The notes under the pieces were generated by a model. That model saw nothing but the letters and a program-made list of their open reading frames with translations. It did not search any database and was not told the origin of the DNA. From Vallitalea guaymasensis (GTDB lineage Bacteria; Bacillota; Clostridia; Lachnospirales; Vallitaleaceae), in assembly GCF_018141425.1 (NCBI RefSeq), contig NZ_CP058561.1:310001-374000 (forward strand): a DNA stretch of 64,000 nucleotides, in the 5' to 3' direction. This document shows, piece by piece, positions 1 through 64,000 of this stretch. Made by a program: the position numbers and the translations under genes. Position 1 is the stretch's first letter, and every line of letters begins with the position of its first letter.

Positions 1-155
1 AAGAGAGTATAAATGCCGCTATTGCAGCACTGAATGGTTCCAATAACATTGGTAATTCATTATATTTCCTTAATCCAGCAAAATCTTCAAATTTCTGGAT
101 TATGAATAACCGTAAATTTGTTACTCAGATCAATAATCATTACTTTTATGCTTAG
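1..155 (+). CDS. Cell wall hydrolase (SleB-like), C-terminal end, partial
   Basis: The reading frame is open from the window edge and ends at TAG 153-155. The last 50 residues contain LNGSNNIGNSLYFLNP, then FWIMNN and the terminal NNHYFYA. This is the pattern of the C-terminal end of the Hydrolase_2/SleB family, whose members cleave spore cortex or cell wall peptidoglycan. The N-terminus, including any signal peptide and peptidoglycan-binding domain, lies outside the window. A hairpin terminator follows about 55 bases downstream. The family call is fairly secure; the exact paralogue (SleB, CwlJ or a vegetative hydrolase) cannot be decided. Confidence 0.75.
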   Translation, partial: ESINAAIAALNGSNNIGNSLYFLNPAKSSNFWIMNNRKFVTQINNHYFYA

Positions 156-210
156 GCAAGAATAATTAATTTTACTCAAACAGCTAAATACCCCCTTCTT
201 ATAATAAAAA

Positions 211-253
211 ATACCCTAAAAGGTAAATTCTTATCTACTTACCTTTAGGGTAT
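211..253. terminator. Bidirectional intrinsic terminator
   Basis: ATACCCTAAAAGGTAA pairs with TTACCTTTAGGGTAT. The stem is flanked by an A-run on the left and TTTTTT on the right, so it can work on both strands. It sits between two convergent genes, the cortex hydrolase end and the VTT protein. Confidence 0.85.
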
Positions 254-279
254 TTTTTCTATTATTAATCAAATTCTCT

Positions 280-921
280 TCATGCAGCTTTTGCGGGTAA
301 TTTTTCATTCTTGGTCGATGTCTTTTTTTCGTACTTTTTTTCAAATAGCTTAATAACTTTTTTACCTATCAAAGATATAGCAAATGTTATTGATATTAAT
401 AAGATTGATTTAAGAGGCTTTTCTACAAATGCCCTTATATTAAATCCTATGAAACTTAGAGAAAATATCATTATAAGCTTACCAAGAACCAACGCACTAA
501 TATATTCTCTATTTTTAATGCCTGCTAGAGCTGCTAAACCACAAACAACTATAGAAGGTGTAAAAGGAAAAGTTAATAAGAAGAATATAGGGGTAAATCC
601 TTTATCCTTAATCCAATTAAAAATATTATAGATTTTTTCGTTTTTAGCAATCTTCTGCTGGAATCTTTTTTGTCCAAATTTCTTTATTACCAAGAATACA
701 ATAATTGAGCCGATGCATGAACCTAACCATGAATATAAATAACCAGTCCAAAAGCCAAAGGCCATAACATTAATCGTTACAAATAATATTAAAGGTAATG
801 GTGGGAAAAAAGCTTCAATCATTGCTAATCCAACACCGGCAAACATTCCCATAGAGCTTATTTGATTAAGCATGTCTGTCCAATAGCCAAGTGTCATTAA
901 CTCTTTAAACCATTCAATCAT
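280..921 (-). CDS. VTT/DedA-type (TVP38/TMEM64 family) membrane protein
   Basis: A 213-residue protein with about five hydrophobic segments, including residues 24-45, 48-80, 110-135 and 145-190. The pairs MIEAFFPPLPL near residue 35 and FTPIFFLLTFPFTPSIVVCG near residue 110 match the re-entrant-loop layout of VTT (SNARE-associated Golgi) proteins. Relatives act as lipid scramblases or transporters in the cytoplasmic membrane; the substrate here is unknown. The tail is lysine-rich. The start ATG follows AAGGATG. It is a single gene, convergent with the hydrolase end and closed by the terminator at 211-253. Confidence 0.7.
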   Translation of the reverse strand: MIEWFKELMTLGYWTDMLNQISSMGMFAGVGLAMIEAFFPPLPLILFVTINVMAFGFWTGYLYSWLGSCIGSIIVFLVIKKFGQKRFQQKIAKNEKIYNIFNWIKDKGFTPIFFLLTFPFTPSIVVCGLAALAGIKNREYISALVLGKLIMIFSLSFIGFNIRAFVEKPLKSILLISITFAISLIGKKVIKLFEKKYEKKTSTKNEKLPAKAA

Positions 922-1120
922 AATCCCACATCCTTTCTTCTTCGTCTATCTATAAATTCAACATATTATTAGTATATCCAACAAGTCTAGTATAATTTAT
1001 TAATATTAAAATCTTATTAAAATATATTAAAAAATATCTTAAATTATTATAAATCTTTAATTTTAGCATTAAAATAATTTTTATAGCTATTGGAGAAGTT
1101 TATTTGTAATAATAGAATTA

Positions 1121-1156
1121 AAGAGAGATTCTACATTATCATTAGATATCTCTCTT
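1121..1156 (-). terminator. Intrinsic terminator of the LiaF-like gene
   Basis: AAGAGAGAT pairs with ATCTCTCTT across an 18-base loop. On the minus strand the stem is followed by a T-rich stretch. It lies 10 bases past the stop codon of the LiaF-like gene. Confidence 0.7.
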
Positions 1157-1165
1157 ATTAATTAT

Positions 1166-1840
1166 TTAGTATTCAACGCCTAGTCCACCGAACAAAACAA
1201 AACTTTTAACTATAAGTACTTTATTTGAATCAGCCATCTCTCTTTTTGTTTTATTATCCCATCCACCAAAAAGAGGAAATCCTTTTACTTCAACTTTCCA
1301 ATCCATAGGTACTTTTATATCAATACCACCAAATGCAACGAATGCATCAATTATTATTGGTTCATTTTCTGTGATATTAGCATTTCTTAGATCAACATCA
1401 ATACCACCAAATGCAGTACCTAAATTACCTCCTTGAAAATCTGTTGAATCATTAATTATATCGCTTCCTGAAAACAAACAAAAAGTGTCTAGTATATTAT
1501 CTGAGTATATTTTTTTATTACTACGTTTTTTTTTAGGAATTATTAGCCAAGCACCAACTATAATGACAACTGCAGGGAATATGAATTCACCAATATTAAT
1601 ACCTTCCAGAATTTTTAGATTCAATTCCTTTAATTGAAATATAACACCAACAATTATCAATACAGAAGCTAAGGTTTTTGAACCATATTTATCAAATAGA
1701 TTTACTAAGCCAATAGCAATTAATATAAGGGGCCAATAAGTACCAAAGATATTTTCACTATCAATTATATCCAATCTACCTAATAGAATTACAACACCAA
1801 TTGCAATTATCAATATACCTAATAGATTTCTTTTTTTCAT
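1166..1840 (-). CDS. LiaF-like membrane protein (LiaI-LiaF TM region plus DUF2154)
   Basis: The 224-residue protein has four short N-terminal membrane segments (NLLGILIIAIGVVILLG, YWPLILIAIGLVNLF, ASVLIIVGVIF, FIFPAVVIIVGAWLII). A beta-rich C-terminal domain follows with repeated glycine turns (CLFSGSD, AFGGIDVDL, AFGGIDIKV, LFGGWD). This is the LiaF/DUF2154 architecture, linked in Firmicutes to control of cell-envelope stress two-component systems. No lia kinase or regulator is adjacent, so the role here is open. The ATG at 1840 is chosen because AAAGGAGGACACTGAT lies directly before it; a longer in-frame start would place the binding site inside the gene. Confidence 0.75.
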   Translation of the reverse strand: MKKRNLLGILIIAIGVVILLGRLDIIDSENIFGTYWPLILIAIGLVNLFDKYGSKTLASVLIIVGVIFQLKELNLKILEGINIGEFIFPAVVIIVGAWLIIPKKKRSNKKIYSDNILDTFCLFSGSDIINDSTDFQGGNLGTAFGGIDVDLRNANITENEPIIIDAFVAFGGIDIKVPMDWKVEVKGFPLFGGWDNKTKREMADSNKVLIVKSFVLFGGLGVEY

Positions 1841-2017
1841 ATCAGTGTCCTCCTTTAACAATATTTATTATGTAACCAATGTTATTTTGAACAATTCTGT
1901 ATTTGTCAAAATAAACTATTAATAAATAATATGTTAATACTTTTGAATATATTTTAACATATACTTATAAGTAATAAAAGAATTAATTGGTTAAAATAGA
2001 GATATATCAAATTATGC

Positions 2018-2046
2018 TTGATTTTTTCACGATTAACAACTATAAT
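2018..2046 (+). promoter_or_regulatory. Predicted sigma-A promoter of the DEAD-box helicase gene
   Basis: TTGATT at 2018-2023 and TATAAT at 2041-2046 are separated by exactly 17 bases. They lie about 50 bases upstream of the helicase start. The transcribed leader would be short. Confidence 0.7.
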
Positions 2047-2098
2047 GATTTAGTTATAGAAGATAAAACACAAATAAGATTAAGGATGAGATAATATA

Positions 2099-3751
2099 AT
2101 GAATTTCAACGAATTAAATATATCTGATAATATTTTAAAAGCTATATCTGATATGGGATTTGAAGAAGCAACTGAAATACAAGAAAAATCAATTCCAGAA
2201 ATATTATCAGGCAGTGATATTATTGGACAATCCCAAACAGGTACAGGTAAAACGGCAGCATTTGCAATTCCAATATTAGAAAAAGTGGATCCATCTATTA
2301 AAAAGCCACAAGTATTAGTCCTATGCCCTACAAGAGAGTTAGCTGTTCAAGTATGTAATGAGTTCAAGAAGCTAACAAGATACATGCATAATGTAAAATC
2401 ATTTCCTGTTTATGGTGGCGAACCTATCTATAGACAGATTTCTGTTCTAAAAAAAGGTGTTCAAATAATCATTGGTACTCCTGGAAGACTTATGGATCAT
2501 ATGAATAGAAAAACCATCAAACTTGACCATGTTAATTCAATTATACTGGATGAAGCTGATGAAATGCTTAATATGGGATTCAGAGAAGATATTGAGACCA
2601 TACTAAGTAAAATACCTAACGAAAATCTTCAAACTATACTTTTTTCAGCAACTATGCCAAAAAGTATCTTAGATATTACTCATAATTACCAAAAGAAGCC
2701 TAAGCTTATTAAGATTACAAGAAAAGAATTGACAACTGATACTATCGATCAAAGATATTATCATGTTCTTGAACATCATAAATTAGAAGTTCTAAGACGA
2801 TTGATAGATGTGTACCATCCAAAACTATCATTAATATTCTGTAATACCAAAAAGAAGGTTGATGAGGTAACAGACTTATTACAAGACAATGGTTACGCAT
2901 GTGATAAAATACATGGAGACATGAATCAAGTAGTAAGACTTAGCGTACTAAACAAATTCAATAAAGGTATTATTAATATACTTGTTGCTACTGACGTTGC
3001 TGCAAGAGGCCTTGATATTCAAAATGTTGAAGCGGTTGTTAATTATGACGTGCCAGATAATGAAGAATATTATGTCCATAGAATTGGTCGTACAGGTAGA
3101 GCAGGTAAAAAAGGTACTTCTTATACTTTGGTTTCTAAAACAGAAACTAGGAGAATATCGAATATAATTAGATATATTAAAAAAGATATACCTAGAAAAA
3201 AAATTCCATCAATCAACAAAGTTAATGCTGTTAAGATAGATAACTATATGGAATCACTAGCTTCTACTATTGACAATACTTCTGATTTGGAACAATACGA
3301 AAACATCATAAACAAACTTAACGATAAAGGTTATACTTCTGATAAGATAGCCGCAGCACTACTTATGTCTAATCTTGAATTAAAAGAAGAAAATAACATG
3401 AATCTGTCTTATGAAATCAGTAGAAGACAACCATACAATAATGATAGAAATGACAGAGGAAATAACAAATCCAAACGCTATGGCAATAAAAGAGAAAAAG
3501 GTATGTCAAGATTATATGTCAATATTGGAAAGAACCATAAAATAGGTGTTAGAGATATAGTTGGTGCCATCGCAGGCGAAACTAAGATAAAAGGTTCCTC
3601 CATTGGTTCAATTGATATGTATGATAAATATACTTTTGTGGAAATACCAGAAAAATACGCTAATCAAGTTATTGATAAAATGAATCAATCAAGAATCCGT
3701 GGTAAAAATATTACAATGGAATTAGCCAACACAAGAAAAAGAAGAAGATAA
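2099..3751 (+). CDS. DEAD-box RNA helicase with DbpA-type RNA-binding domain
   Basis: ATP-dependent RNA helicase of 550 residues. Motifs in order: Q motif around GFEEATEIQ (21-28), Walker A SQTGTGKT (45-52), PTRELA (78-82), GTPGR (126-130), DEAD (151-154), SAT (183-185), VATDVAARGLD and HRIGRTGRAG in RecA domain 2. A basic, asparagine/arginine-rich linker (about 430-465) leads to a C-terminal DbpA RNA-binding fold (about 466-540) beginning RLYVNIGKNHKIG. DeaD/CshA/DbpA proteins remodel rRNA during ribosome assembly or resolve mRNA structure in the cold. It has its own promoter and is monocistronic. Which paralogue it represents cannot be settled. Confidence 0.93.
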   Translation: MNFNELNISDNILKAISDMGFEEATEIQEKSIPEILSGSDIIGQSQTGTGKTAAFAIPILEKVDPSIKKPQVLVLCPTRELAVQVCNEFKKLTRYMHNVKSFPVYGGEPIYRQISVLKKGVQIIIGTPGRLMDHMNRKTIKLDHVNSIILDEADEMLNMGFREDIETILSKIPNENLQTILFSATMPKSILDITHNYQKKPKLIKITRKELTTDTIDQRYYHVLEHHKLEVLRRLIDVYHPKLSLIFCNTKKKVDEVTDLLQDNGYACDKIHGDMNQVVRLSVLNKFNKGIINILVATDVAARGLDIQNVEAVVNYDVPDNEEYYVHRIGRTGRAGKKGTSYTLVSKTETRRISNIIRYIKKDIPRKKIPSINKVNAVKIDNYMESLASTIDNTSDLEQYENIINKLNDKGYTSDKIAAALLMSNLELKEENNMNLSYEISRRQPYNNDRNDRGNNKSKRYGNKREKGMSRLYVNIGKNHKIGVRDIVGAIAGETKIKGSSIGSIDMYDKYTFVEIPEKYANQVIDKMNQSRIRGKNITMELANTRKRRR

Positions 3752-3775
3752 ATTTTAATTGTATAGTTAAAATTT

Positions 3776-3824
3776 CAGACCTCTGTTTAAGTAACATATT
3801 ATATATTGCTTGAACAGAGGTCTG
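3776..3824. terminator. Hairpin terminator between convergent genes
   Basis: CAGACCTCTGTT pairs with AACAGAGGTCTG, extended by a few more pairs, around a 10-15 base AT-rich loop. It lies between the helicase and the ABC permease operon. The U-tract is weak in both directions, so efficiency is uncertain. Confidence 0.6.
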
Positions 3825-3853
3825 CCTGTATATTATGGTATTAATGTTAATAT

Positions 3854-4558
3854 TTATTTCTTTTTCTTATAAAATCTGCCTAGTATTATGAATAACCATA
3901 ATAAATGAATACAAAATGACATTATTATATTAGAAAAGCTTGGGGATTTTATTAACCTTGTAATCCAATATGATGGAAACAACCTTGCTATATAGATTAC
4001 AGATTCATTATTTAATAGGTCAGCCAACCCAAATATCATAATGATATTAAGTCCTTTTGCGTATGTTAATCCTTTTACCTTGTCATCTGCTATATCAAAC
4101 ATTATTAATCCGATGATTATTGTTTGTATGCTTATTAGAATACTTATCAATAAGGTTGTTCCATAACTAATAGAAGCTATACCTATAACTAATCTTATCA
4201 AAAAACTGTATATGAATGTAATTATTATTGGGATGGATAGCCTGTTATATAAATATCCGTTTCTGCCAATAGGTGTTACTGACATAAGTTCATATATCTT
4301 ACCATCTTTATCATCTAACATCATAAACCCTGTAACTGTCCCAATCAATGATGGAATCATCAAAAATATTACAGATATTATATAGCTGTGATAATCTGTA
4401 ACATCAATATTTAAATATTCTTCTGTATAGATTGGAGTAATTATCAATAAAATTTTCAACAAACATATTAATATTACTGGTAAAATAAAAAGCAAGAACA
4501 TTATTTTTTCTCTAAAAATCTGCTTATAGTCTGCCTTTATATGCTCACAACTAATCAT
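3854..4558 (-). CDS. ABC-2 type transporter permease (second of pair)
   Basis: A permease of about 234 residues with six hydrophobic segments. It is the last gene of a TetR-ATPase-permease-permease operon. Cytoplasmic loops carry charged stretches such as LDDKDGKIYELM, as in drug-export ABC-2 permeases. The start at 4558 is preferred because GGAGGT lies 8 bases before it. The binding site overlaps the last codons of the upstream permease, whose TAG stop is at 4563, implying translational coupling. The substrate is unknown; the organization resembles fluoroquinolone or antimicrobial export systems with paired permeases. Confidence 0.75.
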   Translation of the reverse strand: MISCEHIKADYKQIFREKIMFLLFILPVILICLLKILLIITPIYTEEYLNIDVTDYHSYIISVIFLMIPSLIGTVTGFMMLDDKDGKIYELMSVTPIGRNGYLYNRLSIPIIITFIYSFLIRLVIGIASISYGTTLLISILISIQTIIIGLIMFDIADDKVKGLTYAKGLNIIMIFGLADLLNNESVIYIARLFPSYWITRLIKSPSFSNIIMSFCIHLLWLFIILGRFYKKKK

Positions 4559-4562
4559 TGCT

Positions 4563-5258
4563 CTAACCTCCATATACTATTTTGTTTTCAAATATTTTTT
4601 CAACTTTGCGCAATAAAAGATAATCAATAATTACTACATATGCTATAAGACCTATCGCTTCAATAATATTCCAATCATTAAAAGCACCATATACGATTCT
4701 AAACCCTGCTACACTAGGAATTACAGTCAATATATATGAAAACTTGAAATCTACAATAGAAATACATGGAATTATAAGCAGCATCAGGAATGGTATCATC
4801 TTAACCATATATTGATTAAGTGTTTTACATCCTACTACTACAATAATACCTATTAGAATAAAGAAAACAGATGATATAAAAATACCTATTGCCAATATTA
4901 TATTATTGACACTTGTAGAATTTATGGAGACAAAAGTTATTGCTTCTCCTGCAATAACCGCCAATAAGGATAAGGTAAATACCTTGGATAAAATATATTC
5001 TTTTATACTAAGAGGAGTCACTACAATATAATTAATGATTCCCTGTAATTTTTCCAACATGATTATGCCTCCAATAAAGAAAAATCCGACTACAGATGGA
5101 TCTGAAAATACTATGATCGGTAAAATGATATTCTTGAATTCTTTAGAAATCATAGACAAAATCACCATATAGATAATAGTTAAAAAAAGGTAAATAATAT
5201 AAAATCCCTGCTTCATCTGGAATTTAAAATCTGTCTTCAATGCTCCTGTCATTCTCAT
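4563..5258 (-). CDS. ABC-2 type transporter permease (first of pair)
   Basis: A membrane protein of 231 residues with six predicted hydrophobic helices (for example near 22-42, 58-75, 105-165, 170-215). It overlaps the ATPase gene by ATGA (5255-5258) and runs straight into the second permease. Two half-size permeases plus one ATPase would make a complete exporter. The ribosome binding site GGGAGG is 8 bases before the ATG. No motif in the sequence gives the substrate. Confidence 0.75.
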   Translation of the reverse strand: MRMTGALKTDFKFQMKQGFYIIYLFLTIIYMVILSMISKEFKNIILPIIVFSDPSVVGFFFIGGIIMLEKLQGIINYIVVTPLSIKEYILSKVFTLSLLAVIAGEAITFVSINSTSVNNIILAIGIFISSVFFILIGIIVVVGCKTLNQYMVKMIPFLMLLIIPCISIVDFKFSYILTVIPSVAGFRIVYGAFNDWNIIEAIGLIAYVVIIDYLLLRKVEKIFENKIVYGG

Positions 5259-6109
5259 ATCAATTTCCTCCCTGTTAGATCAATGAATACATCTTCTAAT
5301 GTAGCCTCTCCACTATGTATAGTCTTAATTTTTTTGGTCTGAATGATTTTCAAAAATTCTGAGTTGCTATTGATTGTGTCTAACTCATATTCTTTAGTAT
5401 TTAATCGATTGCCTTCTACATATTCTAACTTAATAGTATTACGCCCATTTTTTATCATAAGATTCTTAGGGGTATCAATTACTTTTATACTACCATCTAC
5501 AATAAGGGCTATTCTATCACATAATTGCTCTGCCACAGTCATATTATGGGTTGTCAAAAATATGGTTTTTCCTTGTCCTTTTAATTCTAATATAATATCT
5601 TTTATAATTTTTGCATTGACGGGATCTAGCCCAGACGTTGGTTCGTCAAAAAACAGCAGCTTAGGACTATGAATTAGTGCTCTTATAAAATTAAGTCTCA
5701 TTTTCATCCCTTTTGAAAATCCTTCTACCTTTTTATCTTTATCTTTCAATAACCCTACTCTATCTAATAAATTATTAATATCAGATTTTGTATTTTTATA
5801 GTATGATCCAATAAGATCCAGATTTTCTTTAGCAGTTAATTTTAGATATAGATTTGGAAAATCAAATGCCACTCCTATATCTTCAAAGAAATCTTTGCTC
5901 CATTTATTTCTCTCTTTACCTAGTACGTTTATATGTCCCCTATACCCTCTTAACAAACCAATGATTAATTTTTGAGTTGTTGTTTTACCAGCTCCACTAG
6001 GTCCTAGAAAACCAAATATTTCTCCTTTATCTATATGAAAATTCACTTTGTTAACTGCTAATTTATTGGTCTTTGGATATGTAAAGATTAAATCATTTGC
6101 TATTATCAT
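5255..6109 (-). CDS. ABC transporter ATP-binding protein
   Basis: ATPase subunit of 284 residues that powers the two downstream permeases. Visible motifs are Walker A GPSGAGKTT (near 37-45), a degenerate signature FSKGMKMRL (near 135), Walker B LLFFDEPTSGLDP (near 152-165) and the switch histidine in TTHNM. A C-terminal extension of about 70 residues ending LEDVFIDLTG is typical of drug-type exporters. Start ATG 6109 follows GGAGGACTGTAT. It is 62 bases downstream of the TetR gene, in the same orientation. Confidence 0.9.
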   Translation of the reverse strand: MIIANDLIFTYPKTNKLAVNKVNFHIDKGEIFGFLGPSGAGKTTTQKLIIGLLRGYRGHINVLGKERNKWSKDFFEDIGVAFDFPNLYLKLTAKENLDLIGSYYKNTKSDINNLLDRVGLLKDKDKKVEGFSKGMKMRLNFIRALIHSPKLLFFDEPTSGLDPVNAKIIKDIILELKGQGKTIFLTTHNMTVAEQLCDRIALIVDGSIKVIDTPKNLMIKNGRNTIKLEYVEGNRLNTKEYELDTINSNSEFLKIIQTKKIKTIHSGEATLEDVFIDLTGRKLI

Positions 6110-6171
6110 ATACAGTCCTCCATTTAAGTAATTTTAATAAAAATCAAGTGTTCTTTATTAGGATAAAAAAA

Positions 6172-6780
6172 TTAAAAGTTGAAGTCCCGTATAAGTCCCA
6201 TTGTTCCAATCATGTAGAACAGGATATATTCAGTTATTAATTTATGTTTTAAGTCAGGATTATTATTATTTCTAAGAATTTTAATAATTCCATCTATCAA
6301 CTGTTCAGAAATTATATCTCCAATCTCAATAGAACTGTATTCCTTATTATATTTCTCCATATGCTCAATAAAATGGTTTTTAATAAGATTAACCAACTCA
6401 TTCTTGCAATTAGCGAATTTGGTACCTTCGCTGCAATCTAATAATATAATCAAACCTATACCAAAATTAGGAACCACTTTACCTAAGAGTTCTGAAAGTA
6501 CTACTCTCCACTTTGACGGATTAGATATTTGCCATAAATAATCAGGTCTTTCTATCTTATCATGATTATGGATAAAATATATGAACTTGTCATATTCATT
6601 TTTTACAAGTACCTCAAATAGAGCCTCTTTATTATCAAAATAGTTATAGAAATTACCAATAGTAGTTCCTGCTTGCTTTACTATTTTTCTAATAGAAGCT
6701 TTCTCATATCCTTTTTCCAAAAATTCTTTTTCTCCACTTTTAATAATAGCGTTTTTCACTTCATCTTTTTTTATCTGCAT
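6172..6780 (-). CDS. TetR/AcrR family transcriptional regulator of the first ABC operon
   Basis: A protein of 202 residues with an N-terminal TetR helix-turn-helix (about residues 8-55), including GSFFLEKG-like spacing in SGEKEFLEKGYEKASIRKI and the recognition part TTIGNFYNYFDNKE. The C-terminal part is helical and ligand-binding in this family. It is the first gene of the operon feeding the ATPase and two permeases, the usual arrangement for a drug-inducible repressor. A strong promoter lies directly upstream. The effector is unknown. Confidence 0.88.
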   Translation of the reverse strand: MQIKKDEVKNAIIKSGEKEFLEKGYEKASIRKIVKQAGTTIGNFYNYFDNKEALFEVLVKNEYDKFIYFIHNHDKIERPDYLWQISNPSKWRVVLSELLGKVVPNFGIGLIILLDCSEGTKFANCKNELVNLIKNHFIEHMEKYNKEYSSIEIGDIISEQLIDGIIKILRNNNNPDLKHKLITEYILFYMIGTMGLIRDFNF

Positions 6781-6802
6781 TAAAAATCACCTGTTATTTA
6801 TT

Positions 6803-6831
6803 AATATACTATAGTTTGTAATATGTGTCAA
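6803..6831 (-). promoter_or_regulatory. Promoter of the TetR-ABC operon
   Basis: On the minus strand, TTGACA (6826-6831) and TATATT (6803-6808) have a 17-base spacer. The spacer end contains the 8-bp palindrome ACTATAGT, a possible TetR contact. It is 22 bases from the TetR start codon. Confidence 0.75.
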
Positions 6832-6854
6832 TAATTTATTATCCTAATTAAGAT

Positions 6855-6887
6855 GGGGCTGTAAATAAAATATTATCCTACAGCCCC
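6855..6887 (-). terminator. Hairpin terminator of the second ABC operon
   Basis: GGGGCTGTA pairs perfectly with TACAGCCCC around a 15-base AT-rich loop. It lies 19 bases past the permease stop codon and before the promoter of the next operon. The T-run is weak. Confidence 0.65.
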
Positions 6888-6905
6888 TATAACTTTTGCT
6901 AATTT

Positions 6906-7706
6906 TTATATTGATAGACTTCTACGGTCAAAAATAATTATCGCTGCAAAGTAAAGTATACCGCTTATACCTAATAAAATCAAACTTGTCATAGCAGCAT
7001 AGCTTGAACTGCTTAAGATTTCTTCAATATCTACAAATGAATAAATAGTGAAATATTTTAACCATGATATATCTTCACTTATTCCCATGAGCATCCTAAA
7101 TATCAAGAATAAAGCTGCTATTCCCCCTCCAAAGGCAAGAGCATTTCTTGATTCATTGAATAAACATGAGAATAAGAATACTATACCACTGACAACCATT
7201 GTGGCTAGATAAGTCACTAAATTTAGAGCAATGAATTTACCTATATCAAGATGTCCTCCGAACATGGATTCACTAATAGCAATACCTATACCTACATTTA
7301 TTATGAAAATGGCAGCTATACTACTTACCAGATAAACAGCTTGAGTTACAGCTATTCTAATACGAGTATTAGGTGTTGTTAATATATAAGCCATTGATCC
7401 ATTATCAACATGTTTTGCAATCAATTTATTACCTATGATTATTGTATATATCATTGGAAATACTAGAAAAATAAATCCATAAAGATAATGTGCAAGATAA
7501 CCAGTTAAATCCGTACCTAGATTATCAAATCCAAAGGCTTTTAACATTCCCTCAGGCATCAATGCCAGCATACTTTCTATTGTTTCTGCACTATCAGGAT
7601 CAAACATAACTATACTTATAGTTACATACATAAGTATGAAAAGCGTAAAAAATAATCCTATACCCCAATTTGCCTTGAATGTTGCTTTGAACAATGTCTT
7701 ATTCAT
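6906..7706 (-). CDS. ABC-2 type transporter permease
   Basis: A protein of about 266 residues beginning MNKTLFKATFKAN, with six hydrophobic helices. This is the ABC-2 permease pattern: a first helix near residue 20, a long extracellular loop DPDSAETIESMLALMPEGM, then five helices. The start at 7706 is chosen for its typical ABC-2 N-terminus and the GGAAGG upstream. It overlaps the end of the ATPase gene by 8 bases, so the two are probably translationally coupled. One permease and one ATPase would work as a homodimeric exporter. Confidence 0.78.
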   Translation of the reverse strand: MNKTLFKATFKANWGIGLFFTLFILMYVTISIVMFDPDSAETIESMLALMPEGMLKAFGFDNLGTDLTGYLAHYLYGFIFLVFPMIYTIIIGNKLIAKHVDNGSMAYILTTPNTRIRIAVTQAVYLVSSIAAIFIINVGIGIAISESMFGGHLDIGKFIALNLVTYLATMVVSGIVFLFSCLFNESRNALAFGGGIAALFLIFRMLMGISEDISWLKYFTIYSFVDIEEILSSSSYAAMTSLILLGISGILYFAAIIIFDRRSLSI

Positions 7707-8589
7707 GAGTAACACCATCCTTCCCATAGTATTTCATAAATACATTTTCAAGTGATTGTTGCTCAGCTTCTAATCCAATCACACTACAATCAGATAAAAT
7801 CTTGAAGAACTCCTTGTAATTGTTATTTACTGTAATTTTAACCTTTTTATCTGTTATTTTTTTCACATCCAGTTTATTATTCATAAGCTTACTTACATCA
7901 TTTTTGTTAGATAATCTAATGATAAAAGTTTCCTGTTTCATAGCATTAAGAGATTGAACATCTTCAACAGCAACAATTCTACCATCTTTTATGATGCCTG
8001 CTCTATCACAAACTCTTTGAACTTCCTCAAAAATATGTGAAGACATCATTATTGTTTTACCTCTTTCTTTTTCTCTATCCAATAGATTCATAAATAAATT
8101 CTGCATGAGAGGGTCCAATCCACTTGTTGGTTCATCTAAGATATATATAGATGGGTCATGCATAAATGCTGTCACTATCCCTAATTTCTGTTTCATACCT
8201 TTTGACATCTTTTTTATTTTACCTTTTGTATCTAATTCAAATAGCTCTATAAGCTCATCACGTCTTGATAAATCCTTGGTATGACGCATTTCACACATGA
8301 ATCTAAGGAATTCCATACCTTTCATATTCTCAAAGAAAGTAATCTCTCCTGGAAGATAACCAATAGTATTTTGAAGTTTTGCCGCTTCTTTTCGACAATT
8401 GATTCCATTAATTACTGCACTGCCTTTTGTTGGATTGGCGAACCCAAGCAGGTTTCTTATGGTTGTTGTTTTTCCAGCACCATTAGGACCAATATAGCCA
8501 AAAACTTCTCCTTCCTTAATTGTGAAGTTCAAATCAAAGACACCTTTTCCACTCTTATAGATCTGTGTGAGATTTTTAACTTCTATCAT
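7699..8589 (-). CDS. ABC transporter ATP-binding protein
   Basis: An ATPase of 296 residues with Walker A GPNGAGKTT (near 35-43), the degenerate signature MSKGMKQKLG, Walker B YILDEPTSGLDP and the switch SSHIFEEV. The roughly 80-residue C-terminal extension ends LENVFMKYYGKDG, like bacitracin- or drug-type exporters. It has a good AGGGAGGTAGTTGA site before the ATG. It sits between a TetR gene (16-base gap) and the permease. Confidence 0.9.
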   Translation of the reverse strand: MIEVKNLTQIYKSGKGVFDLNFTIKEGEVFGYIGPNGAGKTTTIRNLLGFANPTKGSAVINGINCRKEAAKLQNTIGYLPGEITFFENMKGMEFLRFMCEMRHTKDLSRRDELIELFELDTKGKIKKMSKGMKQKLGIVTAFMHDPSIYILDEPTSGLDPLMQNLFMNLLDREKERGKTIMMSSHIFEEVQRVCDRAGIIKDGRIVAVEDVQSLNAMKQETFIIRLSNKNDVSKLMNNKLDVKKITDKKVKITVNNNYKEFFKILSDCSVIGLEAEQQSLENVFMKYYGKDGVTHE

Positions 8590-8604
8590 TCAACTACCTC
8601 CCTT

Positions 8605-9279
8605 TTAATTATCCTGTTTACTGAGTTGATCTCTGCAATATTTTACATAAGACAATGCTTCCTCTTTTATCTTAATCTTATTTGTATCAAAACCTAATGC
8701 ACCATTTATTAATTCTTCACTGAACTCAAGTAATTCTGTGAATTCAACATATTTCTGTTCATCCTTTGACATAATAATCTGAGGTATAATACCATAAATT
8801 CTTATTAATTCTCTCGTCCATAATCCTGCTAAATACTCTGGATATTTTACATTGAATATACCCTCTTCATTGCCTTGTATGATCAATTTTTTGTAAAGTT
8901 GTGTTGTAACTATTTCAAATTCTTCTGCCATCTTTCTCAAAATAGTGTTGTTTCCTTTAAAAGAATATATCTTACCAATCTCTGGCCATTCTTCTATCTT
9001 GCTTGCTTTACATTTATTGATGGTAATAAAAACATTATTTAATGATTCAATTGTGGATTCAACATTTTTTTCTTGCATCTTTTCATAATATCTGACTAAA
9101 TCTTTTATATAATTAATGGTTATTGCTTCAAGAACTTCATCTTTTGATTTGAAATGATGATAAAATCCACCTTTAGAACTTCCTACTGACTCAATTATCT
9201 CTGATACAGTTGTCTTTTCATAACCTTTCTCAGCAAATAGTTTATATGCCGTTCTTATTATATTCTGTTTTAAATCCAT
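8605..9279 (-). CDS. TetR/AcrR family transcriptional regulator of the second ABC operon
   Basis: A regulator of 224 residues. The TetR DNA-binding domain is at residues 7-52 (AYKLFAEKGYEKTTVSEI, then SSKGGFYHHFKSKDE). The remaining residues form the helical effector domain. It is the first gene of a TetR-ATPase-permease operon. A palindrome, ACCGACTGTCGGT, lies between the promoter and its start codon, pointing to autoregulation of the whole operon. The inducing compound is unknown. Confidence 0.9.
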   Translation of the reverse strand: MDLKQNIIRTAYKLFAEKGYEKTTVSEIIESVGSSKGGFYHHFKSKDEVLEAITINYIKDLVRYYEKMQEKNVESTIESLNNVFITINKCKASKIEEWPEIGKIYSFKGNNTILRKMAEEFEIVTTQLYKKLIIQGNEEGIFNVKYPEYLAGLWTRELIRIYGIIPQIIMSKDEQKYVEFTELLEFSEELINGALGFDTNKIKIKEEALSYVKYCRDQLSKQDN

Positions 9280-9301
9280 ATAAACCTCCTTCCGACAACA
9301 A

Positions 9302-9314
9302 ACCGACTGTCGGT
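9302..9314. promoter_or_regulatory. Predicted TetR operator
   Basis: ACCGACTGTCGGT is a perfect palindrome around a central T. It lies just downstream of the predicted transcription start and just upstream of the AAGGAGG site of the TetR gene. Its GC-rich core stands out from the AT-rich surroundings, and its place suits a repressor roadblock. Confidence 0.7.
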
Positions 9315-9327
9315 CTGTATATTTTTT

Positions 9328-9356
9328 ATTTTACACTTTTTTAATTCTTTTGTAAA
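9328..9356 (-). promoter_or_regulatory. Promoter of the second TetR-ABC operon
   Basis: On the minus strand, TTTACA (9351-9356) and TAAAAT (9328-9333) have a 17-base spacer. The predicted operator starts about 14 bases downstream of the -10 box. Confidence 0.7.
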
Positions 9357-9373
9357 GGATTATATAGAAAAAA

Positions 9374-9402
9374 GGGCTATAATTAATAATTGTTAATAGC
9401 CC
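9374..9402 (-). terminator. Intrinsic terminator of gapN
   Basis: GGGCTAT pairs with ATAGCCC around an AT-rich loop. On the minus strand it is followed at once by TTTTTTC. It lies 18 bases past the gapN stop codon. Confidence 0.85.
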
Positions 9403-9419
9403 TCACATTCCTAACTCTA

Positions 9420-10901
9420 TTATTTAACCTGTCCTACTTTATCGCTTCTTTCCCTAAGATTTACAACAATCGCTTTTGGTCTACTCATTGCCTCAATACT
9501 ATACCTGATACCTTGTGTACCCATACCTGATGATTTTACTCCCAAGAATGGGAAATGATCAGGTCCTCTTTCTGTTTTATTATTTATTTGAACTGTACCC
9601 ACTTCCAATAACCTTGCGATATGAAACGCATCATCTATATCATTAGTGAAGATTGAAGATTGTAATCCATATTCAGATGCATTGGCTATATCAACAGCTT
9701 CATCAATATTTTTTACTCTAATTATAGGAAGTACTGGCCCAAAAGGTTCTTCCCATGCGATTCTCATATCAGTTGTGACATTATCAAATACAGTTGGATA
9801 TAATAGATTTCCTTCTCTCTTGTTACCTATTTTTAATGTTGCACCTTTATCTATAGCATCATCAATTAACCCTTGAACAAAATCAGCCGCCTTATTGTTG
9901 ATGAGTGGTGTTATTGTTACATCATCAAAAGGATTTCCTACTTTTAATTTTGATACATATTCAGTTATAAGATCTACTAGTCGATCTGCAATGCTTTCTA
10001 ATACAAGAACTCTTTTTAATGCTGTACATCTTTGCCCTGAGTAACTGAAAGCTCCTTTTACTATATTATTAGCCGCATGTTCTAGATCAGCATCCTTTAA
10101 TACTATTGCTGCATCCTTTCCTCCTAATTCCATGATACTTGGTACCATAGATGTCACTTCTGATATATGTCTACCAACTTCACTGCTGCCAGTAAAGTTT
10201 ATTAAATCAATCTCCTTGTGTTTTATTATATAATCTCCTATTTCAGAGCCTTTACCTGTTATTGTGTTAAGTACACCATTAGGCAACCCAGCTGCTTGAA
10301 ATACCTTTGCTAGATATAATGCACTAATAGAACCTTGAGTGGGAGGTTTGAAAACTACGCTATTCCCCGCCATTAATGCTGGTGCTATCTTTGATGCTGA
10401 AAGGTTGACTGGATAATTAAAAGGTGATATTGCTAGGACTACTCCTACTGATTCTCTTGTAACAAAAGCCAATTTGTCTTTTGAAAATCCATGAAAACCA
10501 TCACCTTGAAGAGTTTCTCCTTGTATTCTTTTACCTTCATCAGCTGTAAATCTTATAAAATCAACAGTCCTAATAACTTCAGATCTTGCACTCTTTATAT
10601 CCTTCGCTATTTCTTTAGTTAATATATTTGCTATTTCTTCTGAATTTTCTTCTAGTATTGCTGCTGATTTATGAATGATATCAGCTCTCTCACTAACTGG
10701 TTTATCTGCCCATACACCAAAAGAACTCTGAGCCTTTGAAACTACTTTATCTACTTCTTCTCCTGTCATAGCTTGAATTTTTCCAACTTCTTCTTCATTA
10801 ATAGGAGAATTAATGGTTATAAAATTATTGGAAGCAGAACTGACCCATTGTCCATCATAAAGATTTTTATAGATATTGTTATCTTTTATGTCTTCAAACA
10901 T
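9420..10901 (-). CDS. gapN: NADP-dependent non-phosphorylating glyceraldehyde-3-phosphate dehydrogenase
   Basis: Aldehyde dehydrogenase of 493 residues. It has the NAD(P)-binding core (SPFNYPVNLSASKIAPALMAGN), the catalytic glutamate in MELGGKDAA and the catalytic cysteine in SGQRCTALKRVLV. The C-terminal signature RGPDHFPFLGVKSSGMGTQGI followed by RYSIEAM is characteristic of GapN rather than betaine or lactaldehyde dehydrogenases. GapN oxidises glyceraldehyde 3-phosphate to 3-phosphoglycerate and makes NADPH without ATP. The ATG at 10901 has GAGGTG 6 bases upstream; a GTG three codons earlier overlaps that site and is unlikely. It is monocistronic, between the TetR operon and kduD. Confidence 0.88.
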   Translation of the reverse strand: MFEDIKDNNIYKNLYDGQWVSSASNNFITINSPINEEEVGKIQAMTGEEVDKVVSKAQSSFGVWADKPVSERADIIHKSAAILEENSEEIANILTKEIAKDIKSARSEVIRTVDFIRFTADEGKRIQGETLQGDGFHGFSKDKLAFVTRESVGVVLAISPFNYPVNLSASKIAPALMAGNSVVFKPPTQGSISALYLAKVFQAAGLPNGVLNTITGKGSEIGDYIIKHKEIDLINFTGSSEVGRHISEVTSMVPSIMELGGKDAAIVLKDADLEHAANNIVKGAFSYSGQRCTALKRVLVLESIADRLVDLITEYVSKLKVGNPFDDVTITPLINNKAADFVQGLIDDAIDKGATLKIGNKREGNLLYPTVFDNVTTDMRIAWEEPFGPVLPIIRVKNIDEAVDIANASEYGLQSSIFTNDIDDAFHIARLLEVGTVQINNKTERGPDHFPFLGVKSSGMGTQGIRYSIEAMSRPKAIVVNLRERSDKVGQVK

Positions 10902-11015
10902 TATTACCACCTCACAACTTTCATTATTTGCTTGGTAGTATTATTTTCTTTTATAATGTGTAATATGCACTTTAATAAGAAGAATTGTAAATATTATTTT
11001 CTTGTGAATCATAAA

Positions 11016-11050
11016 CAAAAAGCTTATCCTGTTATAGAATAAGCTTTTTT
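11016..11050. terminator. Bidirectional intrinsic terminator after kduD
   Basis: AAAAAGCTTAT pairs with ATAAGCTTTTT around CCTGTTATAGA. There are T-runs on both strands. It separates the kdu operon from the region upstream of gapN. Confidence 0.85.
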
Positions 11051-11098
11051 TGAAGTATTAATAATTTTTATGTTTATTATAACTATGTAGTATATGTC

Positions 11099-11857
11099 TT
11101 ATCTAGCTAACCATCCACCATCAACAGCTAATGTATAACCATTTACATAACTTCCTGCTTCTGAAGCCAAGAATACAACTGGACCAGCTAAATCAGAAGG
11201 TAATCCCCATCTATTTGCAGGTATTCTATCAAGTATTGCTTTACTTCTAACTGGGTCTGCTTTTAAAGCAGCAGTATTATTAGTATCCATGTAACCTGGT
11301 GCGATTGCATTAATATTAATATTCTCTTTTGCCCATTCATTAGCTAATAATCTAGTAATACCCATTACACCGCTTTTACTTGCTGTATAAGAAGGAACTC
11401 TGATACCTCCTTGGAATGAAAGCATTGATGCAATATTAATGATTTTTCCGCCTGATTTTTGTTTCATGAATTGTTTTGCTACTGCTTGACTGAAGAAAAA
11501 TACTGTTTTCACGTTAATGTTCATAACGTCATCCCAATCTTTTTCTGTAAAGTTAATAGAATCTTCTCTACGAATGATACCTGCATTATTTATAAGAATA
11601 TCTACTCTACCAAATTTTTCTACAGTCTGATCTACGATACCTTGAATAGGCTCTGTTGTAAGTAAGTTAGCTTTTATTCCTAAATATTTTCTACCTAACG
11701 CTTCTACTTTTTCTTGTGTTTCAGGTGCGTCAACATAATCAACACCAACAATGTCTGCTCCTGCTTCTGCAAGTCCTAATGTCATTCCTTGACCAAGACC
11801 AGTACTACAACCTGTAACTATAGCCACTTTTCCTTCTAATGTAAATTTATTTGCCAT
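11099..11857 (-). CDS. kduD: 2-dehydro-3-deoxy-D-gluconate 5-dehydrogenase
   Basis: Short-chain dehydrogenase of 252 residues. The nucleotide motif TGxxxGxG is at 15-22 (TGCSTGLG), NNAG at 90-93 and the catalytic Tyr157/Lys161 in YTASK. The stretch INAIAPGYMDTNNTAAL with C-terminal GPVVFLASEAGSYVNG matches KduD well. It reduces 2,5-diketo-3-deoxygluconate to 2-keto-3-deoxygluconate in uronate catabolism. It lies 49 bases downstream of kduI in the same operon, with a GGAGGT site before the ATG. No kdgK or kdgA is adjacent. Confidence 0.93.
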   Translation of the reverse strand: MANKFTLEGKVAIVTGCSTGLGQGMTLGLAEAGADIVGVDYVDAPETQEKVEALGRKYLGIKANLLTTEPIQGIVDQTVEKFGRVDILINNAGIIRREDSINFTEKDWDDVMNINVKTVFFFSQAVAKQFMKQKSGGKIINIASMLSFQGGIRVPSYTASKSGVMGITRLLANEWAKENININAIAPGYMDTNNTAALKADPVRSKAILDRIPANRWGLPSDLAGPVVFLASEAGSYVNGYTLAVDGGWLAR

Positions 11858-11906
11858 TTTATTTACCTCCTAATATTGTGTTTTCTAGGAATATCTATTC
11901 TACCAA

Positions 11907-12749
11907 TTATTTTAAGTCAGTAATCTTTAAGTGATCCATATCATCAAAAGCTTTATTTTCTCCAACCATACCCCAAATGAAAGTATAGGCACTTGTTCCA
12001 CAACCTGAATGGATTGACCAGCTTGGTGAAATAACAGCTTGTTCATTCTTCATAACGATATGTCTTGTTTCAGTTGGTTCTCCCATGTAATGGAATACTA
12101 CTGAATCTTCTGGAATGTCAAAGTATACATATACTTCCATTCTTCTTTCATGAGTATGTGCTGGCATTGTATTCCATACGTTTCCTGGAGCCATCTTAGT
12201 AAGACCCATTGATAATTGACAGCTTTCCATTACTTCTGGATGAATGTATTGATATATAGTTCTCTTGTTACAAGATTCGTCTGAACCTAAGTTAACTTGT
12301 TTTGCATTAGTAATGTCGATATGTACATTTTTGTATGTTTTGTGAGCTGGTGCACTTAAGCTATAGAATTTAGCAGGATTTTTTGGGTCATCGCTAGTAA
12401 ATAAAACTTCTTTAGCTCCCATACCTACATATAGTCCGTCACGCTCATTTAATTTGTATACTTCTCCGTCAACAGTGATTTGACCTTTTCCACCTATATT
12501 TATAACTCCTAATTCTCTTCTTTCTAAGAAAGAATTAGTTCCTAAGTTCTTCCATACGTCCAAGTTTTCATCTAAAGTGATAGCCTTATCCCCTGGGCAG
12601 ATACCCATAGTTATAATTCTATCTATGTGACTATAAACACGTTTAATTTTTCCTGTAACGAATAATTCTTCAATTAAGAATTCTTCTCTAAGTCTATCTG
12701 TAGTATAATGCTTAGCATCTCTTGAATTTGATGGTTGTCTTATTTCCAT
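11907..12749 (-). CDS. kduI: 5-dehydro-4-deoxy-D-glucuronate isomerase
   Basis: Cupin-fold isomerase of 280 residues (family length about 278). It begins [20 protein letters not shown], a classic KduI start. It carries the metal-binding set [15 protein letters not shown] plus a later histidine in [17 protein letters not shown]. It converts unsaturated uronates released by pectate lyases to 2,5-diketo-3-deoxygluconate. It is the first gene of the kduI-kduD operon, with a near-consensus promoter flanked by two identical-class palindromes. The IclR gene next door is the obvious regulator. Confidence 0.95.
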
Positions 12750-12773
12750 TATATTTTCATCCTTTCTATATTA

Positions 12774-12790
12774 GTTTCACTATATGAAAC
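12774..12790. promoter_or_regulatory. Operator O1 of the kdu operon (IclR/KdgR-like site)
   Basis: GTTTCACTATATGAAAC has perfect 6-bp arms GTTTCA/TGAAAC around CTATA. It lies between the predicted transcription start and the kduI start codon. It resembles the TGAAAC...GTTTCA halves known for KdgR-type IclR regulators. Confidence 0.8.
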
Positions 12791-12809
12791 TCATTTTCAC
12801 TATATATAC

Positions 12810-12838
12810 ATTTTATCATTGACACCAAGTAATGTCAA
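12810..12838 (-). promoter_or_regulatory. kduI-kduD promoter
   Basis: On the minus strand, consensus TTGACA (12833-12838) and TAAAAT (12810-12815) have a 17-base spacer. One palindromic operator lies on each side. Confidence 0.85.
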
Positions 12839-12862
12839 CTATATTTCATTTAATAATACCAT

Positions 12863-12879
12863 GTTTCATTATATGAAAC
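12863..12879. promoter_or_regulatory. Operator O2 of the kdu operon (IclR/KdgR-like site)
   Basis: GTTTCATTATATGAAAC differs from O1 only at the seventh base. Its centre is 89 bases from that of O1, and the promoter lies between them. The pair could support looping or cooperative repression. Confidence 0.8.
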
Positions 12880-12986
12880 TATCAAAGGGTAATTTTAAAA
12901 GAAGCTCCTGCTTCTTAATCATAATAAAAATATCTATAATTTAAAATTAATGCAAAAATAATGCAAACAAATACTCTTAATTAAAT

Positions 12987-13754
12987 CTATTTAGCTCTAT
13001 ACCCCATACGTTTAGAAATTTTTTCAGCAGTATTTTTAACTACACGAATTATTTCAGCATCTTTATTTTCTAGGAACTCTTTATTTGTTCCTGCAGTACT
13101 TACCGCTGCAATTATTTCTCCTCTATAGTCATATATAGGTGAAGCAATACAATAAATCCCTACTTCATGCTCTTCATTATCTATAGCAAAGCCTTCTACC
13201 CTAGCTTGTTCTATCTCTTTAATGACTTTTTCAGGGTCTAATAATGTAGTAGGAGTAAAACTAGTAAATTCAGTATCCTCTAATAATTTCAATATTTTTT
13301 CATTACTCCATTGTAACAGTAATGCTTTACCTACTGATGAACAATAGATAGGTATTCTTTTACCAATTTGTGAGTACATTCTTATAGAGTGTATTGGTTC
13401 AATTTTTTCAATGAAAACTGCATCTCCATCTAGATATGTTGCTAGTTGAACAGGTTGGTTAAGTTTATAAGACATTTCTCTAAGATATGGAAGAGCTTCA
13501 GTTTTAAGTTCAATATTATTTAATCTTATACTGCTAAGCTCTACCATCTTAAGACCAATTATATATCTATTGGTTTGTTCATTTTTCTCAATAAAACCTT
13601 TGTTTAAAAGTGTCATAAGTAATCTGTGGATTGTACTTTTATTAAGTTCAATCTTATTTTCTATCTCTTTTGCTGTCAAGCCATTAACTTCTTGAGATAA
13701 TATCTCCAATATAGTTAGTGCTCTATCTACTGTTTGCAATGTACTTTTTTGCAT
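12987..13754 (-). CDS. IclR family transcriptional regulator (KdgR-like)
   Basis: A regulator of 255 residues. The N-terminal winged helix (about 8-60) reads DRALTILEILSQEVNGLTAKEIENKI, then LNKSTIHRLLMTLLNKGFI. The C-terminal IclR effector domain contains PIYCSSVGKALL, GFAIDNEEHEVGIYCIASPI and AAVSTAGT. It is transcribed toward kduI with about 240 bases between them. The two GTTTCA-N5-TGAAAC palindromes upstream of kduI fit this family, so it is likely the regulator of unsaturated uronate catabolism. No matching palindrome lies upstream of its own gene. Confidence 0.88.
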   Translation of the reverse strand: MQKSTLQTVDRALTILEILSQEVNGLTAKEIENKIELNKSTIHRLLMTLLNKGFIEKNEQTNRYIIGLKMVELSSIRLNNIELKTEALPYLREMSYKLNQPVQLATYLDGDAVFIEKIEPIHSIRMYSQIGKRIPIYCSSVGKALLLQWSNEKILKLLEDTEFTSFTPTTLLDPEKVIKEIEQARVEGFAIDNEEHEVGIYCIASPIYDYRGEIIAAVSTAGTNKEFLENKDAEIIRVVKNTAEKISKRMGYRAK

Positions 13755-13860
13755 AATATCCTCCTACATTAACTCTAATATAGTTATGTTTCCTTGTATT
13801 ATAGCAAATTTAGATATTAGTGTAAATAGTTATAGTATGCAAAGCAAGTATAGACAAATC

Positions 13861-14898
13861 TTAAAGCCCTTTGTTATAAACCAAGTTTATTATCTCTCTT
13901 AATATTGGCCAAGCTCCATTTCCTGTATTAGAAATTACAGTATAAGTTATTTCTTTTTCTCTAATAATTGCCGATTTGAAAGATATTCCTGCATCACATC
14001 CTACAATGTATTCTTCTACAGGCTTTCCTTTTTCTTCATAAACCCAAATTCCATGACCGTAATATGTATCTTTACCTTCTGATTCAGCTTTAACATAAGG
14101 TTTAATATATGAATCAACTAAATCCTTTGATAGAATCTTATTGCTTAATAATGCTTCCCATAGTATATATAAATCACCAATAGTAGTAAATGCACCACCA
14201 TCACCACCACCAACTATAGGTAGATTATATATATTTGTACGCCAACCCATATCATCTTTAACATAACCAATTGCTGTATTTTCAGGTAATCTGTTCATTG
14301 CATAGAATCCTGAGTTAGTCATCCCAACAGCTGTAAATATTTCCTGTTCAACAAAATCTTTATATGTCATTTTTGATACTTCAGATACTATTGCTGCTAG
14401 TAATACAAAACCACCATTACAGTAAGCAAATGATTTTCCTGGTAAAAATTTCATCTCTTCTTTAGGAAAAATAGGAAAATAATCTTTTGGCTCTTTTAAA
14501 TGATACCAAGGTATATCCACATAAAAATTATCGAAATCATCAATTTTGTCTTCATCATAATAATCTGGCATACCGGATGTATGGGTTAATAATTGTCTAA
14601 TAGTAATATCTTTTGAATAAAGCTCAAAATTATAATCAATTATGTCACAAACCTTTGTTTCCATAGATATCTTACCTTGATCTATTAATTTTCCTATAGC
14701 TAATGCTGTGAATAATTTTGTACCTGATGCAATTCCAAACTTTGTTTCTATATTGTTTTTTATTCTGTTACCACGATCTGCATATCCACTTGCTTTTTCA
14801 TAGATAATTTTACCTTGCTTTTTAATTGAAACCACACCTGAAAAATCATCCTTTTCTATTAATTCGTCTAGATCCTTTAATATTGTTGTATTCTCCAT
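13861..14898 (-). CDS. Serine hydrolase of the class C beta-lactamase/AmpC-like family
   Basis: A protein of 345 residues with the penicillin-binding-type catalytic set: SxxK at Ser58-Lys61 (SGTK) and YxN at Tyr159-Asn161 (YCN). Downstream lies RQLLTHTSGMPDYY, the hallmark of the Beta-lactamase (PF00144) group. There is no signal peptide, so it is probably a cytosolic esterase or peptidase rather than a resistance enzyme. Substrate unknown. It is the first of a run of unrelated minus-strand genes. Confidence 0.85.
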   Translation of the reverse strand: MENTTILKDLDELIEKDDFSGVVSIKKQGKIIYEKASGYADRGNRIKNNIETKFGIASGTKLFTALAIGKLIDQGKISMETKVCDIIDYNFELYSKDITIRQLLTHTSGMPDYYDEDKIDDFDNFYVDIPWYHLKEPKDYFPIFPKEEMKFLPGKSFAYCNGGFVLLAAIVSEVSKMTYKDFVEQEIFTAVGMTNSGFYAMNRLPENTAIGYVKDDMGWRTNIYNLPIVGGGDGGAFTTIGDLYILWEALLSNKILSKDLVDSYIKPYVKAESEGKDTYYGHGIWVYEEKGKPVEEYIVGCDAGISFKSAIIREKEITYTVISNTGNGAWPILREIINLVYNKGL

Positions 14899-14941
14899 AA
14901 TAACTAAATCCCTTCTTATCCCTATAATTACTTTTCTAGTA

Positions 14942-15127
14942 TTACATTTCTCTTTTCAATATTATCTCAAAATACTTGCTAAATCCTGCAGCAGCTAGTG
15001 ATGGGGCAAATATCTGTACAAGCTCCCACCCATCCCTGGCTTCTCTTCTAATTATTTCTCTGTAATCTTCTTTTGGGTTATTGTTCCACTTAGAGATGTC
15101 AATTCTTATAAATTTATAATCATACAT
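14942..15127 (-). CDS. DUF4177 domain protein
   Basis: A small protein of 61 residues. It starts MYDYKFIRID and ends ARDGWELVQIF...KYFEIILKREM, the DUF4177 pattern. The fold is a small alpha/beta unit of unknown function common in Firmicutes. The ATG at 15127 is chosen because GGAAGGG lies about 9 bases upstream and family members begin MYEYK or similar; an in-frame ATG ten codons earlier is less likely. Confidence 0.75.
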   Translation of the reverse strand: MYDYKFIRIDISKWNNNPKEDYREIIRREARDGWELVQIFAPSLAAAGFSKYFEIILKREM

Positions 15128-15193
15128 TATTATCATCCCTTCCATTTTATCTTCCAAAAGTTAACGTTTGCTAGTCTAAATATCCTTATTGAA

Positions 15194-16036
15194 CTACTTA
15201 TTATAATGCTTTGTGATTATATTCATTAGTTCATCCTTAGTATTATTAAAATCATAAGATGAATTATCAATAATCCATTTATCCATTTCTAGTAAATAAA
15301 ATATTTCCAGCTCTAATTTTTTTCTTGCTCTTAATACTTCTATAGTTCCTTCTATGCCATTCATCTCATTTTCTTTGCCAAATCCTCTTTTTGTGTAATA
15401 ATCAATGAATCCTTTTAACCATGATTCAGGTCTTTCATTCAATACTTTTTTGAATGACTTCTCAATATACATTTGATTAACATATAACAAAATAGGATTC
15501 AATGGTTCAATGATTTTAGTCAATCTTTTAATATAATTTATTGTTTTTTCCTTAGGACTATTATCTCGTAACATGCTGACTGTTATTGGATTTTGCATAA
15601 AACAGCATTCAAAAATATAAGTAAACTTATCATGTATAACACTATGTACAAAATGTTCCCATTTCTTTAAAATCAAATCTATATGTCTATCTAGTGATAA
15701 TTCATATATATCATATTTTGTTATATCATTAATTAATTCACTTGGATATGATGTGTCATTCAATAATTTAGCATATGGTAAAAAATAATCATTTCCTTTT
15801 TGTATTAGATCCTTTTGAATCAATTGAGAATATTTATTGTACTTAGCAACTAGTTCATTATACTCTTTGTGATTAAAACAAGCTACTCCGTCATAATCAG
15901 CAGGATGATCTAAGTTTCCTTCTTTATAAAGTTTTCGCTCTATACCAATTTCATTAAGAATCTCATCAGTTATCTCTGCTATAGTTGATTTACCCGAACT
16001 TGGCAATCCTTCAACTAAAATTAATTTTGTCCTCAT
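15194..16036 (-). CDS. P-loop nucleotide kinase-like protein
   Basis: A protein of 280 residues with an N-terminal Walker A motif GLPSSGKST at 10-18 after a hydrophobic strand TKLILVE. No clear Walker B is visible; the C-terminal two thirds are charged and helical. Such proteins occur as stand-alone predicted nucleoside or small-molecule kinases in Bacillota. The conserved stretch YIFECCFMQNPITVSMLRDN looks like the central strand and lid region. The substrate is unknown. Confidence 0.65.
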   Translation of the reverse strand: MRTKLILVEGLPSSGKSTIAEITDEILNEIGIERKLYKEGNLDHPADYDGVACFNHKEYNELVAKYNKYSQLIQKDLIQKGNDYFLPYAKLLNDTSYPSELINDITKYDIYELSLDRHIDLILKKWEHFVHSVIHDKFTYIFECCFMQNPITVSMLRDNSPKEKTINYIKRLTKIIEPLNPILLYVNQMYIEKSFKKVLNERPESWLKGFIDYYTKRGFGKENEMNGIEGTIEVLRARKKLELEIFYLLEMDKWIIDNSSYDFNNTKDELMNIITKHYNK

Positions 16037-16117
16037 TACCTATCACCCTTCTAATATCTCCTAATCTAACACCTATCTGAATCAGTTTAATATAAAAAAT
16101 TCTTTCTTCTATACTTT

Positions 16118-16597
16118 CTATTCATTATTTAATAAATGATATCCATGCTGTGTTTTAAGTAACTTAAGAATTTCTGGAACTTCATTTTGTGTAAGAGGGG
16201 GTAAACATATCAACTCTCTACCACACCTAAAATATTTTTTACCATCAGGATATTCATATATATATCCTAATGGTTTATCTTTACATCTCCCACATTTATA
16301 ACAACCAGTATACTTAAAATTAAATTCTTCAATAGTATTTTTTATAGCTTCATGAAAAAATTCAGAATAATTGTCAGTTGCAAAATATTTCAGCTTTAAT
16401 TTAGGCTGACCATCCGTATATGAGAATTTTAAAAGATGTATTTTTGTCTTATTATTAGTAAATACATAGTTAATATCTTTAGTTCTTGCTCTTTTGGGTT
16501 TATAACCTAGTTCATATGCAAAGTCTGCTATTTCTGAATAGATCTCCTTATCATCATCATTCAAACCATTAAAAAAATCATTTAATGTGTTATTCAT
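16118..16597 (-). CDS. Uncharacterised protein with cysteine cluster
   Basis: A protein of 159 residues that I do not recognise. Cysteines at 99, 102, 105, 125 and 131 (CYKCGRC, then FRCGRELIC) suggest a zinc ribbon-like site in the C-terminal third. The N-terminal part is helical and acidic (FFNGLNDDDKEIYSEIADFAYELGY). It is a stand-alone gene with an AAAGGGG site. Confidence 0.6.
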   Translation of the reverse strand: MNNTLNDFFNGLNDDDKEIYSEIADFAYELGYKPKRARTKDINYVFTNNKTKIHLLKFSYTDGQPKLKLKYFATDNYSEFFHEAIKNTIEEFNFKYTGCYKCGRCKDKPLGYIYEYPDGKKYFRCGRELICLPPLTQNEVPEILKLLKTQHGYHLLNNE

Positions 16598-16629
16598 AAT
16601 TGTAAACCCCTTTCATTTTTCAACTATAA

Positions 16630-17316
16630 TTACCTCCATGGTCGCTCTCTACCTAACCATCCTTGTTCTCTCCAATATTCAACATCTGGCGGATTAGAAC
16701 CTATGTACTTTTGCATCATTTTACTAACGAAAAACCATTTACGTACTCTGAAGCAAGGCTTAACTTTACCATTATTTTTTTGAATTTTTTTAGCTACCTT
16801 TTTTGCTTTCTTAGTAATTTTATTTTTTATTTTTACCGATACGCACTTCCACCTTGTTTCATAAACAGCAAAGCCCATTTTATAGGTTTTAGCAACTCCC
16901 CAAAAATCCAGACTATCTTTCATTTCTTTCAAACTGTGATTATAAACAGGTCCACTTCCAGTGGCTATAACTAAACCTTGTTTATGAAACATATTCTTTT
17001 CGGGACGATGGACAATCCACATATTAGCAAAATGATCCAGAAAAACTTTCATTTGGCCTGTTACATGATATGAGTACACTGGCGAAGTCAAAATGATTAA
17101 ATCTGTTGATAATAATTTTTGACGAATTGGATTAGTATAATTGCTATGTGTGCATGTACCTTTTTCTTCACTGAAACATCTTAAACAAGATATACAAAAC
17201 TCTGGCAAATCTCTAGGAAGAAAAATCTCAGTTACATTTGCGTCTTCTATCTGTTTTATTACTTCCTGGGCGATATTATATGTACAGCCTTTTCTCTCAG
17301 TCCCATATATTAACAT
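16630..17316 (-). CDS. Flavodoxin/NADPH-dependent FMN reductase family protein
   Basis: A protein of 228 residues with the flavodoxin-like start MLIYGTERKGCTYNIAQEV. It has the cysteine cluster CISCLRCF near residue 47, the strand LLSTDLIILTSPVYSYHVTGQMKVFLDH and ATGSGPVYNHSLKEMKDSL. This is the iron-sulfur flavoprotein or NAD(P)H quinone reductase-like architecture that binds FMN. The C-terminus is basic (KKAKKVAKKIQKNNGKVK). The physiological acceptor is unknown. Confidence 0.8.
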   Translation of the reverse strand: MLIYGTERKGCTYNIAQEVIKQIEDANVTEIFLPRDLPEFCISCLRCFSEEKGTCTHSNYTNPIRQKLLSTDLIILTSPVYSYHVTGQMKVFLDHFANMWIVHRPEKNMFHKQGLVIATGSGPVYNHSLKEMKDSLDFWGVAKTYKMGFAVYETRWKCVSVKIKNKITKKAKKVAKKIQKNNGKVKPCFRVRKWFFVSKMMQKYIGSNPPDVEYWREQGWLGRERPWR

Positions 17317-17368
17317 TCATTATCAGTCACCTCATTTTGAGATTATTTAGTTAAAAATATAGTTTTCT

Positions 17369-17497
17369 TCACTGCATTTTAGTACAGCTGAAAAAGAAGA
17401 ATTCATCATCTAGTATCTTATCAATTTCAAACCTGTACTCAGTACAAAGTGTTTTTAATGTCCTATCTTTTGGTATAGCATCTCTACCTAGTGAAAG
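17369..17497 (-). pseudogene. In-frame coding-like remnant after the stop of the neighbouring gene
   Basis: Directly after the TAA at 17498-17500 the same frame stays open for 42 codons to a TGA. The product, LSLGRDAIPKDRTLKTLCTE followed by YRFEIDKILDDEFFFFSCTKMQ, reads like real protein rather than AT-rich noise. There is no start codon or binding site of its own. It may be a degraded gene end, or a C-terminal extension cut off by a nonsense mutation. Confidence 0.4.
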
Positions 17498-18112
17498 TTA
17501 AACTATTTCAAAAATGTATTTGGATATTTTATTAAAATCATCAATTTTATCATTTTCTAAAAAAGCTATTAATATAGATTGGTCCAATACTGATATAACA
17601 AATTGACTTGTACTGTCTTTGCTTAACAACAGCTTGTTAACCATGGAAAATATTCTCACATCCAGCCAATCATCATTAAATTCTAAGTTCCATTTATATG
17701 TTTCTTCTCCTAAATTAAACGCAATCCATGCTTCGCTTTTATCCATATCTATATAGTCATGTATTTTAGATAATGGCAGGTTATCATGAGCTAAACAAGC
17801 TATTTTTTCCATGACTCTTACATAATCCCCTGTATCTTCAATACACTCTGTATCTAAATACCATATATTTTTTGATATGGGTTTCCCACAATCTTTTGAA
17901 GTTTCAACTTCACAACCTAATGCTATTAACAAAGAACCATACGGATCTTCTTCATATTCTTCCTTATCAAAAACATTAAAGAGGTGATTACTGTCAATAT
18001 CTGGATTAATTCTTATTCCAACTTCCTCTAATTTTTCTAACTGTGTTTTCAATGGTATAATCTCTTGTTTCTTATGTTTCTTAGCGTATTTCTTAGATAA
18101 AAACTTAAACAT
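17498..18112 (-). CDS. Uncharacterised acidic protein
   Basis: A protein of 204 residues that I do not recognise. It has a basic N-terminal tail (KKYAKKHKKQ), then a mixed fold containing EEVGIRINPDID, DPYGSLLIALG and WLDVRIFSMVNKLLL. Similar small acidic proteins occur as immunity or general-stress proteins in Firmicutes, but nothing here proves that. A GGAG site is 9 bases before the ATG. The reading frame continues past the stop with coding-like sequence, so the gene may once have been longer. Confidence 0.6.
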   Translation of the reverse strand: MFKFLSKKYAKKHKKQEIIPLKTQLEKLEEVGIRINPDIDSNHLFNVFDKEEYEEDPYGSLLIALGCEVETSKDCGKPISKNIWYLDTECIEDTGDYVRVMEKIACLAHDNLPLSKIHDYIDMDKSEAWIAFNLGEETYKWNLEFNDDWLDVRIFSMVNKLLLSKDSTSQFVISVLDQSILIAFLENDKIDDFNKISKYIFEIV

Positions 18113-18230
18113 ACATACATCTCCTAAAAATTGTATTCTATCAGCTAACAGCTTATGTATATTTATATGTAATTTACTTACTAATTAAACACTGTAAAAC
18201 TAATATATTTAAGCTTACTATTTTTATAAC

Positions 18231-18854
18231 TTAATAATTCTCTTCAAAAAAACGATAAATTTTATCATCTAACATACCATCTTTATTTTCAATATCATAT
18301 ACAAAATCAATATTAGCTGACGTATATACTCTTTGCCTATCATTTTCAATTATAAAATTAACAACTAAAGTTTCCTTTTCATTTTGATTATACAATATAA
18401 GACTGAAACATATGGGTTTTGAGTCTTTCATATGTTGCACACAACTTGTACCAAACAAACTTCTTTTGCATTTATAATCTTTTAAAATTCTCTCTAATTC
18501 TTCTAATTTACTTAGTTCTTTAATGTTATACTGATTTTGTTCTATAGGATAAATCTTATGTAGATTCATGCTGTAAATACTATAATCATCATTAGGTAAT
18601 ACTTCTCTTGGTAAGTAGAAAATACTTATAATTATAGCTGTTACTATGATTAAACCAGAATATAAAAATATCTTTTTCCTACTATAATATTCATTATGTT
18701 TTCCTTGTTTTTTATGCTTATAATAAATACCTTTAATAATATACCTTACAAGGATAATAATAAAAATAATATTTATTATAATTAACAATCCTAAAATTAT
18801 TCTTAGACTATCAACTAATAATTCATTAACCCATATTGGTGCATTTCTAATCAT
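18231..18854 (-). CDS. Uncharacterised membrane protein, two TM helices
   Basis: A protein of about 207 residues. Two hydrophobic helices (about 15-40 and 48-70) are separated by a basic loop KGIYYKHKKQGKHNEYYSRKK. A soluble extracytoplasmic domain of about 130 residues with one cysteine pair (YKCKRSLFGTSC) follows. The second of two closely spaced ATG codons is chosen because GGGAG then has a 7-base spacing. Function unknown. Confidence 0.6.
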   Translation of the reverse strand: MIRNAPIWVNELLVDSLRIILGLLIIINIIFIIILVRYIIKGIYYKHKKQGKHNEYYSRKKIFLYSGLIIVTAIIISIFYLPREVLPNDDYSIYSMNLHKIYPIEQNQYNIKELSKLEELERILKDYKCKRSLFGTSCVQHMKDSKPICFSLILYNQNEKETLVVNFIIENDRQRVYTSANIDFVYDIENKDGMLDDKIYRFFEENY

Positions 18855-18908
18855 CTTCATACTCCCATTTTATTCTTTCATTGAAATGACTATATTAATG
18901 CTATATAA

Positions 18909-19763
18909 CTATTGTTTCAACATCACTCCATTTACATCTGCAAAACATTTCATATAAAAGCTTTCGTCTTCAGAAGGTACTCTATTATATTTATCTGAAA
19001 ATCTTTTTATTGCTTCTTCGTTAGATAAATCTTCTCCTACTATTTCTCCTGCTGTTTTTAGTTGCTTTAATAAATCTGTTATACCCTCTTTATCAAATAT
19101 ATTCTCATGAGATACAATATAATGATCTGCATCACAATCAAGAATTTCATCTATCATTGGAAATAGTTTTTCTTTTGTATAACCATATACACCTTTGTAC
19201 ATGCCACCATAAATACAATCTCCCAAAAACAAAACTTTTTCTTCAGGAATATATATCATAGATGCATCGTTAGTGTGGTCACCCCCGATTGATTTGATTA
19301 TACATGTTAATCCTCCTAGATCTATTTTAATACTATTCTCATATGTAATATCTAACTCACCTATTTCAAAATTATATCTATCAGTAATTTCTTTTTTAAT
19401 GCACTCAATTGTAAAATCAGAAAATCTACCTTCATTAACATGTTCTACTAAAGATACATCGTCCCACTTCAATTTTTTTATTTCTTCTAATTTCTCAATT
19501 GTATTATGATTAGCTATAGTCACTAATCCCATCTCTTTTATTCCAAATATATGATCCCAATGATAATGTGTAATAGCTAAATACTTCAATGGTGGAATAT
19601 CTAGTGCATCTAGCTCAGTTAAAAATTCTTTTGCATGTTTTGGAGAGTTACCTGAGTCAACTACCAAACTATACTTATTCCCACAGATAACTCCTAGAGA
19701 AGGTCTATCTGTGTCCTCTTTATGTGGCATATAATAAATTCTATCTGTTAATTTCTTAATCAT
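18909..19763 (-). CDS. MBL-fold metallo-hydrolase
   Basis: A protein of 284 residues with the metallo-beta-lactamase metal motif THYHWDH (His66, His68, Asp70, His71). Further ligands are in SIGGDHTND and FLGDC, and a late histidine in YIVSHENIF. This set binds two metal ions and hydrolyses esters, lactones or thioesters in related enzymes. There is no signal peptide. Substrate unknown; it may be a stand-alone detoxifying hydrolase like its neighbours. Confidence 0.85.
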   Translation of the reverse strand: MIKKLTDRIYYMPHKEDTDRPSLGVICGNKYSLVVDSGNSPKHAKEFLTELDALDIPPLKYLAITHYHWDHIFGIKEMGLVTIANHNTIEKLEEIKKLKWDDVSLVEHVNEGRFSDFTIECIKKEITDRYNFEIGELDITYENSIKIDLGGLTCIIKSIGGDHTNDASMIYIPEEKVLFLGDCIYGGMYKGVYGYTKEKLFPMIDEILDCDADHYIVSHENIFDKEGITDLLKQLKTAGEIVGEDLSNEEAIKRFSDKYNRVPSEDESFYMKCFADVNGVMLKQ

Positions 19764-19848
19764 ATTTATAGCTTCCTTTCTCTTAAAAAGTATTAAAATA
19801 ACTATTTAATCACCTAATTTAATAGTAATTAAAATCTGCGATACTCTA

Positions 19849-20451
19849 TCATTTCCACTTATTATAAAAAAACATATCCTCTCTACTTTCTTTACTTTTA
19901 GGCGTTGTCTTTTCATCTGGATATCCAATAGGTACTAAAAGTTGACATGTTATATGCTCTGGTAATCCTAATATTTTATTAATCTTCTCTATATCAATAA
20001 AATCTACTAGACACCCACGTAAGTCATGGGAAACAGCAGTAAGAATCATATGCTGAGCAGCTATGTAAACTGGTGTACTCTGTACTAAGGTTTTACAGGC
20101 TTTACGATTATTATGTTCTCTTAAAAAATCAACTATCTCTTTACTATATCTAAGTTTATTCCCAATAACACCATAATCGTCATCTTTTTGTTCACCAATA
20201 TCCCAACTAATATCACAACAGCAAACAAAGATAACCGGTGCTTCTGCAACCCACTCAGCGAATAACGTTGCATTTGCAATTTCATTCTTTACTTTGTCAT
20301 CTGTAATTACTCCAATATAATAATTACAAGTATCTGTCTCAGGTGCAAGTCTTGCACTTTCTAAAATGTCGTTAATAATACTATCCCTTATTTCAATATC
20401 TTGAAACTTTCTAGCCGACCTTCTTTTTCTCATAACCTCTCTTAATTCCAT
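19849..20451 (-). CDS. Nitroreductase family protein
   Basis: An FMN-dependent oxidoreductase-like protein of 200 residues. It starts MELREVMRKRRSARKF, the phosphate-binding arginine pattern of the family. Later come SARLAPETDTCNYYIGVI and the C-terminal LGLPEHITCQLLVPIGYPDEK. Such enzymes reduce nitro groups, quinones or flavins with NAD(P)H. Unlike many relatives it carries four extra cysteines in the middle (VCCCD, KACK). Good AGGGAGG site. Confidence 0.85.
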   Translation of the reverse strand: MELREVMRKRRSARKFQDIEIRDSIINDILESARLAPETDTCNYYIGVITDDKVKNEIANATLFAEWVAEAPVIFVCCCDISWDIGEQKDDDYGVIGNKLRYSKEIVDFLREHNNRKACKTLVQSTPVYIAAQHMILTAVSHDLRGCLVDFIDIEKINKILGLPEHITCQLLVPIGYPDEKTTPKSKESREDMFFYNKWK

Positions 20452-20484
20452 ATAATCCTCCCTTATATTTTTTTATTTATAATG

Positions 20485-21504
20485 CTATATGTCTAGACTT
20501 TTCTTCTGTTTTTCTGTCAATGGAATACCTAATTGAATTTGCTTTCTTATGTTTTTATCTAAGGATTTTCCTCTTACAAGTCTTTTATCACATATATTTG
20601 TTCCCTCTACAATGTATTTGGCAGTTTCTTTTCTCTGGTTAAGAGACATTCTGCTACACCAAAATTCATATTGGGATTTATTAAGTTTTTTACTGGCAAT
20701 CTCAATATATTTGATATCCTCTGTTTTCTTGCCTTTTTTGATATCTCTGATTTCTTTATCTGTGAATGGTAAGTTTAACTCAACTTTTCTTAACGCTATA
20801 TTAGATAATTCTACTCCCTTAAGTTCATCCATATTATATATTTTTTTACCATCCATTAGTGATATAATTAGTGGTTGTTTATCTTCGTAATTCAATTTAT
20901 TCAAAAATTCTAGTTGTTCTTTGGTTAATTCTTGCATTACATTATGTACTTTTTTATGATAATTCTTTTTATTATTATCTTTACCTATAACCTTAAAAAC
21001 TTTTTCCAATTGTTTATCGGTTAATGGTAGACCAATCAATAATTGTTGTCTAATCATATTGGGTATCTCATCGTAATCCAACAAATACAGTTGTCTATCA
21101 ATTTCTGATTCGTTTAACTTTCTTATTATTTCATCAACCATACTGTTTAGTTCTTCTTTTTTCAGTAATACTCTGTTCACTAATTTACTATCTATACCGG
21201 TATACTTTTTAACACATTCGCAACCAAGATTATAAGTTATATCTAGTATTCTGTGTTTAATTACATATTGATATCTTAATGAACGTCCACATACACATTT
21301 ATATGGTCTAGTATTTTCTTCTGCCACTTTAATGTCAACTAAAATCCATTCGTTGATTTTATCTTCTATCTGTTGATTATCTTCTTCCCCATTAAGTACT
21401 ATGCCCTTTAGATTTATCAGCTTTTCTTCCCATATGTCTTTAGCTGATTTTTTTATGTATTTATCTATAAACTCCTTTTGTTTGCTAGACAATTCTATTT
21501 GCAA
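20485..21504 (-). CDS. Uncharacterised protein with cysteine motifs
   Basis: A protein of 339 residues that I do not recognise. Around residues 69-97 it has CVCGRSLRYQY and LGCECVKKYTG, a possible four-cysteine metal site. The rest is helical and lysine-rich, with repeated short segments of the form IPLTEKQ, LPLTDKQ and LPFTDKE, suggesting an internally repeated unit. The start codon is TTG with GGGGGAG 6 bases before it. The upstream lipoprotein gene ends one base before, so the two are likely cotranscribed. Confidence 0.55.
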   Translation of the reverse strand: MQIELSSKQKEFIDKYIKKSAKDIWEEKLINLKGIVLNGEEDNQQIEDKINEWILVDIKVAEENTRPYKCVCGRSLRYQYVIKHRILDITYNLGCECVKKYTGIDSKLVNRVLLKKEELNSMVDEIIRKLNESEIDRQLYLLDYDEIPNMIRQQLLIGLPLTDKQLEKVFKVIGKDNNKKNYHKKVHNVMQELTKEQLEFLNKLNYEDKQPLIISLMDGKKIYNMDELKGVELSNIALRKVELNLPFTDKEIRDIKKGKKTEDIKYIEIASKKLNKSQYEFWCSRMSLNQRKETAKYIVEGTNICDKRLVRGKSLDKNIRKQIQLGIPLTEKQKKSLDI

Positions 21505-21505
21505 A

Positions 21506-22141
21506 TTATTCTCCCCCTGTTAACGGATTTATTGTTTTTATAAATGAAATTGGTTCTCCGTTATGGTATAGATATTCTAGTTCATCGTATAATTGAATAG
21601 TATTATCTTCTCCTTGGCTAGCTGAGGATTTGTCAATCTTGAATACTTTCCATATTCCATCTATTTGTTTAAATGAGTATCTGAAATTTGTATATAATAC
21701 CATATTTTTTTCATTATTGGTGACTTTTTCAGCTAAAGTATATACGTATTTAATATCCTCTTTCTCATCATAATACACATCTGAAATCTGTACTTCTACC
21801 TTTAATTCATCTATGTCATAAAGCCATAGAACTGATTTCTTCATTTTTGCTCTGTATTCTTTTATTTGATCAATATCTAAACCAATCAAATCTTTTCCTT
21901 TATATTTTTCGTCATTATGACCGAATATTACTTCATCATCTTTATTTATACTAGATTCATCAAGCACACCTTCAATATTATTTTTATATTGGTCATATGT
22001 GATGTTAAAATACCATAACTGATAATTATTATTCTCTAACTTAACGATTTTTTCTACTTCTTCTGGCAAATTATTAGGTTTATTACATCCAGTTATACCT
22101 ATTAGAATTACTAAAATTACTATATATAATTTTTTATACAT
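21506..22141 (-). CDS. Predicted lipoprotein of unknown function
   Basis: A protein of 211 residues with a type II signal peptide. Hydrophobic residues 5-16 lead to the lipobox GITGC, with the lipidated Cys at position 19. The mature part is acidic and contains a region similar in shape to NTF2-like domains (ILYTNFRYSFKQIDGIWKVFKID), which is only an inference. The gene sits one base from the following TTG-start gene. Confidence 0.65.
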   Translation of the reverse strand: MYKKLYIVILVILIGITGCNKPNNLPEEVEKIVKLENNNYQLWYFNITYDQYKNNIEGVLDESSINKDDEVIFGHNDEKYKGKDLIGLDIDQIKEYRAKMKKSVLWLYDIDELKVEVQISDVYYDEKEDIKYVYTLAEKVTNNEKNMVLYTNFRYSFKQIDGIWKVFKIDKSSASQGEDNTIQLYDELEYLYHNGEPISFIKTINPLTGGE

Positions 22142-22231
22142 GCTTTCTCCTTTATCTTAATTAGTTTTATTATTTCTTTACAATATTATCTCTTTTAATT
22201 GTTAAAGTTGGTTATACCAATATAATCATCA

Positions 22232-22936
22232 CTACATTTTACTGTCATTGAAAATTTCATCTAACATATTCAAACCATTTTTATGAGTTTTATCAACTTC
22301 ATCAAATAAATTATTATATATATGTATACTATCTTTTATTCTATCTTTTATTCTATCCTCAGCAATTATTTTTGCTTTGTTAGTATAAAAGTTATTATTA
22401 ACCTTTTTAATACTCTGATGATACTCGTTAAAAAATGAATTTTTCCCATCATTATCACCAGATAGAACTTGTCCATTATCATCTAAAGAATATAAAGGTT
22501 GGGCTACTATTCCACTATAAGCTATTAATCTAGAAATACCTATATATCCAATAATGTCTAATTTATCAGCATCATAGAGTAACTTAGCTTCTATACTACA
22601 AGTTTTATTATCTATTCTATGACTATGTTTTGCAATACAATCTTTCACATGATTAGCTTTATCTTCACTCCAACCTATGGTAATCAAATATTTATAAGCC
22701 ATCGCAGCTCCTACAGCAGCATGATTCTTGCTTGATTCTTCCTCTTGGGCATCTCTACCGATATCATGTAATAAAGCTGATGCAATCAAAACTTCCTTAT
22801 CTACTTCATAGTCCTTACTTAATTCTAATGCATTATATAATACACGGTAGATATGTTGATAACCATGAGCACAATCATTGTTATTCATACATGAAAGCAT
22901 ATAGCTTTCTACTTCTTTATACACTATTTTATCCAT
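22232..22936 (-). CDS. HD-domain phosphohydrolase
   Basis: A protein of 234 residues. Metal ligands are visible as His24 and His28 in HGYQHIYRV, the HD pair His57-Asp58 in ALLHDIGRD, and a late Asp in LLYDADKLDIIG. This matches the HD superfamily (YedJ-like/HDIG-type) of metal-dependent phosphohydrolases that act on nucleotides. It stands alone with a GGGAGG site. Substrate unknown. Confidence 0.85.
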   Translation of the reverse strand: MDKIVYKEVESYMLSCMNNNDCAHGYQHIYRVLYNALELSKDYEVDKEVLIASALLHDIGRDAQEEESSKNHAAVGAAMAYKYLITIGWSEDKANHVKDCIAKHSHRIDNKTCSIEAKLLYDADKLDIIGYIGISRLIAYSGIVAQPLYSLDDNGQVLSGDNDGKNSFFNEYHQSIKKVNNNFYTNKAKIIAEDRIKDRIKDSIHIYNNLFDEVDKTHKNGLNMLDEIFNDSKM

Positions 22937-22971
22937 TAAATCCTCCCATATTTAAATAGAAATTATCATAA

Positions 22972-23487
22972 TTATATCTTATACTGTAATAAGTTTCTTT
23001 GATCATCCGTATCAAAAATAGATTTTATATATTTGCCTTTGAATTTTTCAATAATTTTTCTGGAGCCTATGTTATTTTCATTACATGTTATTATTACTTC
23101 CTCTAATCCAAGTTTCCTAGCTTCAACTAAACCTAGTTCAAGTAATTTGCTACCATAACCTTTGTTTCTATGTGTAGATTTTATTTCGTAACCGATATGA
23201 CCTATCATTTGCAAAAATTCGCTGTCAACACTATGCCTAATTCTTATTACTCCAATTACTTCTCCAACATCATCTACAAGCCAAAAGCTGCTACATGGTA
23301 TCCATCCTTCTGGTATATTAATCCCCTTGCTAGAATCAAGAAGGTCTTTGATAAACTCGTTAAAATCTTCTTCAGCCTTAGTATAAAGCTCATATGACTC
23401 ATAACCTGTTTCTTTCACGTCTTCAATAAATTCTAGAAATGAATCCCTATATAATATACTTGGTTCAACTAATTTAACCTCTTGCAT
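22972..23487 (-). CDS. GNAT family N-acetyltransferase
   Basis: A protein of 171 residues with the acetyl-CoA binding core: strand EVIGVIRIRH, then GHIGYEIKSTHRNKGYGSKLLELGL (motif A, RNKGYG) and VIITCNENNIGSRKIIEKF. This is the usual full GNAT fold. The acceptor, such as an amino sugar, antibiotic or protein N-terminus, cannot be inferred. It is 35 bases downstream of the HD gene. Confidence 0.87.
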   Translation of the reverse strand: MQEVKLVEPSILYRDSFLEFIEDVKETGYESYELYTKAEEDFNEFIKDLLDSSKGINIPEGWIPCSSFWLVDDVGEVIGVIRIRHSVDSEFLQMIGHIGYEIKSTHRNKGYGSKLLELGLVEARKLGLEEVIITCNENNIGSRKIIEKFKGKYIKSIFDTDDQRNLLQYKI

Positions 23488-23506
23488 AACCTTACCTCCA
23501 AATATT

Positions 23507-24376
23507 CTATCCTGCTGTTGGCAATCCCATTATTATTCTTGTTATTAGCCCATTATCATCTATCAACATAACCATTCCTAAACAAAGACCTGTATCCATT
23601 GTTCCTGAAAAATATAAACCACTTTCTTGTTTAAAACTATCTTCATCATCCCTTAAAACCTCTATTACTTGATTCATACTATAAGCTTTCTTATCTCTAC
23701 TATCAATAATCTCATTGTTATAATGTTTTGCTATCTTATCTGCTGAATCACCTACTTTAACTTCTAGGGACAAAAAATAACTTTTGTTCAAAACATACTT
23801 ATTACCAGTTATATCTACTCTAGTAACCCTATCATCATCCGTAATATAAAATGGGTCTTCAGCATCGCCGCAACATGTAATAACGAATTCAATATCATCA
23901 TATAAAACTAGAGCAAAGTAACCGTGTAGATATGCTCCTGATTCATCTATAATATTTTTTATTTCTTTTGGTTCTCCAAAATTCTTTATAATATTCCTAT
24001 ATGTAGTGAATGTTTCTTTACCTTCAACAATAGTATCTAAATAACTTAAATCTTCTTGGTATAGTTGGTATTGTTGATAATGATTATGCTGGTATTCTTC
24101 ATCATCTTTATCTTCTTGTTCTCGTTCTTGTATTTCTTGTTCTTGTATTTCTTGTTCTTCTTTTTCTTCTAAATCATTTAGTACAATATCATTATTCTTA
24201 ATGATTTTATTTAGTTCATCAATCTTATCTTTCAATTCTGCATTTTCACTTTTGACCTCAATCAGCTGATTATTTATCTCTTCTGTTTGTTTTATTAAAT
24301 CTTCATTGCTAGTGCAGCTACATAATAATACAGCTGTAACACCTGTTATCAGAAATATTTTAATTTTATTATTCAT
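23507..24376 (-). CDS. Predicted lipoprotein with coiled coil and Glu/Gln-rich linker
   Basis: A protein of 289 residues. A signal segment ends LLCSC (lipidated Cys about position 21). A coiled coil follows (about 28-75: LIKQTEEINNQLIEVKSENAE), then a low-complexity run of EQEIQE repeats and His/Gln/Tyr-rich sequence to about residue 110. A globular C-terminal domain of about 180 residues completes it. The repeats suggest a flexible spacer from the membrane to the domain. Function unknown. Confidence 0.65.
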   Translation of the reverse strand: MNNKIKIFLITGVTAVLLCSCTSNEDLIKQTEEINNQLIEVKSENAELKDKIDELNKIIKNNDIVLNDLEEKEEQEIQEQEIQEREQEDKDDEEYQHNHYQQYQLYQEDLSYLDTIVEGKETFTTYRNIIKNFGEPKEIKNIIDESGAYLHGYFALVLYDDIEFVITCCGDAEDPFYITDDDRVTRVDITGNKYVLNKSYFLSLEVKVGDSADKIAKHYNNEIIDSRDKKAYSMNQVIEVLRDDEDSFKQESGLYFSGTMDTGLCLGMVMLIDDNGLITRIIMGLPTAG

Positions 24377-24597
24377 TATTTCTCACCTCATGGATTTTTG
24401 ATATAATCAATACTGCCTAGTTACATACTTGTAAATTTCATTAAATACATTAATTGCAAAGTCTCACGTTAATGTACCATATAATACCAATGCCAAATTT
24501 ACGGTTTGCCAAAATAACATTTAAATAAATTATATATATCAGTTGAAATTTTGTCAATTAACATTAAATTTTCACAAAAATAATATTTGTTAACACT

Positions 24598-24634
24598 AAA
24601 AAATCCCTTAAGCCAATAACTTCAGGGATTTTTT
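24598..24634. terminator. Intrinsic terminator after the glycan operon
   Basis: AAAAAATCCCT pairs with AGGGATTTTTT around a 15-base loop, with U-runs on both strands. It lies 39 bases past the stop of the predicted glycosidase gene. The remaining 24377-24597 holds no recognisable gene or motif. Confidence 0.8.
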
Positions 24635-24672
24635 ATACTAAATATCTATACTTATTTTATACTTAAGAAATA

Positions 24673-26562
24673 TTACTTTTCTCCTATTGAATATGTATCA
24701 TTTTCAAAATCTACTTCTACCATCGTTCCATCTGAGAACACTGACCTTTGTTTTGTCAATGACCCATCAATAAACTCATGTCTAACCATTTCTTTTTTAG
24801 CTATTTTTTCGTGAAGCTTACACACAATCTTATTCTTTTCAATCTGGGCAGTATCAGCTTCAATATCAAGATAACCTGTTCCACCATTAAGTAATGCATA
24901 TAAAAATCCATCTTGTGATGTTGGCAGCCCCCAACCGCCTTTTTTAAGCGCCCAAGGAACCACTAAACATTCATGATAAACTAACGTATACAGTGGCACT
25001 GGAATTCCTATTGCATCTCCCGTATAATCCCAACCATCAAGAGGCACAGTCAATGCCATAGGTGAATGATGAACCAAATCCATATTTGGTAAAGCCCAAT
25101 CAACACACTCTTCTGAACTAATTAAGATTTTTTCTGAGCTTACATAATTAAAACATTCTCTTCTCTTTTCCATACACTGTTTTCTGCTCATTCTGTGCTC
25201 TTGATGGTAACATTCATCTAGTGTCACAACAGAAAAAACATCTAGATAGGCTCCATTTAGTTCAATACCATTCTTTTTTTGTGTCTCAAAGTTCCTCTTC
25301 ACATAATAAGGTGCTAACTGAGTACATAAGAAAGTCTGATTTCCTCCAGCCCATTCAGCCTCTACAGTTATATTATTATCACTATTATGAATAGCATGTT
25401 CCTTATTATAGGTTTCAGCATCAAGGTAATAATCTCTATATTGATCATGTATAGCAAAAATATAATTCAATTCCTTACATGTATCAGATATGTATTTCAT
25501 TCCTTGCCAACCACCTGCTTGCTTGCAAGGAGGAAAAACATCAGGATGAAGGTTATCATAACCTCTCTTCCCCCATCCATCAAGATGAAGATATGCTTTT
25601 TCTACACCCTTTTCCTTTAGCTCTTTTAGTTGGTTGACTCTTTCATTAAAAGATACCAATACATCATTATTCTCAGGATGCTCCCTATCATAAATATCAC
25701 TTGATGGCTCAGTGTGATTATAAATAAAAGAATGAATAACAGGCGAACCTATAAGTTGGTTAATATTAGGATTTTGGATTGCCTTCTCTTCTAGGGTAAC
25801 TATACCTTTTTGCTGTTTGACATATTTTTTATATACTTTACATAGTCGGTTATAATCACATTCATCCATAAATGAGTATTTTATCTTTCTATTATAACCA
25901 ATTTCTCCAAGCGAAGGATACCAAACAGAAGCTATATTAGTTTCGCCTCCAGCTGGATGAACTAACTCATAGCCCCCATCCCAAGGAGTTTCTGCAATGG
26001 CTATATAACCGTTATTATCTTCAACCTGTCCCCACCATGGCATATATGCACCTCTTGTATAGTATCTACCGTTCTCCATTGGATGTACTTCTTTTGCCCA
26101 ATTATTAGGGATAATACACCCTAACATCATAGGTATTACTGTATAATTATTTTTTTCCTTCTTCTTAAAATCAAATGGTCCTGGCCAAACTATTTTTTCA
26201 ATAATGCCTTGAACCTCATTAATTGGAATTAATTCAAAATGAATATCTTCGTAGATATTATCAATCCAGATAGATATCTCAAAACAAAGTTCTATTTCTT
26301 CTTTTCCTATCTTAAAATTTGATAATAGACATTTGATTCCTCTTCCGATACCTGTTTCAAATGACTTATGTGTTATTGATTCAGCATTCTCAAAATATAA
26401 TCTATGTATTTCATCATTATAGCTGATATCAACATATGGCTTGAAATCTTTTTTTTGACACCATACTTTGTTTGGAGTTTCCACATTAAAACTAAAATCA
26501 TTTTTATTATATACCACTTTTATATTTTCTGTATTGTTTATTATTGTTTGTTGTTCTACCAC
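24673..26562 (-). CDS. Predicted glycoside hydrolase-like protein (TIM barrel, possibly DUF5696-related)
   Basis: A protein of 629 residues with a beta-rich N-terminal half (about 1-240) and then a TIM-barrel-like region (about 270-560). The barrel has AYLHLDGWGKRGYDNLHP, FAIHDQYRDYYLD, NGAYLDVFSVVTLDECYH and KILISSEECVDW; Asp and Glu in the last two are candidate catalytic residues. No signal peptide, so it acts on internalised oligosaccharides. The start is GTG with GGAGGAATTTAA before it. It lies 33 bases from the DUF5107-TPR gene, hence the same operon. The family name is a best guess. Confidence 0.55.
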   Translation of the reverse strand: MVEQQTIINNTENIKVVYNKNDFSFNVETPNKVWCQKKDFKPYVDISYNDEIHRLYFENAESITHKSFETGIGRGIKCLLSNFKIGKEEIELCFEISIWIDNIYEDIHFELIPINEVQGIIEKIVWPGPFDFKKKEKNNYTVIPMMLGCIIPNNWAKEVHPMENGRYYTRGAYMPWWGQVEDNNGYIAIAETPWDGGYELVHPAGGETNIASVWYPSLGEIGYNRKIKYSFMDECDYNRLCKVYKKYVKQQKGIVTLEEKAIQNPNINQLIGSPVIHSFIYNHTEPSSDIYDREHPENNDVLVSFNERVNQLKELKEKGVEKAYLHLDGWGKRGYDNLHPDVFPPCKQAGGWQGMKYISDTCKELNYIFAIHDQYRDYYLDAETYNKEHAIHNSDNNITVEAEWAGGNQTFLCTQLAPYYVKRNFETQKKNGIELNGAYLDVFSVVTLDECYHQEHRMSRKQCMEKRRECFNYVSSEKILISSEECVDWALPNMDLVHHSPMALTVPLDGWDYTGDAIGIPVPLYTLVYHECLVVPWALKKGGWGLPTSQDGFLYALLNGGTGYLDIEADTAQIEKNKIVCKLHEKIAKKEMVRHEFIDGSLTKQRSVFSDGTMVEVDFENDTYSIGEK

Positions 26563-26595
26563 TTAAATTCCTCCATATCTTATATTATTCTATAA

Positions 26596-29556
26596 TCAAA
26601 CGTTACTGTAATTTCTTTCTATATTCTTTAAGTCTTTCAAGCATTTGAAGCTATATCTTATGCTATCATCAGTATTATTTCGTTCTGTACGTAACATCTC
26701 TTTATATCCCATATTGAACTCTTCTTTCGCTTTATCCATTTTGCCTAGTAACTTGTAGACTTTTCCTCTTATATAGTAAATTTTCGATAATGGTTTTCTC
26801 ATACTATCTCCATAATGAATGTTTGCTGGATAGTTAATCATTTTATCTATATATTCTTCTAAACAGGATAAATCATTATTGCAAGAAGCTTCTTTTATCA
26901 ATTCCTTATATATTTGTTGATATAGATGTCCACTATTTTCTTTACCTTCCCAATTATATAACTCATCTTTTAATATAACTTCAAGGGCTTTTTTATATTC
27001 ACTAATATTAATTAAACTACTTATCATTGGATATATAATTCTATTAGGATTATCTACCTGTTGCCACACAGATAATAATTCCCTTTGTTTTTGCTTATCA
27101 TCTTTTAATTGGTAGATTTCATTAAGTAATATTAAACTATCCTCATTCTTGTTTGACTGCAACTCTATATCCTGTTCCAAGTAATAACAAGCTTTTACTA
27201 GGTCACTTTTTCTTTTATAATAATAATATCCTAGATTTCTTAAGAGAACTGTATATCTCAAACCCTTTTCATAAGCGAGTAAAAATGAACTTTCTGCATT
27301 ATCATAGTCTCCGATTCCATAGTAATAGTTACCTAATAAATATGATATCTTACCCGATTCATCAATATCTTCATACTCTCTTAGTACATTTGCTGTAACA
27401 TAATCTTTGAAGAAGCAATAGTCAATTTGTGAATTTTTGATTATATTAAAATCAAGACTTCCCTCTGAAGATATTTGGTCAGAAGAATATTTCATATATG
27501 CATTATGAAGTATATTGGGTTCATGTACATATTTTAATAATTCAATAACCTCCTCATAACAATCAAGTATTGTATATTCTCTTATGATTGATAAGATTAA
27601 TCCATTCACCTTAAGTATAGAATTGATGACGGAACCATCTTCATCATATCCTTGTAAGTTTTTCTCTACTAACAAATAAGGAGATACAATGTTCACTGCA
27701 CTAAGAATTCCCTGGGCTTTCTTTAATTGATTATTATGTCGATATGCAATACAAAGCAAAAAATTGATATATGGCTCATTTATATTTTTATATTGTTCTA
27801 GCATAACGATTGTTTCTCTATAATATCCTAGCCTTATATTAATCTTTGCAATCTCAACTACAGAGGCTTTTTTAAGTGAAGGGCTAGAAATATCAAATAA
27901 TAACTTACGTAAGAGTCTAAGATCTCCCTGTCTGCCTATCAGTATAGCAATCATAAAACGTGCTTCGTCATCTACTGGATTATAGGATAATATTTGTTGT
28001 AGATAAAATCTAGCCTGATCATATTTTTCCTGTTTAAAATACATTATCCCTAATCTTTTTTTAGTAAGCAAACAACTAGGATTATACTTTAAATTGGCAT
28101 TGTATAATATTAATGCATCATCTTCTTCTCCCCTAGTTTCCTTATAATAAGCTGTATGATATAATTTCCCCATTTCATCTTTAGTAAGTTCTTCATCATT
28201 GTTGACTTTATTCAATAAGCTTTCTATATCTTTAACACTACGATTCATTCTAACATCAGTAAATAAATCAATGGATGGATATGTTTCCAAGAATTCATCT
28301 CTATCACCATAAAGGAAAATAACTTCTTCGTCATCTCTTACACTAATTTCTAATTTATCAACACTTAAGATTTTATCAGGAATATCTATATTTAATTTTG
28401 TTATTTTATCAGGGTCAAGATCAATAATTTGATTAATAGTATAATCATCTATTTTTACTGTAAGTTTACACTCTCCAAAACTCTTAACTGCTGAAAACAT
28501 TAGATTCAAGTTATTGTTCTCTATAGAATGATTCATTGCAACATATTTATCTCCGTATGTAATGTTACCTAGAGAATTAACAGGATACCATATCTCCGTC
28601 CATTCTATACTTTCATGTGGTTTAATAAAATTAAAAACAGACTGGGTTTCATAAAGACCGCTTTGTATTTCCAGATATTCTTCGTTATTTTCAGTAAGAG
28701 CATGATTCCACGCTTTTCCTAAATCATCTTTTCCCCAAGCAAAAAATTTGGCTCCCTTTACTTGTTTTCTATCAGCATAATGAACAATGCCATAGTCATC
28801 TTTTTTATAATACACTCCGAAAAAATTATCTGTAAGTAATTTACCAAAGGTTTCATAGACAGAGGGTATGTTATCTGCTTCTCTATAATCTACATCTTCA
28901 TAATAAGGCCATTTCAAATAATAGGGACAAATATGGTTGACACACCAGTCAAATGGATAAACAAGCCTCAAGTCTTCTGTATCTTGTATAGCTGCATTTG
29001 TCCAAAAATAATATCGATTTTCTACTGGGGTAGGATTATTCAGATGTACTTTTTGCTCCATATAAGATGAATCATCATATAATGTTAATGTAACCTGCCA
29101 ATTCATTGATGATATTTGCTCTATATTACCAAAAGTAACCGAAGCACTATCTTTTGTCTGATTAATGGTATAGTGTACTGAATCATATGATGTTGGTGAG
29201 TGACTAATAGGAAAATTGAATTCTATTCCTCCAGCAAACCACGCACCTCTTGTACCAACTAACTGTGGTTTTATTACTTTATTATAATAAAATATATCTC
29301 TATTATTTCTTTTATCTAATATTCTCTGTACTCTTCCTCCTAACTGAGGCAATACTTCAATTAATAAATATTTGTTTTCCAGCACTACAATAGTATACTC
29401 TTCATCTTTAATTTCATTGGTACAACCATTCTGAAGCGTATATGGAAATGGATTAAGACATCTTCCATGCATATCAAACATGGGATTTTTTTCATCAGGT
29501 GTTAATGTGTATGTAGGTATATTCCTCTTAATCTCATAAACAGTTGTATTATTCAT
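26596..29556 (-). CDS. DUF5107 domain protein with TPR repeats
   Basis: A 986-residue cytosolic protein. Residues about 1-440 form an all-beta region with NGCTNEIKDEEYTIVVLENKYLL, GGRVQRILDKRNNRDIFYYN and WFAGGIEFNFPISHSPTSYD, the pattern of DUF5107, a fold related to aldose epimerases and glycoside hydrolase accessory domains. Residues about 450-980 are helical TPR-like repeats (YNANLKYNPSCLLTKKRLG, YYGIGDYDNAESSFLLAYE). Such proteins occur in carbohydrate gene clusters. Good GGAGG site. It is divergent from the AraC gene, its likely regulator. Confidence 0.8.
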   Translation of the reverse strand: MNNTTVYEIKRNIPTYTLTPDEKNPMFDMHGRCLNPFPYTLQNGCTNEIKDEEYTIVVLENKYLLIEVLPQLGGRVQRILDKRNNRDIFYYNKVIKPQLVGTRGAWFAGGIEFNFPISHSPTSYDSVHYTINQTKDSASVTFGNIEQISSMNWQVTLTLYDDSSYMEQKVHLNNPTPVENRYYFWTNAAIQDTEDLRLVYPFDWCVNHICPYYLKWPYYEDVDYREADNIPSVYETFGKLLTDNFFGVYYKKDDYGIVHYADRKQVKGAKFFAWGKDDLGKAWNHALTENNEEYLEIQSGLYETQSVFNFIKPHESIEWTEIWYPVNSLGNITYGDKYVAMNHSIENNNLNLMFSAVKSFGECKLTVKIDDYTINQIIDLDPDKITKLNIDIPDKILSVDKLEISVRDDEEVIFLYGDRDEFLETYPSIDLFTDVRMNRSVKDIESLLNKVNNDEELTKDEMGKLYHTAYYKETRGEEDDALILYNANLKYNPSCLLTKKRLGIMYFKQEKYDQARFYLQQILSYNPVDDEARFMIAILIGRQGDLRLLRKLLFDISSPSLKKASVVEIAKINIRLGYYRETIVMLEQYKNINEPYINFLLCIAYRHNNQLKKAQGILSAVNIVSPYLLVEKNLQGYDEDGSVINSILKVNGLILSIIREYTILDCYEEVIELLKYVHEPNILHNAYMKYSSDQISSEGSLDFNIIKNSQIDYCFFKDYVTANVLREYEDIDESGKISYLLGNYYYGIGDYDNAESSFLLAYEKGLRYTVLLRNLGYYYYKRKSDLVKACYYLEQDIELQSNKNEDSLILLNEIYQLKDDKQKQRELLSVWQQVDNPNRIIYPMISSLINISEYKKALEVILKDELYNWEGKENSGHLYQQIYKELIKEASCNNDLSCLEEYIDKMINYPANIHYGDSMRKPLSKIYYIRGKVYKLLGKMDKAKEEFNMGYKEMLRTERNNTDDSIRYSFKCLKDLKNIERNYSNV

Positions 29557-29732
29557 TATTATCCTCCTAAAATATTTCTTCTTGTTTTTATATTAATCCT
29601 TATACTATCAATTTCACATGAAAAAAGCAGATTATTTTATGTAAAATACCGATATCATTTTTTTACCTAATCATTTATAATAATCATATATACTTAATAA
29701 AATAACATTTCAAACTAAAAGGAGCTTTAATT

Positions 29733-30647
29733 ATGTTATTAGAAAAAATGTATTTTGAAGAAATATGTCCCTATGTAAGAAATGTAGGAATTGAAGTATT
29801 TAATAAAACAAGAACATCTATACGAAGAATATATGACCATGAGTTCATATTAGGCTTTGAAGGTTCTACAAACATGACCATAGAAGATAGAACCTATACA
29901 ATAGGCAAAGATGATCTTATATTAATAAAACCTAATATTCCACATGAATTTAAAATAACTAATAAAGACTCTGGTGTAATATACTGGGTTCATTTTGATT
30001 TCAAACATTTTTTTGATGGAAATTATATAGATTATAAGAATATGGAGTTTAATGAATCTCTATATAGGAATTCTTTAGAATGGAATTCGCTTATTAGGAA
30101 AGATCCTGTTTTTGAAAACGGCTTTAGATTTCCTGAATTCACTCAACTAAAGAACGGCACCATAATTAGAGATATCTTTGTTAAATTGAATGATACTTTC
30201 AATAGACAAGAAATGTTTTGGCAACTGGAATGCAGACACCTTATGCTTCAATTCTTTAATATCTATCTAAAAGAGTTTTATAAAGAGTATAGTTACCATA
30301 AAAACACAAGTAGTTCTAACATATCAGATTATATGCAAGAATATGTGAATAAAAACATAAGAAACAAACTTACATTAAAAAGTATGTCTGGTATTCTTGG
30401 CTATAATCCCGAGTATCTCGGAAAAATATTTATAAAAGAAACTGGTGAACCTTTTTCTGATTACGTTAATAAGATCAGGCTTAAAAAAGCTTTTGAATTA
30501 ATGAAAACCAGTTCGTTGACATTATCAAACATCTCTGAATTATGTGGTTTCAGTGATTCTTTTTATTTCAGCAAAGTCATGAAAAAATATACTAATAAAA
30601 GTCCTCGTGAAATTAAGAAGAGCTTAAAATCCAACAATGAATTTTGA
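29733..30647 (+). CDS. AraC family transcriptional regulator
   Basis: A regulator of 304 residues. The N-terminal cupin-like effector part (about 20-110) has TIGKDDLILIKPNIPHEF. The C-terminal double helix-turn-helix (about 205-298) reads LTLKSMSGILGYNPEYLGKIF then NISELCGFSDSFYFSKVMKKYTNKSPREIKK. It is transcribed divergently from the DUF5107/glycosidase operon across 176 bases, the usual place for an activator that senses the imported sugar. The gap contains ATTTTATGTAAAAT at 29634-29647, a near-perfect inverted repeat. Confidence 0.9.
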   Translation: MLLEKMYFEEICPYVRNVGIEVFNKTRTSIRRIYDHEFILGFEGSTNMTIEDRTYTIGKDDLILIKPNIPHEFKITNKDSGVIYWVHFDFKHFFDGNYIDYKNMEFNESLYRNSLEWNSLIRKDPVFENGFRFPEFTQLKNGTIIRDIFVKLNDTFNRQEMFWQLECRHLMLQFFNIYLKEFYKEYSYHKNTSSSNISDYMQEYVNKNIRNKLTLKSMSGILGYNPEYLGKIFIKETGEPFSDYVNKIRLKKAFELMKTSSLTLSNISELCGFSDSFYFSKVMKKYTNKSPREIKKSLKSNNEF

Positions 30648-30657
30648 CATAATTATA

Positions 30658-30675
30658 GGGCTGATTATTCAGCCC
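30658..30675. terminator. Hairpin between convergent genes
   Basis: GGGCTGA pairs with TCAGCCC around TTAT. It lies between the AraC and transaldolase ends. It has no good U-tract, so it may be only a weak terminator. Confidence 0.45.
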
Positions 30676-30688
30676 CATACAATCATAT

Positions 30689-31333
30689 TTACTTTGAAAC
30701 ATTTTCCCAATCTTTAAGGAATCTTTCAATCCCTAGGTCTGTTAGTGGATGCTTAGTCATTTGCAACAGAACTTTGTGTGGTATTGTAGCAATATCTGCT
30801 CCAGCTAAAGCAGCTTGTGAAGCATGTAGAGGACTTCTAATACTAGCAGCTATAATTTCAGTTTTTATATCGTGTATATAAAATATTTCTGATATATCTT
30901 CAACCAGGTCCATACCAACTGTGTCAATATCATCTAATCTTCCTATGAAAGGACTAACATAAGTTGCTCCTGCTCTTGCGGCAAGTAATGCTTGTGAAGC
31001 TGAAAATATCAATGTAACATTTGTTTTTATCCCTTCAGAAGTAAGGATTTTTACTGCTTTCAATCCTTCAATAGTCATAGGAATCTTGATTACTATATTT
31101 TTATGTATAGTAGCAAGCTCACGAGCTTCTTCTATCATACCTTTAGATTCAAGACTGATTACTTCCGCACTTATTGGTCCATCAACAATACTTGTTATTT
31201 CAGTAACAACTTCTTTAAAATCCCTACCCTCTTTTGCTATTAAAGAAGGATTAGTGGTAACCCCACAAATTACACCCATTTCCTCTGCTTCTTTTATTTC
31301 ATTAACATTAGCTGTATCAATAAATATTTTCAT
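30689..31333 (-). CDS. Transaldolase (TalC/fructose-6-phosphate aldolase-like)
   Basis: A small-subunit transaldolase of 214 residues, the usual length of the TalC/Fsa subfamily. It has [24 protein letters not shown] at 24-31 and the Schiff-base lysine Lys83 in VIKIPMT. Later come [31 protein letters not shown] and IIAASIRSP. It acts in the non-oxidative pentose phosphate pathway or as an aldolase. It is monocistronic with a GGGAGA site. Sequence alone does not separate Fsa from true transaldolase. Confidence 0.9.
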
Positions 31334-31513
31334 TTTTTTCCTATCTCCCTTCTTAAATTTTTACATATTAATATTATCAGAATTTCAATGTTTTATAAAG
31401 TGTTTTACATATATATTTTTACTATTTGTTATTTTCATTAAAAGTTAATTAAAGAAAAAGCACTCACAGGCAGTAAGGCTTAATCTAATTAACTAATAAT
31501 ATTTTTGTAGTTT

Positions 31514-31702
31514 TTAATTATCACATTTATCAAGCAGCTCTTGTAACTTTACAGCTTGATGTCCTTCTTCCTCTGCAAATTTTTTAAAACAGCTACTAAT
31601 TTCTTGGTCGTCTATATTTTTTGCGTGAGATTCATAGTCACGTACTTTTTCTTGTGTATCCAATATAGCTTTTTTCAAACAATCTTTTGGTGATAACTCC
31701 AT
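31514..31702 (-). CDS. Small helical protein, ferritin-like half-domain
   Basis: A protein of 62 residues, all helical by pattern. It has Glu/His-containing heptads (DTQEKVRDYESHAKNI and FKKFAEEEGHQAVKLQELL) resembling one helical hairpin of rubrerythrin or ferritin-like proteins. An EExxH-like EEEGH is present. It is too short for a complete four-helix bundle and could dimerise. Good AGGAGG site. Family assignment is tentative. Confidence 0.55.
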   Translation of the reverse strand: MELSPKDCLKKAILDTQEKVRDYESHAKNIDDQEISSCFKKFAEEEGHQAVKLQELLDKCDN

Positions 31703-31800
31703 AATATACCTCCTAGAAATTTAATCATATTTATTTTAACCCATTTTTATAGTAATATTCTATATTATTATCACAACAGATATTTCCCAGGAAAACAAAA

Positions 31801-31838
31801 AACCTAGGAATTAGTATGAGTTCACTAATTCCTAGGTT
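31801..31838. terminator. Strong bidirectional hairpin
   Basis: A perfect 15-bp stem, AACCTAGGAATTAGT with its complement, around ATGAGTTC. A-rich sequence to its left gives a T-run on the minus strand. It terminates the flavoprotein gene that ends at 31860. Confidence 0.8.
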
Positions 31839-31859
31839 ATTTACATTTTTATAAAATTA

Positions 31860-32429
31860 TTATTTGATCTTATCCAACAACCAAGCCATATTATCACCAA
31901 GGTTCTTCATATTCTCTATACCTTCTGTATCCTTAACAACATCACCAGCAGCTCTGCCTAAGCCAAGATTCCAATAATTTGCTCCTACTACTATAGCCTC
32001 TGAAATAGTAAACAAGTTATTCATTGAATTGAATGCTGCTATTGCTCCATCTCTTCTTTGTGAAACAACGGCTGAACAGACTTTTCTTTTTAATAAACGT
32101 TCTGGACGAGTTACATAACCTACTCTATCAATAAAAGCTTTCATTTGAGCAGATAATCCTCCGAAATAAACAGGAGACCCTAATATAATTCCATCTGCTT
32201 CAATAATTTTTTCAATACTTTCATTAATGATATCATCATCAAATATACATCTATTATTACCATTGGTCCTACATTTCCCACAACCAATACATCCATGTAT
32301 ATTTCTATTTCCAACTTGAATAAGTTCTGTTTCTATACTATGCTCTTCCAATTGCTTCAAAACCGTCTGTAATAAAGTATATGTATTGCCTTCTTTTCTA
32401 GGACTTCCATTAAACGCTATAACTTTCAT
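31860..32429 (-). CDS. Flavodoxin family protein (iron-sulfur flavoprotein-like)
   Basis: A protein of 189 residues. It starts MKVIAFNGSPRKEGNTYTLL, the FMN phosphate loop of NADPH-dependent FMN reductases. CIGCGKCRTNGNNRC (near 47-60) could bind a 4Fe-4S cluster, as in iron-sulfur flavoproteins. Later come DGIILGSPVYFGGLSAQMKAFIDR and VVGANYWNLGLG. The ATG at 32429 is used because ATGGAGGTAAAT upstream contains its GGAGG site. Electron donor and acceptor unknown. Confidence 0.85.
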   Translation of the reverse strand: MKVIAFNGSPRKEGNTYTLLQTVLKQLEEHSIETELIQVGNRNIHGCIGCGKCRTNGNNRCIFDDDIINESIEKIIEADGIILGSPVYFGGLSAQMKAFIDRVGYVTRPERLLKRKVCSAVVSQRRDGAIAAFNSMNNLFTISEAIVVGANYWNLGLGRAAGDVVKDTEGIENMKNLGDNMAWLLDKIK

Positions 32430-32550
32430 ATTTACCTCCAATATAACTTAATAATATTATTACCTATCATTATAAAATATTAAGTAACCTACTAAATTAT
32501 TATTTAATATCCTATTATTTTATATTAAATTATATATAAAATCAATCTCA

Positions 32551-34335
32551 TTAGTTATTTATTAATTTCTCAAGATGTTCTCTTCCCTTATTACCATATT
32601 CCATACCAATACTAGGATTTTTAACAAAGAACTCTAAACATCTAGTCAGATTATCCACATCATTATAATTAACTAATAATCCTGTTTTATTATCCTTAAC
32701 TAACATAGTATTACCTTTTACATTGGTAGCAACTATAGGTTTACTTGAAGCCATTGCCTCCATCAATGTTCTTGGTGGCATACCTTCCTTTTCAGAAGTC
32801 AATACTACAACATCCATTATAGCTAATAACTTCAATATATCTTTTCTATAACCTAAGAACAGAATTCTATCTGATAACTGCTCTCTCTCAACTTTTTCTT
32901 TTAATTTGTTTTCTAGAGACCCGTCACCAACTATAATACATACTACATCATTATGCTTTGGTAATACTTTTTTAAGACCATCTATTAAGAAATCATAACC
33001 TTTAACTGGTTCAAGTCTGGCTATCATACCAATTATGTATTTATTATCTATTCCCAAAGAACCTTTTAAATCTTTTTTATCACTTTCTGAAATCATTTTC
33101 ATACTATTATCATTAGCCACTAAATCAAAATCAAGATTCGCTCCTCCTATTTGAGTATCTGATAGAGTAGTTTTCAATTCTGATGCCATATTGGATAATT
33201 TTTGAGAAAGATCAGCTATATCAGCTATTGCATTAGTCTGAACACCTGTTGCCGAAGCAATTTCCTTACTACCATTTGCAATTTGTGAACTTGCATCTGC
33301 TGAATTTTTGATACCATCAACCATGTTGGTTATATTCTGTGCTATAACATTAAATGTTCCAGAGGTTTCTTTTAATATCTGACCACCTTGGATTATATCT
33401 TTATTGTTAGAGTCAATTATTTCTACTGTTTTTATAGTTTCTTCTGAAAAAGTACTGATTAGTTCACTTATGCTTTGTAATGAATCTTGAGTATTTCCTG
33501 CTAACTCTCTAACTTCATCTGCAACAACTGCAAAACCTTTTCCAGTATCACCTGCTCTTGCAGCTTCTATTGCAGCATTCAAAGCTAATAGATTGGTTTG
33601 TTTTGCTATATTGGATATAACATCAATTATACCCTGCATTTTTTTAGACGCTGAGTTAAGTTCTTTTATACTTAGAGTAGCAGAATTAGCATTTTCAACT
33701 ATATTCTCCATTTTGTGTTCTAGATTTCTTAATGACGTGATTCCTTCATTAGTAAGTTCTTCTACTTTGTAAGCACCCTCTGCTATTTCCTCGATGCTTC
33801 CACTTAGATTGGATGTATTAGACGTTAATTCTTGTAATGTTGTAGATACTTCCTGCATAACACAAGAGGTTCTATGTGTTATATCAGCTAGATTCCTACT
33901 TGTATCTGAAGATTCTTCTGAGATTTCATCTAATTCTTTCACAAAATTACCTACATTATCTAATAAGTAATTAAAAGTTGCTGCCAATTTTCCTATTTCA
34001 TCATTGGAATCAACAGGAATCTGTTTTCCAAAACCACTTTGTGTAACGTTTTCAGCATGTTCTAATAGATTTTCTAGTCTATTTTTAAGTTGTTTTTCTA
34101 CTAGCATTTCGTCTGGGGTTTCTTTGATTTTCTTCTTATCATATTTGCTAAATCTTCTTAATAATATCAAGCCTATCAATAGTATACATAATGTTATAAG
34201 ACTTACAATAAGTATATCAGCTATCAAAAACGAAACAACGATACTCGCAATTAAGCATATACTTAAAACAATGGAACTTTTGATGTTATACGATTTTGTA
34301 TAACTCTTAATAGATAAATCATTATCATTTGTCAT
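32551..34335 (-). CDS. Membrane chemoreceptor-like protein fused to a GT4 glycosyltransferase half
   Basis: A protein of about 594 residues with an unusual architecture. Two membrane helices (about 20-60) lie almost back to back, so there is no periplasmic sensor. A HAMP-like region (about 62-135) and a full methyl-accepting chemotaxis coiled-coil follow, with the conserved tip [18 protein letters not shown] and [12 protein letters not shown] (about 245-280). After residue about 405 comes the C-terminal half of a GT-B glycosyltransferase: [63 protein letters not shown], ending at 594. The N-terminal half of that enzyme is absent. The frame is open throughout. ATG 34335 is preferred, with GGGTGG before it. 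Its function is not known. Confidence 0.8.
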
Positions 34336-34446
34336 TACATTACCACCCATCTTATCATTTTTGTAGAATTTTGCCGAAAAACTTTATTGTAATTATATCA
34401 AAGTAATGCAATTTTTTCAACTAAAGTATTAAATTACTTAACATAA

Positions 34447-34512
34447 AAAGGATGTATAACATATATATAATATAGGTCTTAAGAACTATAAATATATGAT
34501 ATGACATCCCTT
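34447..34512 (-). terminator. Long terminator hairpin of the 44-residue gene
   Basis: An imperfect hairpin built from AAAGGATGT/ACATCCCTTT, inner AT-rich pairs and TATAG/CTATA around GTCTTAAGAA. The minus strand continues with TTTTT. Confidence 0.7.
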
Positions 34513-34528
34513 TCATTTGCTTGTTGTT

Positions 34529-34663
34529 TTATACATCATTATTTTTAACTGAATGTTTTTTCTTATTAGGATTGTGATTCATATTCTCTCTTGTTATAGG
34601 CGTTTGGTAATTGCATTTTTCCATTCTTGCTCTTTTATTATCTGGCTGACTATCTTTTGGCAT
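34529..34663 (-). CDS. Small basic hydrophilic protein, 44 residues
   Basis: Start ATG 34663 follows AGAGGTGATGATTA, an excellent ribosome binding site. The product begins MPKDSQPDNKRARMEKCNYQ and ends NPNKKKHSVKNNDV. It is charged, lacks any hydrophobic segment and contains one cysteine. A strong terminator follows. The composition resembles small spore or nucleic-acid-binding proteins, but I do not recognise the family. The good binding site and dedicated terminator argue that it is real. Confidence 0.65.
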   Translation of the reverse strand: MPKDSQPDNKRARMEKCNYQTPITRENMNHNPNKKKHSVKNNDV

Positions 34664-34856
34664 TAATCATCACCTCTTTTTTCATTCTAATATTTTATGT
34701 TTATAGTATGTTCTTGATTAAAATATTTATTACTAAATTACTAGATAAATTAATAAATGAGTTTCCTCATTATTTATATAGTAAAAATCTTAAATAGCCA
34801 AAATTCTGCTAACTAGAAGAAAAAAATGTTTTGTGATTACATTGAAGGGACTTAAC

Positions 34857-35025
34857 GCAAAATAGTATATGTATATGTGAAGTAGTGAGGCAGGACGCCG
34901 AACCCAGCTTTTAATCTGACAGCCCTACTGGACTGTCAGAAATAATTATGGACTCGATGTCCATTATTATTTGTTGAATCAGGACGAGCAAGTAGCTGGC
35001 GTAACATATACATATACTATTTTGC
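34857..35025. ncRNA. Predicted structured non-coding RNA (class not identified)
   Basis: A perfect 22-bp stem (34857-34878 with 35004-35025) encloses 125 bases with more structure. TCTGACAG/CTGTCAGA forms a hairpin at 34915-34940. AATAATTATGGAC pairs with GTCCATTATTATT at 34941-34971 with one mismatch. CAGCT at 34905-34909 pairs with AGCTG at 34994-34998. CAGGACG occurs twice, once in each internal strand (34891 and 34980). The segment is much more GC-rich and better folded than its surroundings and has no open reading frame. The neighbouring DUF3783 gene has its own promoter downstream, so this looks independent. The orientation is uncertain. The raiA motif is one class to test. Confidence 0.6.
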
Positions 35026-35110
35026 AAATACCAAGTCAGAACAAAACTCTTTTTTCTGACTTACTTGCAAAATAATTTAGTTTAAAGCTGATACTTAAAT
35101 ATTAATTTCA

Positions 35111-35139
35111 TTGACATCTAACTTTTTTAGAAGTATATT
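35111..35139 (+). promoter_or_regulatory. Promoter of the DUF3783 gene
   Basis: TTGACA (35111-35116) and TATATT (35134-35139) with a 17-base spacer. It lies 82 bases before the start codon and downstream of the structured element. Confidence 0.8.
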
Positions 35140-35220
35140 CATTATATTAACTATATTTATAAAAATGCTTTTGTATATAATAATATTATTTAATCAAGAA
35201 TAAAATTGAGGTGATTTTTT

Positions 35221-35628
35221 ATGTCATTTGAGCAAATTAATAATGAGGATAGTAAAAGACCGGAAGGTAGAAATTGTATTCTAATATATGGTTATAATTC
35301 TGAAGAAATTAGTACCATTGAAAAATTCTCGTTGGGTAGGGGTATTGATGAATGTGTTGTAGTCACAGATGATATGTTGGGAAACAAAATCAAAGATATC
35401 ATAGAAAATAATATTATACCTGTGAAATATAAGACAGGAATAAAATCCAAAACCATTGTTTTTAACGCACTTTCCAACAAAGAAGTCCATTCTTTCATTA
35501 ATTTATTCAAGGATACTGGACTTAAGAAACCTATATACGCTGTAGCAACTCCAACTTCAGTTAAATGGCAATTTGGAGAATTGATAAAAGAATTAATAAA
35601 GGAAAGAATGAGTATGAGCAAGCATTAG
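35221..35628 (+). CDS. DUF3783 domain protein
   Basis: A protein of 135 residues with the DUF3783 pattern: NCILIYGYNSEEISTIEKF, then TIVFNALSNKEVHSFI and KKPIYAVATPTSVKWQFGEL. Members are small Firmicutes proteins of unknown function. The GAGGTGA site is strong. The stop codon lies within the terminator hairpin (35616-35635), a compact gene end. It is monocistronic with a consensus-like promoter. Confidence 0.82.
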   Translation: MSFEQINNEDSKRPEGRNCILIYGYNSEEISTIEKFSLGRGIDECVVVTDDMLGNKIKDIIENNIIPVKYKTGIKSKTIVFNALSNKEVHSFINLFKDTGLKKPIYAVATPTSVKWQFGELIKELIKERMSMSKH

Positions 35629-35640
35629 CTTGCTCATTTT
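35616..35640 (+). terminator. Intrinsic terminator overlapping the DUF3783 stop codon
   Basis: GAGCAAGC pairs with GCTTGCTC around ATTA, followed by ATTTTTAAT. The TAG stop (35626-35628) is inside the hairpin. Confidence 0.88.
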
Positions 35641-35645
35641 TAATA

Positions 35646-36521
35646 TTATTTTATAGTAACATAATAGTTAGCTTTAAATTCTTTTGATACTTCTAGTTTT
35701 TGAATACCTCTTTTAGTTTTGTATTGTTTATCTGTATCTTCAAAATCAGCTACTCCATACCAAGGTTCAATACATACAAAAGGAGAGTTGTCAGGTTGTC
35801 CCCAAATACCTAAATATGGGAATCCATCATATTCAACGCATACTTCTCTGCTGCTTTTCTTGCTCTTCAATGATAGGCTGTTGGATTCCACATCCAATAA
35901 GATAATTGCCCCTTTATTGAATATATCCTTAGTCATAGGTATTACTTTTTCATTTTCTAGAAATGGTATACTTTTTAAAGAAACACTGTTTTCAATATTT
36001 AATTCATATTTATTCACTGTTTCAAGCTTATCGAATTCCAGATAATAATCTTCTAATCTCTCTTCTTCCATAATAGGTATATTGAATCCAGGATGTGCAC
36101 CTATGGAGAAATATACTTCTGTTGAGTCTAGATTCTTGACTTCATAGCCTATGTTAAGACTATTACCTTTCAATTCATAAGTAATAGTTAATAAGAATTT
36201 ATAAGGGTATTTCTTTAATGATTCTTCATTATATTTAAGCTTGTATTCAAGTATTTCTTTATTCTTTTGTTCTACTTGAAATTCCATATCTCTAGCAAAT
36301 CCATGCTGACCTAATTCATATTTTTCATTTTCAATATAATATTCGTTATCCTTTAGTTTCCCAACAATAGGAAATAAGATAGGTGATTTTCTTCCCCATA
36401 CTGATGGATCACCCTGCCATAAATATTCTAATCCATCCTCTTTAGTTTTTATACTTGATAACTCTGCTCCAAGACTATTGACTTCAATTTTTAGAACATC
36501 ATTTTCTAATACATTTATCAT
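35646..36521 (-). CDS. Aldose 1-epimerase family protein
   Basis: A protein of 291 residues with the galactose mutarotase-like fold. It has INVLENDVLKIEVNSLGAELSSIKTKEDG, YLWQGDPSVWGRKSPILFPIVGKLKD, GQHGFARDMEF (catalytic His region) and SIGAHPGFNIP. This is the LacX/YeaD-like subgroup, acting on aldoses or hexose phosphates. The ATG at 36521 is chosen because GGAGGAATGAAT precedes it. It is convergent with DUF3783 and about 95 bases downstream of mtnA. Confidence 0.87.
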   Translation of the reverse strand: MINVLENDVLKIEVNSLGAELSSIKTKEDGLEYLWQGDPSVWGRKSPILFPIVGKLKDNEYYIENEKYELGQHGFARDMEFQVEQKNKEILEYKLKYNEESLKKYPYKFLLTITYELKGNSLNIGYEVKNLDSTEVYFSIGAHPGFNIPIMEEERLEDYYLEFDKLETVNKYELNIENSVSLKSIPFLENEKVIPMTKDIFNKGAIILLDVESNSLSLKSKKSSREVCVEYDGFPYLGIWGQPDNSPFVCIEPWYGVADFEDTDKQYKTKRGIQKLEVSKEFKANYYVTIK

Positions 36522-36616
36522 ATTCATTCCTCCATCTAAGTTGTTAATAATAAGCCGTCTTAGAATATTATTACATCTTACTATATAAAAAGTCAATATT
36601 GAAACTTGATTATTGG

Positions 36617-37660
36617 TTAGAACAGTTTTTTAAGGTTCTCTTCAAATGGTGGTTCAACTATGCCTTTTTCTGTGATAATAGCAGTAATGTATTTATTATC
36701 AGTTACATCAAAAGCAGGATTGTAGAACTTGACTTGTGGTGGCGCTGTTACTTTACCGAAACCATTATATATTTCTTTGCTTTCTCTAAGTTCTATGTTT
36801 ATATCATCACCTGTTGGAGTATCCATATCAATAGTGGAAGTAGGACCTAATACGTAAAATGGTATACCGTACTCTTTTGCTAAGATAGCTACCCCAGATG
36901 TTCCTATTTTGTTAGCTGTATCACCATTAGCAGCAACTCTGTCACAACCAACTAGAACTGCATTGATTTTGCCTTGTTTCATAACTATTGATGCCATATT
37001 ATCACATATTACTGTTACATCAATACCTGCTTCATTAAGTTCCCATGCTGTCAATCTTGACCCTTGATTAAGAGGTCTAGTCTCATCAGAGAACACCTTG
37101 AAATTATATCCTTTTTCTTGTCCTAGATACATTGGTCCAAGAGCTGTACCATAACCTGATGTAGCTATACCACCTGCATTACAATGGGTCAGTAATCCCA
37201 TTTCAGGCTTTAATAGGCTTAACCCGTACTCTGAGATTTTTTTACACATTTCCTGGTCTTCTTTAAGTATCTCTTCACTTTCTTCTAATAGACATTCCTT
37301 TATTTCTAATATTGATTTATCCTTTTCTTCTATCAATCTTCTTTCCATACGATCAAGAGCCCAAAAAAGGTTGACTGCTGTAGGTCTTGATGAAGCTAGA
37401 TAATCTTTTGCTTCTTTGAATTCTTTATAAAATTCATCATATGTTTTTGCCATAGAATCCTTTACTCCTAGATAAACGCCAAACCCTGCTGCCACTCCTA
37501 TTGCAGGAGCTCCTCTAACACGTAACTTCTTGATTGCTTCCCAAGTGTCTTCGACTTTTACAATTTCTACGTATTTTGTTTCTATAGGTAATAATGTCTG
37601 GTCTAGTAGAATCATCTTATCTTTTGCTTCATTCAATTTTGCTGGAACAATAATATTCAT
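36617..37660 (-). CDS. mtnA: S-methyl-5-thioribose-1-phosphate isomerase
   Basis: An isomerase of 347 residues (family usually 340-370). It has [12 protein letters not shown] near 50, [19 protein letters not shown] with the conserved cysteine, [19 protein letters not shown] and [18 protein letters not shown], all typical of MtnA (eIF2B-like fold). It converts methylthioribose-1-phosphate to methylthioribulose-1-phosphate. It is 28 bases downstream of mtnK, so it is an operon partner. No mtnB-, mtnW- or aldolase-type gene follows in this window. Confidence 0.93.
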
Positions 37661-37688
37661 CTATGAACACTCCTTTTCTATTGAAAAT

Positions 37689-38906
37689 TTATTTCTTTCC
37701 ACAAAAATTCTTGATTAGATTGACAAAATCTTTTCCTTCCAGTATATCATTTCTCTTCATAATGAATTCTTTAGCTAATAACACGTTCAATTTTCTAGTC
37801 TCTTCTCTTTTGATCTCATCTTCTATACCATCTAGATCAGCAACATGAGCAAGTCCAACTGTTCTCCTTATCATTTCGCATCCAGCAACTCCTGCTGTAT
37901 TTACAAATATATCATCTATATAGTATTTAGCGAAATCTGGTGAGCGTAAAACCATATTATCCTTCACTACCTCAGGCCATATTTTCATACATTTATCCCT
38001 AAAAACATCCATAACATCTTTTACGGTATCAAGTAGATAAGTCATATGTTTGTTCTTTAATCCTGTATCATTGCATCTTACATCTGTAGATAAGTAGTTC
38101 ATAATTAAATTGGCTATCAAAGCACCGATGTCATAAGCAATAGGTCCATAAAATGCAAACTCAGGATCGATAACTTTTATATTATCTTGATTAATAAAAA
38201 TACTTCCTGTATGAAGGTCACCATGCAACAATGCTTGAGCATTATTCATAAAATCAAATTTCAGTTTAGTTACTTCCAATATAAGAGCTTTATCGTTCCA
38301 CACATTTTTTTCCATGAATGTAATCATATAATCAGGGATATTATTCCTCTTGGCATCAAAGAATGGTTCAGAGTAAACAAGGTCTTCAGTTATTTCACAT
38401 AACTGTGGATTAATAAATTCTTTTACATACGCTTTTTTCTCCTTGTGTTCCATGACTACATCAGATGTAAGAATCAATGTATTAACAATAAAATCCGTTA
38501 TTTGGTCTACAAATTTTGGATATTGATTATACTCAAGTAGTCCTGTTCTCATTATTACATAGTCAGTTAGATCTTCCATGATGGTTGAATACATGATCTT
38601 ATCAAACTTATAAACTTCAGGCACCTTTCCATTTGTAAGTTTGTACTCAATTTCTAATAATTTACTCTCTATTTCACTTCTACCAATGCTCAGAGGCCAA
38701 TCTTCTCCTACACATCTAACATATGGAAGAGATTGTTTAACTATAACACTTTTATTATGCTTCTTGTCTTTTACTCTAAAAACTAGATTGAGATTACCGT
38801 CACCAATTTCGCTACATTCAATATCTGCATCCTCATGAAAAAAGTTTAATTCTTGCTGTACATAATCATAGACCTTATTAACATCAAGTTGATAAAACTC
38901 ATTCAT
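37689..38906 (-). CDS. mtnK: S-methyl-5-thioribose kinase
   Basis: A kinase of 405 residues of the choline/aminoglycoside kinase fold. It has SVIVKQSLPYVRCVGEDWPLSIGRSEIES, the catalytic loop HGDLHTGSIFI and the metal-binding stretch VIDPEFAFYGPIAYDIGALIANL. These are diagnostic of MtnK. It phosphorylates methylthioribose, the product of methylthioadenosine cleavage, and feeds MtnA. It is first in the operon with an AAAGGAGAG site. No SAM-type riboswitch was seen in the 261 bases upstream. Confidence 0.93.
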   Translation of the reverse strand: MNEFYQLDVNKVYDYVQQELNFFHEDADIECSEIGDGNLNLVFRVKDKKHNKSVIVKQSLPYVRCVGEDWPLSIGRSEIESKLLEIEYKLTNGKVPEVYKFDKIMYSTIMEDLTDYVIMRTGLLEYNQYPKFVDQITDFIVNTLILTSDVVMEHKEKKAYVKEFINPQLCEITEDLVYSEPFFDAKRNNIPDYMITFMEKNVWNDKALILEVTKLKFDFMNNAQALLHGDLHTGSIFINQDNIKVIDPEFAFYGPIAYDIGALIANLIMNYLSTDVRCNDTGLKNKHMTYLLDTVKDVMDVFRDKCMKIWPEVVKDNMVLRSPDFAKYYIDDIFVNTAGVAGCEMIRRTVGLAHVADLDGIEDEIKREETRKLNVLLAKEFIMKRNDILEGKDFVNLIKNFCGKK

Positions 38907-39167
38907 TATTTTTATCTCTCCTTTTCAATGATATTTTGTAGTTTTAATTGAATAAATCAAGAGTCTTCCCGATTAGCACATTTAGAAGTGAATTTCATGT
39001 CTAATTAATGTTGATAATTACAGTGTAATCCATTTTTACAGTTTCATCAACCATAAAAATAATGCGGCAGTATTATCTTAATCTACAACCTCATTATTTT
39101 CTTCATATTCATTATTTTTATTATATCTCAATATACTAATTTTTCATGTATTAATGATTAATCAACC

Positions 39168-39968
39168 TTACCTATCAAACAAATCAAAGATAAATTCTTT
39201 GTCCTTTTTAATTATATCTACATAATTCTTAAAAGCTTTATAATTACTTTCTATAATAATCCAGCCAGAGTAATTACTATCTCTAAATACTTCCATGACT
39301 TCTTTGAAATTAGTGGTACCTTCCCATATATATAATTCAGCCTCTGGATCATCTAAGCTATCTTTTGCATGAATTTCTTTAATTGAGCTTAATAGATCTT
39401 TAGCTAATTGTACATTATCAAGATTAGAGAATGAAACTGGATTTTGTGTATCATAATATATAAAGAAATTTTCACAATTTACTTTTTCAACCATTAACTT
39501 GTTATTATCTTTATCCATAGTATTTTCCCAGCCAATCTTGATTCCTTTTCCTTTGGCTTTTTCACAGGCATATCTTAGACAAATGACAGTATTATCAAAT
39601 TCCTCTTCATTAGTAATATCACTAGCAATAAAACTAGGAAACTGAAATGTTTTTACTCCCATATTTTCAGCAATCATAATTGCTTGGTCTATTATATCAA
39701 ATACTATTTGGTGATCCTCTTTCTTACTCATACCATGGTCATGGTCACATAATGTATTAAGAGCAAAAGTAGCTATAGCAATATTATTTTCTTTTGCTAG
39801 TTCTAGATATCTTCTTTGCTTATCTTTATCTATTAAATGAAGTGAACCATTATTGTATTTAAGATCAATGGCAATTCCATCAAATCCTAATTCACCCGCA
39901 AATGAGAATGTCTCCTCTTCTTCCATTGGTAACATCCATGCACATAATCCTAATTTTATCATAAACAT
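39168..39968 (-). CDS. Sugar phosphate isomerase/epimerase-like TIM barrel protein
   Basis: A protein of 266 residues of the AP endonuclease 2 (xylose isomerase-like) superfamily. It begins KLGLCAWMLPMEEE and continues FDGIAIDLKYNNG, IGWENTMDKDN (Glu ligand), FFIYYDTQNPVSF (Asp ligand), IKEIHAKDSLDD (His ligand) and GWIIIESNY (Glu). A divalent metal site is therefore likely. The substrate is unknown. Two in-frame ATG codons three apart are possible starts; the longer is given. Confidence 0.82.
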   Translation of the reverse strand: MFMIKLGLCAWMLPMEEEETFSFAGELGFDGIAIDLKYNNGSLHLIDKDKQRRYLELAKENNIAIATFALNTLCDHDHGMSKKEDHQIVFDIIDQAIMIAENMGVKTFQFPSFIASDITNEEEFDNTVICLRYACEKAKGKGIKIGWENTMDKDNNKLMVEKVNCENFFIYYDTQNPVSFSNLDNVQLAKDLLSSIKEIHAKDSLDDPEAELYIWEGTTNFKEVMEVFRDSNYSGWIIIESNYKAFKNYVDIIKKDKEFIFDLFDR

Positions 39969-40166
39969 TCATTCCTTTCAGTGTAATTAATATATAAATA
40001 AGATTTCAACTTTCCTAATCCTCTTCTAGCATTCATTAATAAATGTCTAAGCTTATAATACCACTATATTTTTCTTAATGAACAAACCTTATTATATATT
40101 AGCTGTCATCTGGAATCAATAGTTATATGCCACCTATACCAGCTAAAAGTTTATTCTATCAGAAAA

Positions 40167-40199
40167 AAAGAACCATCTTAGTAAATAAAATGATTCTTT
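40167..40199 (-). terminator. Intrinsic terminator of the CD0519-type gene
   Basis: AAAGAACCAT pairs with ATGATTCTTT with one mismatch. The minus strand continues as a T-run. It lies 25 bases past the stop codon. Confidence 0.7.
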
Positions 40200-40223
40200 A
40201 ACATGTTCAACATTTTTATATAT

Positions 40224-41393
40224 TTATAATAAATTCATCCATATCTCATAAATCCAATGTGCCGATATACCAGCAGCCAAACCACCAAAAGTATGACTTA
40301 TAATAGCTTTACCTGTTAGATTTCTACATTTTAGGCTATCCATCATTGCTACATGTGTACTTAAGTAACCACTCCAACACATTCCCATAGCAGTAAAGAC
40401 TGCTATATCATTACCACCAACTAGATTCTCTTTTAATAATTTTGGTACAAGTCCTATAGCTGCACCAACAGAACCTAAGGATGTAATTGGAACGGATACT
40501 GCTTCATAACTGCTGAATCCAAACATAGGATGTAATATAAAATTAAGTTTGTCAGCTAAGAATGTAAACAAGCCAACGCCTTCATAAGCTACACCTGTAT
40601 ATGCTCCTGTAACTGATGGTCCATTAGTCAGCATCATGACTATAGTACAAATGATTAAAACCCCTGGGATGATAGAAAGACCTAAATCTACGCCTGATTT
40701 ACCCCCTTCTAATAAAGACTCAAGAAGTCTAGAACCAATATTACCTTCTCTTACTTCTCTATATTTTAATATGCTAAAAGACTTGTCACAGCCTTCCACA
40801 GCCATATCATCTATACCAAATTCTTTTTTTGTAAAGTATAGCATTATACGTACACTTACAATACTTCCGATAACAGCTCCAATATTCCCGATTAACGCGG
40901 GTAATACAAAGCTTTCTCCAATGGGAGACTGTTGAGCTATCATGAAAGAGGTTACAACAAGCCCCATTCCAAAAGCCGTTCCTATGTTGGTAAGTGCTGG
41001 TAATTGATATTTCTTAAAATACCTTTTGAATCCTTTATCATTAGCTAAGGTAATGATTGCAGGATTGTCTGATAAATATGTAGTTACAACTCCTAATATT
41101 GCGGCACCTGGCATTTTATACAAGGGCTTCATGAGACAAGATAATAGTCTATTAAGAATTGATATTATTCCGAATTCTGATAAAACCGAACCAAATGCTC
41201 CTGCGAGTACTGTTATGCCCATTATGAAAAATACTGTATTAATTAGTAAATCATGCGCTGTGCTGATTAAAGTATTAAACATGTTGACTACTCCCATAAT
41301 ACTACACAGATAAGTAAAAAAAACTCCAATTATGATTAGTGATACAAGTCCTTCTACACTTATGGCTTTTTTAATATTTGCGTTGTTTTCCAC
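40224..41393 (-). CDS. CD0519/CD1768-type membrane protein (nucleoside recognition Gate domain)
   Basis: An integral membrane protein of 389 residues with about ten helices. Segments VFFIMGITVLAGAFGSVLSEFG, YLSDNPAIITLANDKGFKRYF and LGSVGAAIGLVPKLL recall Gate-domain proteins such as SpmA and CNT-like families. Clostridial homologues (CD0519/CD1768) are uncharacterised. The start codon is GTG with GGAGGAT 6 bases before it. The gene stands alone next to the sugar isomerase, so transport of a small metabolite is possible but unproven. Confidence 0.68.
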   Translation of the reverse strand: MENNANIKKAISVEGLVSLIIIGVFFTYLCSIMGVVNMFNTLISTAHDLLINTVFFIMGITVLAGAFGSVLSEFGIISILNRLLSCLMKPLYKMPGAAILGVVTTYLSDNPAIITLANDKGFKRYFKKYQLPALTNIGTAFGMGLVVTSFMIAQQSPIGESFVLPALIGNIGAVIGSIVSVRIMLYFTKKEFGIDDMAVEGCDKSFSILKYREVREGNIGSRLLESLLEGGKSGVDLGLSIIPGVLIICTIVMMLTNGPSVTGAYTGVAYEGVGLFTFLADKLNFILHPMFGFSSYEAVSVPITSLGSVGAAIGLVPKLLKENLVGGNDIAVFTAMGMCWSGYLSTHVAMMDSLKCRNLTGKAIISHTFGGLAAGISAHWIYEIWMNLL

Positions 41394-41719
41394 ATTTTTA
41401 TCCTCCTCAATATAAGATTACTTACTTCCTCATTATATGAAGATTTTGTCCGTGAGTCAAACACTTTTTTATGTAATTTTTATAATTTTAATTAAAATAT
41501 TATGTTTTTGTTTCTGTCTGACGTACAATCAATTTGTGTTTTTTGTTAAACACCTGATATATCTAGGTCTTCATATATTACATTTTAGTATACAAAAATA
41601 CAATATATTTTATTTATTAATTAATGTTTAAATTTACATAAAAAACAGCAAACTATAGATAGAGGTAAAGTAGCTTACTATTAGTAAAACTTATAAAACG
41701 ACAAAAAGGAGAGATTTGT
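41394..41719. other. AT-rich intergenic region between divergent genes
   Basis: 326 bases separating the membrane protein gene from the azoreductase gene. It contains only AT-rich sequence and an incidental open frame at 41437-41631 that lacks a ribosome binding site and has noise-like composition. I see no operator or RNA element. Confidence 0.5.
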
Positions 41720-42367
41720 ATGGCTACATTGTTATATATAACTGTTAATTCAAAACCTGAAGACTTATCAACCAGTAAAACAGTAGGTCGAATATTCATT
41801 AATAAGTACAAAGAGTTATATCCAAATGATACAATTGAAGAATTAGACCTGTATGAAGCAAATATACCAAGATTAAATTATAAATTATTTACTTCAAGAG
41901 CTACCTTAGCTAGTGGTGAAGATTATGATAAGCTTTCTGACGAAGAAAAGCAACAAGTTGAGCAAATCAGAGGTCTATGTGATCAATTTCTAAGAGCTGA
42001 TAAATATGTTATCACAGCACCAATGTGGAGTATTTTTTTCCCATCAATGTTAAAACAATATCTGGATTGTATTATACAAGATAAAAAATTAATAAATATA
42101 GATACTGTCAACAATAAAGTTTCTGGATTATTAGGAGATAAAAAAAGGAAAATGGTATATATCCAATCTTCTGGTGCTAAAATCCCGTTTCTTATATCTC
42201 CTTTCATGAATAAAGGAGTAAATTATCTACATGACATTTTTAAGTTTCTAGGATTGAAAAAATTTGACAAAATCCTCGTAGATGGAGTGGATGATAGTTC
42301 AGTTGGTAGAGATATGGCAATTCAGAATGCAACTGAAGAAATTGATGATATGATAGAATTTTTTTAG
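41720..42367 (+). CDS. FMN-dependent NADH-azoreductase family protein
   Basis: A protein of 215 residues of the AzoR/flavodoxin_2 family. It starts MATLLYITVNSKPEDLSTSKTVGRIF and has NDTIEELDLYEANIP, ADKYVITAPMWSIFFPSMLKQYLDCI (flavin-binding) and KMVYIQSSGAKIPFL. These enzymes reduce quinones and azo compounds with NADH. AAAGGAGAG site. The symbol azoR is plausible, but function in this organism is not shown. Confidence 0.88.
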   Translation: MATLLYITVNSKPEDLSTSKTVGRIFINKYKELYPNDTIEELDLYEANIPRLNYKLFTSRATLASGEDYDKLSDEEKQQVEQIRGLCDQFLRADKYVITAPMWSIFFPSMLKQYLDCIIQDKKLINIDTVNNKVSGLLGDKKRKMVYIQSSGAKIPFLISPFMNKGVNYLHDIFKFLGLKKFDKILVDGVDDSSVGRDMAIQNATEEIDDMIEFF

Positions 42368-42386
42368 CAAAACAATATATTAAAGG

Positions 42387-42421
42387 AAGGGACTGTGCAA
42401 TAATATTATCGCCAGTCCCTT
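42387..42421. terminator. Bidirectional intrinsic terminator
   Basis: AAGGGACTG pairs with CAGTCCCTT around a 17-base loop, with T-rich sequence downstream. It lies between the convergent azoreductase and CvfB genes. Confidence 0.8.
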
Positions 42422-42446
42422 TCTTATTTATTACCAAACATGCTAT

Positions 42447-43340
42447 TTATATTTTTTCTATACCATTACCAACAAATTTAATTTTACCTTCTTTTAAAAG
42501 TCTACCGACTGCTCTCTTGAAGGCATTTTTGCTCATATTGAGTTCTGATTTTATTCTATCTGGAGAACTTTTATCATTTAAGTTCAACTTGCCATTGTTC
42601 TTAATCAATTTATCCATAATCTTTTTAGAATCATCATTCATCTGTAAATAAGCTTTTTGTCTTAAACTAATATTGAGTTTTCCATCTTCTCTTACTTTAG
42701 TTACACGACCCTCAATGTGGTCTCCGCTTTTTATGTTATTAAAAAGCTCATTCTTGGGAATTAGCCCGTTATACTTATTATCAACAGCTACGAATGCACC
42801 TAACTCTTCTTTGACACTTATAACTATACCTTTTACTGTATCATCCTTTTTATAAGGTGATTCATTAGATAGATGTTTGTAGACATCCATAGTTGCACAT
42901 AATCTTTCACTCTTATCAACATATAATGATACCAGATATTCATTATTAAGATGAACTTTATCTGTCTGCTCTCTAAATGGAAGGAATAAATCACGCTCTA
43001 ATCCCCAATCCATGAAAGCACCTATCTTTGTTTGTTGAACAACTCTTAGTGGAGCCAGTTCACCAAGTACAAGTTTAGGTTTTCTTGTAGTCGCTATTGG
43101 TCTATCTTTAGAATCTTTGTAGATAAAAACTTCTAGTTGATGTCCAACTTTAATTCCTTCTGGAACTTGTTTTTTTGGTAGAAGGACTTCTTCTTTTTCC
43201 TTATCTTTTTTTTCGTCCAGATAATGATCAGAAATGAAACCATTCTCTTCTTTCTTCTCATTTTCATTACTAGTTAGAAAAATTCCTATTGGTGATAATC
43301 TCTTTACTGTTAATAATTGTACTTTACCTAACTTTATCAT
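42447..43340 (-). CDS. S1-like RNA-binding protein, CvfB type
   Basis: A protein of 297 residues with S1-like OB domains: LVLGELAPLRVVQQTKIGAFMDWGLERDLFLPFREQ, then VKGIVISVKEELGAFVAVDNKYNGLIPKNEL. A C-terminal winged helix (LNLNDKSSPDRIKSELNMSKNAFKRAVGRLLKEGKI) follows. This is the CvfB/YitL layout, which binds RNA and affects virulence and stress traits in Staphylococcus. Its N-terminal region is extended by a charged insert. It sits next to the ABC-F gene, both minus strand, with 46 bases between the predicted ends. Confidence 0.85.
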   Translation of the reverse strand: MIKLGKVQLLTVKRLSPIGIFLTSNENEKKEENGFISDHYLDEKKDKEKEEVLLPKKQVPEGIKVGHQLEVFIYKDSKDRPIATTRKPKLVLGELAPLRVVQQTKIGAFMDWGLERDLFLPFREQTDKVHLNNEYLVSLYVDKSERLCATMDVYKHLSNESPYKKDDTVKGIVISVKEELGAFVAVDNKYNGLIPKNELFNNIKSGDHIEGRVTKVREDGKLNISLRQKAYLQMNDDSKKIMDKLIKNNGKLNLNDKSSPDRIKSELNMSKNAFKRAVGRLLKEGKIKFVGNGIEKI

Positions 43341-43390
43341 AAGTCACCTGCTTTACTTATATTTCTATAATTATTTTATGGTATTTAATA

Positions 43391-45007
43391 TTATCTATAC
43401 ATCTCTTTTAATGTTTTAGTAACATCTTCATCTTCAATATACTCATCAAATGTTACTTTCTTATCAAATACTCCTGCTGGAGTTATCTCAATAACTCTAT
43501 TAGCAATGGTTTGTATAAATTTATGGTCATGAGAAGTAAATAATAATGTACCTGTAAATGCTATAAGACCATTGTTGACTGCTTGAATTGATTCAAGGTC
43601 AAGGTGGTTGGTAGGTTCATCAAGCATCATGACATTAGCACCTGACAGCATTAATTTTGAGAACATACATCTAACTTTTTCTCCACCAGATAGAACTTTA
43701 GCCATTTTCAACGGTTCATCCCCTGAAAATAACATTTTACCTAAGAAACCTCTAATGAATGATTCTGCTTTTTCTTCAGAGAATTGTCTTAACCAATCAA
43801 TAAGATTAGTCTCCACGTCATTAAAATATTCTGAGTTATCCTTCGGTAAATATCCTCTTTTGGTTGTAACTCCCCATTTGTATGTTCCTTCGTCTGGCTC
43901 CATCTCTCCCATTAAAATCTTAAATAATGTTGTTCTAGCAATTTCGTTCTTTCCAAGAATGACAATCTTCTCACCTTTTGCTATAGTGAAGGTAACATTG
44001 TTAAGCACTTTAACTCCATCAATAGTCTTGCTGATTCCATCAACCATAAGAATGTCTTTTCCTGCTTCTCTTTCTGGATTGAATCCTACAAAAGGATATC
44101 TCCTTGAAGAAGGTTGAATATCATCAATAGTTATTTTGTCAAGTAATTTTTTTCTTGATGTAGCCTGTTTTGCTTTTGATGCATTAGAGCTGAATCTAGC
44201 AATAAATGCTTGCAGTTCTTTTATTTTTTCTTCTTTCTTTTTGTTTTGGTCATTTATAAGCTTTAATGCAAGCTGACTTGATTCATACCAAAAATCATAG
44301 TTACCTACGAATAATTTTGCTTTACCAAAATCAATATCCAACATATTAGTACATACTTTGTTAAGAAAATGTCTATCATGAGATACAACTATAACTGTTT
44401 TTTCATAAGTGATAAGAAACTCTTCCAACCAAGCAATGGCTTTAAAATCAATATGGTTAGTAGGCTCATCAAGTAATAGAATATCTGGTTCACCAAATAG
44501 TGCCTGAGCAAGTAGAACCTTAACTTTTTCACTACCTTTTAGTTCTTTCATTGTCTTATAGTGCAAGTCTTTTTCTATTCCTAGTCCCATTAATAATCTC
44601 TCAGCGTTAGTGTCTGCTTCCCATCCATCAAGTTCAGCAAATTCTGCTTCCAATTCTGAAGCGTGTTTACCATCTTCTTCGCTAAAATCTTCTTTCATAT
44701 ATAATGCATCTTTTTCTATTCTTATATCATATAATCTTTTATGTCCCATTACAACTGTATCTAAAACAACACAATCATCAAATTCGAAGTGATCTTGTTT
44801 TAAAACTGCTAGTCTTTCTCCTGGAGTAATGCTTACTTCTCCTTTAGTAGGTTCTATTTCACCAGATAAAATTTTGAGAAAAGTAGATTTTCCTGCTCCA
44901 TTAGCTCCTATTACCCCATAACAATTACCTGGTGTAAATTTTACATTAACATCTTTAAATAATTTTTTCGTTCCAAATTGGAGTTCTAGTCCTGTTACTG
45001 TAATCAA
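43391..45007 (-). CDS. ABC-F family ATPase (YbiT-like)
   Basis: A soluble duplicated ATPase of about 538 residues without membrane segments. The first half has Walker A GANGAGKST, a modified signature LKGSEKVKV and LLLDEPTNHIDF. The second half has LSGGEKVRC, MMLDEPTNHLDL and SHDHKF. The linker between halves (about 230-310) is basic, as in translation factors that act at the ribosomal E site. The second Walker A is GKNEIARTT, with Arg replacing the usual Lys. Start TTG at 45007 is favoured by GGAG 8 bases before it; a TTG six codons earlier lies over that site. Confidence 0.85.
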   Translation of the reverse strand: MITVTGLELQFGTKKLFKDVNVKFTPGNCYGVIGANGAGKSTFLKILSGEIEPTKGEVSITPGERLAVLKQDHFEFDDCVVLDTVVMGHKRLYDIRIEKDALYMKEDFSEEDGKHASELEAEFAELDGWEADTNAERLLMGLGIEKDLHYKTMKELKGSEKVKVLLAQALFGEPDILLLDEPTNHIDFKAIAWLEEFLITYEKTVIVVSHDRHFLNKVCTNMLDIDFGKAKLFVGNYDFWYESSQLALKLINDQNKKKEEKIKELQAFIARFSSNASKAKQATSRKKLLDKITIDDIQPSSRRYPFVGFNPEREAGKDILMVDGISKTIDGVKVLNNVTFTIAKGEKIVILGKNEIARTTLFKILMGEMEPDEGTYKWGVTTKRGYLPKDNSEYFNDVETNLIDWLRQFSEEKAESFIRGFLGKMLFSGDEPLKMAKVLSGGEKVRCMFSKLMLSGANVMMLDEPTNHLDLESIQAVNNGLIAFTGTLLFTSHDHKFIQTIANRVIEITPAGVFDKKVTFDEYIEDEDVTKTLKEMYR

Positions 45008-45039
45008 TTGTATTTCTCCTTCCAATATTCACATGTAAA

Positions 45040-45058
45040 AAGCGTGCTAAGCACGCTT
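45040..45058 (-). terminator. Intrinsic terminator
   Basis: AAGCGTGC pairs with GCACGCTT around TAA. The minus strand continues with TTTTT. It lies upstream of the ABC-F start, and its transcript would come from the DUF3604 gene ending about 230 bases away. Confidence 0.75.
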
Positions 45059-45286
45059 CGTTTGTTATATTATACACTGTTTTCACAAAAAAAGAAATAT
45101 ATATTTTATTTTTTATCAAATAACTTATACCATAATAATATCATTACTCAAACAACACTTCCATCTCAAAAAATATATCATTGGATTTTCCAAAGGAATA
45201 TTTAATCTTATACTTTTTATCATCTTCTCCCTTTGTATAAACGATACCAAGTATTAATTTATTCTATAATATATGAAAACCTTTGA

Positions 45287-47170
45287 TTATATAAACCATA
45301 TAGGACTAGTCCATCCAAAATGACCATTCTCTAATACTACTCTAATGTAATAATAAGTATCTTTATATAACTCTTCCCTATCAGTAACAGTTATATCCAT
45401 ATAGTTACTTGTACAGGATTCACTACAGAAAACTTCTCCATTTCTTATAACTTCAACTTTTTTAATATTACTTGGTGCTATAGTTTTTATATTTATGTCT
45501 CTAGGACTTTTATCGCCTTCATTAATACTTCCCATATCATAGCCATTAATATCAAACTTGATCACAGTTCTTGGGTGCGTAGATGCCAAAGTCTTGCGGC
45601 TGCTCAGGGACTCAAAAATACTTTCTCGAGTTTTTTCAGAAGCATATACACCTGTAATTCCTCCATAACCTGGGTTTCCATCATGACCATCACTGTTAGC
45701 GGCTGTACCCCATTTCTTACCACTATTCAGAAAATCGACAACTGTATTACCCTCAACATTTGCTCTTGCTTTTAATATCATAGGATGTTTATCGTTTTCA
45801 AATCTTCCCCATTGACTGGAATAGATTTCGCATAATACTTCATGTTCATTATCCTCTTTCCAGTTCTGTGTATCAAAACCAGTGAATTTCTGTTCTTGTT
45901 CATCTTTTCTAGGTCTTCCATTACAGTATCTATGTAGATGAGGTATAGATAAATACTCTTTTCCTTTATAGAACTTCCACATATCCCCAATATCCAATAC
46001 ATCCTCTGAAGGATATTCATAACTGCTTAGAGAATCCCTGAACAATACAACTGTATCCCCTCTTTTACTATGAAGCTCAATTCCTGGGAACGTAACTAGA
46101 CTGCCCTTTTCATAGAATCTATCTGACTCTGTTCCAATTTTATTCCAAGTATCTTTATCTACATTAACACTTCTATCTTCATTAAACATGAAAGTCTGTT
46201 CAGAAATACATATGTAATCTAGTCTAGAGACTTCTTTGGCATATAGATATCCTTCACTAGGATATGCTCCACAATCATTGTCTCTTATGTTGGCAGTAAG
46301 ATTGGAATGTGTATGAATATCTCCCCAATACAGATTGTCTGTTGAATTATCACATAATAAAACGGCTTTTTCTACATGTAAATCAGTATCTTCTACTATT
46401 ATTTCGTAAAAACCTTCTTTACTTGCCTTACCTAAAAACTTATCCTCAACTTTAGTTATTGTGGTTTTTTCTTTTGTATCCAAATTAATTATTACTAATT
46501 TGAAATTATCTGTATCATAGTCAAATATAGGATTATTGAATCTATCTACTACATTTATATCAATATTGAATTCTTCATCAGTTTTTATAATAGATGGTGC
46601 AGTTAAAACTATTCTCTTTGCTTTATCAGGTACTACCTTCACTAATGGAAATGCCTTGATTTCTTGGTACTCTCCATTACCCATTTTATCAATAAACACT
46701 TTATAAATTAAATACGTACCATTTACCCTAAAAGAAAATTGTGAGACTCTAGAAGGTGTGCACTCCCCTTCTAACCAAGGTCTATCAATACCTCCAAATT
46801 TAATCTTAATAATCTGTCCTTCTTTTAGACCATTATCCAGTGTTACAACAGCGATACGATTGCTGTCAACCCATCCTGTTATATGACTAAAAGCACTAGG
46901 AACTTTTTCTATTCTTACGTCAACCTTAATATCATCTTCTTCACCAACAGCATAGATATAATTAGGTTTCCAATAATCATAGGTTTGAAGATATTCCTCA
47001 CTTCTTTGATGTTGATAAGCTGGAACAAGAATCTTGATACTTCCACCTTTTTCTATATTTTCTTTTGCCTTGAATTGTAATTCCCACTCTAATTCACCAT
47101 TAACAACTATCTCATCACAGATATTAACTACTAATGTCCCTACTTCAGTATTAACTATATGCTCTCTCAT
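45287..47170 (-). CDS. DUF3604 (PHP-like) domain protein
   Basis: A protein of 627 residues. The N-terminal part (1-275) is beta-rich. The DUF3604 part starts YWGDIHTHSNLT near 285, with LDYICISEQT, LVTFPGIELHSKRGDTVVLF, SIPHLHRYC, CEIYSSQWGRFE and WGTAANSDGHDGNPGY. These His/Asp/Glu clusters match PHP-type metal sites. DUF3604 proteins are found in polysaccharide loci and are thought to act on sugar substituents. There is no signal peptide. It may be monocistronic, with the ROK regulator upstream in the same orientation. Confidence 0.78.
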   Translation of the reverse strand: MREHIVNTEVGTLVVNICDEIVVNGELEWELQFKAKENIEKGGSIKILVPAYQHQRSEEYLQTYDYWKPNYIYAVGEEDDIKVDVRIEKVPSAFSHITGWVDSNRIAVVTLDNGLKEGQIIKIKFGGIDRPWLEGECTPSRVSQFSFRVNGTYLIYKVFIDKMGNGEYQEIKAFPLVKVVPDKAKRIVLTAPSIIKTDEEFNIDINVVDRFNNPIFDYDTDNFKLVIINLDTKEKTTITKVEDKFLGKASKEGFYEIIVEDTDLHVEKAVLLCDNSTDNLYWGDIHTHSNLTANIRDNDCGAYPSEGYLYAKEVSRLDYICISEQTFMFNEDRSVNVDKDTWNKIGTESDRFYEKGSLVTFPGIELHSKRGDTVVLFRDSLSSYEYPSEDVLDIGDMWKFYKGKEYLSIPHLHRYCNGRPRKDEQEQKFTGFDTQNWKEDNEHEVLCEIYSSQWGRFENDKHPMILKARANVEGNTVVDFLNSGKKWGTAANSDGHDGNPGYGGITGVYASEKTRESIFESLSSRKTLASTHPRTVIKFDINGYDMGSINEGDKSPRDINIKTIAPSNIKKVEVIRNGEVFCSESCTSNYMDITVTDREELYKDTYYYIRVVLENGHFGWTSPIWFI

Positions 47171-47332
47171 AGCTCACTTGCTCCTTTACAATAATATTTA
47201 TTTGAATACATTACTTTCATAATGAAAGTAAATTAATAAAAAAATAACCTCTCTTATCCTAATTAGATTTTAGCATAAAATATATATATTTTCAATATGA
47301 ATAAATATATTAATTATATTACAATCATACAA

Positions 47333-48502
47333 TTATACATTAAAAACTTTGTCCATAATAAGCGCAGTAGCACTATATTCTATCATCATTTTCTCTTTTG
47401 ACCTGATTACCCAATCTATATCATTTAACTTAATGTCAAAAGCTAAATCTTTTACAAGGTTCTTCAAGATACTTAGTGCATCCTCATAGTAATCAAAAAT
47501 CTCTCCCGATAAAACTACCACATCTGGATTAATTACGACCAATAGATTAGAAACAGCTATAGCTATTTTGTTAAGGGCATTATTTATTATATCGACACAT
47601 ATTTCATTCTTAACATTTGCCATTTTACATATATCAGTTAGTGAAGCATCTTTATCACCTTTTTTATCTCTATAAGCCTTTTCTATTGCCCCTTTGGAAC
47701 AATAAGCTTCCAAATGACCTTTTTTGCCGCAATAGCATTCTTCACCATCAGGTTGAATTATCATATGACCAATCTTACCAGCAAGATTATTTTTACCTCT
47801 CACCAATTGATTGTTACATATAATACTACCTCCAACGCCTTCACCTAAGTAAATATATATCAGACTCTTTTTATTATTGCTTAGCTTATTATTAATCAGA
47901 TATTCTCCGATTAAATCAGTATTGGTATTATTTTCAACCATTATTACACAATTATATCTTTCCTCTAAAAATCTCTTGATATCTACATCTTCAATGCCTT
48001 TCTTAAGTTTTAATATAGTCCCTGATTTATAATCTAATATACCTCTTGATGCAACACCAATGCCCAACACCTTGTCTTTATTAATCTGCGCATTATTAAT
48101 AGATGCTGTTATTAGCTTATCCAACTCTTCCAATAAAACATCTGCATTATTTATTGCTACTATACTTAGAGTATCTTTGTAGATGATCTCTGACTTAAGA
48201 TTAGTGATGCATATATATATACTACTCTTGGAAATATTGATACCTATTATATAGCTGGCATTTTTATTAACTATAAGACTTATTGGTTTTCTCCCTACAT
48301 AAGTATCTTCTTTACCAACTTCCATAACTAAGTCTTCCTTAATTAGGCTTTCTACAATTCTAGAAACCGAGGGTGCTGATAATTTTAATGTCTTCTCTAT
48401 GTCAGTTCTTGATATTGGTCCATCTTTCAATATCATCTTGAAAATCTTAATCTTATTTATTGATTTCATTTGAGATTTACCCTTTTTTTCAATCTTGAAC
48501 AA
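47333..48502 (-). CDS. ROK family transcriptional regulator
   Basis: A protein of 389 residues. The N-terminal winged helix (about 11-60) reads INKIKIFKMILKDGPISRTDIEKTLKLS, then PSVSRIVESL. The ROK sugar-kinase-like domain has GIGVASRGIL, YLGEGVGGSIICNNQL and the zinc motif GEECYCGKKGHLEAYCSKGA. These are NagC/XylR-type repressors of sugar genes. TTG start at 48502 is chosen because GGAGGA lies 8 bases upstream. It shares a 369-base divergent region with the hydrogenase operon and may regulate the DUF3604 gene. Confidence 0.85.
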   Translation of the reverse strand: MFKIEKKGKSQMKSINKIKIFKMILKDGPISRTDIEKTLKLSAPSVSRIVESLIKEDLVMEVGKEDTYVGRKPISLIVNKNASYIIGINISKSSIYICITNLKSEIIYKDTLSIVAINNADVLLEELDKLITASINNAQINKDKVLGIGVASRGILDYKSGTILKLKKGIEDVDIKRFLEERYNCVIMVENNTNTDLIGEYLINNKLSNNKKSLIYIYLGEGVGGSIICNNQLVRGKNNLAGKIGHMIIQPDGEECYCGKKGHLEAYCSKGAIEKAYRDKKGDKDASLTDICKMANVKNEICVDIINNALNKIAIAVSNLLVVINPDVVVLSGEIFDYYEDALSILKNLVKDLAFDIKLNDIDWVIRSKEKMMIEYSATALIMDKVFNV

Positions 48503-48617
48503 TAAAATCTCCTCCATAACAGTTTTATTAATTGATATAATATTATACAAAATATGAAAATTTTTCAATAGCATTGGATATTAAAAATAAAATAATGCTA
48601 TAATTGGTTAATATTTT

Positions 48618-48635
48618 TTGTTAATTAATTAACAA
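48618..48635. promoter_or_regulatory. Rex-type operator upstream of the hydrogenase operon
   Basis: TTGTTAATTAATTAACAA is a perfect palindrome that matches the Clostridia Rex consensus TTGTTAANNNNTTAACAA exactly. It lies just upstream of the predicted -35 box. A second half-site TTGTTAA (48659-48665) overlaps the -10. Rex senses the NADH/NAD+ ratio, so operon control by redox state is expected. Confidence 0.78.
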
Positions 48636-48640
48636 AATCA

Positions 48641-48668
48641 TTGACTTTTTTTTAATTTTTGTTAATAT
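48641..48668 (+). promoter_or_regulatory. Promoter of the sensory hydrogenase operon
   Basis: TTGACT (48641-48646) and TAATAT (48663-48668) with a 16-base spacer. The leader would be about 195 bases and contains a CTAATACA/TGTATTAG hairpin near its start (48679-48703). Confidence 0.6.
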
Positions 48669-48871
48669 ATATATGAACCTAATACAATAGACTTATGTAT
48701 TAGCATATAAAAACAGTTAGATGAAAAACTCATATTAATTATATACCAAAATATTATATAATCAACAAATGTATATATATATCTTTATATTAATAACTAA
48801 AAATTTCATTAAATATATTTAACAAATTTTATAGGTAATACATAATTATTTTATTAAAAGGAGTGGTTAAA

Positions 48872-49123
48872 ATGTTAACAATTAATATTTGTATAGGTAG
48901 TGCATGCCATTTAAAAGGGTCTTATTCAGTCATTTCAAAGCTCCAAGAATTAGTTAAAGATCAATCTTTAGAAGATAAAGTTGAAATAAAAGGTGCTTTT
49001 TGTCTTGGAAGATGCACCGAAGCAGTATCAGTCAAAGTAGACGATAAAATATATTCAGTCTGTCCAACTACAACTGAAGAATTTTTCAATAACGAAATCT
49101 TAACTAAGTTACCACAACAATAA
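48872..49123 (+). CDS. NuoE-like (2Fe-2S) thioredoxin-like ferredoxin
   Basis: A protein of 83 residues with the four cysteines of a thioredoxin-like 2Fe-2S ferredoxin: CIGSACHLKG near residue 6 and FCLGRC near 44-49. The fold corresponds to the NuoE/HndA C-terminal domain, which passes electrons to a hydrogenase or flavoprotein. It is the first gene of a four-gene operon and ends 13 bases before the sensory hydrogenase. The ATG at 48872 follows AAGGAGTGGTTAAA; an upstream GTG would overlap that site. Confidence 0.88.
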   Translation: MLTINICIGSACHLKGSYSVISKLQELVKDQSLEDKVEIKGAFCLGRCTEAVSVKVDDKIYSVCPTTTEEFFNNEILTKLPQQ

Positions 49124-49136
49124 GGGGGTTATTATT

Positions 49137-50849
49137 ATGAAGATAATGGATTTTTTACCTGCTAATTGTAAAAATTGTTATAAGTGCGTAAGAAATTGCC
49201 ACGTAAAAGCAATAAGAATAGTTGATGACCAAGCACAGATTATGGAAGACCATTGTATCGGTTGCGGACAATGTTTTGTAGTCTGTCCACAGAATGCCAG
49301 AAATATAAAAAGTGATTTAAGTGCTATAAAGAATTCTATACAAAGTACTAAAAAAATGGTTGTTACATTAGCACCCTCTTATAGTGGTATTTATAAAAAA
49401 CCAAAAAAACTTATAGCTGCTCTAAGAGCACTTGGTTTTGAAGTAATAGAAGAAACAGCAATAGGTGCAGAAATAGTAAGTGACTTATATAAGGAATATA
49501 TGGGTAATCATAATGATAAGAAGAACCTGATTACTTCATGTTGTCCATCAGTGAATTTATTGATACAACGTTACTATCCAGAATTACTCCCCTACCTGCT
49601 CCCTGTAGTATCCCCTATGATAGCCCATAGCATATTACTAAAAGAAAAATACGGTCAAAATTCATTTATTACTTTTGTAGGACCATGTATTTCTAAAAGA
49701 TGTGAAGCTTTTGGTTACCAGGAAACTGGAGATATTGACGCTATTCTATCCTTTGAAGAATTAGATACTTGGTTACATGAAGAAGGAATAATACTAAATG
49801 ACCTAGAAGACTCATACCTTGATTCATCAGCTTCCTCATATGGTCAGAGATATCCTCTAGAAGGTGGTATCTTAAAAGGAATTGAAGATGACATTACTAG
49901 AAATGGATATCGTTCAGTAAGTGTTACAGGTATAGAAGACTGTAAAAACCTGTTTGAGACATTATCAAAAGAAGATGTTGGAAATCTATTCATCGAAGCG
50001 AATATATGTGCCAACGGATGTATCAATGGTCCAGCTGTCAGCAAGAATAGTGAAAATGTTCATCTAAGACAACTTCATGTTGATGATTACTTAGAGGAAA
50101 AAGAAGCTCTAGAATATGAATTAACCAATAAAAGGGTTTATAATCGTTCATTTACCAATAGCCATGTTACTAAAAAACTTGCCTCAGAAGAAGAAATAAA
50201 AGAGATTCTAAAATCAATGGGTAAAGTTGTTAAGGAAGATGAGCTTAATTGTGGTGCCTGTGGTTACAATACCTGTCGTGAAAAAGCCCAAGCTGTATAT
50301 GAAGGTATGTCTCAACCAGAAATGTGCATCCCTTACATGAGAAGTAAAGCTGAAAAACTTTCAAACCTCATTTTTGAAAGCACACCTAACATAATCCTAT
50401 TGTTAGATGAAAACCTTAATATCGTTGATGTCAACCCTGCTTGTGAAAGTGCTTTTATGATTCATTCCAACTTATCAAAAGGCAAAGCTTTATCAACATA
50501 CATTGATGATAGTGATTTTAGACAGGTTTTAGAAACAAAACGAAATATTGTTAATAAGAGAGTAGTTTATTCTCATTACAATTTGATTGTTAATGAAACC
50601 ATTTTATTTTTACCAAAACAGAATCTGATTATGGCTATTTTATATGATGTTACTAATATAGAAAAGAAAAACCAAGAACTTATTAATCTTAAGAAAAACA
50701 CTTTGGAAGTGGCTGATAATGTCATTGAGAAACAAATGCGTGTAGCTCAAGAAATAGCTAGTCTCCTAGGTGAAACAACCGCTGAAACAAAGATTACTTT
50801 GATGAAATTACAACAGATTGTTTTAGGCGAGGAAGGTGTTACTAAGTGA
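49137..50849 (+). CDS. Sensory [FeFe] hydrogenase with PAS domain (HydS-like, group C)
   Basis: A protein of 570 residues. Two 4Fe-4S motifs are at Cys11/14/17/21 and Cys40/43/46/50. The H-cluster ligands are all present: TSCCP at 133-137, PCISKRCE with Cys184, and ICANGC with Cys291 and Cys295. After residue about 380 come a further Cys-rich motif (CGACGYNTC, PEMCIPY) and a PAS domain (about 415-520). This is the architecture of group C sensory hydrogenases, thought to detect H2 or redox state and signal to a kinase or phosphatase. The next gene, the phosphatase, overlaps by GTGA. Confidence 0.9.
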   Translation: MKIMDFLPANCKNCYKCVRNCHVKAIRIVDDQAQIMEDHCIGCGQCFVVCPQNARNIKSDLSAIKNSIQSTKKMVVTLAPSYSGIYKKPKKLIAALRALGFEVIEETAIGAEIVSDLYKEYMGNHNDKKNLITSCCPSVNLLIQRYYPELLPYLLPVVSPMIAHSILLKEKYGQNSFITFVGPCISKRCEAFGYQETGDIDAILSFEELDTWLHEEGIILNDLEDSYLDSSASSYGQRYPLEGGILKGIEDDITRNGYRSVSVTGIEDCKNLFETLSKEDVGNLFIEANICANGCINGPAVSKNSENVHLRQLHVDDYLEEKEALEYELTNKRVYNRSFTNSHVTKKLASEEEIKEILKSMGKVVKEDELNCGACGYNTCREKAQAVYEGMSQPEMCIPYMRSKAEKLSNLIFESTPNIILLLDENLNIVDVNPACESAFMIHSNLSKGKALSTYIDDSDFRQVLETKRNIVNKRVVYSHYNLIVNETILFLPKQNLIMAILYDVTNIEKKNQELINLKKNTLEVADNVIEKQMRVAQEIASLLGETTAETKITLMKLQQIVLGEEGVTK

Positions 50850-52015
50850 AATATTTTATAGATATTTTTCATAATAGCATTAATAAATACGGCGAACAAC
50901 TATGTGGTGACAAAGTAGAGATAATACGTACAGAAGACAGTGTAATCGCTGTTCTATCTGATGGATTAGGAAGTGGTGTAAAAGCTAATATACTTGCTAC
51001 CCTAACAGCAAAGATAGCAGCAACCATGTTAAAAGAAGGGGCAAGTATAAAAGACACAGTAGATACTATTGTGAATACTCTACCTGAATGTCAGGTAAGG
51101 AAACTTGCCTACTCTACTTTCACTATGATAAAAATAGATAAATCAGGAGAAGTATATATTGCAGAATACGATAATCCACCGATTTTTATATATCGAAACG
51201 GAATAGATTTAGCATTAAATAAACGTAAAATTGATATTAACGGTAAAACCATTTTAGAAAGCAATTTCAAATTAATGGTTGGAGATAACATCTCTGTCAT
51301 AAGTGACGGTGCTGTCCATGCAGGTGTTGGTGCACTTCTTAATCTTGGATGGCAATGGGACAATATCAATGACTATCTTAGAGACCTTGCGAAAGTGGAA
51401 AAAACATCACGTAACATAAGCGGTAATTTCATTGGAGTATGTAACAATCTATATGAAGACCATCCTGGTGATGATACCACTATAATGAATATCAGAGTAC
51501 GTGAAATAGAAAATATAGACCTGTTTACAGGTCCTCCCGAAGATAGGGATATGGATAAATGGATAATCAATAAATTATCCAAGGGCAATAGTAAAAAAGT
51601 AATATGCGGAGGAACTACAGCAAATATAGCTTCCAGAGAATTGAATCGTGAAATCTATGTAGACATTGAAACCATGGCAAAAGACGTACCTCCTATGGCA
51701 TATATGGATGGTATTGACCTAGTAACTGAAGGAGTACTGACCTTAAAACAAACTCTAGAACTGCTTAAAAATTATTCTAGAGAAGATTTCACTACTAAAG
51801 CCAACTATCTGAATGAAAATAATGGAGCTAGCAAACTAGCCAATTACTTAATAAATGAATGTACACATGTACATTTCTGGGTAGGAAAAGCAGTTAATCC
51901 TGCTCATCAAAACCCTAATTTCCCTACCAGCCTTAACATTAAGCTAAAGATTGTAGGAGAATTAGCAAATGAACTAGAAAACATAGGTAAGCAAGTTACT
52001 ATAACCTATATCTAG
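50846..52015 (+). CDS. SpoIIE/PP2C family protein phosphatase
   Basis: A protein of 389 residues. Residues about 1-205 form a PP2C-like core with DGLGSGVKANI, ISDGAVHAGVG and PGDDTTIMN, which carry the metal-binding aspartates. The C-terminal 180 residues (about 206-389) form an extra domain with CGGTTANIASRELN and MAYMDGIDLVTEG, of no assigned function. It begins with GTG overlapping the stop of the sensory hydrogenase. Coupled translation and operon position suggest that it passes the hydrogenase signal on by removing phosphate from a Ser/Thr target. Partner kinase not seen. Confidence 0.87.
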   Translation: MKYFIDIFHNSINKYGEQLCGDKVEIIRTEDSVIAVLSDGLGSGVKANILATLTAKIAATMLKEGASIKDTVDTIVNTLPECQVRKLAYSTFTMIKIDKSGEVYIAEYDNPPIFIYRNGIDLALNKRKIDINGKTILESNFKLMVGDNISVISDGAVHAGVGALLNLGWQWDNINDYLRDLAKVEKTSRNISGNFIGVCNNLYEDHPGDDTTIMNIRVREIENIDLFTGPPEDRDMDKWIINKLSKGNSKKVICGGTTANIASRELNREIYVDIETMAKDVPPMAYMDGIDLVTEGVLTLKQTLELLKNYSREDFTTKANYLNENNGASKLANYLINECTHVHFWVGKAVNPAHQNPNFPTSLNIKLKIVGELANELENIGKQVTITYI

Positions 52016-52091
52016 ATACTTACACTAAATACTTATGTGAATTAATCATATAAAGTCTATATACAGTTGTTTCATAATTAGGAGGAAGACA

Positions 52092-53561
52092 ATGAGAAAA
52101 TTTGAAACTAATGTGCAACTACTAAAATACAAAGTACTAAAAGAAGTAGCTTCATCTGCACTAAACAATACATTAGAAAAAGATATATTAGATATTCCAA
52201 ATAAAATTATCCCTGGTCCTAAACCAGAAACCAGATGTTGTATATATAAAGAAAGAGCTATAATAAATGAACGAGTTAAATTGGCAATGGGGGGCGACGC
52301 TGACAATGATAACACAATACAAGTTATTGATATGGCCTGTGATAGCTGTCCTATCCAAAAATACTCTGTTACAGAAGCCTGCAGAGGCTGTATAGCTCAC
52401 AAATGTAAAGAAGCCTGTCCATTTGATGCAATAGATTTTTCTGGACAAAAAGCTCACATAGATACAGATAAGTGTAAAGAATGTGGTAGATGTGCCAATG
52501 CATGTCCTTACAATGCCATTATTGAAATCCAAAGACCTTGTGTAAAAGCGTGTAATGCAGATGCAATAAGCATAGATCCAGATACTAAAAAGGCTTCAAT
52601 AGATTATGAGAATTGTATCAGCTGTGGTGCCTGTGTATACCAATGTCCTTTTGGCGCTATTATGGATAAATCATCTATAGTGGACGTAATTAGACTAATT
52701 GAGGAATCAGCTAAAAACAATAACTACAAAGTATATGCTATGATTGCACCTGCCATTTCTAGTCAATTTACTTATGCCAAAATAGAACAAGTAATCACTG
52801 GAATCAAGAAATTAGGCTTTCACAATGTTGTCGAAGTTGCCTTAGGTGCTGATATTATTGCATATTATGAAAGCACACAAGTTGCAAAAGAACTAGGCGA
52901 AAAAGAATGGATGACTACATCCTGTTGTCCTGCATTTGTTACATATATCAAGAAAAACTATCCTGATCTTATAGATCATATATCAACTGCTGTTTCTCCT
53001 ATGATTGCTACTTCACAGCTCATCAAGAATACGGACCCTACAGCGAAAACTGTTTTCATTGGTCCATGTACTGCTAAAAAATCAGAAATCAATGAACCTG
53101 ACCTAAAAGGTGAAGTTGACTATGTTCTTACATTTGAAGAATTGCAAGCATTATTTGATGCTCATGATATAAAAGTAGAAGAATGTGATGAAGGGATTCT
53201 AGATAATGCTTCTTATTTTGGAAGGATATTTGCTAGATCTGGCGGGGTTACAGATGCTATTAAGCATGTTGTAGAAACCAACAATCTGGATATTGATATT
53301 AAACCTGTAGTATGTGACGGACTAAATGAATGTTCCAAAAATCTGAAATTAGCAAAATTCAACCGTTTACAAGGTAACTTCATTGAAGGAATGGCTTGTG
53401 AAGGTGGTTGCATATGTGGTCCCGCTTCACTATCTCATGGAGCCAAGGATAAAAAAGAAGTAGATAAATATGGTAAATTGGCCATTGAAACAACTGTTAA
53501 TGACGCTATTAGAATATTCAATATGGATTCACTTAACTTGAACAGAGAAAATCACGAATAA
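52092..53561 (+). CDS. [FeFe] hydrogenase, group B
   Basis: An [FeFe] hydrogenase of 489 residues. Many N-terminal cysteines (about 40-170) form 4Fe-4S motifs such as CDSCPIQ, CRGCIAHKCKEACP, CKECGRCANACP and CISCGACVYQCP. The H-cluster region has TTSCCPAF, GPCTAKKSE and EGMACEGGCICGP. The long ferredoxin-like front and this C-terminal motif spacing are typical of group B enzymes. These are probably monomeric, but the physiological direction is unknown. An AGGAGG site precedes the ATG. The 76-base gap from the phosphatase gene suggests the same transcript. Confidence 0.9.
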   Translation: MRKFETNVQLLKYKVLKEVASSALNNTLEKDILDIPNKIIPGPKPETRCCIYKERAIINERVKLAMGGDADNDNTIQVIDMACDSCPIQKYSVTEACRGCIAHKCKEACPFDAIDFSGQKAHIDTDKCKECGRCANACPYNAIIEIQRPCVKACNADAISIDPDTKKASIDYENCISCGACVYQCPFGAIMDKSSIVDVIRLIEESAKNNNYKVYAMIAPAISSQFTYAKIEQVITGIKKLGFHNVVEVALGADIIAYYESTQVAKELGEKEWMTTSCCPAFVTYIKKNYPDLIDHISTAVSPMIATSQLIKNTDPTAKTVFIGPCTAKKSEINEPDLKGEVDYVLTFEELQALFDAHDIKVEECDEGILDNASYFGRIFARSGGVTDAIKHVVETNNLDIDIKPVVCDGLNECSKNLKLAKFNRLQGNFIEGMACEGGCICGPASLSHGAKDKKEVDKYGKLAIETTVNDAIRIFNMDSLNLNRENHE

Positions 53562-53689
53562 ATATACCAACCATTAACTTTACATACATATTTTTATTAT
53601 GTCTATATGATGATTATTATCCCTTTCCCAATCATTGTATAGGCATATTATTTTTATGAATTATAATTTCTATATTTACAGGATTGATT

Positions 53690-54127
53690 CTACGATCTAC
53701 ACTCTTTACAAGTGCCTTGCATTACTATAGTTACATCCTCAACATTAACACCATATGTTTCTTCAGTATAGTTTTTAAGTTTCACTATATCAAGTCCAAT
53801 CTTGGCATCATTGCAATCAAATACTTTTTTGCATTCTTTGCATTTAAAATGGACATGTAGACATTTTTCACTGAAAACCTTTAGTTCATAGTAATTAACT
53901 TTATCAATCATTATTTCATTAATAATTCCTGCTTTAGTCAGTAATTCTACTGTTCTGTATACCGTTGCAAATCCAATCCCAGTAGCTTTTAATTTGTCAT
54001 ATATCTCCTCTACCCTAAAATGCTCTTGGTGATTCAAAAGAACTTCTAACACAGCTCTACGTCTTGAAGTCAATTTTATGTCCTTTTCATTTAATAATTT
54101 TTCTATCATCAATAATTTATTTTCCAT
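53690..54127 (-). CDS. Fur family metal/redox-responsive regulator
   Basis: A protein of 145 residues with the N-terminal winged helix (LTSRRRAVLEVLLNHQEHFRVEEIYD). C-terminal metal residues are HVHFKCKECKKVFDC and GTCKECRS, two CxxC motifs that hold structural zinc. Family members sense iron (Fur), zinc (Zur) or peroxide (PerR); the residues visible do not decide which. It is convergent with the hydrogenase operon and lies downstream of the MinD/NifX cassette, in the same orientation as that cassette. Confidence 0.9.
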   Translation of the reverse strand: MENKLLMIEKLLNEKDIKLTSRRRAVLEVLLNHQEHFRVEEIYDKLKATGIGFATVYRTVELLTKAGIINEIMIDKVNYYELKVFSEKCLHVHFKCKECKKVFDCNDAKIGLDIVKLKNYTEETYGVNVEDVTIVMQGTCKECRS

Positions 54128-54162
54128 AACATCACCTTTACACTTATTTTTATAATATTAAA

Positions 54163-54234
54163 TATGGATAGCAAAAACTAATTTATAAATAAATTGTAGA
54201 GAGAGGAGAATATATTCCTTCTTTGCTATCCATA
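54163..54234. other. Inverted repeat between the Fur gene and the NifX gene
   Basis: TATGGATAGCAAA at 54163-54175 and its exact complement at 54222-54234 enclose 46 bases. The loop contains GGAGAATATATTCC, a small palindromic core. It sits upstream of the Fur gene and past the NifX stop. It may be a terminator or an operator, but has no clear T-run. Confidence 0.45.
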
Positions 54235-54265
54235 ATAAAATATCATTTGCAACTAATACTTATGA

Positions 54266-54625
54266 TTATTCTTCACAGCCTTCATCATGATGTGAATGAT
54301 CGTGGCAAACACTTCCTGTAGATTCTAATTTTCCATCAAGATAACTCTTAATAACTTCATCTAATTCTCCTGAAGCACCAACAATTACTGAAATATTATT
54401 TTCGTTGAATAGTTGTTGAGCTGTTGCACCCATTCCTCCAGCAATAATTACATTAACATTTTTTTCTCCAAGAAATCTAGGTAAAAAACCTGGTTTGTGA
54501 CCTGGGTTAGCTACTAATGTAGTGTCTTTGACCTGATTATTTTCTACCTCATAGATTTGAAATCCTTCACAATATCCAAAATGTCCTGAAACTACATTTC
54601 CTTCCTTTGCTATAGCTACTTTCAT
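54266..54625 (-). CDS. NifX/NifB-like dinitrogenase cofactor-family protein
   Basis: A protein of 119 residues of the Nitro_FeMo-Co (NifX/NafY) fold. It starts MKVAIAKEGNVVSGHFGYCEG and has VIIAGGMGATAQQLF. The C-terminus is rich in His, Glu and one Cys (HDHSHHDEGCEE), suggesting metal binding. Such proteins, outside nitrogen fixation, accompany MinD/ferredoxin ATPases. It is the last gene of the four-gene cassette, 37 bases from the MinD-like gene. Confidence 0.85.
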   Translation of the reverse strand: MKVAIAKEGNVVSGHFGYCEGFQIYEVENNQVKDTTLVANPGHKPGFLPRFLGEKNVNVIIAGGMGATAQQLFNENNISVIVGASGELDEVIKSYLDGKLESTGSVCHDHSHHDEGCEE

Positions 54626-54662
54626 TATAAATTCCTCCTTGAATAATATTTATTATTTGATT

Positions 54663-55511
54663 TTATTTTGTATAATCATTAAGTTTTTTCCAGATATTTT
54701 TAATTTCTTTTGCTGCCATACTATTTTCGTATAGCACAATAGGCTTAAGTTCATTGATTGATTTTTCAACTGTAGTGTCAAAAGGTATCTTACCAATCAA
54801 ATCAATATTTTTAGCCTCACAATAAGCTGATATATCTTTTGTTACCTCTTCATTGATATCATACTTATTGATACATACTAATGGTTTTATCTCAAAAAAC
54901 TCTACTACAGAAAGTACTCTCTTAAAATCATTAAGACCTGATTGACTTGGTTCAACAATAATAAGAGCAATATCGCAACCAGTAACAGAAGCCATAACAG
55001 CACATCCTACACCAGGTGTACCATCCAAAATGTACATGTCGTCTTTACTTCCATAACTTAATGCATTTTTCCTGACATCAGTCACTAGTTTTCCTGAACC
55101 TTCAGCACCCACTATCATCTGGGCTCTTGATAATATTCCTTTTGAAGTTTTAGTTATTATGGTATCACCTGTAACTTCATCTTTCATCTTGATAGCGTCA
55201 TAATCACAAACTACTGTACATGCTGCACAGCCTTCACACTTCAATTCATCTACTACACCATCTTTAATTGCATCATATCTGCACATGTCTTCACAAGCTC
55301 TGCATAAAGTACACTTATCTCCATCAACATGAGCTACTTTAGCACCTATATATGCTTCGCTCTTAATATCTTCACCGCCTAAAACAATATGAAGATTAGA
55401 AGCATCTACATCACAATCACATTTAATACTATTTTCACTAAGATAGGCAAATGATGCTGCAATAGTAGTTTTTCCTGTTCCGCCTTTTCCACTTATTATT
55501 ACAAGCTGCAT
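54663..55511 (-). CDS. MinD-superfamily P-loop ATPase with ferredoxin insert (second)
   Basis: An ATPase of 282 residues with a deviant Walker A KGGTGKTT at 9-16 and later DGTPGVGC. Between about residues 60 and 115 a two-cluster ferredoxin insert has CTLCRACEDMCRYDAI and CEGCAACTVVCDYDAI. The family is ParA/MinD-like and is linked to Fe-S or metal transfer complexes. Its start overlaps the end of the first MinD gene by 13 bases. Together with the NifX genes it forms an operon with its own promoter. Confidence 0.88.
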   Translation of the reverse strand: MQLVIISGKGGTGKTTIAASFAYLSENSIKCDCDVDASNLHIVLGGEDIKSEAYIGAKVAHVDGDKCTLCRACEDMCRYDAIKDGVVDELKCEGCAACTVVCDYDAIKMKDEVTGDTIITKTSKGILSRAQMIVGAEGSGKLVTDVRKNALSYGSKDDMYILDGTPGVGCAVMASVTGCDIALIIVEPSQSGLNDFKRVLSVVEFFEIKPLVCINKYDINEEVTKDISAYCEAKNIDLIGKIPFDTTVEKSINELKPIVLYENSMAAKEIKNIWKKLNDYTK

Positions 55512-56329
55512 CCTATCGCCTCCTCTATGTTGCTCATTATGTCAGTGAACATCTTTTTATATTTTTCATCCTTAATCAGTAGTTCACCTTTAGAGTACAT
55601 AACTGCAATATCTCTGTCAAAAGGAATAGTACCAATAATATTAATGTTGTCGTCTTTGCAATACTTTGATGTAGCATTATCTTCTTGTGACATTCTATTG
55701 ATGATAACTCCAAAAGGTATTTTCATCTTACGTACTAATTCTACTGCAATTTTAAGATCATGTAAACCAAATTCTGTAGGTTCTGTAACTAATATTGCAT
55801 AATCAACACCTAGTAATGGTTTGACAACATTACATGAACTACCTGGTGAACAATCAATAATTGTAGTCTTATCATCTATCATGCCTTTGAGCTTACTGAT
55901 GATTGGTCCTGCCATAGGTTCTGTAACATTAAGTGTTCCGCTAAGGCACTCCATATCATCACTGTAGCCTGTTTCAATCTTACCTATAGGTCTATCTTTT
56001 TCAACAATAGCCATAGTTGGACATACAGCTCTACATGCACCACAACCGTGACATAACTTTTCAAAAAGTATTACTCTGTCAGTATGAACTAATGCATTGA
56101 ATTGACAGATATCTACGCACTTCTTACAATGAATGCATTTATCTTCATCTACGTAAGGAACAGGTATACTTACTTCCTTACTTTTGATATCTTGTGGTTT
56201 TAGAAAGATGAATCCATTAGGTTCTTCAACATCACAATCAATATATCTAACATTAATTAATTTGGCAAGATTGGTTGATACTGTTGTCTTACCAGTACCT
56301 CCCTTGCCGCTTAAAACCGCGATTTGCAT
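55499..56329 (-). CDS. MinD-superfamily P-loop ATPase with ferredoxin insert (first)
   Basis: An ATPase of 276 residues, paralogous to the next gene. Deviant Walker A is KGGTGKTT (9-16). The ferredoxin insert has CIHCKKCVDICQFNAL and CHGCGACRAVCPTMAI. Later come IIDCSPGSSC and AILVTEPTEFGLHDLK. Paired MinD-type ATPases of this kind, with NifX proteins, are known from the ORP (orange protein) complex of anaerobes. Whether this cassette has that role here is an inference. Confidence 0.88.
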   Translation of the reverse strand: MQIAVLSGKGGTGKTTVSTNLAKLINVRYIDCDVEEPNGFIFLKPQDIKSKEVSIPVPYVDEDKCIHCKKCVDICQFNALVHTDRVILFEKLCHGCGACRAVCPTMAIVEKDRPIGKIETGYSDDMECLSGTLNVTEPMAGPIISKLKGMIDDKTTIIDCSPGSSCNVVKPLLGVDYAILVTEPTEFGLHDLKIAVELVRKMKIPFGVIINRMSQEDNATSKYCKDDNINIIGTIPFDRDIAVMYSKGELLIKDEKYKKMFTDIMSNIEEAIGCSL

Positions 56330-56371
56330 AACAAATTCCTCTTTTTCTATAGTATTTATCTAATCTAATTA

Positions 56372-56737
56372 TTATTTTCCAATTCCCATATGTGATGCAC
56401 CAGGTTTATCAATACTAATTAATTTTCCTTCATTATAGTAACCTACCTGCTCTTTTACCTTATCTCCCAACATCTTATATATCTTAATATTACCTGCTTG
56501 AAGAACTCTAATGGCATTTGGTCCTAGACTACCTGTAATTACAACATCTACACCATTATCTACTACAATCTGAGCTGCTTTGATTCCTGCTCCCTGTGCT
56601 GCTTTGGCACCTTCATTCTCTACAAATTCATATTCTTTAGTTTCATCATCATAGATAGCATAGAAAGGACATCTACCGAATCTACCATCTGCCAAACCGT
56701 TAATACTATCTACTGTACTTGAAATACATATTTTCAT
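56372..56737 (-). CDS. NifX/NifB-like dinitrogenase cofactor-family protein
   Basis: A protein of 121 residues. It starts MKICISSTVDSINGLADGRFGRCPFY and contains ITGSLGPNAIRVLQAGNIKIY, the NifX/NafY-type fold. ATG 56737 is preceded by GGAGTAATAAAA. It is the first gene of the cassette and follows a promoter covered by a 20-bp palindrome. A longer in-frame start six codons upstream would overlap the ribosome binding site and is unlikely. Confidence 0.82.
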   Translation of the reverse strand: MKICISSTVDSINGLADGRFGRCPFYAIYDDETKEYEFVENEGAKAAQGAGIKAAQIVVDNGVDVVITGSLGPNAIRVLQAGNIKIYKMLGDKVKEQVGYYNEGKLISIDKPGASHMGIGK

Positions 56738-56826
56738 TTTTATTACTCCTTCCATTTTATATTAATAATAATGGATATATACTTGCAAGTAATCAATTCA
56801 TTATTATATTTTATTTATCCTCCTCT

Positions 56827-56855
56827 ATTATATACCCATTATTGGCAAATGCCAA
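56827..56855 (-). promoter_or_regulatory. Promoter of the NifX-MinD-MinD-NifX cassette
   Basis: On the minus strand, TTGGCA (56850-56855) and TATAAT (56827-56832) with a 17-base spacer, about 90 bases upstream of the first gene. Confidence 0.75.
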
Positions 56856-56858
56856 TAA
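56839..56858. promoter_or_regulatory. Perfect 20-bp palindromic operator over the -35 box
   Basis: TTATTGGCAAATGCCAATAA has perfect 9-bp arms around AA. It covers the -35 box TTGGCA and much of the spacer of the cassette promoter, so a bound protein would block transcription. Which regulator binds is unknown. Confidence 0.75.
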
Positions 56859-56908
56859 CTTTTTTATAAAAATTTAAATTTTATCAATAGACATATGTCC
56901 TAGTTATG

Positions 56909-56937
56909 TTGTTAATAAGTATGTATAATGATATAAT
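56909..56937 (+). promoter_or_regulatory. Predicted deoD promoter with overlapping palindrome
   Basis: TTGTTA (56909-56914) and TATAAT (56932-56937), spacer 17. The -10 box sits inside a 17-bp palindrome AATGATATAATATCATT (56927-56943), a possible operator. The leader is about 165 bases. Confidence 0.6.
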
Positions 56938-56965
56938 ATCATTGAGATTATTCCACAAAAAGGAA

Positions 56966-57038
56966 AAACGTACTGCTTTATGCAAAGTACTTTTTGTTGA
57001 TTAATCTTATTGAATAAACTTACAAGTTTATTCATAAG
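56966..57038 (+). promoter_or_regulatory. Hairpin-rich deoD leader, possible attenuator
   Basis: First hairpin: GTACT/AGTAC with flanking AAAAA and TTTTT (about 56966-56995), followed by TTTTTGTT, which resembles an intrinsic terminator early in the leader. Second hairpin: CTTATTGAATAAACTT pairs with AAGTTTATTCATAAG with one bulge (57006-57038). I recognise no known riboswitch. The layout could give conditional termination of deoD. Confidence 0.4.
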
Positions 57039-57110
57039 ACTAACATATATAAGTAATAACTAAAACCTACTTATATATACTAAAAATTTATATTGTAAAG
57101 GAGAAATTTT

Positions 57111-57827
57111 ATGAGTATACCAACACCACATATTGAATGCAAAGATAAAAATCTTATTTCTAAGACAGTACTAATGCCAGGTGACCCTTTACGTGCTAAA
57201 TTTATTGCAGATACTTATCTTACAGATGTTGTAAAGTTTAATAATGTTCGTAATATGTTCGGTTATACTGGAAACTACAAAGGGAAACGTATTTCTGTTA
57301 TGGGTTCAGGAATGGGTATGCCAAGTATAGGTATTTATTCTTATGAATTATTTAATTTCTATGATGTAGAAAACATTATTCGTATAGGTTCTTGTGGTTC
57401 TTATACTGAGGACTTAAAACTATATGATGTTATTTTAGTTGATGAAGCATGGTCAAAATCAAGTTATGCAAAAGTTCAAAATGGTTATGATAAAGATGTA
57501 ATTGAAGCATCAAAAGAATTGAATGAAGAAATTGCAAAACATGCTGAAGAACTTAATATACCTATTGTAAGAGGTCGTATACATTCTTCTGATGTATTTT
57601 ATTCCAGTGATTTAGAAGTATACAAGAGCTACAGAGATGATTATGGTTGTTTAGCAGCTGAAATGGAGTCTTTTGCTTTGTTTGCTAATGCAAAAGTATC
57701 TGGTAAAAATGCAGCTTGTATATTGACTGTTTCTGATTCAATTGCTACAAAAGAGGAAACAAGTAGTGAAGAGCGTCAAAATGCTTTTACTAGGATGATG
57801 GAGATTGCTTTGCAGTTTGCTGAATAA
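57111..57827 (+). CDS. deoD: Purine-nucleoside phosphorylase
   Basis: A phosphorylase of 238 residues, the typical length of the hexameric DeoD type. It starts MSIPTPHIECKDKNLISKTVLMPGDPLRAKFIA and has GMGMPSIGIYSYEL, IRIGSCGSYTEDLKLYDVI (phosphate site), AAEMESFALF (ribose/base site) and ILTVSDSIATKEE. It splits purine nucleosides with phosphate to base and ribose-1-phosphate. It has its own promoter and is not linked here to other deo genes. An insertion sequence lies 112 bases downstream. Confidence 0.94.
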   Translation: MSIPTPHIECKDKNLISKTVLMPGDPLRAKFIADTYLTDVVKFNNVRNMFGYTGNYKGKRISVMGSGMGMPSIGIYSYELFNFYDVENIIRIGSCGSYTEDLKLYDVILVDEAWSKSSYAKVQNGYDKDVIEASKELNEEIAKHAEELNIPIVRGRIHSSDVFYSSDLEVYKSYRDDYGCLAAEMESFALFANAKVSGKNAACILTVSDSIATKEETSSEERQNAFTRMMEIALQFAE

Positions 57828-57928
57828 ATTGGGGTGATTTTTATTTATAGGCTAACGGTCGTGTAGGGAGTATAGGGGAATATTCCGTCAGCCAGTTAAA
57901 CGTCCGTGTTTAAAAGGCTGAGTTCGCC

Positions 57929-57938
57929 GTCCATGGCT
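57929..57938. repeat. Left target-site duplication
   Basis: GTCCATGGCT directly precedes the left terminal repeat. The identical sequence follows the right terminal repeat at 59595-59604. Confidence 0.9.
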
Positions 57939-57961
57939 CAATGTCATTAAGTTAAGAAAAT

Positions 57962-58000
57962 AGAGTTTCTGTATATTAATAATGCAGAGCTCTTTTTTTA
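57962..58000 (+). terminator. Terminator in the left end of the insertion sequence
   Basis: AGAG...CTG pairs with CAG...CTCT around an AT-rich loop, followed by TTTTTTT. It would shield the transposase from read-through transcription coming from deoD. Confidence 0.7.
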
Positions 58001-58095
58001 TACGATTTTATATTAATCTTTTAAAAAATGCTTGACATTTACCCGAAAATTTGTGGCGAAGCCTCTTAAATGAATTATTTAAAGGAGGTTTAGCT

Positions 58096-59424
58096 ATGAA
58101 TAATACTTATGCTAATACAATTAAAAATCATCTATATGACAGTATCTCTGAACTTGATACTATTTCATCTTTATTTCTTCAAAATCCTGAGAAAGATTTT
58201 ACTCGTATTAGAAAACTTGATTTTAGGACAATGGTAGAAATTCTTCTAACTATGGGTGGTCAAAATTTGAAGCTTGAAATTATGAATTATTTTTCCTTTG
58301 GTATTAATACACCTACTGCTTCTGCATTTGTACAACAACGCCATAAGATTTTACCTGATGCTTTCAATTATCTTTTCCATGATTTTACTAAAAAGGCTAT
58401 GAACTTTTCTAGAACTTTTAATGGATATAGACTTCTTGCCGTTGATGGTTCTAACTTAAGTATTTTCTATAATCCTGATGACACTGAAACTCATTTTCCA
58501 AATCGGGCTAATGCGAAAGGTTTTAATCACTTACAGATTAATGCTCTTTATGATATTTGTAATAAAATTTTTGTTGACGTTGAGATTTATCCTGGACGAA
58601 GACAAAATGAAAGAAAGGCATTGCTACAGATGATTGATCGTATGGAAGACATATCTGACAATACTATTATCATCGCTGACAGAGGATATGAGGGTTATCA
58701 TGTTTTTGAGTATATAAAACAGAAGAACTTGAACTGTCTATTTAGAGTAAAAGATATAACTGGCAATGGAATAACATCCAGCCTGAAGCTTCCACATGAA
58801 GATTGCTTTGATGTTGATTATCGTATATTAGTCACAAGAAGACATACTAAAGAAATCAGGACCAATCCAGACAAATATAAGTGTATTAGAAAAGGAAATC
58901 GATTCGATTTTCTACCAGTAAATTCAAAAGATACATATCCTATAGAGTTTAGAATTGTAAGATTTCCTATTTCAGAAGATACCTATGAGATATTAATTAC
59001 TAATCTAAATAGGAATGACTTTCCAATTGAAAAATTAAAAGAGATATATCATATGAGATGGGGAATAGAGACTGCTTTTAGAGAGTTGAAATACACTATC
59101 GGTCTTATTAATCTTCACTCCAAAAAAGTGGAATTTATAGTACAAGAAATATATGCTAGACTTATAATGTATAATTTTTGTGAACTAATTACATTAAACA
59201 CTGTTATAAAGAAGACCAAAGGTACTACTAAACATATGTATCAAGTGAATTATACTATTGCGATAGCAATTTGTAGACATTTCATTAAATATAAGGGGCA
59301 TGAGCCCCCCGATATTGAAGCACTAATTGCAAAAAATATTTTGCCAGTTAGACCTGGTAGAAAAGACCCTCGAAAAGTCAAAAAGCAGGCTACTGTAGTT
59401 AGCTTCTTATATAGAATAGCATAA
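58096..59424 (+). CDS. IS4-family DDE transposase
   Basis: A protein of 442 residues. Catalytic DDE set: Asp in LLAVDGSNLS (about 129), Asp in IIIADRGYEGYH (about 198) and Glu in YHMRWGIETAFRELKYTIG (about 330), the Y(2)R(3)E(6)K signature of IS4. The ATG at 58096 follows AAAGGAGGTTTAGCT; an in-frame ATG 15 codons earlier is not needed. It appears intact, with no frameshift or internal stop, so the element may be mobile. GC-poor like the host. Confidence 0.92.
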   Translation: MNNTYANTIKNHLYDSISELDTISSLFLQNPEKDFTRIRKLDFRTMVEILLTMGGQNLKLEIMNYFSFGINTPTASAFVQQRHKILPDAFNYLFHDFTKKAMNFSRTFNGYRLLAVDGSNLSIFYNPDDTETHFPNRANAKGFNHLQINALYDICNKIFVDVEIYPGRRQNERKALLQMIDRMEDISDNTIIIADRGYEGYHVFEYIKQKNLNCLFRVKDITGNGITSSLKLPHEDCFDVDYRILVTRRHTKEIRTNPDKYKCIRKGNRFDFLPVNSKDTYPIEFRIVRFPISEDTYEILITNLNRNDFPIEKLKEIYHMRWGIETAFRELKYTIGLINLHSKKVEFIVQEIYARLIMYNFCELITLNTVIKKTKGTTKHMYQVNYTIAIAICRHFIKYKGHEPPDIEALIAKNILPVRPGRKDPRKVKKQATVVSFLYRIA

Positions 59425-59521
59425 GGAAACAAAATACTCAAATGTATTTTCTAAAGCAGAGATATCTCTGTTTATTAATAATGCCAAAAATAAAATCTTA
59501 ACAAGAGGTAAAAGTAAAACT

Positions 59522-59562
59522 CATCTATTGGCAACCATGAAAGCATCAATAGATGAATTTTT
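59522..59562 (+). terminator. Terminator in the right end of the insertion sequence
   Basis: CATCTATTG pairs with CAATAGATG around a 16-base loop, followed by AATTTTTATA. It is downstream of the transposase and just before the right terminal repeat. Confidence 0.7.
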
Positions 59563-59594
59563 ATATCTGTCAAAGGCTTAACTTAATGACATTG

Positions 59595-59604
59595 GTCCAT
59601 GGCT
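59595..59604. repeat. Right target-site duplication
   Basis: GTCCATGGCT, identical to 57929-57938, directly after the right terminal repeat of the insertion sequence. Confidence 0.9.
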
Positions 59605-59686
59605 CACTGCTCCATATTCCCCTATACTCCCTACACTCGTTGGTTTTGAATCATACCTGTTTTAAAAACTTTAAAAGATCTAGAAG

Positions 59687-59715
59687 ATTAATAGAAAGTA
59701 GAACTTTCTATTAAT
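59687..59715. repeat. Perfect 13-bp hairpin upstream of the radical SAM gene
   Basis: ATTAATAGAAAGT pairs with ACTTTCTATTAAT around AGA. It lies 51 bases beyond the palindrome's right arm. The rest of 59605-59935 shows a second possible hairpin (about 59733-59766, ending TTTTTTT) and otherwise AT-rich DNA. It may end transcription from the palindrome/deoD side. Confidence 0.5.
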
Positions 59716-59935
59716 TTGCCCCCGAAGATTCCTTCTTTGACTTATGTTAAGGGAGGAATTTTTTTATATATTGGAATAATATATAATATATTTTTAGCAC
59801 TACCTATCTCAATTATTGGTGTTACTCCTTAATCTTCATAAAAAATTACAAATTAAATTAATATATTTATATAGTTAAGATTTTAGTTCAAGTACAATAT
59901 ATGTATGATAAAATTTTTATTGGAGAGGTGAAATC

Positions 59936-60907
59936 ATGGATAATAAGGATAGCAATTATATATCATCACTATTAAATGATGAGAAAGTCCTAGATAAGAA
60001 TGAAATAGTAGGATTGTTGAATGTGGTTAATGGTTCGGAGGATTTTTACTCGATTTTATGTAAGGCGGACGAATTGACTAGAAGTGAATTTAATAACAAG
60101 GGCATAATATTTGCACAGATTGGTTTGAATGCTGAGCCTTGTTCGGTTAATTGTAAATTCTGTTCTATGGGAGAGAAGCATTATTCTTTGGATACTAGTT
60201 GGAGGAAGTCTGTTGAGGAAGTTTTAGTTGAGATTGGAGATTTGGTTGAGAAAGGTATTGATGATCTGTTTTTGATGACTACTGCTGATTATCCTATTGA
60301 TGAGTATCTTAGGATAGGTATGGAAGTGAGAAAGGTCTTGCCTGGGGATGTTAGGCTGGTAGCTAATATAGGTGATTTTGATGTGGATGTAGCTAGGCAG
60401 TTAAAGGAAGTTGGTTTTACAGGTATTTATCATATTAATCGATTGAGGGAAGGTATAGATACGGAAGTCAATACTGAGACTAGATTGAAAACTCTAGCTG
60501 CTATAGCTTCAGAGAACTTGGAATTATATTATTGTGTAGAACCTATAGGTCCGGAGCATAGTTATGAAGAGATTGCGGATGAGATAATAAGAGCTAGGGA
60601 TAATAATGTTAGTGTTATGGCTGTTATGCGAAGGATACCGGTGAAAGGGACTCCGTTATTTGATAAGGGGCAAATATCTGCTAGAGAATTAGCTAAGATT
60701 GGGGCTGTATCGAGAATTGCTTCGAGACCAAAACGAGCTATGAATGCTCATGAAGTAACTCCTATGACTTTAATTTGCGGTGTTAATCAATTGTATGCTG
60801 AATATGGAGCGAATCCTAGGGATCATCTATCTGTTACGGAAAAAAGCAGAGGGTATTGTGTTGAGGATGTTAAGAAGTTATTGTTGGATGCGGAGTATGA
60901 AGTGTAG
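59936..60907 (+). CDS. BioB-like radical SAM protein
   Basis: A protein of 323 residues with the radical SAM cluster motif CSVNCKFC (CxxxCxxC, near residue 69), LFLMTTADYPIDEYLRIG, FTGIYHINRLREGID, CVEPIGPEHSYEEIADEI and AVMRRIPVKGTPLF. It belongs with biotin synthase-like/BATS proteins. It lacks other clear biotin synthase signatures and is unaccompanied by bio genes, so the product is unknown. Its codon use looks richer in G-ending codons than neighbouring genes. GGAGAGGTGAAATC precedes the ATG. Confidence 0.82.
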   Translation: MDNKDSNYISSLLNDEKVLDKNEIVGLLNVVNGSEDFYSILCKADELTRSEFNNKGIIFAQIGLNAEPCSVNCKFCSMGEKHYSLDTSWRKSVEEVLVEIGDLVEKGIDDLFLMTTADYPIDEYLRIGMEVRKVLPGDVRLVANIGDFDVDVARQLKEVGFTGIYHINRLREGIDTEVNTETRLKTLAAIASENLELYYCVEPIGPEHSYEEIADEIIRARDNNVSVMAVMRRIPVKGTPLFDKGQISARELAKIGAVSRIASRPKRAMNAHEVTPMTLICGVNQLYAEYGANPRDHLSVTEKSRGYCVEDVKKLLLDAEYEV

Positions 60908-60972
60908 ACATTTTGAGGATTATTTTTTATTAAATATTCTTTTAACGCATATTTAATGTTCATTTAATTACG

Positions 60973-61024
60973 TAAAATAGTATCTGTGAGCTTATTAATA
61001 TTCAAGCAAACAGATACTATTTTA
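60973..61024. terminator. Bidirectional terminator hairpin between convergent genes
   Basis: A perfect 15-bp stem (60973-60987 with 61010-61024; arm TAAAATAGTATCTGT) around a 22-base loop. T-rich ends occur on both strands. Part of its arm, AAAATAGTAT-TGT, resembles the outer stem of the structured element at 34857. Confidence 0.75.
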
Positions 61025-61098
61025 GAATTATTATAAAGTGGATTTTAAGTTGTTTATGGTTGTGAAGTATAGGCTAAAGTATTTAGGGATTATATACT

Positions 61099-63657
61099 TT
61101 ATATGGCTTCTATTATTTTAATTATCAGATCTGATAATCCAACGTTATAGCCGCTGAAGGCATATACTACATTTAGACCTTTATTGGTTAATAGAATCAA
61201 TGGTAATTTGTCAGGGTCAACGTATACTCTTCTAGCTATAGGTGAGGCATTAGCAGCTGATTCATCATAATAGATTTGTATGTTAGGATATACTTTTAGT
61301 GTTTTATTTAGTGTAGCATTAGTTAAAGCTTCTTTATTCCTTAGTACAAAGATGATGTTGCAGGGTAACTTATTTAGTATATCTTGATGTTCCAGCATTT
61401 CATTTAGAACATGTTCTGTTGGTTCTTTGCCTTCTTCTATCCAGATTATGATATTCTTTTTATCACCTAGTATGTTACTTGCGATTATTTTATTGTTATC
61501 TTTGTCTATTAACTTGAAATCATTGATTTCAATATTTTTGAACATATCCTCTAGTTTGCCTTGGCGTAAGGAAATACCTAATTCTTTTTCAACAAATAGT
61601 ATGAAACAGTATTTCTTTGAGAAGATACTTCCATTTGGCATTCTGTTGGATGTTATGATTCTATAGTTTCCTGGTTCCAATTCTAAGGTAAGTTTGTCAT
61701 TAACCCATTTCCTGTCAACAAGATCGAGGGTTTCATATACTCCATTATTTAATTTGGCTATAGTGAAGTTCAACCAGTATTTCCAGTTGGTATTATCTTC
61801 GTTGATAAGAGTTAGTTTAATATGACTCTTCTGTAATATATGGTTAACGTTAATGAATCTATCTTCAGTATAGTATTGCAATTCAAGATTTTCTTTGTCT
61901 ATTCTTGCAGGGATACCTAGTGTACGACAAATAGCGACGAAAAGTATTTTCTTGGACATGCTGTTCCCTTTTTTAAGCTTGAGCAAGTCAACTGGATTAG
62001 TGGATAGTAGGTTATATTCTAATTTGGGAAGTTCAGTAATATATGTATCTATATAATCCCATATGCTCGTTGGGTGTTCAATAAATCTCTTCTTTGTGTC
62101 TTCGTCAAAATAATCTAATATGTACTTTCTATAATTGGTAATCATCTCAAAATGTACTCTAGGATTCATAATATAATTTTGGAATATCTCTTCTGGATAG
62201 TTGCTTTTGTATTCCATAGAATATATTAGATGTTCTTGGAGTATAGTGTTAGTGATATCTGTGTAATCTTTATTAGAAAGACTCGTTAATAATATTATTT
62301 TATCATCTATTGAGCACTCTATTTTGCTGTCAATGAAAGCTTTGATTTCTTGGTAATTACCCTTAGATTTTATGAAAATATCTTTTAGAGCATCATCTTT
62401 ATAATTATTTTCATTCATTAACTTTGATACATTATCATGGGTGATAAAATTGCTCTCTTTTTGTTTTCGTTTATGATTACATTCTGTGAAGCGTTTTTTA
62501 CCTGATTCTTTTTCACTATCTGTAAGACTTATAGCATATTTCATATTATCAATAGGTGGAACGATATCAATATCCTCCACTACTACTTCTTCTATTATAG
62601 AATCATTCCATGAGAGAACTATCTCATCTTGGTTTCTGGTATCTACAAGTTTATTTATGAATCTATTATCCTTGACAGCATGAATATAGATATCTCCAAG
62701 TCCTAGTGTTACTCCAGCTATTCCGTCATTATTAGTAATAACCGTAGCTACAGGATAGAACTCAGAATAATTAAGTACTTCAAACCGAACTTTTACTTTA
62801 TCCATAGGTTCATTATTAGAATCTAGTATTTTGACTACTAATTTCTTGGTATCTGCATAGTTTTCTATACTATTCACAAGAGCTGCTTTATCATTTTTAG
62901 ATATCAGTTCTTCATCAACTATCTGATTCACATTATTCATAGAAGTAAATATTCTGCTGTTAATGAGCATTGCTCTAGATGCTGCAGCTGTAAACCATCC
63001 TATGTTTAGTGAGGGTTCTGGTTCACAGGCTCCAAGATAATTCCACTTACCATTACACCACACTTCTACCCACGCATGATTATCGTCGCAGTGTGACCAT
63101 CTAGGTACATACACCTGTCTAGCTGGAATTCCAACACTTCTAAGGGCTGTGACTGTGAAAGTGGATTCTTCTCCGCATCTACCGTAAGCCGATCTTAAAA
63201 CTGTAAGTGGAGAAGCTGTTCTTTCGTCAGTTGTTTGATATGTGGCTTGTTCCAAGCACCAGTAATTGACTTCGATTACAGCTTCTGGCATGTCCTTGTC
63301 TTTTATCCTATCAATAAGATTATTATAGAAAGTACGTCTACAATCTTCTATGTTCTCATTATTGATACGATAGAACATCACATATTTAAGAAATATGTTT
63401 GATGGTATTTTATCTCCCCAAGGCATATTCTCTTTTAGAAAAAGTCCATGTCTTACATAACTCAAATATATATCAAAGCTATAATTTGCCATATCGCTAA
63501 GAGGCATACATGTATATAAGAACTTAATGCAATACTGTTCTATTTCGTTACATTGATCTAATCCCCTTTGTATTTCTTGTTTCTTATACTCTATAAGTTT
63601 CAGAACTTCTTCAAAATCAGCATCAATAGTTTTCTTGAGTTCATTAGAAAACAACAT
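61099..63657 (-). CDS. Tandem transglutaminase-like protein, cytosolic
   Basis: A protein of 852 residues with no signal peptide. The first transglutaminase core is at about 155-225: Cys in GRCGEES, His in DDNHAWVEVW, acidic residue in LGACEPEP, so it looks catalytically complete. An Ig-like or carboxypeptidase-like beta domain follows (about 270-340). A second, degenerate core (about 555-610) has KGNSMSKKILFVAICRTLGIPARI, where Ser replaces the catalytic Cys. The C-terminal part (about 720-850) looks thioredoxin-like but lacks CxxC. The ATG at 63657 follows GAAGGTG. It is 23 bases downstream of cutC. Function unknown. Confidence 0.75.
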   Translation of the reverse strand: MLFSNELKKTIDADFEEVLKLIEYKKQEIQRGLDQCNEIEQYCIKFLYTCMPLSDMANYSFDIYLSYVRHGLFLKENMPWGDKIPSNIFLKYVMFYRINNENIEDCRRTFYNNLIDRIKDKDMPEAVIEVNYWCLEQATYQTTDERTASPLTVLRSAYGRCGEESTFTVTALRSVGIPARQVYVPRWSHCDDNHAWVEVWCNGKWNYLGACEPEPSLNIGWFTAAASRAMLINSRIFTSMNNVNQIVDEELISKNDKAALVNSIENYADTKKLVVKILDSNNEPMDKVKVRFEVLNYSEFYPVATVITNNDGIAGVTLGLGDIYIHAVKDNRFINKLVDTRNQDEIVLSWNDSIIEEVVVEDIDIVPPIDNMKYAISLTDSEKESGKKRFTECNHKRKQKESNFITHDNVSKLMNENNYKDDALKDIFIKSKGNYQEIKAFIDSKIECSIDDKIILLTSLSNKDYTDITNTILQEHLIYSMEYKSNYPEEIFQNYIMNPRVHFEMITNYRKYILDYFDEDTKKRFIEHPTSIWDYIDTYITELPKLEYNLLSTNPVDLLKLKKGNSMSKKILFVAICRTLGIPARIDKENLELQYYTEDRFINVNHILQKSHIKLTLINEDNTNWKYWLNFTIAKLNNGVYETLDLVDRKWVNDKLTLELEPGNYRIITSNRMPNGSIFSKKYCFILFVEKELGISLRQGKLEDMFKNIEINDFKLIDKDNNKIIASNILGDKKNIIIWIEEGKEPTEHVLNEMLEHQDILNKLPCNIIFVLRNKEALTNATLNKTLKVYPNIQIYYDESAANASPIARRVYVDPDKLPLILLTNKGLNVVYAFSGYNVGLSDLIIKIIEAI

Positions 63658-63680
63658 ATATAACACCTTCTTTTATTATT

Positions 63681-64000
63681 TTAATTACTTATAAGTTTTT
63701 CTAAAATATCTTTTACCTGTGATATTTTTGTGGAACTTGTCTGCCATATACTATATTCACTTAATGAGGCAATACCCATGCTTACCTCTTCTTTTCTGTA
63801 TTCCATGGAACTGTTTATTACCTCTTTACCAGACATATGATATGAGACAGCTCCAGTAAATTTATACATTTCTTTTATTATTTCTGCCTTAACACCGCCA
63901 CCTATAAGAATATCTACTTTGCCCTTAGAATTGTTGACCAACTCTCTGATTAGTTCTTTTCCATCATAGCAGCTATTCTTCTGTCCGGATGTTAGAATGG
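63681..64000 (-). CDS. cutC: CutC copper homeostasis family protein, C-terminal part, partial
   Basis: The frame is open to the window edge. In order of translation it reads ILTSGQKNSCYDGKELIREL, then DILIGGGVKAEIIKEMY, GAVSYHMSGKEV and a variable tail. The LTSG...DG..LI..L and GGGV pattern is characteristic of CutC TIM-barrel proteins, once linked to copper tolerance. It lies in the same orientation as, and just upstream of, the tandem transglutaminase gene. The N-terminus is outside the window. Confidence 0.8.
   Translation of the reverse strand, partial: ILTSGQKNSCYDGKELIRELVNNSKGKVDILIGGGVKAEIIKEMYKFTGAVSYHMSGKEVINSSMEYRKEEVSMGIASLSEYSIWQTSSTKISQVKDILEKLISN

Follow-up and report, generated by a model that had tools for sequence, protein, structure and literature searches.

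A chemoreceptor joined to the donor-binding half of a GT4 glycosyltransferase, a candidate nucleotide-sugar receptor in Vallitalea guaymasensis and a few other bacteria

The signals that chemoreceptors are known to sense are mostly chemicals outside the cell or the redox state. One gene in the window examined here (64,000 nucleotides of Vallitalea guaymasensis, contig NZ_CP058561.1) joins a chemoreceptor to part of a glycosyltransferase, which raises the question of whether it encodes a signalling protein with an unusual input or is an accident that left two genes in one frame. An earlier sequence-only reading had offered both possibilities: a signalling protein of a new kind, responsive to nucleotide-sugar levels, or a deletion or assembly error. 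The gene occupies 32551..34350 of the minus strand, on which all features of the protein given below also lie, and its 599 codons and stop form the uninterrupted frame which that reading had described. The boundary drawn there matches Met6, the second ATG, at 34335. Because a GGGTGGT stretch lies immediately 5' of Met6 (three other members of the protein family show it too, as M(I)GG), Met6 is a plausible and even likely alternative start.

Pfam searches and structural models gave the domain order of the protein as transmembrane hairpin, HAMP, chemoreceptor (MCP) signalling rod, and GT4 donor domain. By hydropathy, the N terminus is a single hydrophobic stretch (residues 22-68, 34147..34287), for which a full-length model of modest confidence predicts two helices (10-42 and 46-75) with almost no loop between them; the stretch and its turn of about 3 residues leave no room for a periplasmic domain, as expected from the two adjacent membrane helices noted before. 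A HAMP domain follows at residues 87-133 (33952..34092; PF00672, E 7.7e-9), and then a signalling coiled coil at residues ~136-395 (33166..33945), modelled as two long helices (118-265 and 271-398) with a hairpin tip near residues 251-281. The MCPsignal match within it (PF00015, residues 225-368, E 6.3e-41) scores 140.5 bits against a curated cut-off of 34.6, and the tip expected to contact CheA and CheW has the same consensus as the other receptors of this genome. A linker (residues 396-435, 33046..33165) starts with a conserved (D/E)xxIG motif, lies at the GT-B interdomain hinge, and leads into the C-terminal, donor-binding Rossmann domain of a GT4 enzyme (residues 436-598, 32557..33045), which was recognised by Pfam, an AlphaFold2 model and Foldseek. 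The Glycos_transf_1 match (PF00534, residues 425-591, E 1.4e-35) shows that the signalling rod is followed, within one reading frame, by a recognised domain at the position of a C-terminal input domain, and Pfam gave no match to the N-terminal half of a GT-B enzyme anywhere in the protein. The domain content proposed from the letters alone, half a glycosyltransferase included, thus agrees with the profile searches.

The sequence-only reading had suggested looking for the same domain order in other genomes. We searched the window's own genome and 58 relatives, 22 of these 59 (G000-G021) belonging to the window's taxonomic family, and, together with a scan of public genomes, found the intact full-length protein in eight genomes of two lineages: 5 of the 22 from that family and 3/3 genomes covered of another small class. 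With the full order recurring in eight genomes, chance is not at issue. Besides the window's own copy, the full-length matches in the family showed identities of 94% (G005), 72% (G001), 62% (G004) and 49% (G008), and four of the six genomes of the window's genus carry the gene. The scan of public genomes returned five loci, three of them fusions (L040, L041 and L042) and two of them free GT4s; it added L041, from the class in which all three genomes covered have the fusion. In a search with the A2 profile, the 392 genomes sampled from the order yielded no match at E below 1e-100 beyond the five members from the window's taxonomic family, and the 391 from the class and 398 from the phylum (overlapping samples, in each genome of which scoring was limited to a certain number of candidates) contained only the window's own fusion. 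The best A2 matches outside the window's family were free GT4s at E ~1e-47, while all eight members scored 1e-104 or better; no fusion outside the two lineages was found with this profile, which a fusion to an unrelated glycosyltransferase would escape. The fusion family is real but rare. Its two lineages appear to belong to different classes, since one class was represented by three genomes and the other by hundreds.

Two further observations came from these comparisons. Measured against the window's glycosyltransferase domain, that of G764, from the other lineage, reaches 57% identity, more than the 53% of G008, which belongs to the window's own family, and for the rod the order is reversed (46% for G764, 55% for G008), a hint, at the level of sequence identity, of transfer or of uneven rates. 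A 567-aa frame of G646 with a GT4 match was considered as a possible further fusion and not counted: it has ~230 residues before the GT4 core and 184 after it, and its displayed tail has a hydrophobic segment and no chemoreceptor tip.

We then compared the locus among genomes. Downstream of the fused gene lies a gene for an NADPH-dependent FMN reductase (31860..32441, minus strand; PF03358, E 3.4e-35), which is found in all six genus genomes examined, with or without the fused gene, and which we do not claim as a functional part of the system. In G003, a DUF3783 gene is followed in the same order by the FMN reductase and transaldolase/fructose-6-phosphate aldolase genes, with 563 bases at the site of the fused gene; G002 has the same flanking order with 510 bases there (the flank families in both were taken from Pfam matches of the window's copies). 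No frame of at least 70 residues was listed in either gap. A test set beforehand was whether relatives would carry separate full-length chemoreceptor and GT4 genes at this place; these two congeners have neither, which speaks against a local deletion.

Surroundings differ elsewhere. G008 has different neighbours, with thiamine synthesis on one side, and in 3/3 genomes of the other lineage a GH3 glycosidase gene and a PdxA-family gene precede the fused gene (assigned by Pfam in G764 and by similarity in the others). Further upstream there, in the two of these three genomes with a contig that reaches that far, is a sugar-kinase-like SBD_N/NBD_C gene. Together these neighbours in the other lineage (L085:9849-16115; L080:4165-10499) hint at a link with sugar use. 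Pfam recognised no nucleotide-sugar enzyme among 25 neighbouring proteins, two of which had no family; the 25 do include several proteins acting on sugars, namely an aldose epimerase, a transaldolase and GH3. In the window, on the upstream side of the fused gene, perfect 22-nt inverted repeats flank 125 nt (34857-35025). A 17-base piece of the repeat occurs once in the window and, among 91 loci compared, again only in L013 of the same genome, apart from L001, which is the window's own place; on these loci it is possibly a small dispersed element. Rfam had no match in 31000-36000. Between the repeat and the fused gene, a small frame of 44 residues (MPKDSQPDNKRARMEKCNYQ...; 34529-34663, minus strand) sits behind a ribosome-binding-like stretch.

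Conservation is distributed unevenly along the protein. Across the eight members, 36 of 75 positions are invariant in the tip block (residues 231-305), and the glycosyltransferase domain comes second with 60 of 163, followed by the two arms of the rod (22/95 and 19/90), the linker (4/40), HAMP (4/50) and the hairpin region (residues 1-85), where none of the 85 positions is invariant. In the other lineage HAMP is degenerate: the protein of G764, the one scanned from that lineage, gave no Pfam HAMP match at E<=1e-5. The ratio of nonsynonymous to synonymous change (dN/dS) between G000 and G005 was 0.029 for the rod, 0.101 for the glycosyltransferase domain, 0.128 for HAMP and 0.377 for the transmembrane region. 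For G000 and G001 the corresponding values were 0.084, 0.137, 0.188 and 0.234, which are rough only, because dS was 1.0-1.6, and above 1.4 for the rod and the glycosyltransferase domain; more distant pairs, with dS saturated or undefined and transmembrane values of 0.56-1.07, were left out. By these substitution patterns both halves are under selection, and because conservation of the glycosyltransferase domain is second only to that of the tip, with none in the transmembrane region, this domain is unlikely to be a decaying passenger.

The receptor half departs from the other receptors of the genome in the length of its rod. In the five members from the window's taxonomic family, 148 residues separate the DExG motif of HAMP from the tip, compared to 169 in each of five other receptors of the same genome (those with the motif in register; of the remaining eight read, seven were unmatched and one, L012, matched elsewhere). 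The C-terminal arm has a matching gap of 21-22 residues relative to the other receptors in MAFFT alignments. Taken together, the anchor distances and this gap make the rod about three heptads (about 21 residues) per arm shorter; the estimate uses these two measures only, as counting heptads in pairwise alignments gave noisy gap positions. One receptor, L014, lacked such a gap in one alignment and, on that alignment, may have the same rod length as the fused receptor. The 44-heptad class is usual in Firmicutes, and if the other receptors belong to it, the fused receptor would be of class 38H. Receptors of different length classes have been described as forming separate arrays (PMC6759762). With its shorter rod, the fused receptor may accordingly stay outside the array of the others.

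Methylation sites are likewise unusual. Chemoreceptors usually carry the consensus [ASTG][ASTG]xx[EQ][EQ]xx[ASTG][ASTG], which is lacking in Aer and hence is not required for membership. This strict pattern had no match in the window's protein or in six of the eight members overall (the exceptions being G004 with one match and G008 with two), and 12 of the 13 other receptors read from the window's genome have it (of a total of 16, L011, L014 and L019 fall outside this set). With a looser pattern, G000 and G005 had one match each, G004 and G008 two each, and the other four members none. By its signalling domain the fused protein is a chemoreceptor; whether it is methyl-accepting is doubtful.

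We next asked what the glycosyltransferase half retains. Its AlphaFold2 model, built from six sequences, has a mean pLDDT of 82.6, and its best Foldseek match is HepE (4xsu; best E 4.6e-14, TM-score 0.71 of the query), the HepE matches including complexes with UDP and glucose or with UDP-glucose as well as apo forms. The full-length model has a low pTM of 0.37 and so does not fix the placement of this half against the rod. The Arg/Lys pair and two Glu residues typical of GT4 donor domains are present as R445, K450, E522 and E531, invariant in six members and unchanged in the two further ones. By alignment they correspond to R191, K196, E267 and E275 of PglH, of which the first two contact the pyrophosphate, the third the N-acetyl group and the fourth the ribose, and the only donor contact described in the N-terminal domain of PglH is H118 (PMC5792488). 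The WsaF paper describes a contact with O3 of the donor sugar for the first Glu in other GT4s, and one with the deoxyribose for the second Glu in WsaF (PMC3898925).

Around these residues the fused proteins differ from free GT4s. The spacing of E522 and E531 is EX8E, not EX7E, in all eight members, which generalises the one-residue excess that the sequence-only reading had pointed out, and the extra residue lies in an EG-x-PP loop between the two Glu that is likewise found in 8/8. EX7E was read directly in 27 of 30 free GT4 rows; the other three are shifted by one column, with Thr or Arg aligned to the first Glu and Glu next to it, and by eye are EX7E again. The corresponding loop of PglH (L269, P270 and T271) has been linked to sugar specificity and is in contact with the pyrophosphate (PMC5792488), so the change sits where it would matter. 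In the next motif, a position that is Glu or Asp in 27 of the 30 free rows is taken in the eight members by Met, Ile, Val or Tyr. Both ends are also truncated, at the boundaries of the GT-B domains. The half starts at the interdomain hinge, where alignments of free GT4s begin in or before the linker, and it ends 9-12 residues past a reference Arg in 8/8 members, compared to 23-32 residues in all but one of 32 free rows; that one carries an additional C-terminal region. The free rows were loci chosen as best matches and are no random sample. What is missing matches the terminal helix of PglH, which folds back onto the N-terminal domain (PMC5792488). Because both the N-terminal acceptor domain and this crossing helix are absent, we do not file the fused protein as a GT4 enzyme.

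The cellular setting suits a receptor. CheW-domain proteins were found in 6/6 fusion genomes searched (all but G765 and G766), each with a CheA-sized frame of at least 660 residues, and CheR and flagellin were each found in 8/8. The reading we favour, with a probability of about 0.5, is that of a chemoreceptor whose cytoplasmic C-terminal input is the GT4 donor domain and which probably reports a nucleotide sugar to CheA. The hairpin would anchor a dimer, HAMP and rod would form the receptor, and the conserved tip would bind CheA and CheW. The donor domain is attached where the coiled coil should return to its membrane-proximal end, and we infer that it binds a nucleotide or nucleotide sugar through the retained residues, R445 and K450 holding the pyrophosphate, E531 the ribose, and E522 with the EG-x-PP loop the sugar. 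Since the acceptor-binding domain is absent, the sugar would presumably not be transferred. Binding would instead displace the dimer's two donor domains relative to one another or to the HAMP end, and the shift, once transmitted to the C-terminal helix of the rod, would alter CheA activity. Donor binding turns the domains of MshA by 97 degrees, with smaller changes in other retaining GT-B enzymes (PMC3898925), which suggests how binding might set the rod in motion. Since the canonical methylation consensus is mostly gone, the receptor would probably report an absolute metabolic level with little adaptation, and the cell would thereby tie its swimming to the activated sugar at its disposal.

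Of the original idea, then, the conserved signalling protein with its donor-site residues kept is borne out, and that it reads sugar levels is what we infer from those residues. If true, swimming would be linked directly to the capacity for building polysaccharide and cell wall, and a transferase domain would have turned sensor by shedding its acceptor half. We put forward more tentatively a larger claim, that the family forms a new chemoreceptor class: a nucleotide-sugar sensor in which EX8E trades catalysis for sensing, with little or no adaptation by methylation and a rod too short for the main array.

Several other explanations could account for parts of these data. The glycosyltransferase half may be a degenerate fold reused for docking or scaffolding, binding a protein partner such as a polysaccharide or envelope enzyme and sensing no small molecule. 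The universal EX8E, the loss of the acidic residue of the next motif and the lack of an acceptor domain all fit this account, and judged from the residues alone the altered loop and lost acid could also mean that sugar binding has been lost; a pure scaffold, however, would have no need of the donor-site Arg, Lys and pair of Glu, all of which are invariant, and we consider this account unlikely, if worth keeping in mind. The input might otherwise come from the other end of the protein, with the hairpin and HAMP sensing a membrane or energy state in the manner of Aer and the glycosyltransferase half only modulating or localising the receptor. A hairpin and HAMP without a periplasmic domain, and few methylation sites, are what such a receptor would have, but the supposed sensor would then be the least conserved part of the protein, with far fewer invariant positions than the domain given the minor role, and we find this improbable.

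Retention of all four donor-site residues would also be expected of a working split glycosyltransferase, in which a separate protein supplies the acceptor half and the rod serves only to bring the enzyme to the array or the pole; split GT-B enzymes exist, Alg13/Alg14 being an example. Against this, the GT4 N-terminal family PF13439 gave 47 rows in all eight genomes, 46 of them in frames of at least 318 residues, long enough for a whole enzyme, and the only shorter frame (203 aa, G766:C40:102-320) starts a contig and may be cut. No separate acceptor-half partner was found in the eight genomes with PF13439 (PF13579 and PF13477 lay outside the search), and Pfam found no glycosyltransferase half among the 25 scanned neighbours, which makes a split enzyme quite improbable. 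As for a functionless product of a chance deletion or a chimeric assembly, we found nothing in its support: the gene is full length in eight genomes at low dN/dS, the orthologous sites of G002 and G003 are empty of separate parts, and the window's genome is a single contig of 5,626,074 bases (5.63 Mb). We regard this explanation as scarcely credible.

How does the chemoreceptor with a putative donor-domain input compare with known systems? Aer of Escherichia coli has a hairpin anchor, HAMP and a cytoplasmic input, and works independently of methylation. The fused protein shares the anchor, HAMP and cytoplasmic input; the input of Aer differs in being an N-terminal PAS domain with FAD. A C-terminal input domain marks a known, if poorly characterised, group of chemoreceptors, for which one survey, naming CZB, counts at least 17 kinds in Pfam (PMC7390727). 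Receptors of the MCP-CZB type are alike in having a cytoplasmic input domain after the rod and a conserved tip, and differ in the domain added, which here is a GT4 donor domain (PMC7390727). No MCP-glycosyltransferase fusion is named in the titles and abstract openings of the literature we found, a scope outside which the supplementary list of the 17 kinds in PMC7390727 falls, and a word search of the V. guaymasensis genome paper (PMC6163223) returned neither 'chemotaxis' nor 'glycosyltransferase'.

On the enzyme side, the GT4s HepE/Alr3699, PglA, PglH and BshA share the C-terminal Rossmann donor domain, the Arg/Lys pair and the two donor-site Glu. Unlike them, the fused protein has no acceptor domain, no terminal helix, and EX8E in place of EX7E; unlike free GT4s, which mostly have Glu or Asp in the next motif, it has a hydrophobic or aromatic residue there. 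For the idea that a glycosyltransferase may inform cell behaviour, UgtP, OpgH and EpsE (the last a member of family GT2) may serve as precedents by analogy, and not as evidence for the fused protein. UgtP of Bacillus subtilis, an earlier case of a glycosyltransferase that reports UDP-glucose, and OpgH of E. coli are described as linking UDP-glucose to cell division, but they are complete enzymes that act on FtsZ and are not fused to receptors (PMC3723540). EpsE, the flagellar clutch of B. subtilis, is a glycosyltransferase-like protein that controls motility; its target is the flagellar rotor, and no chemoreceptor mediates its action (PMC3000366). Archaeal REC-BcsA fusions also join a signalling domain to a glycosyltransferase-like domain (PMC5847659); there a receiver is joined to a cellulose-synthase-like glycosyltransferase as the presumed output, whereas the glycosyltransferase half of the fused chemoreceptor is the presumed input.
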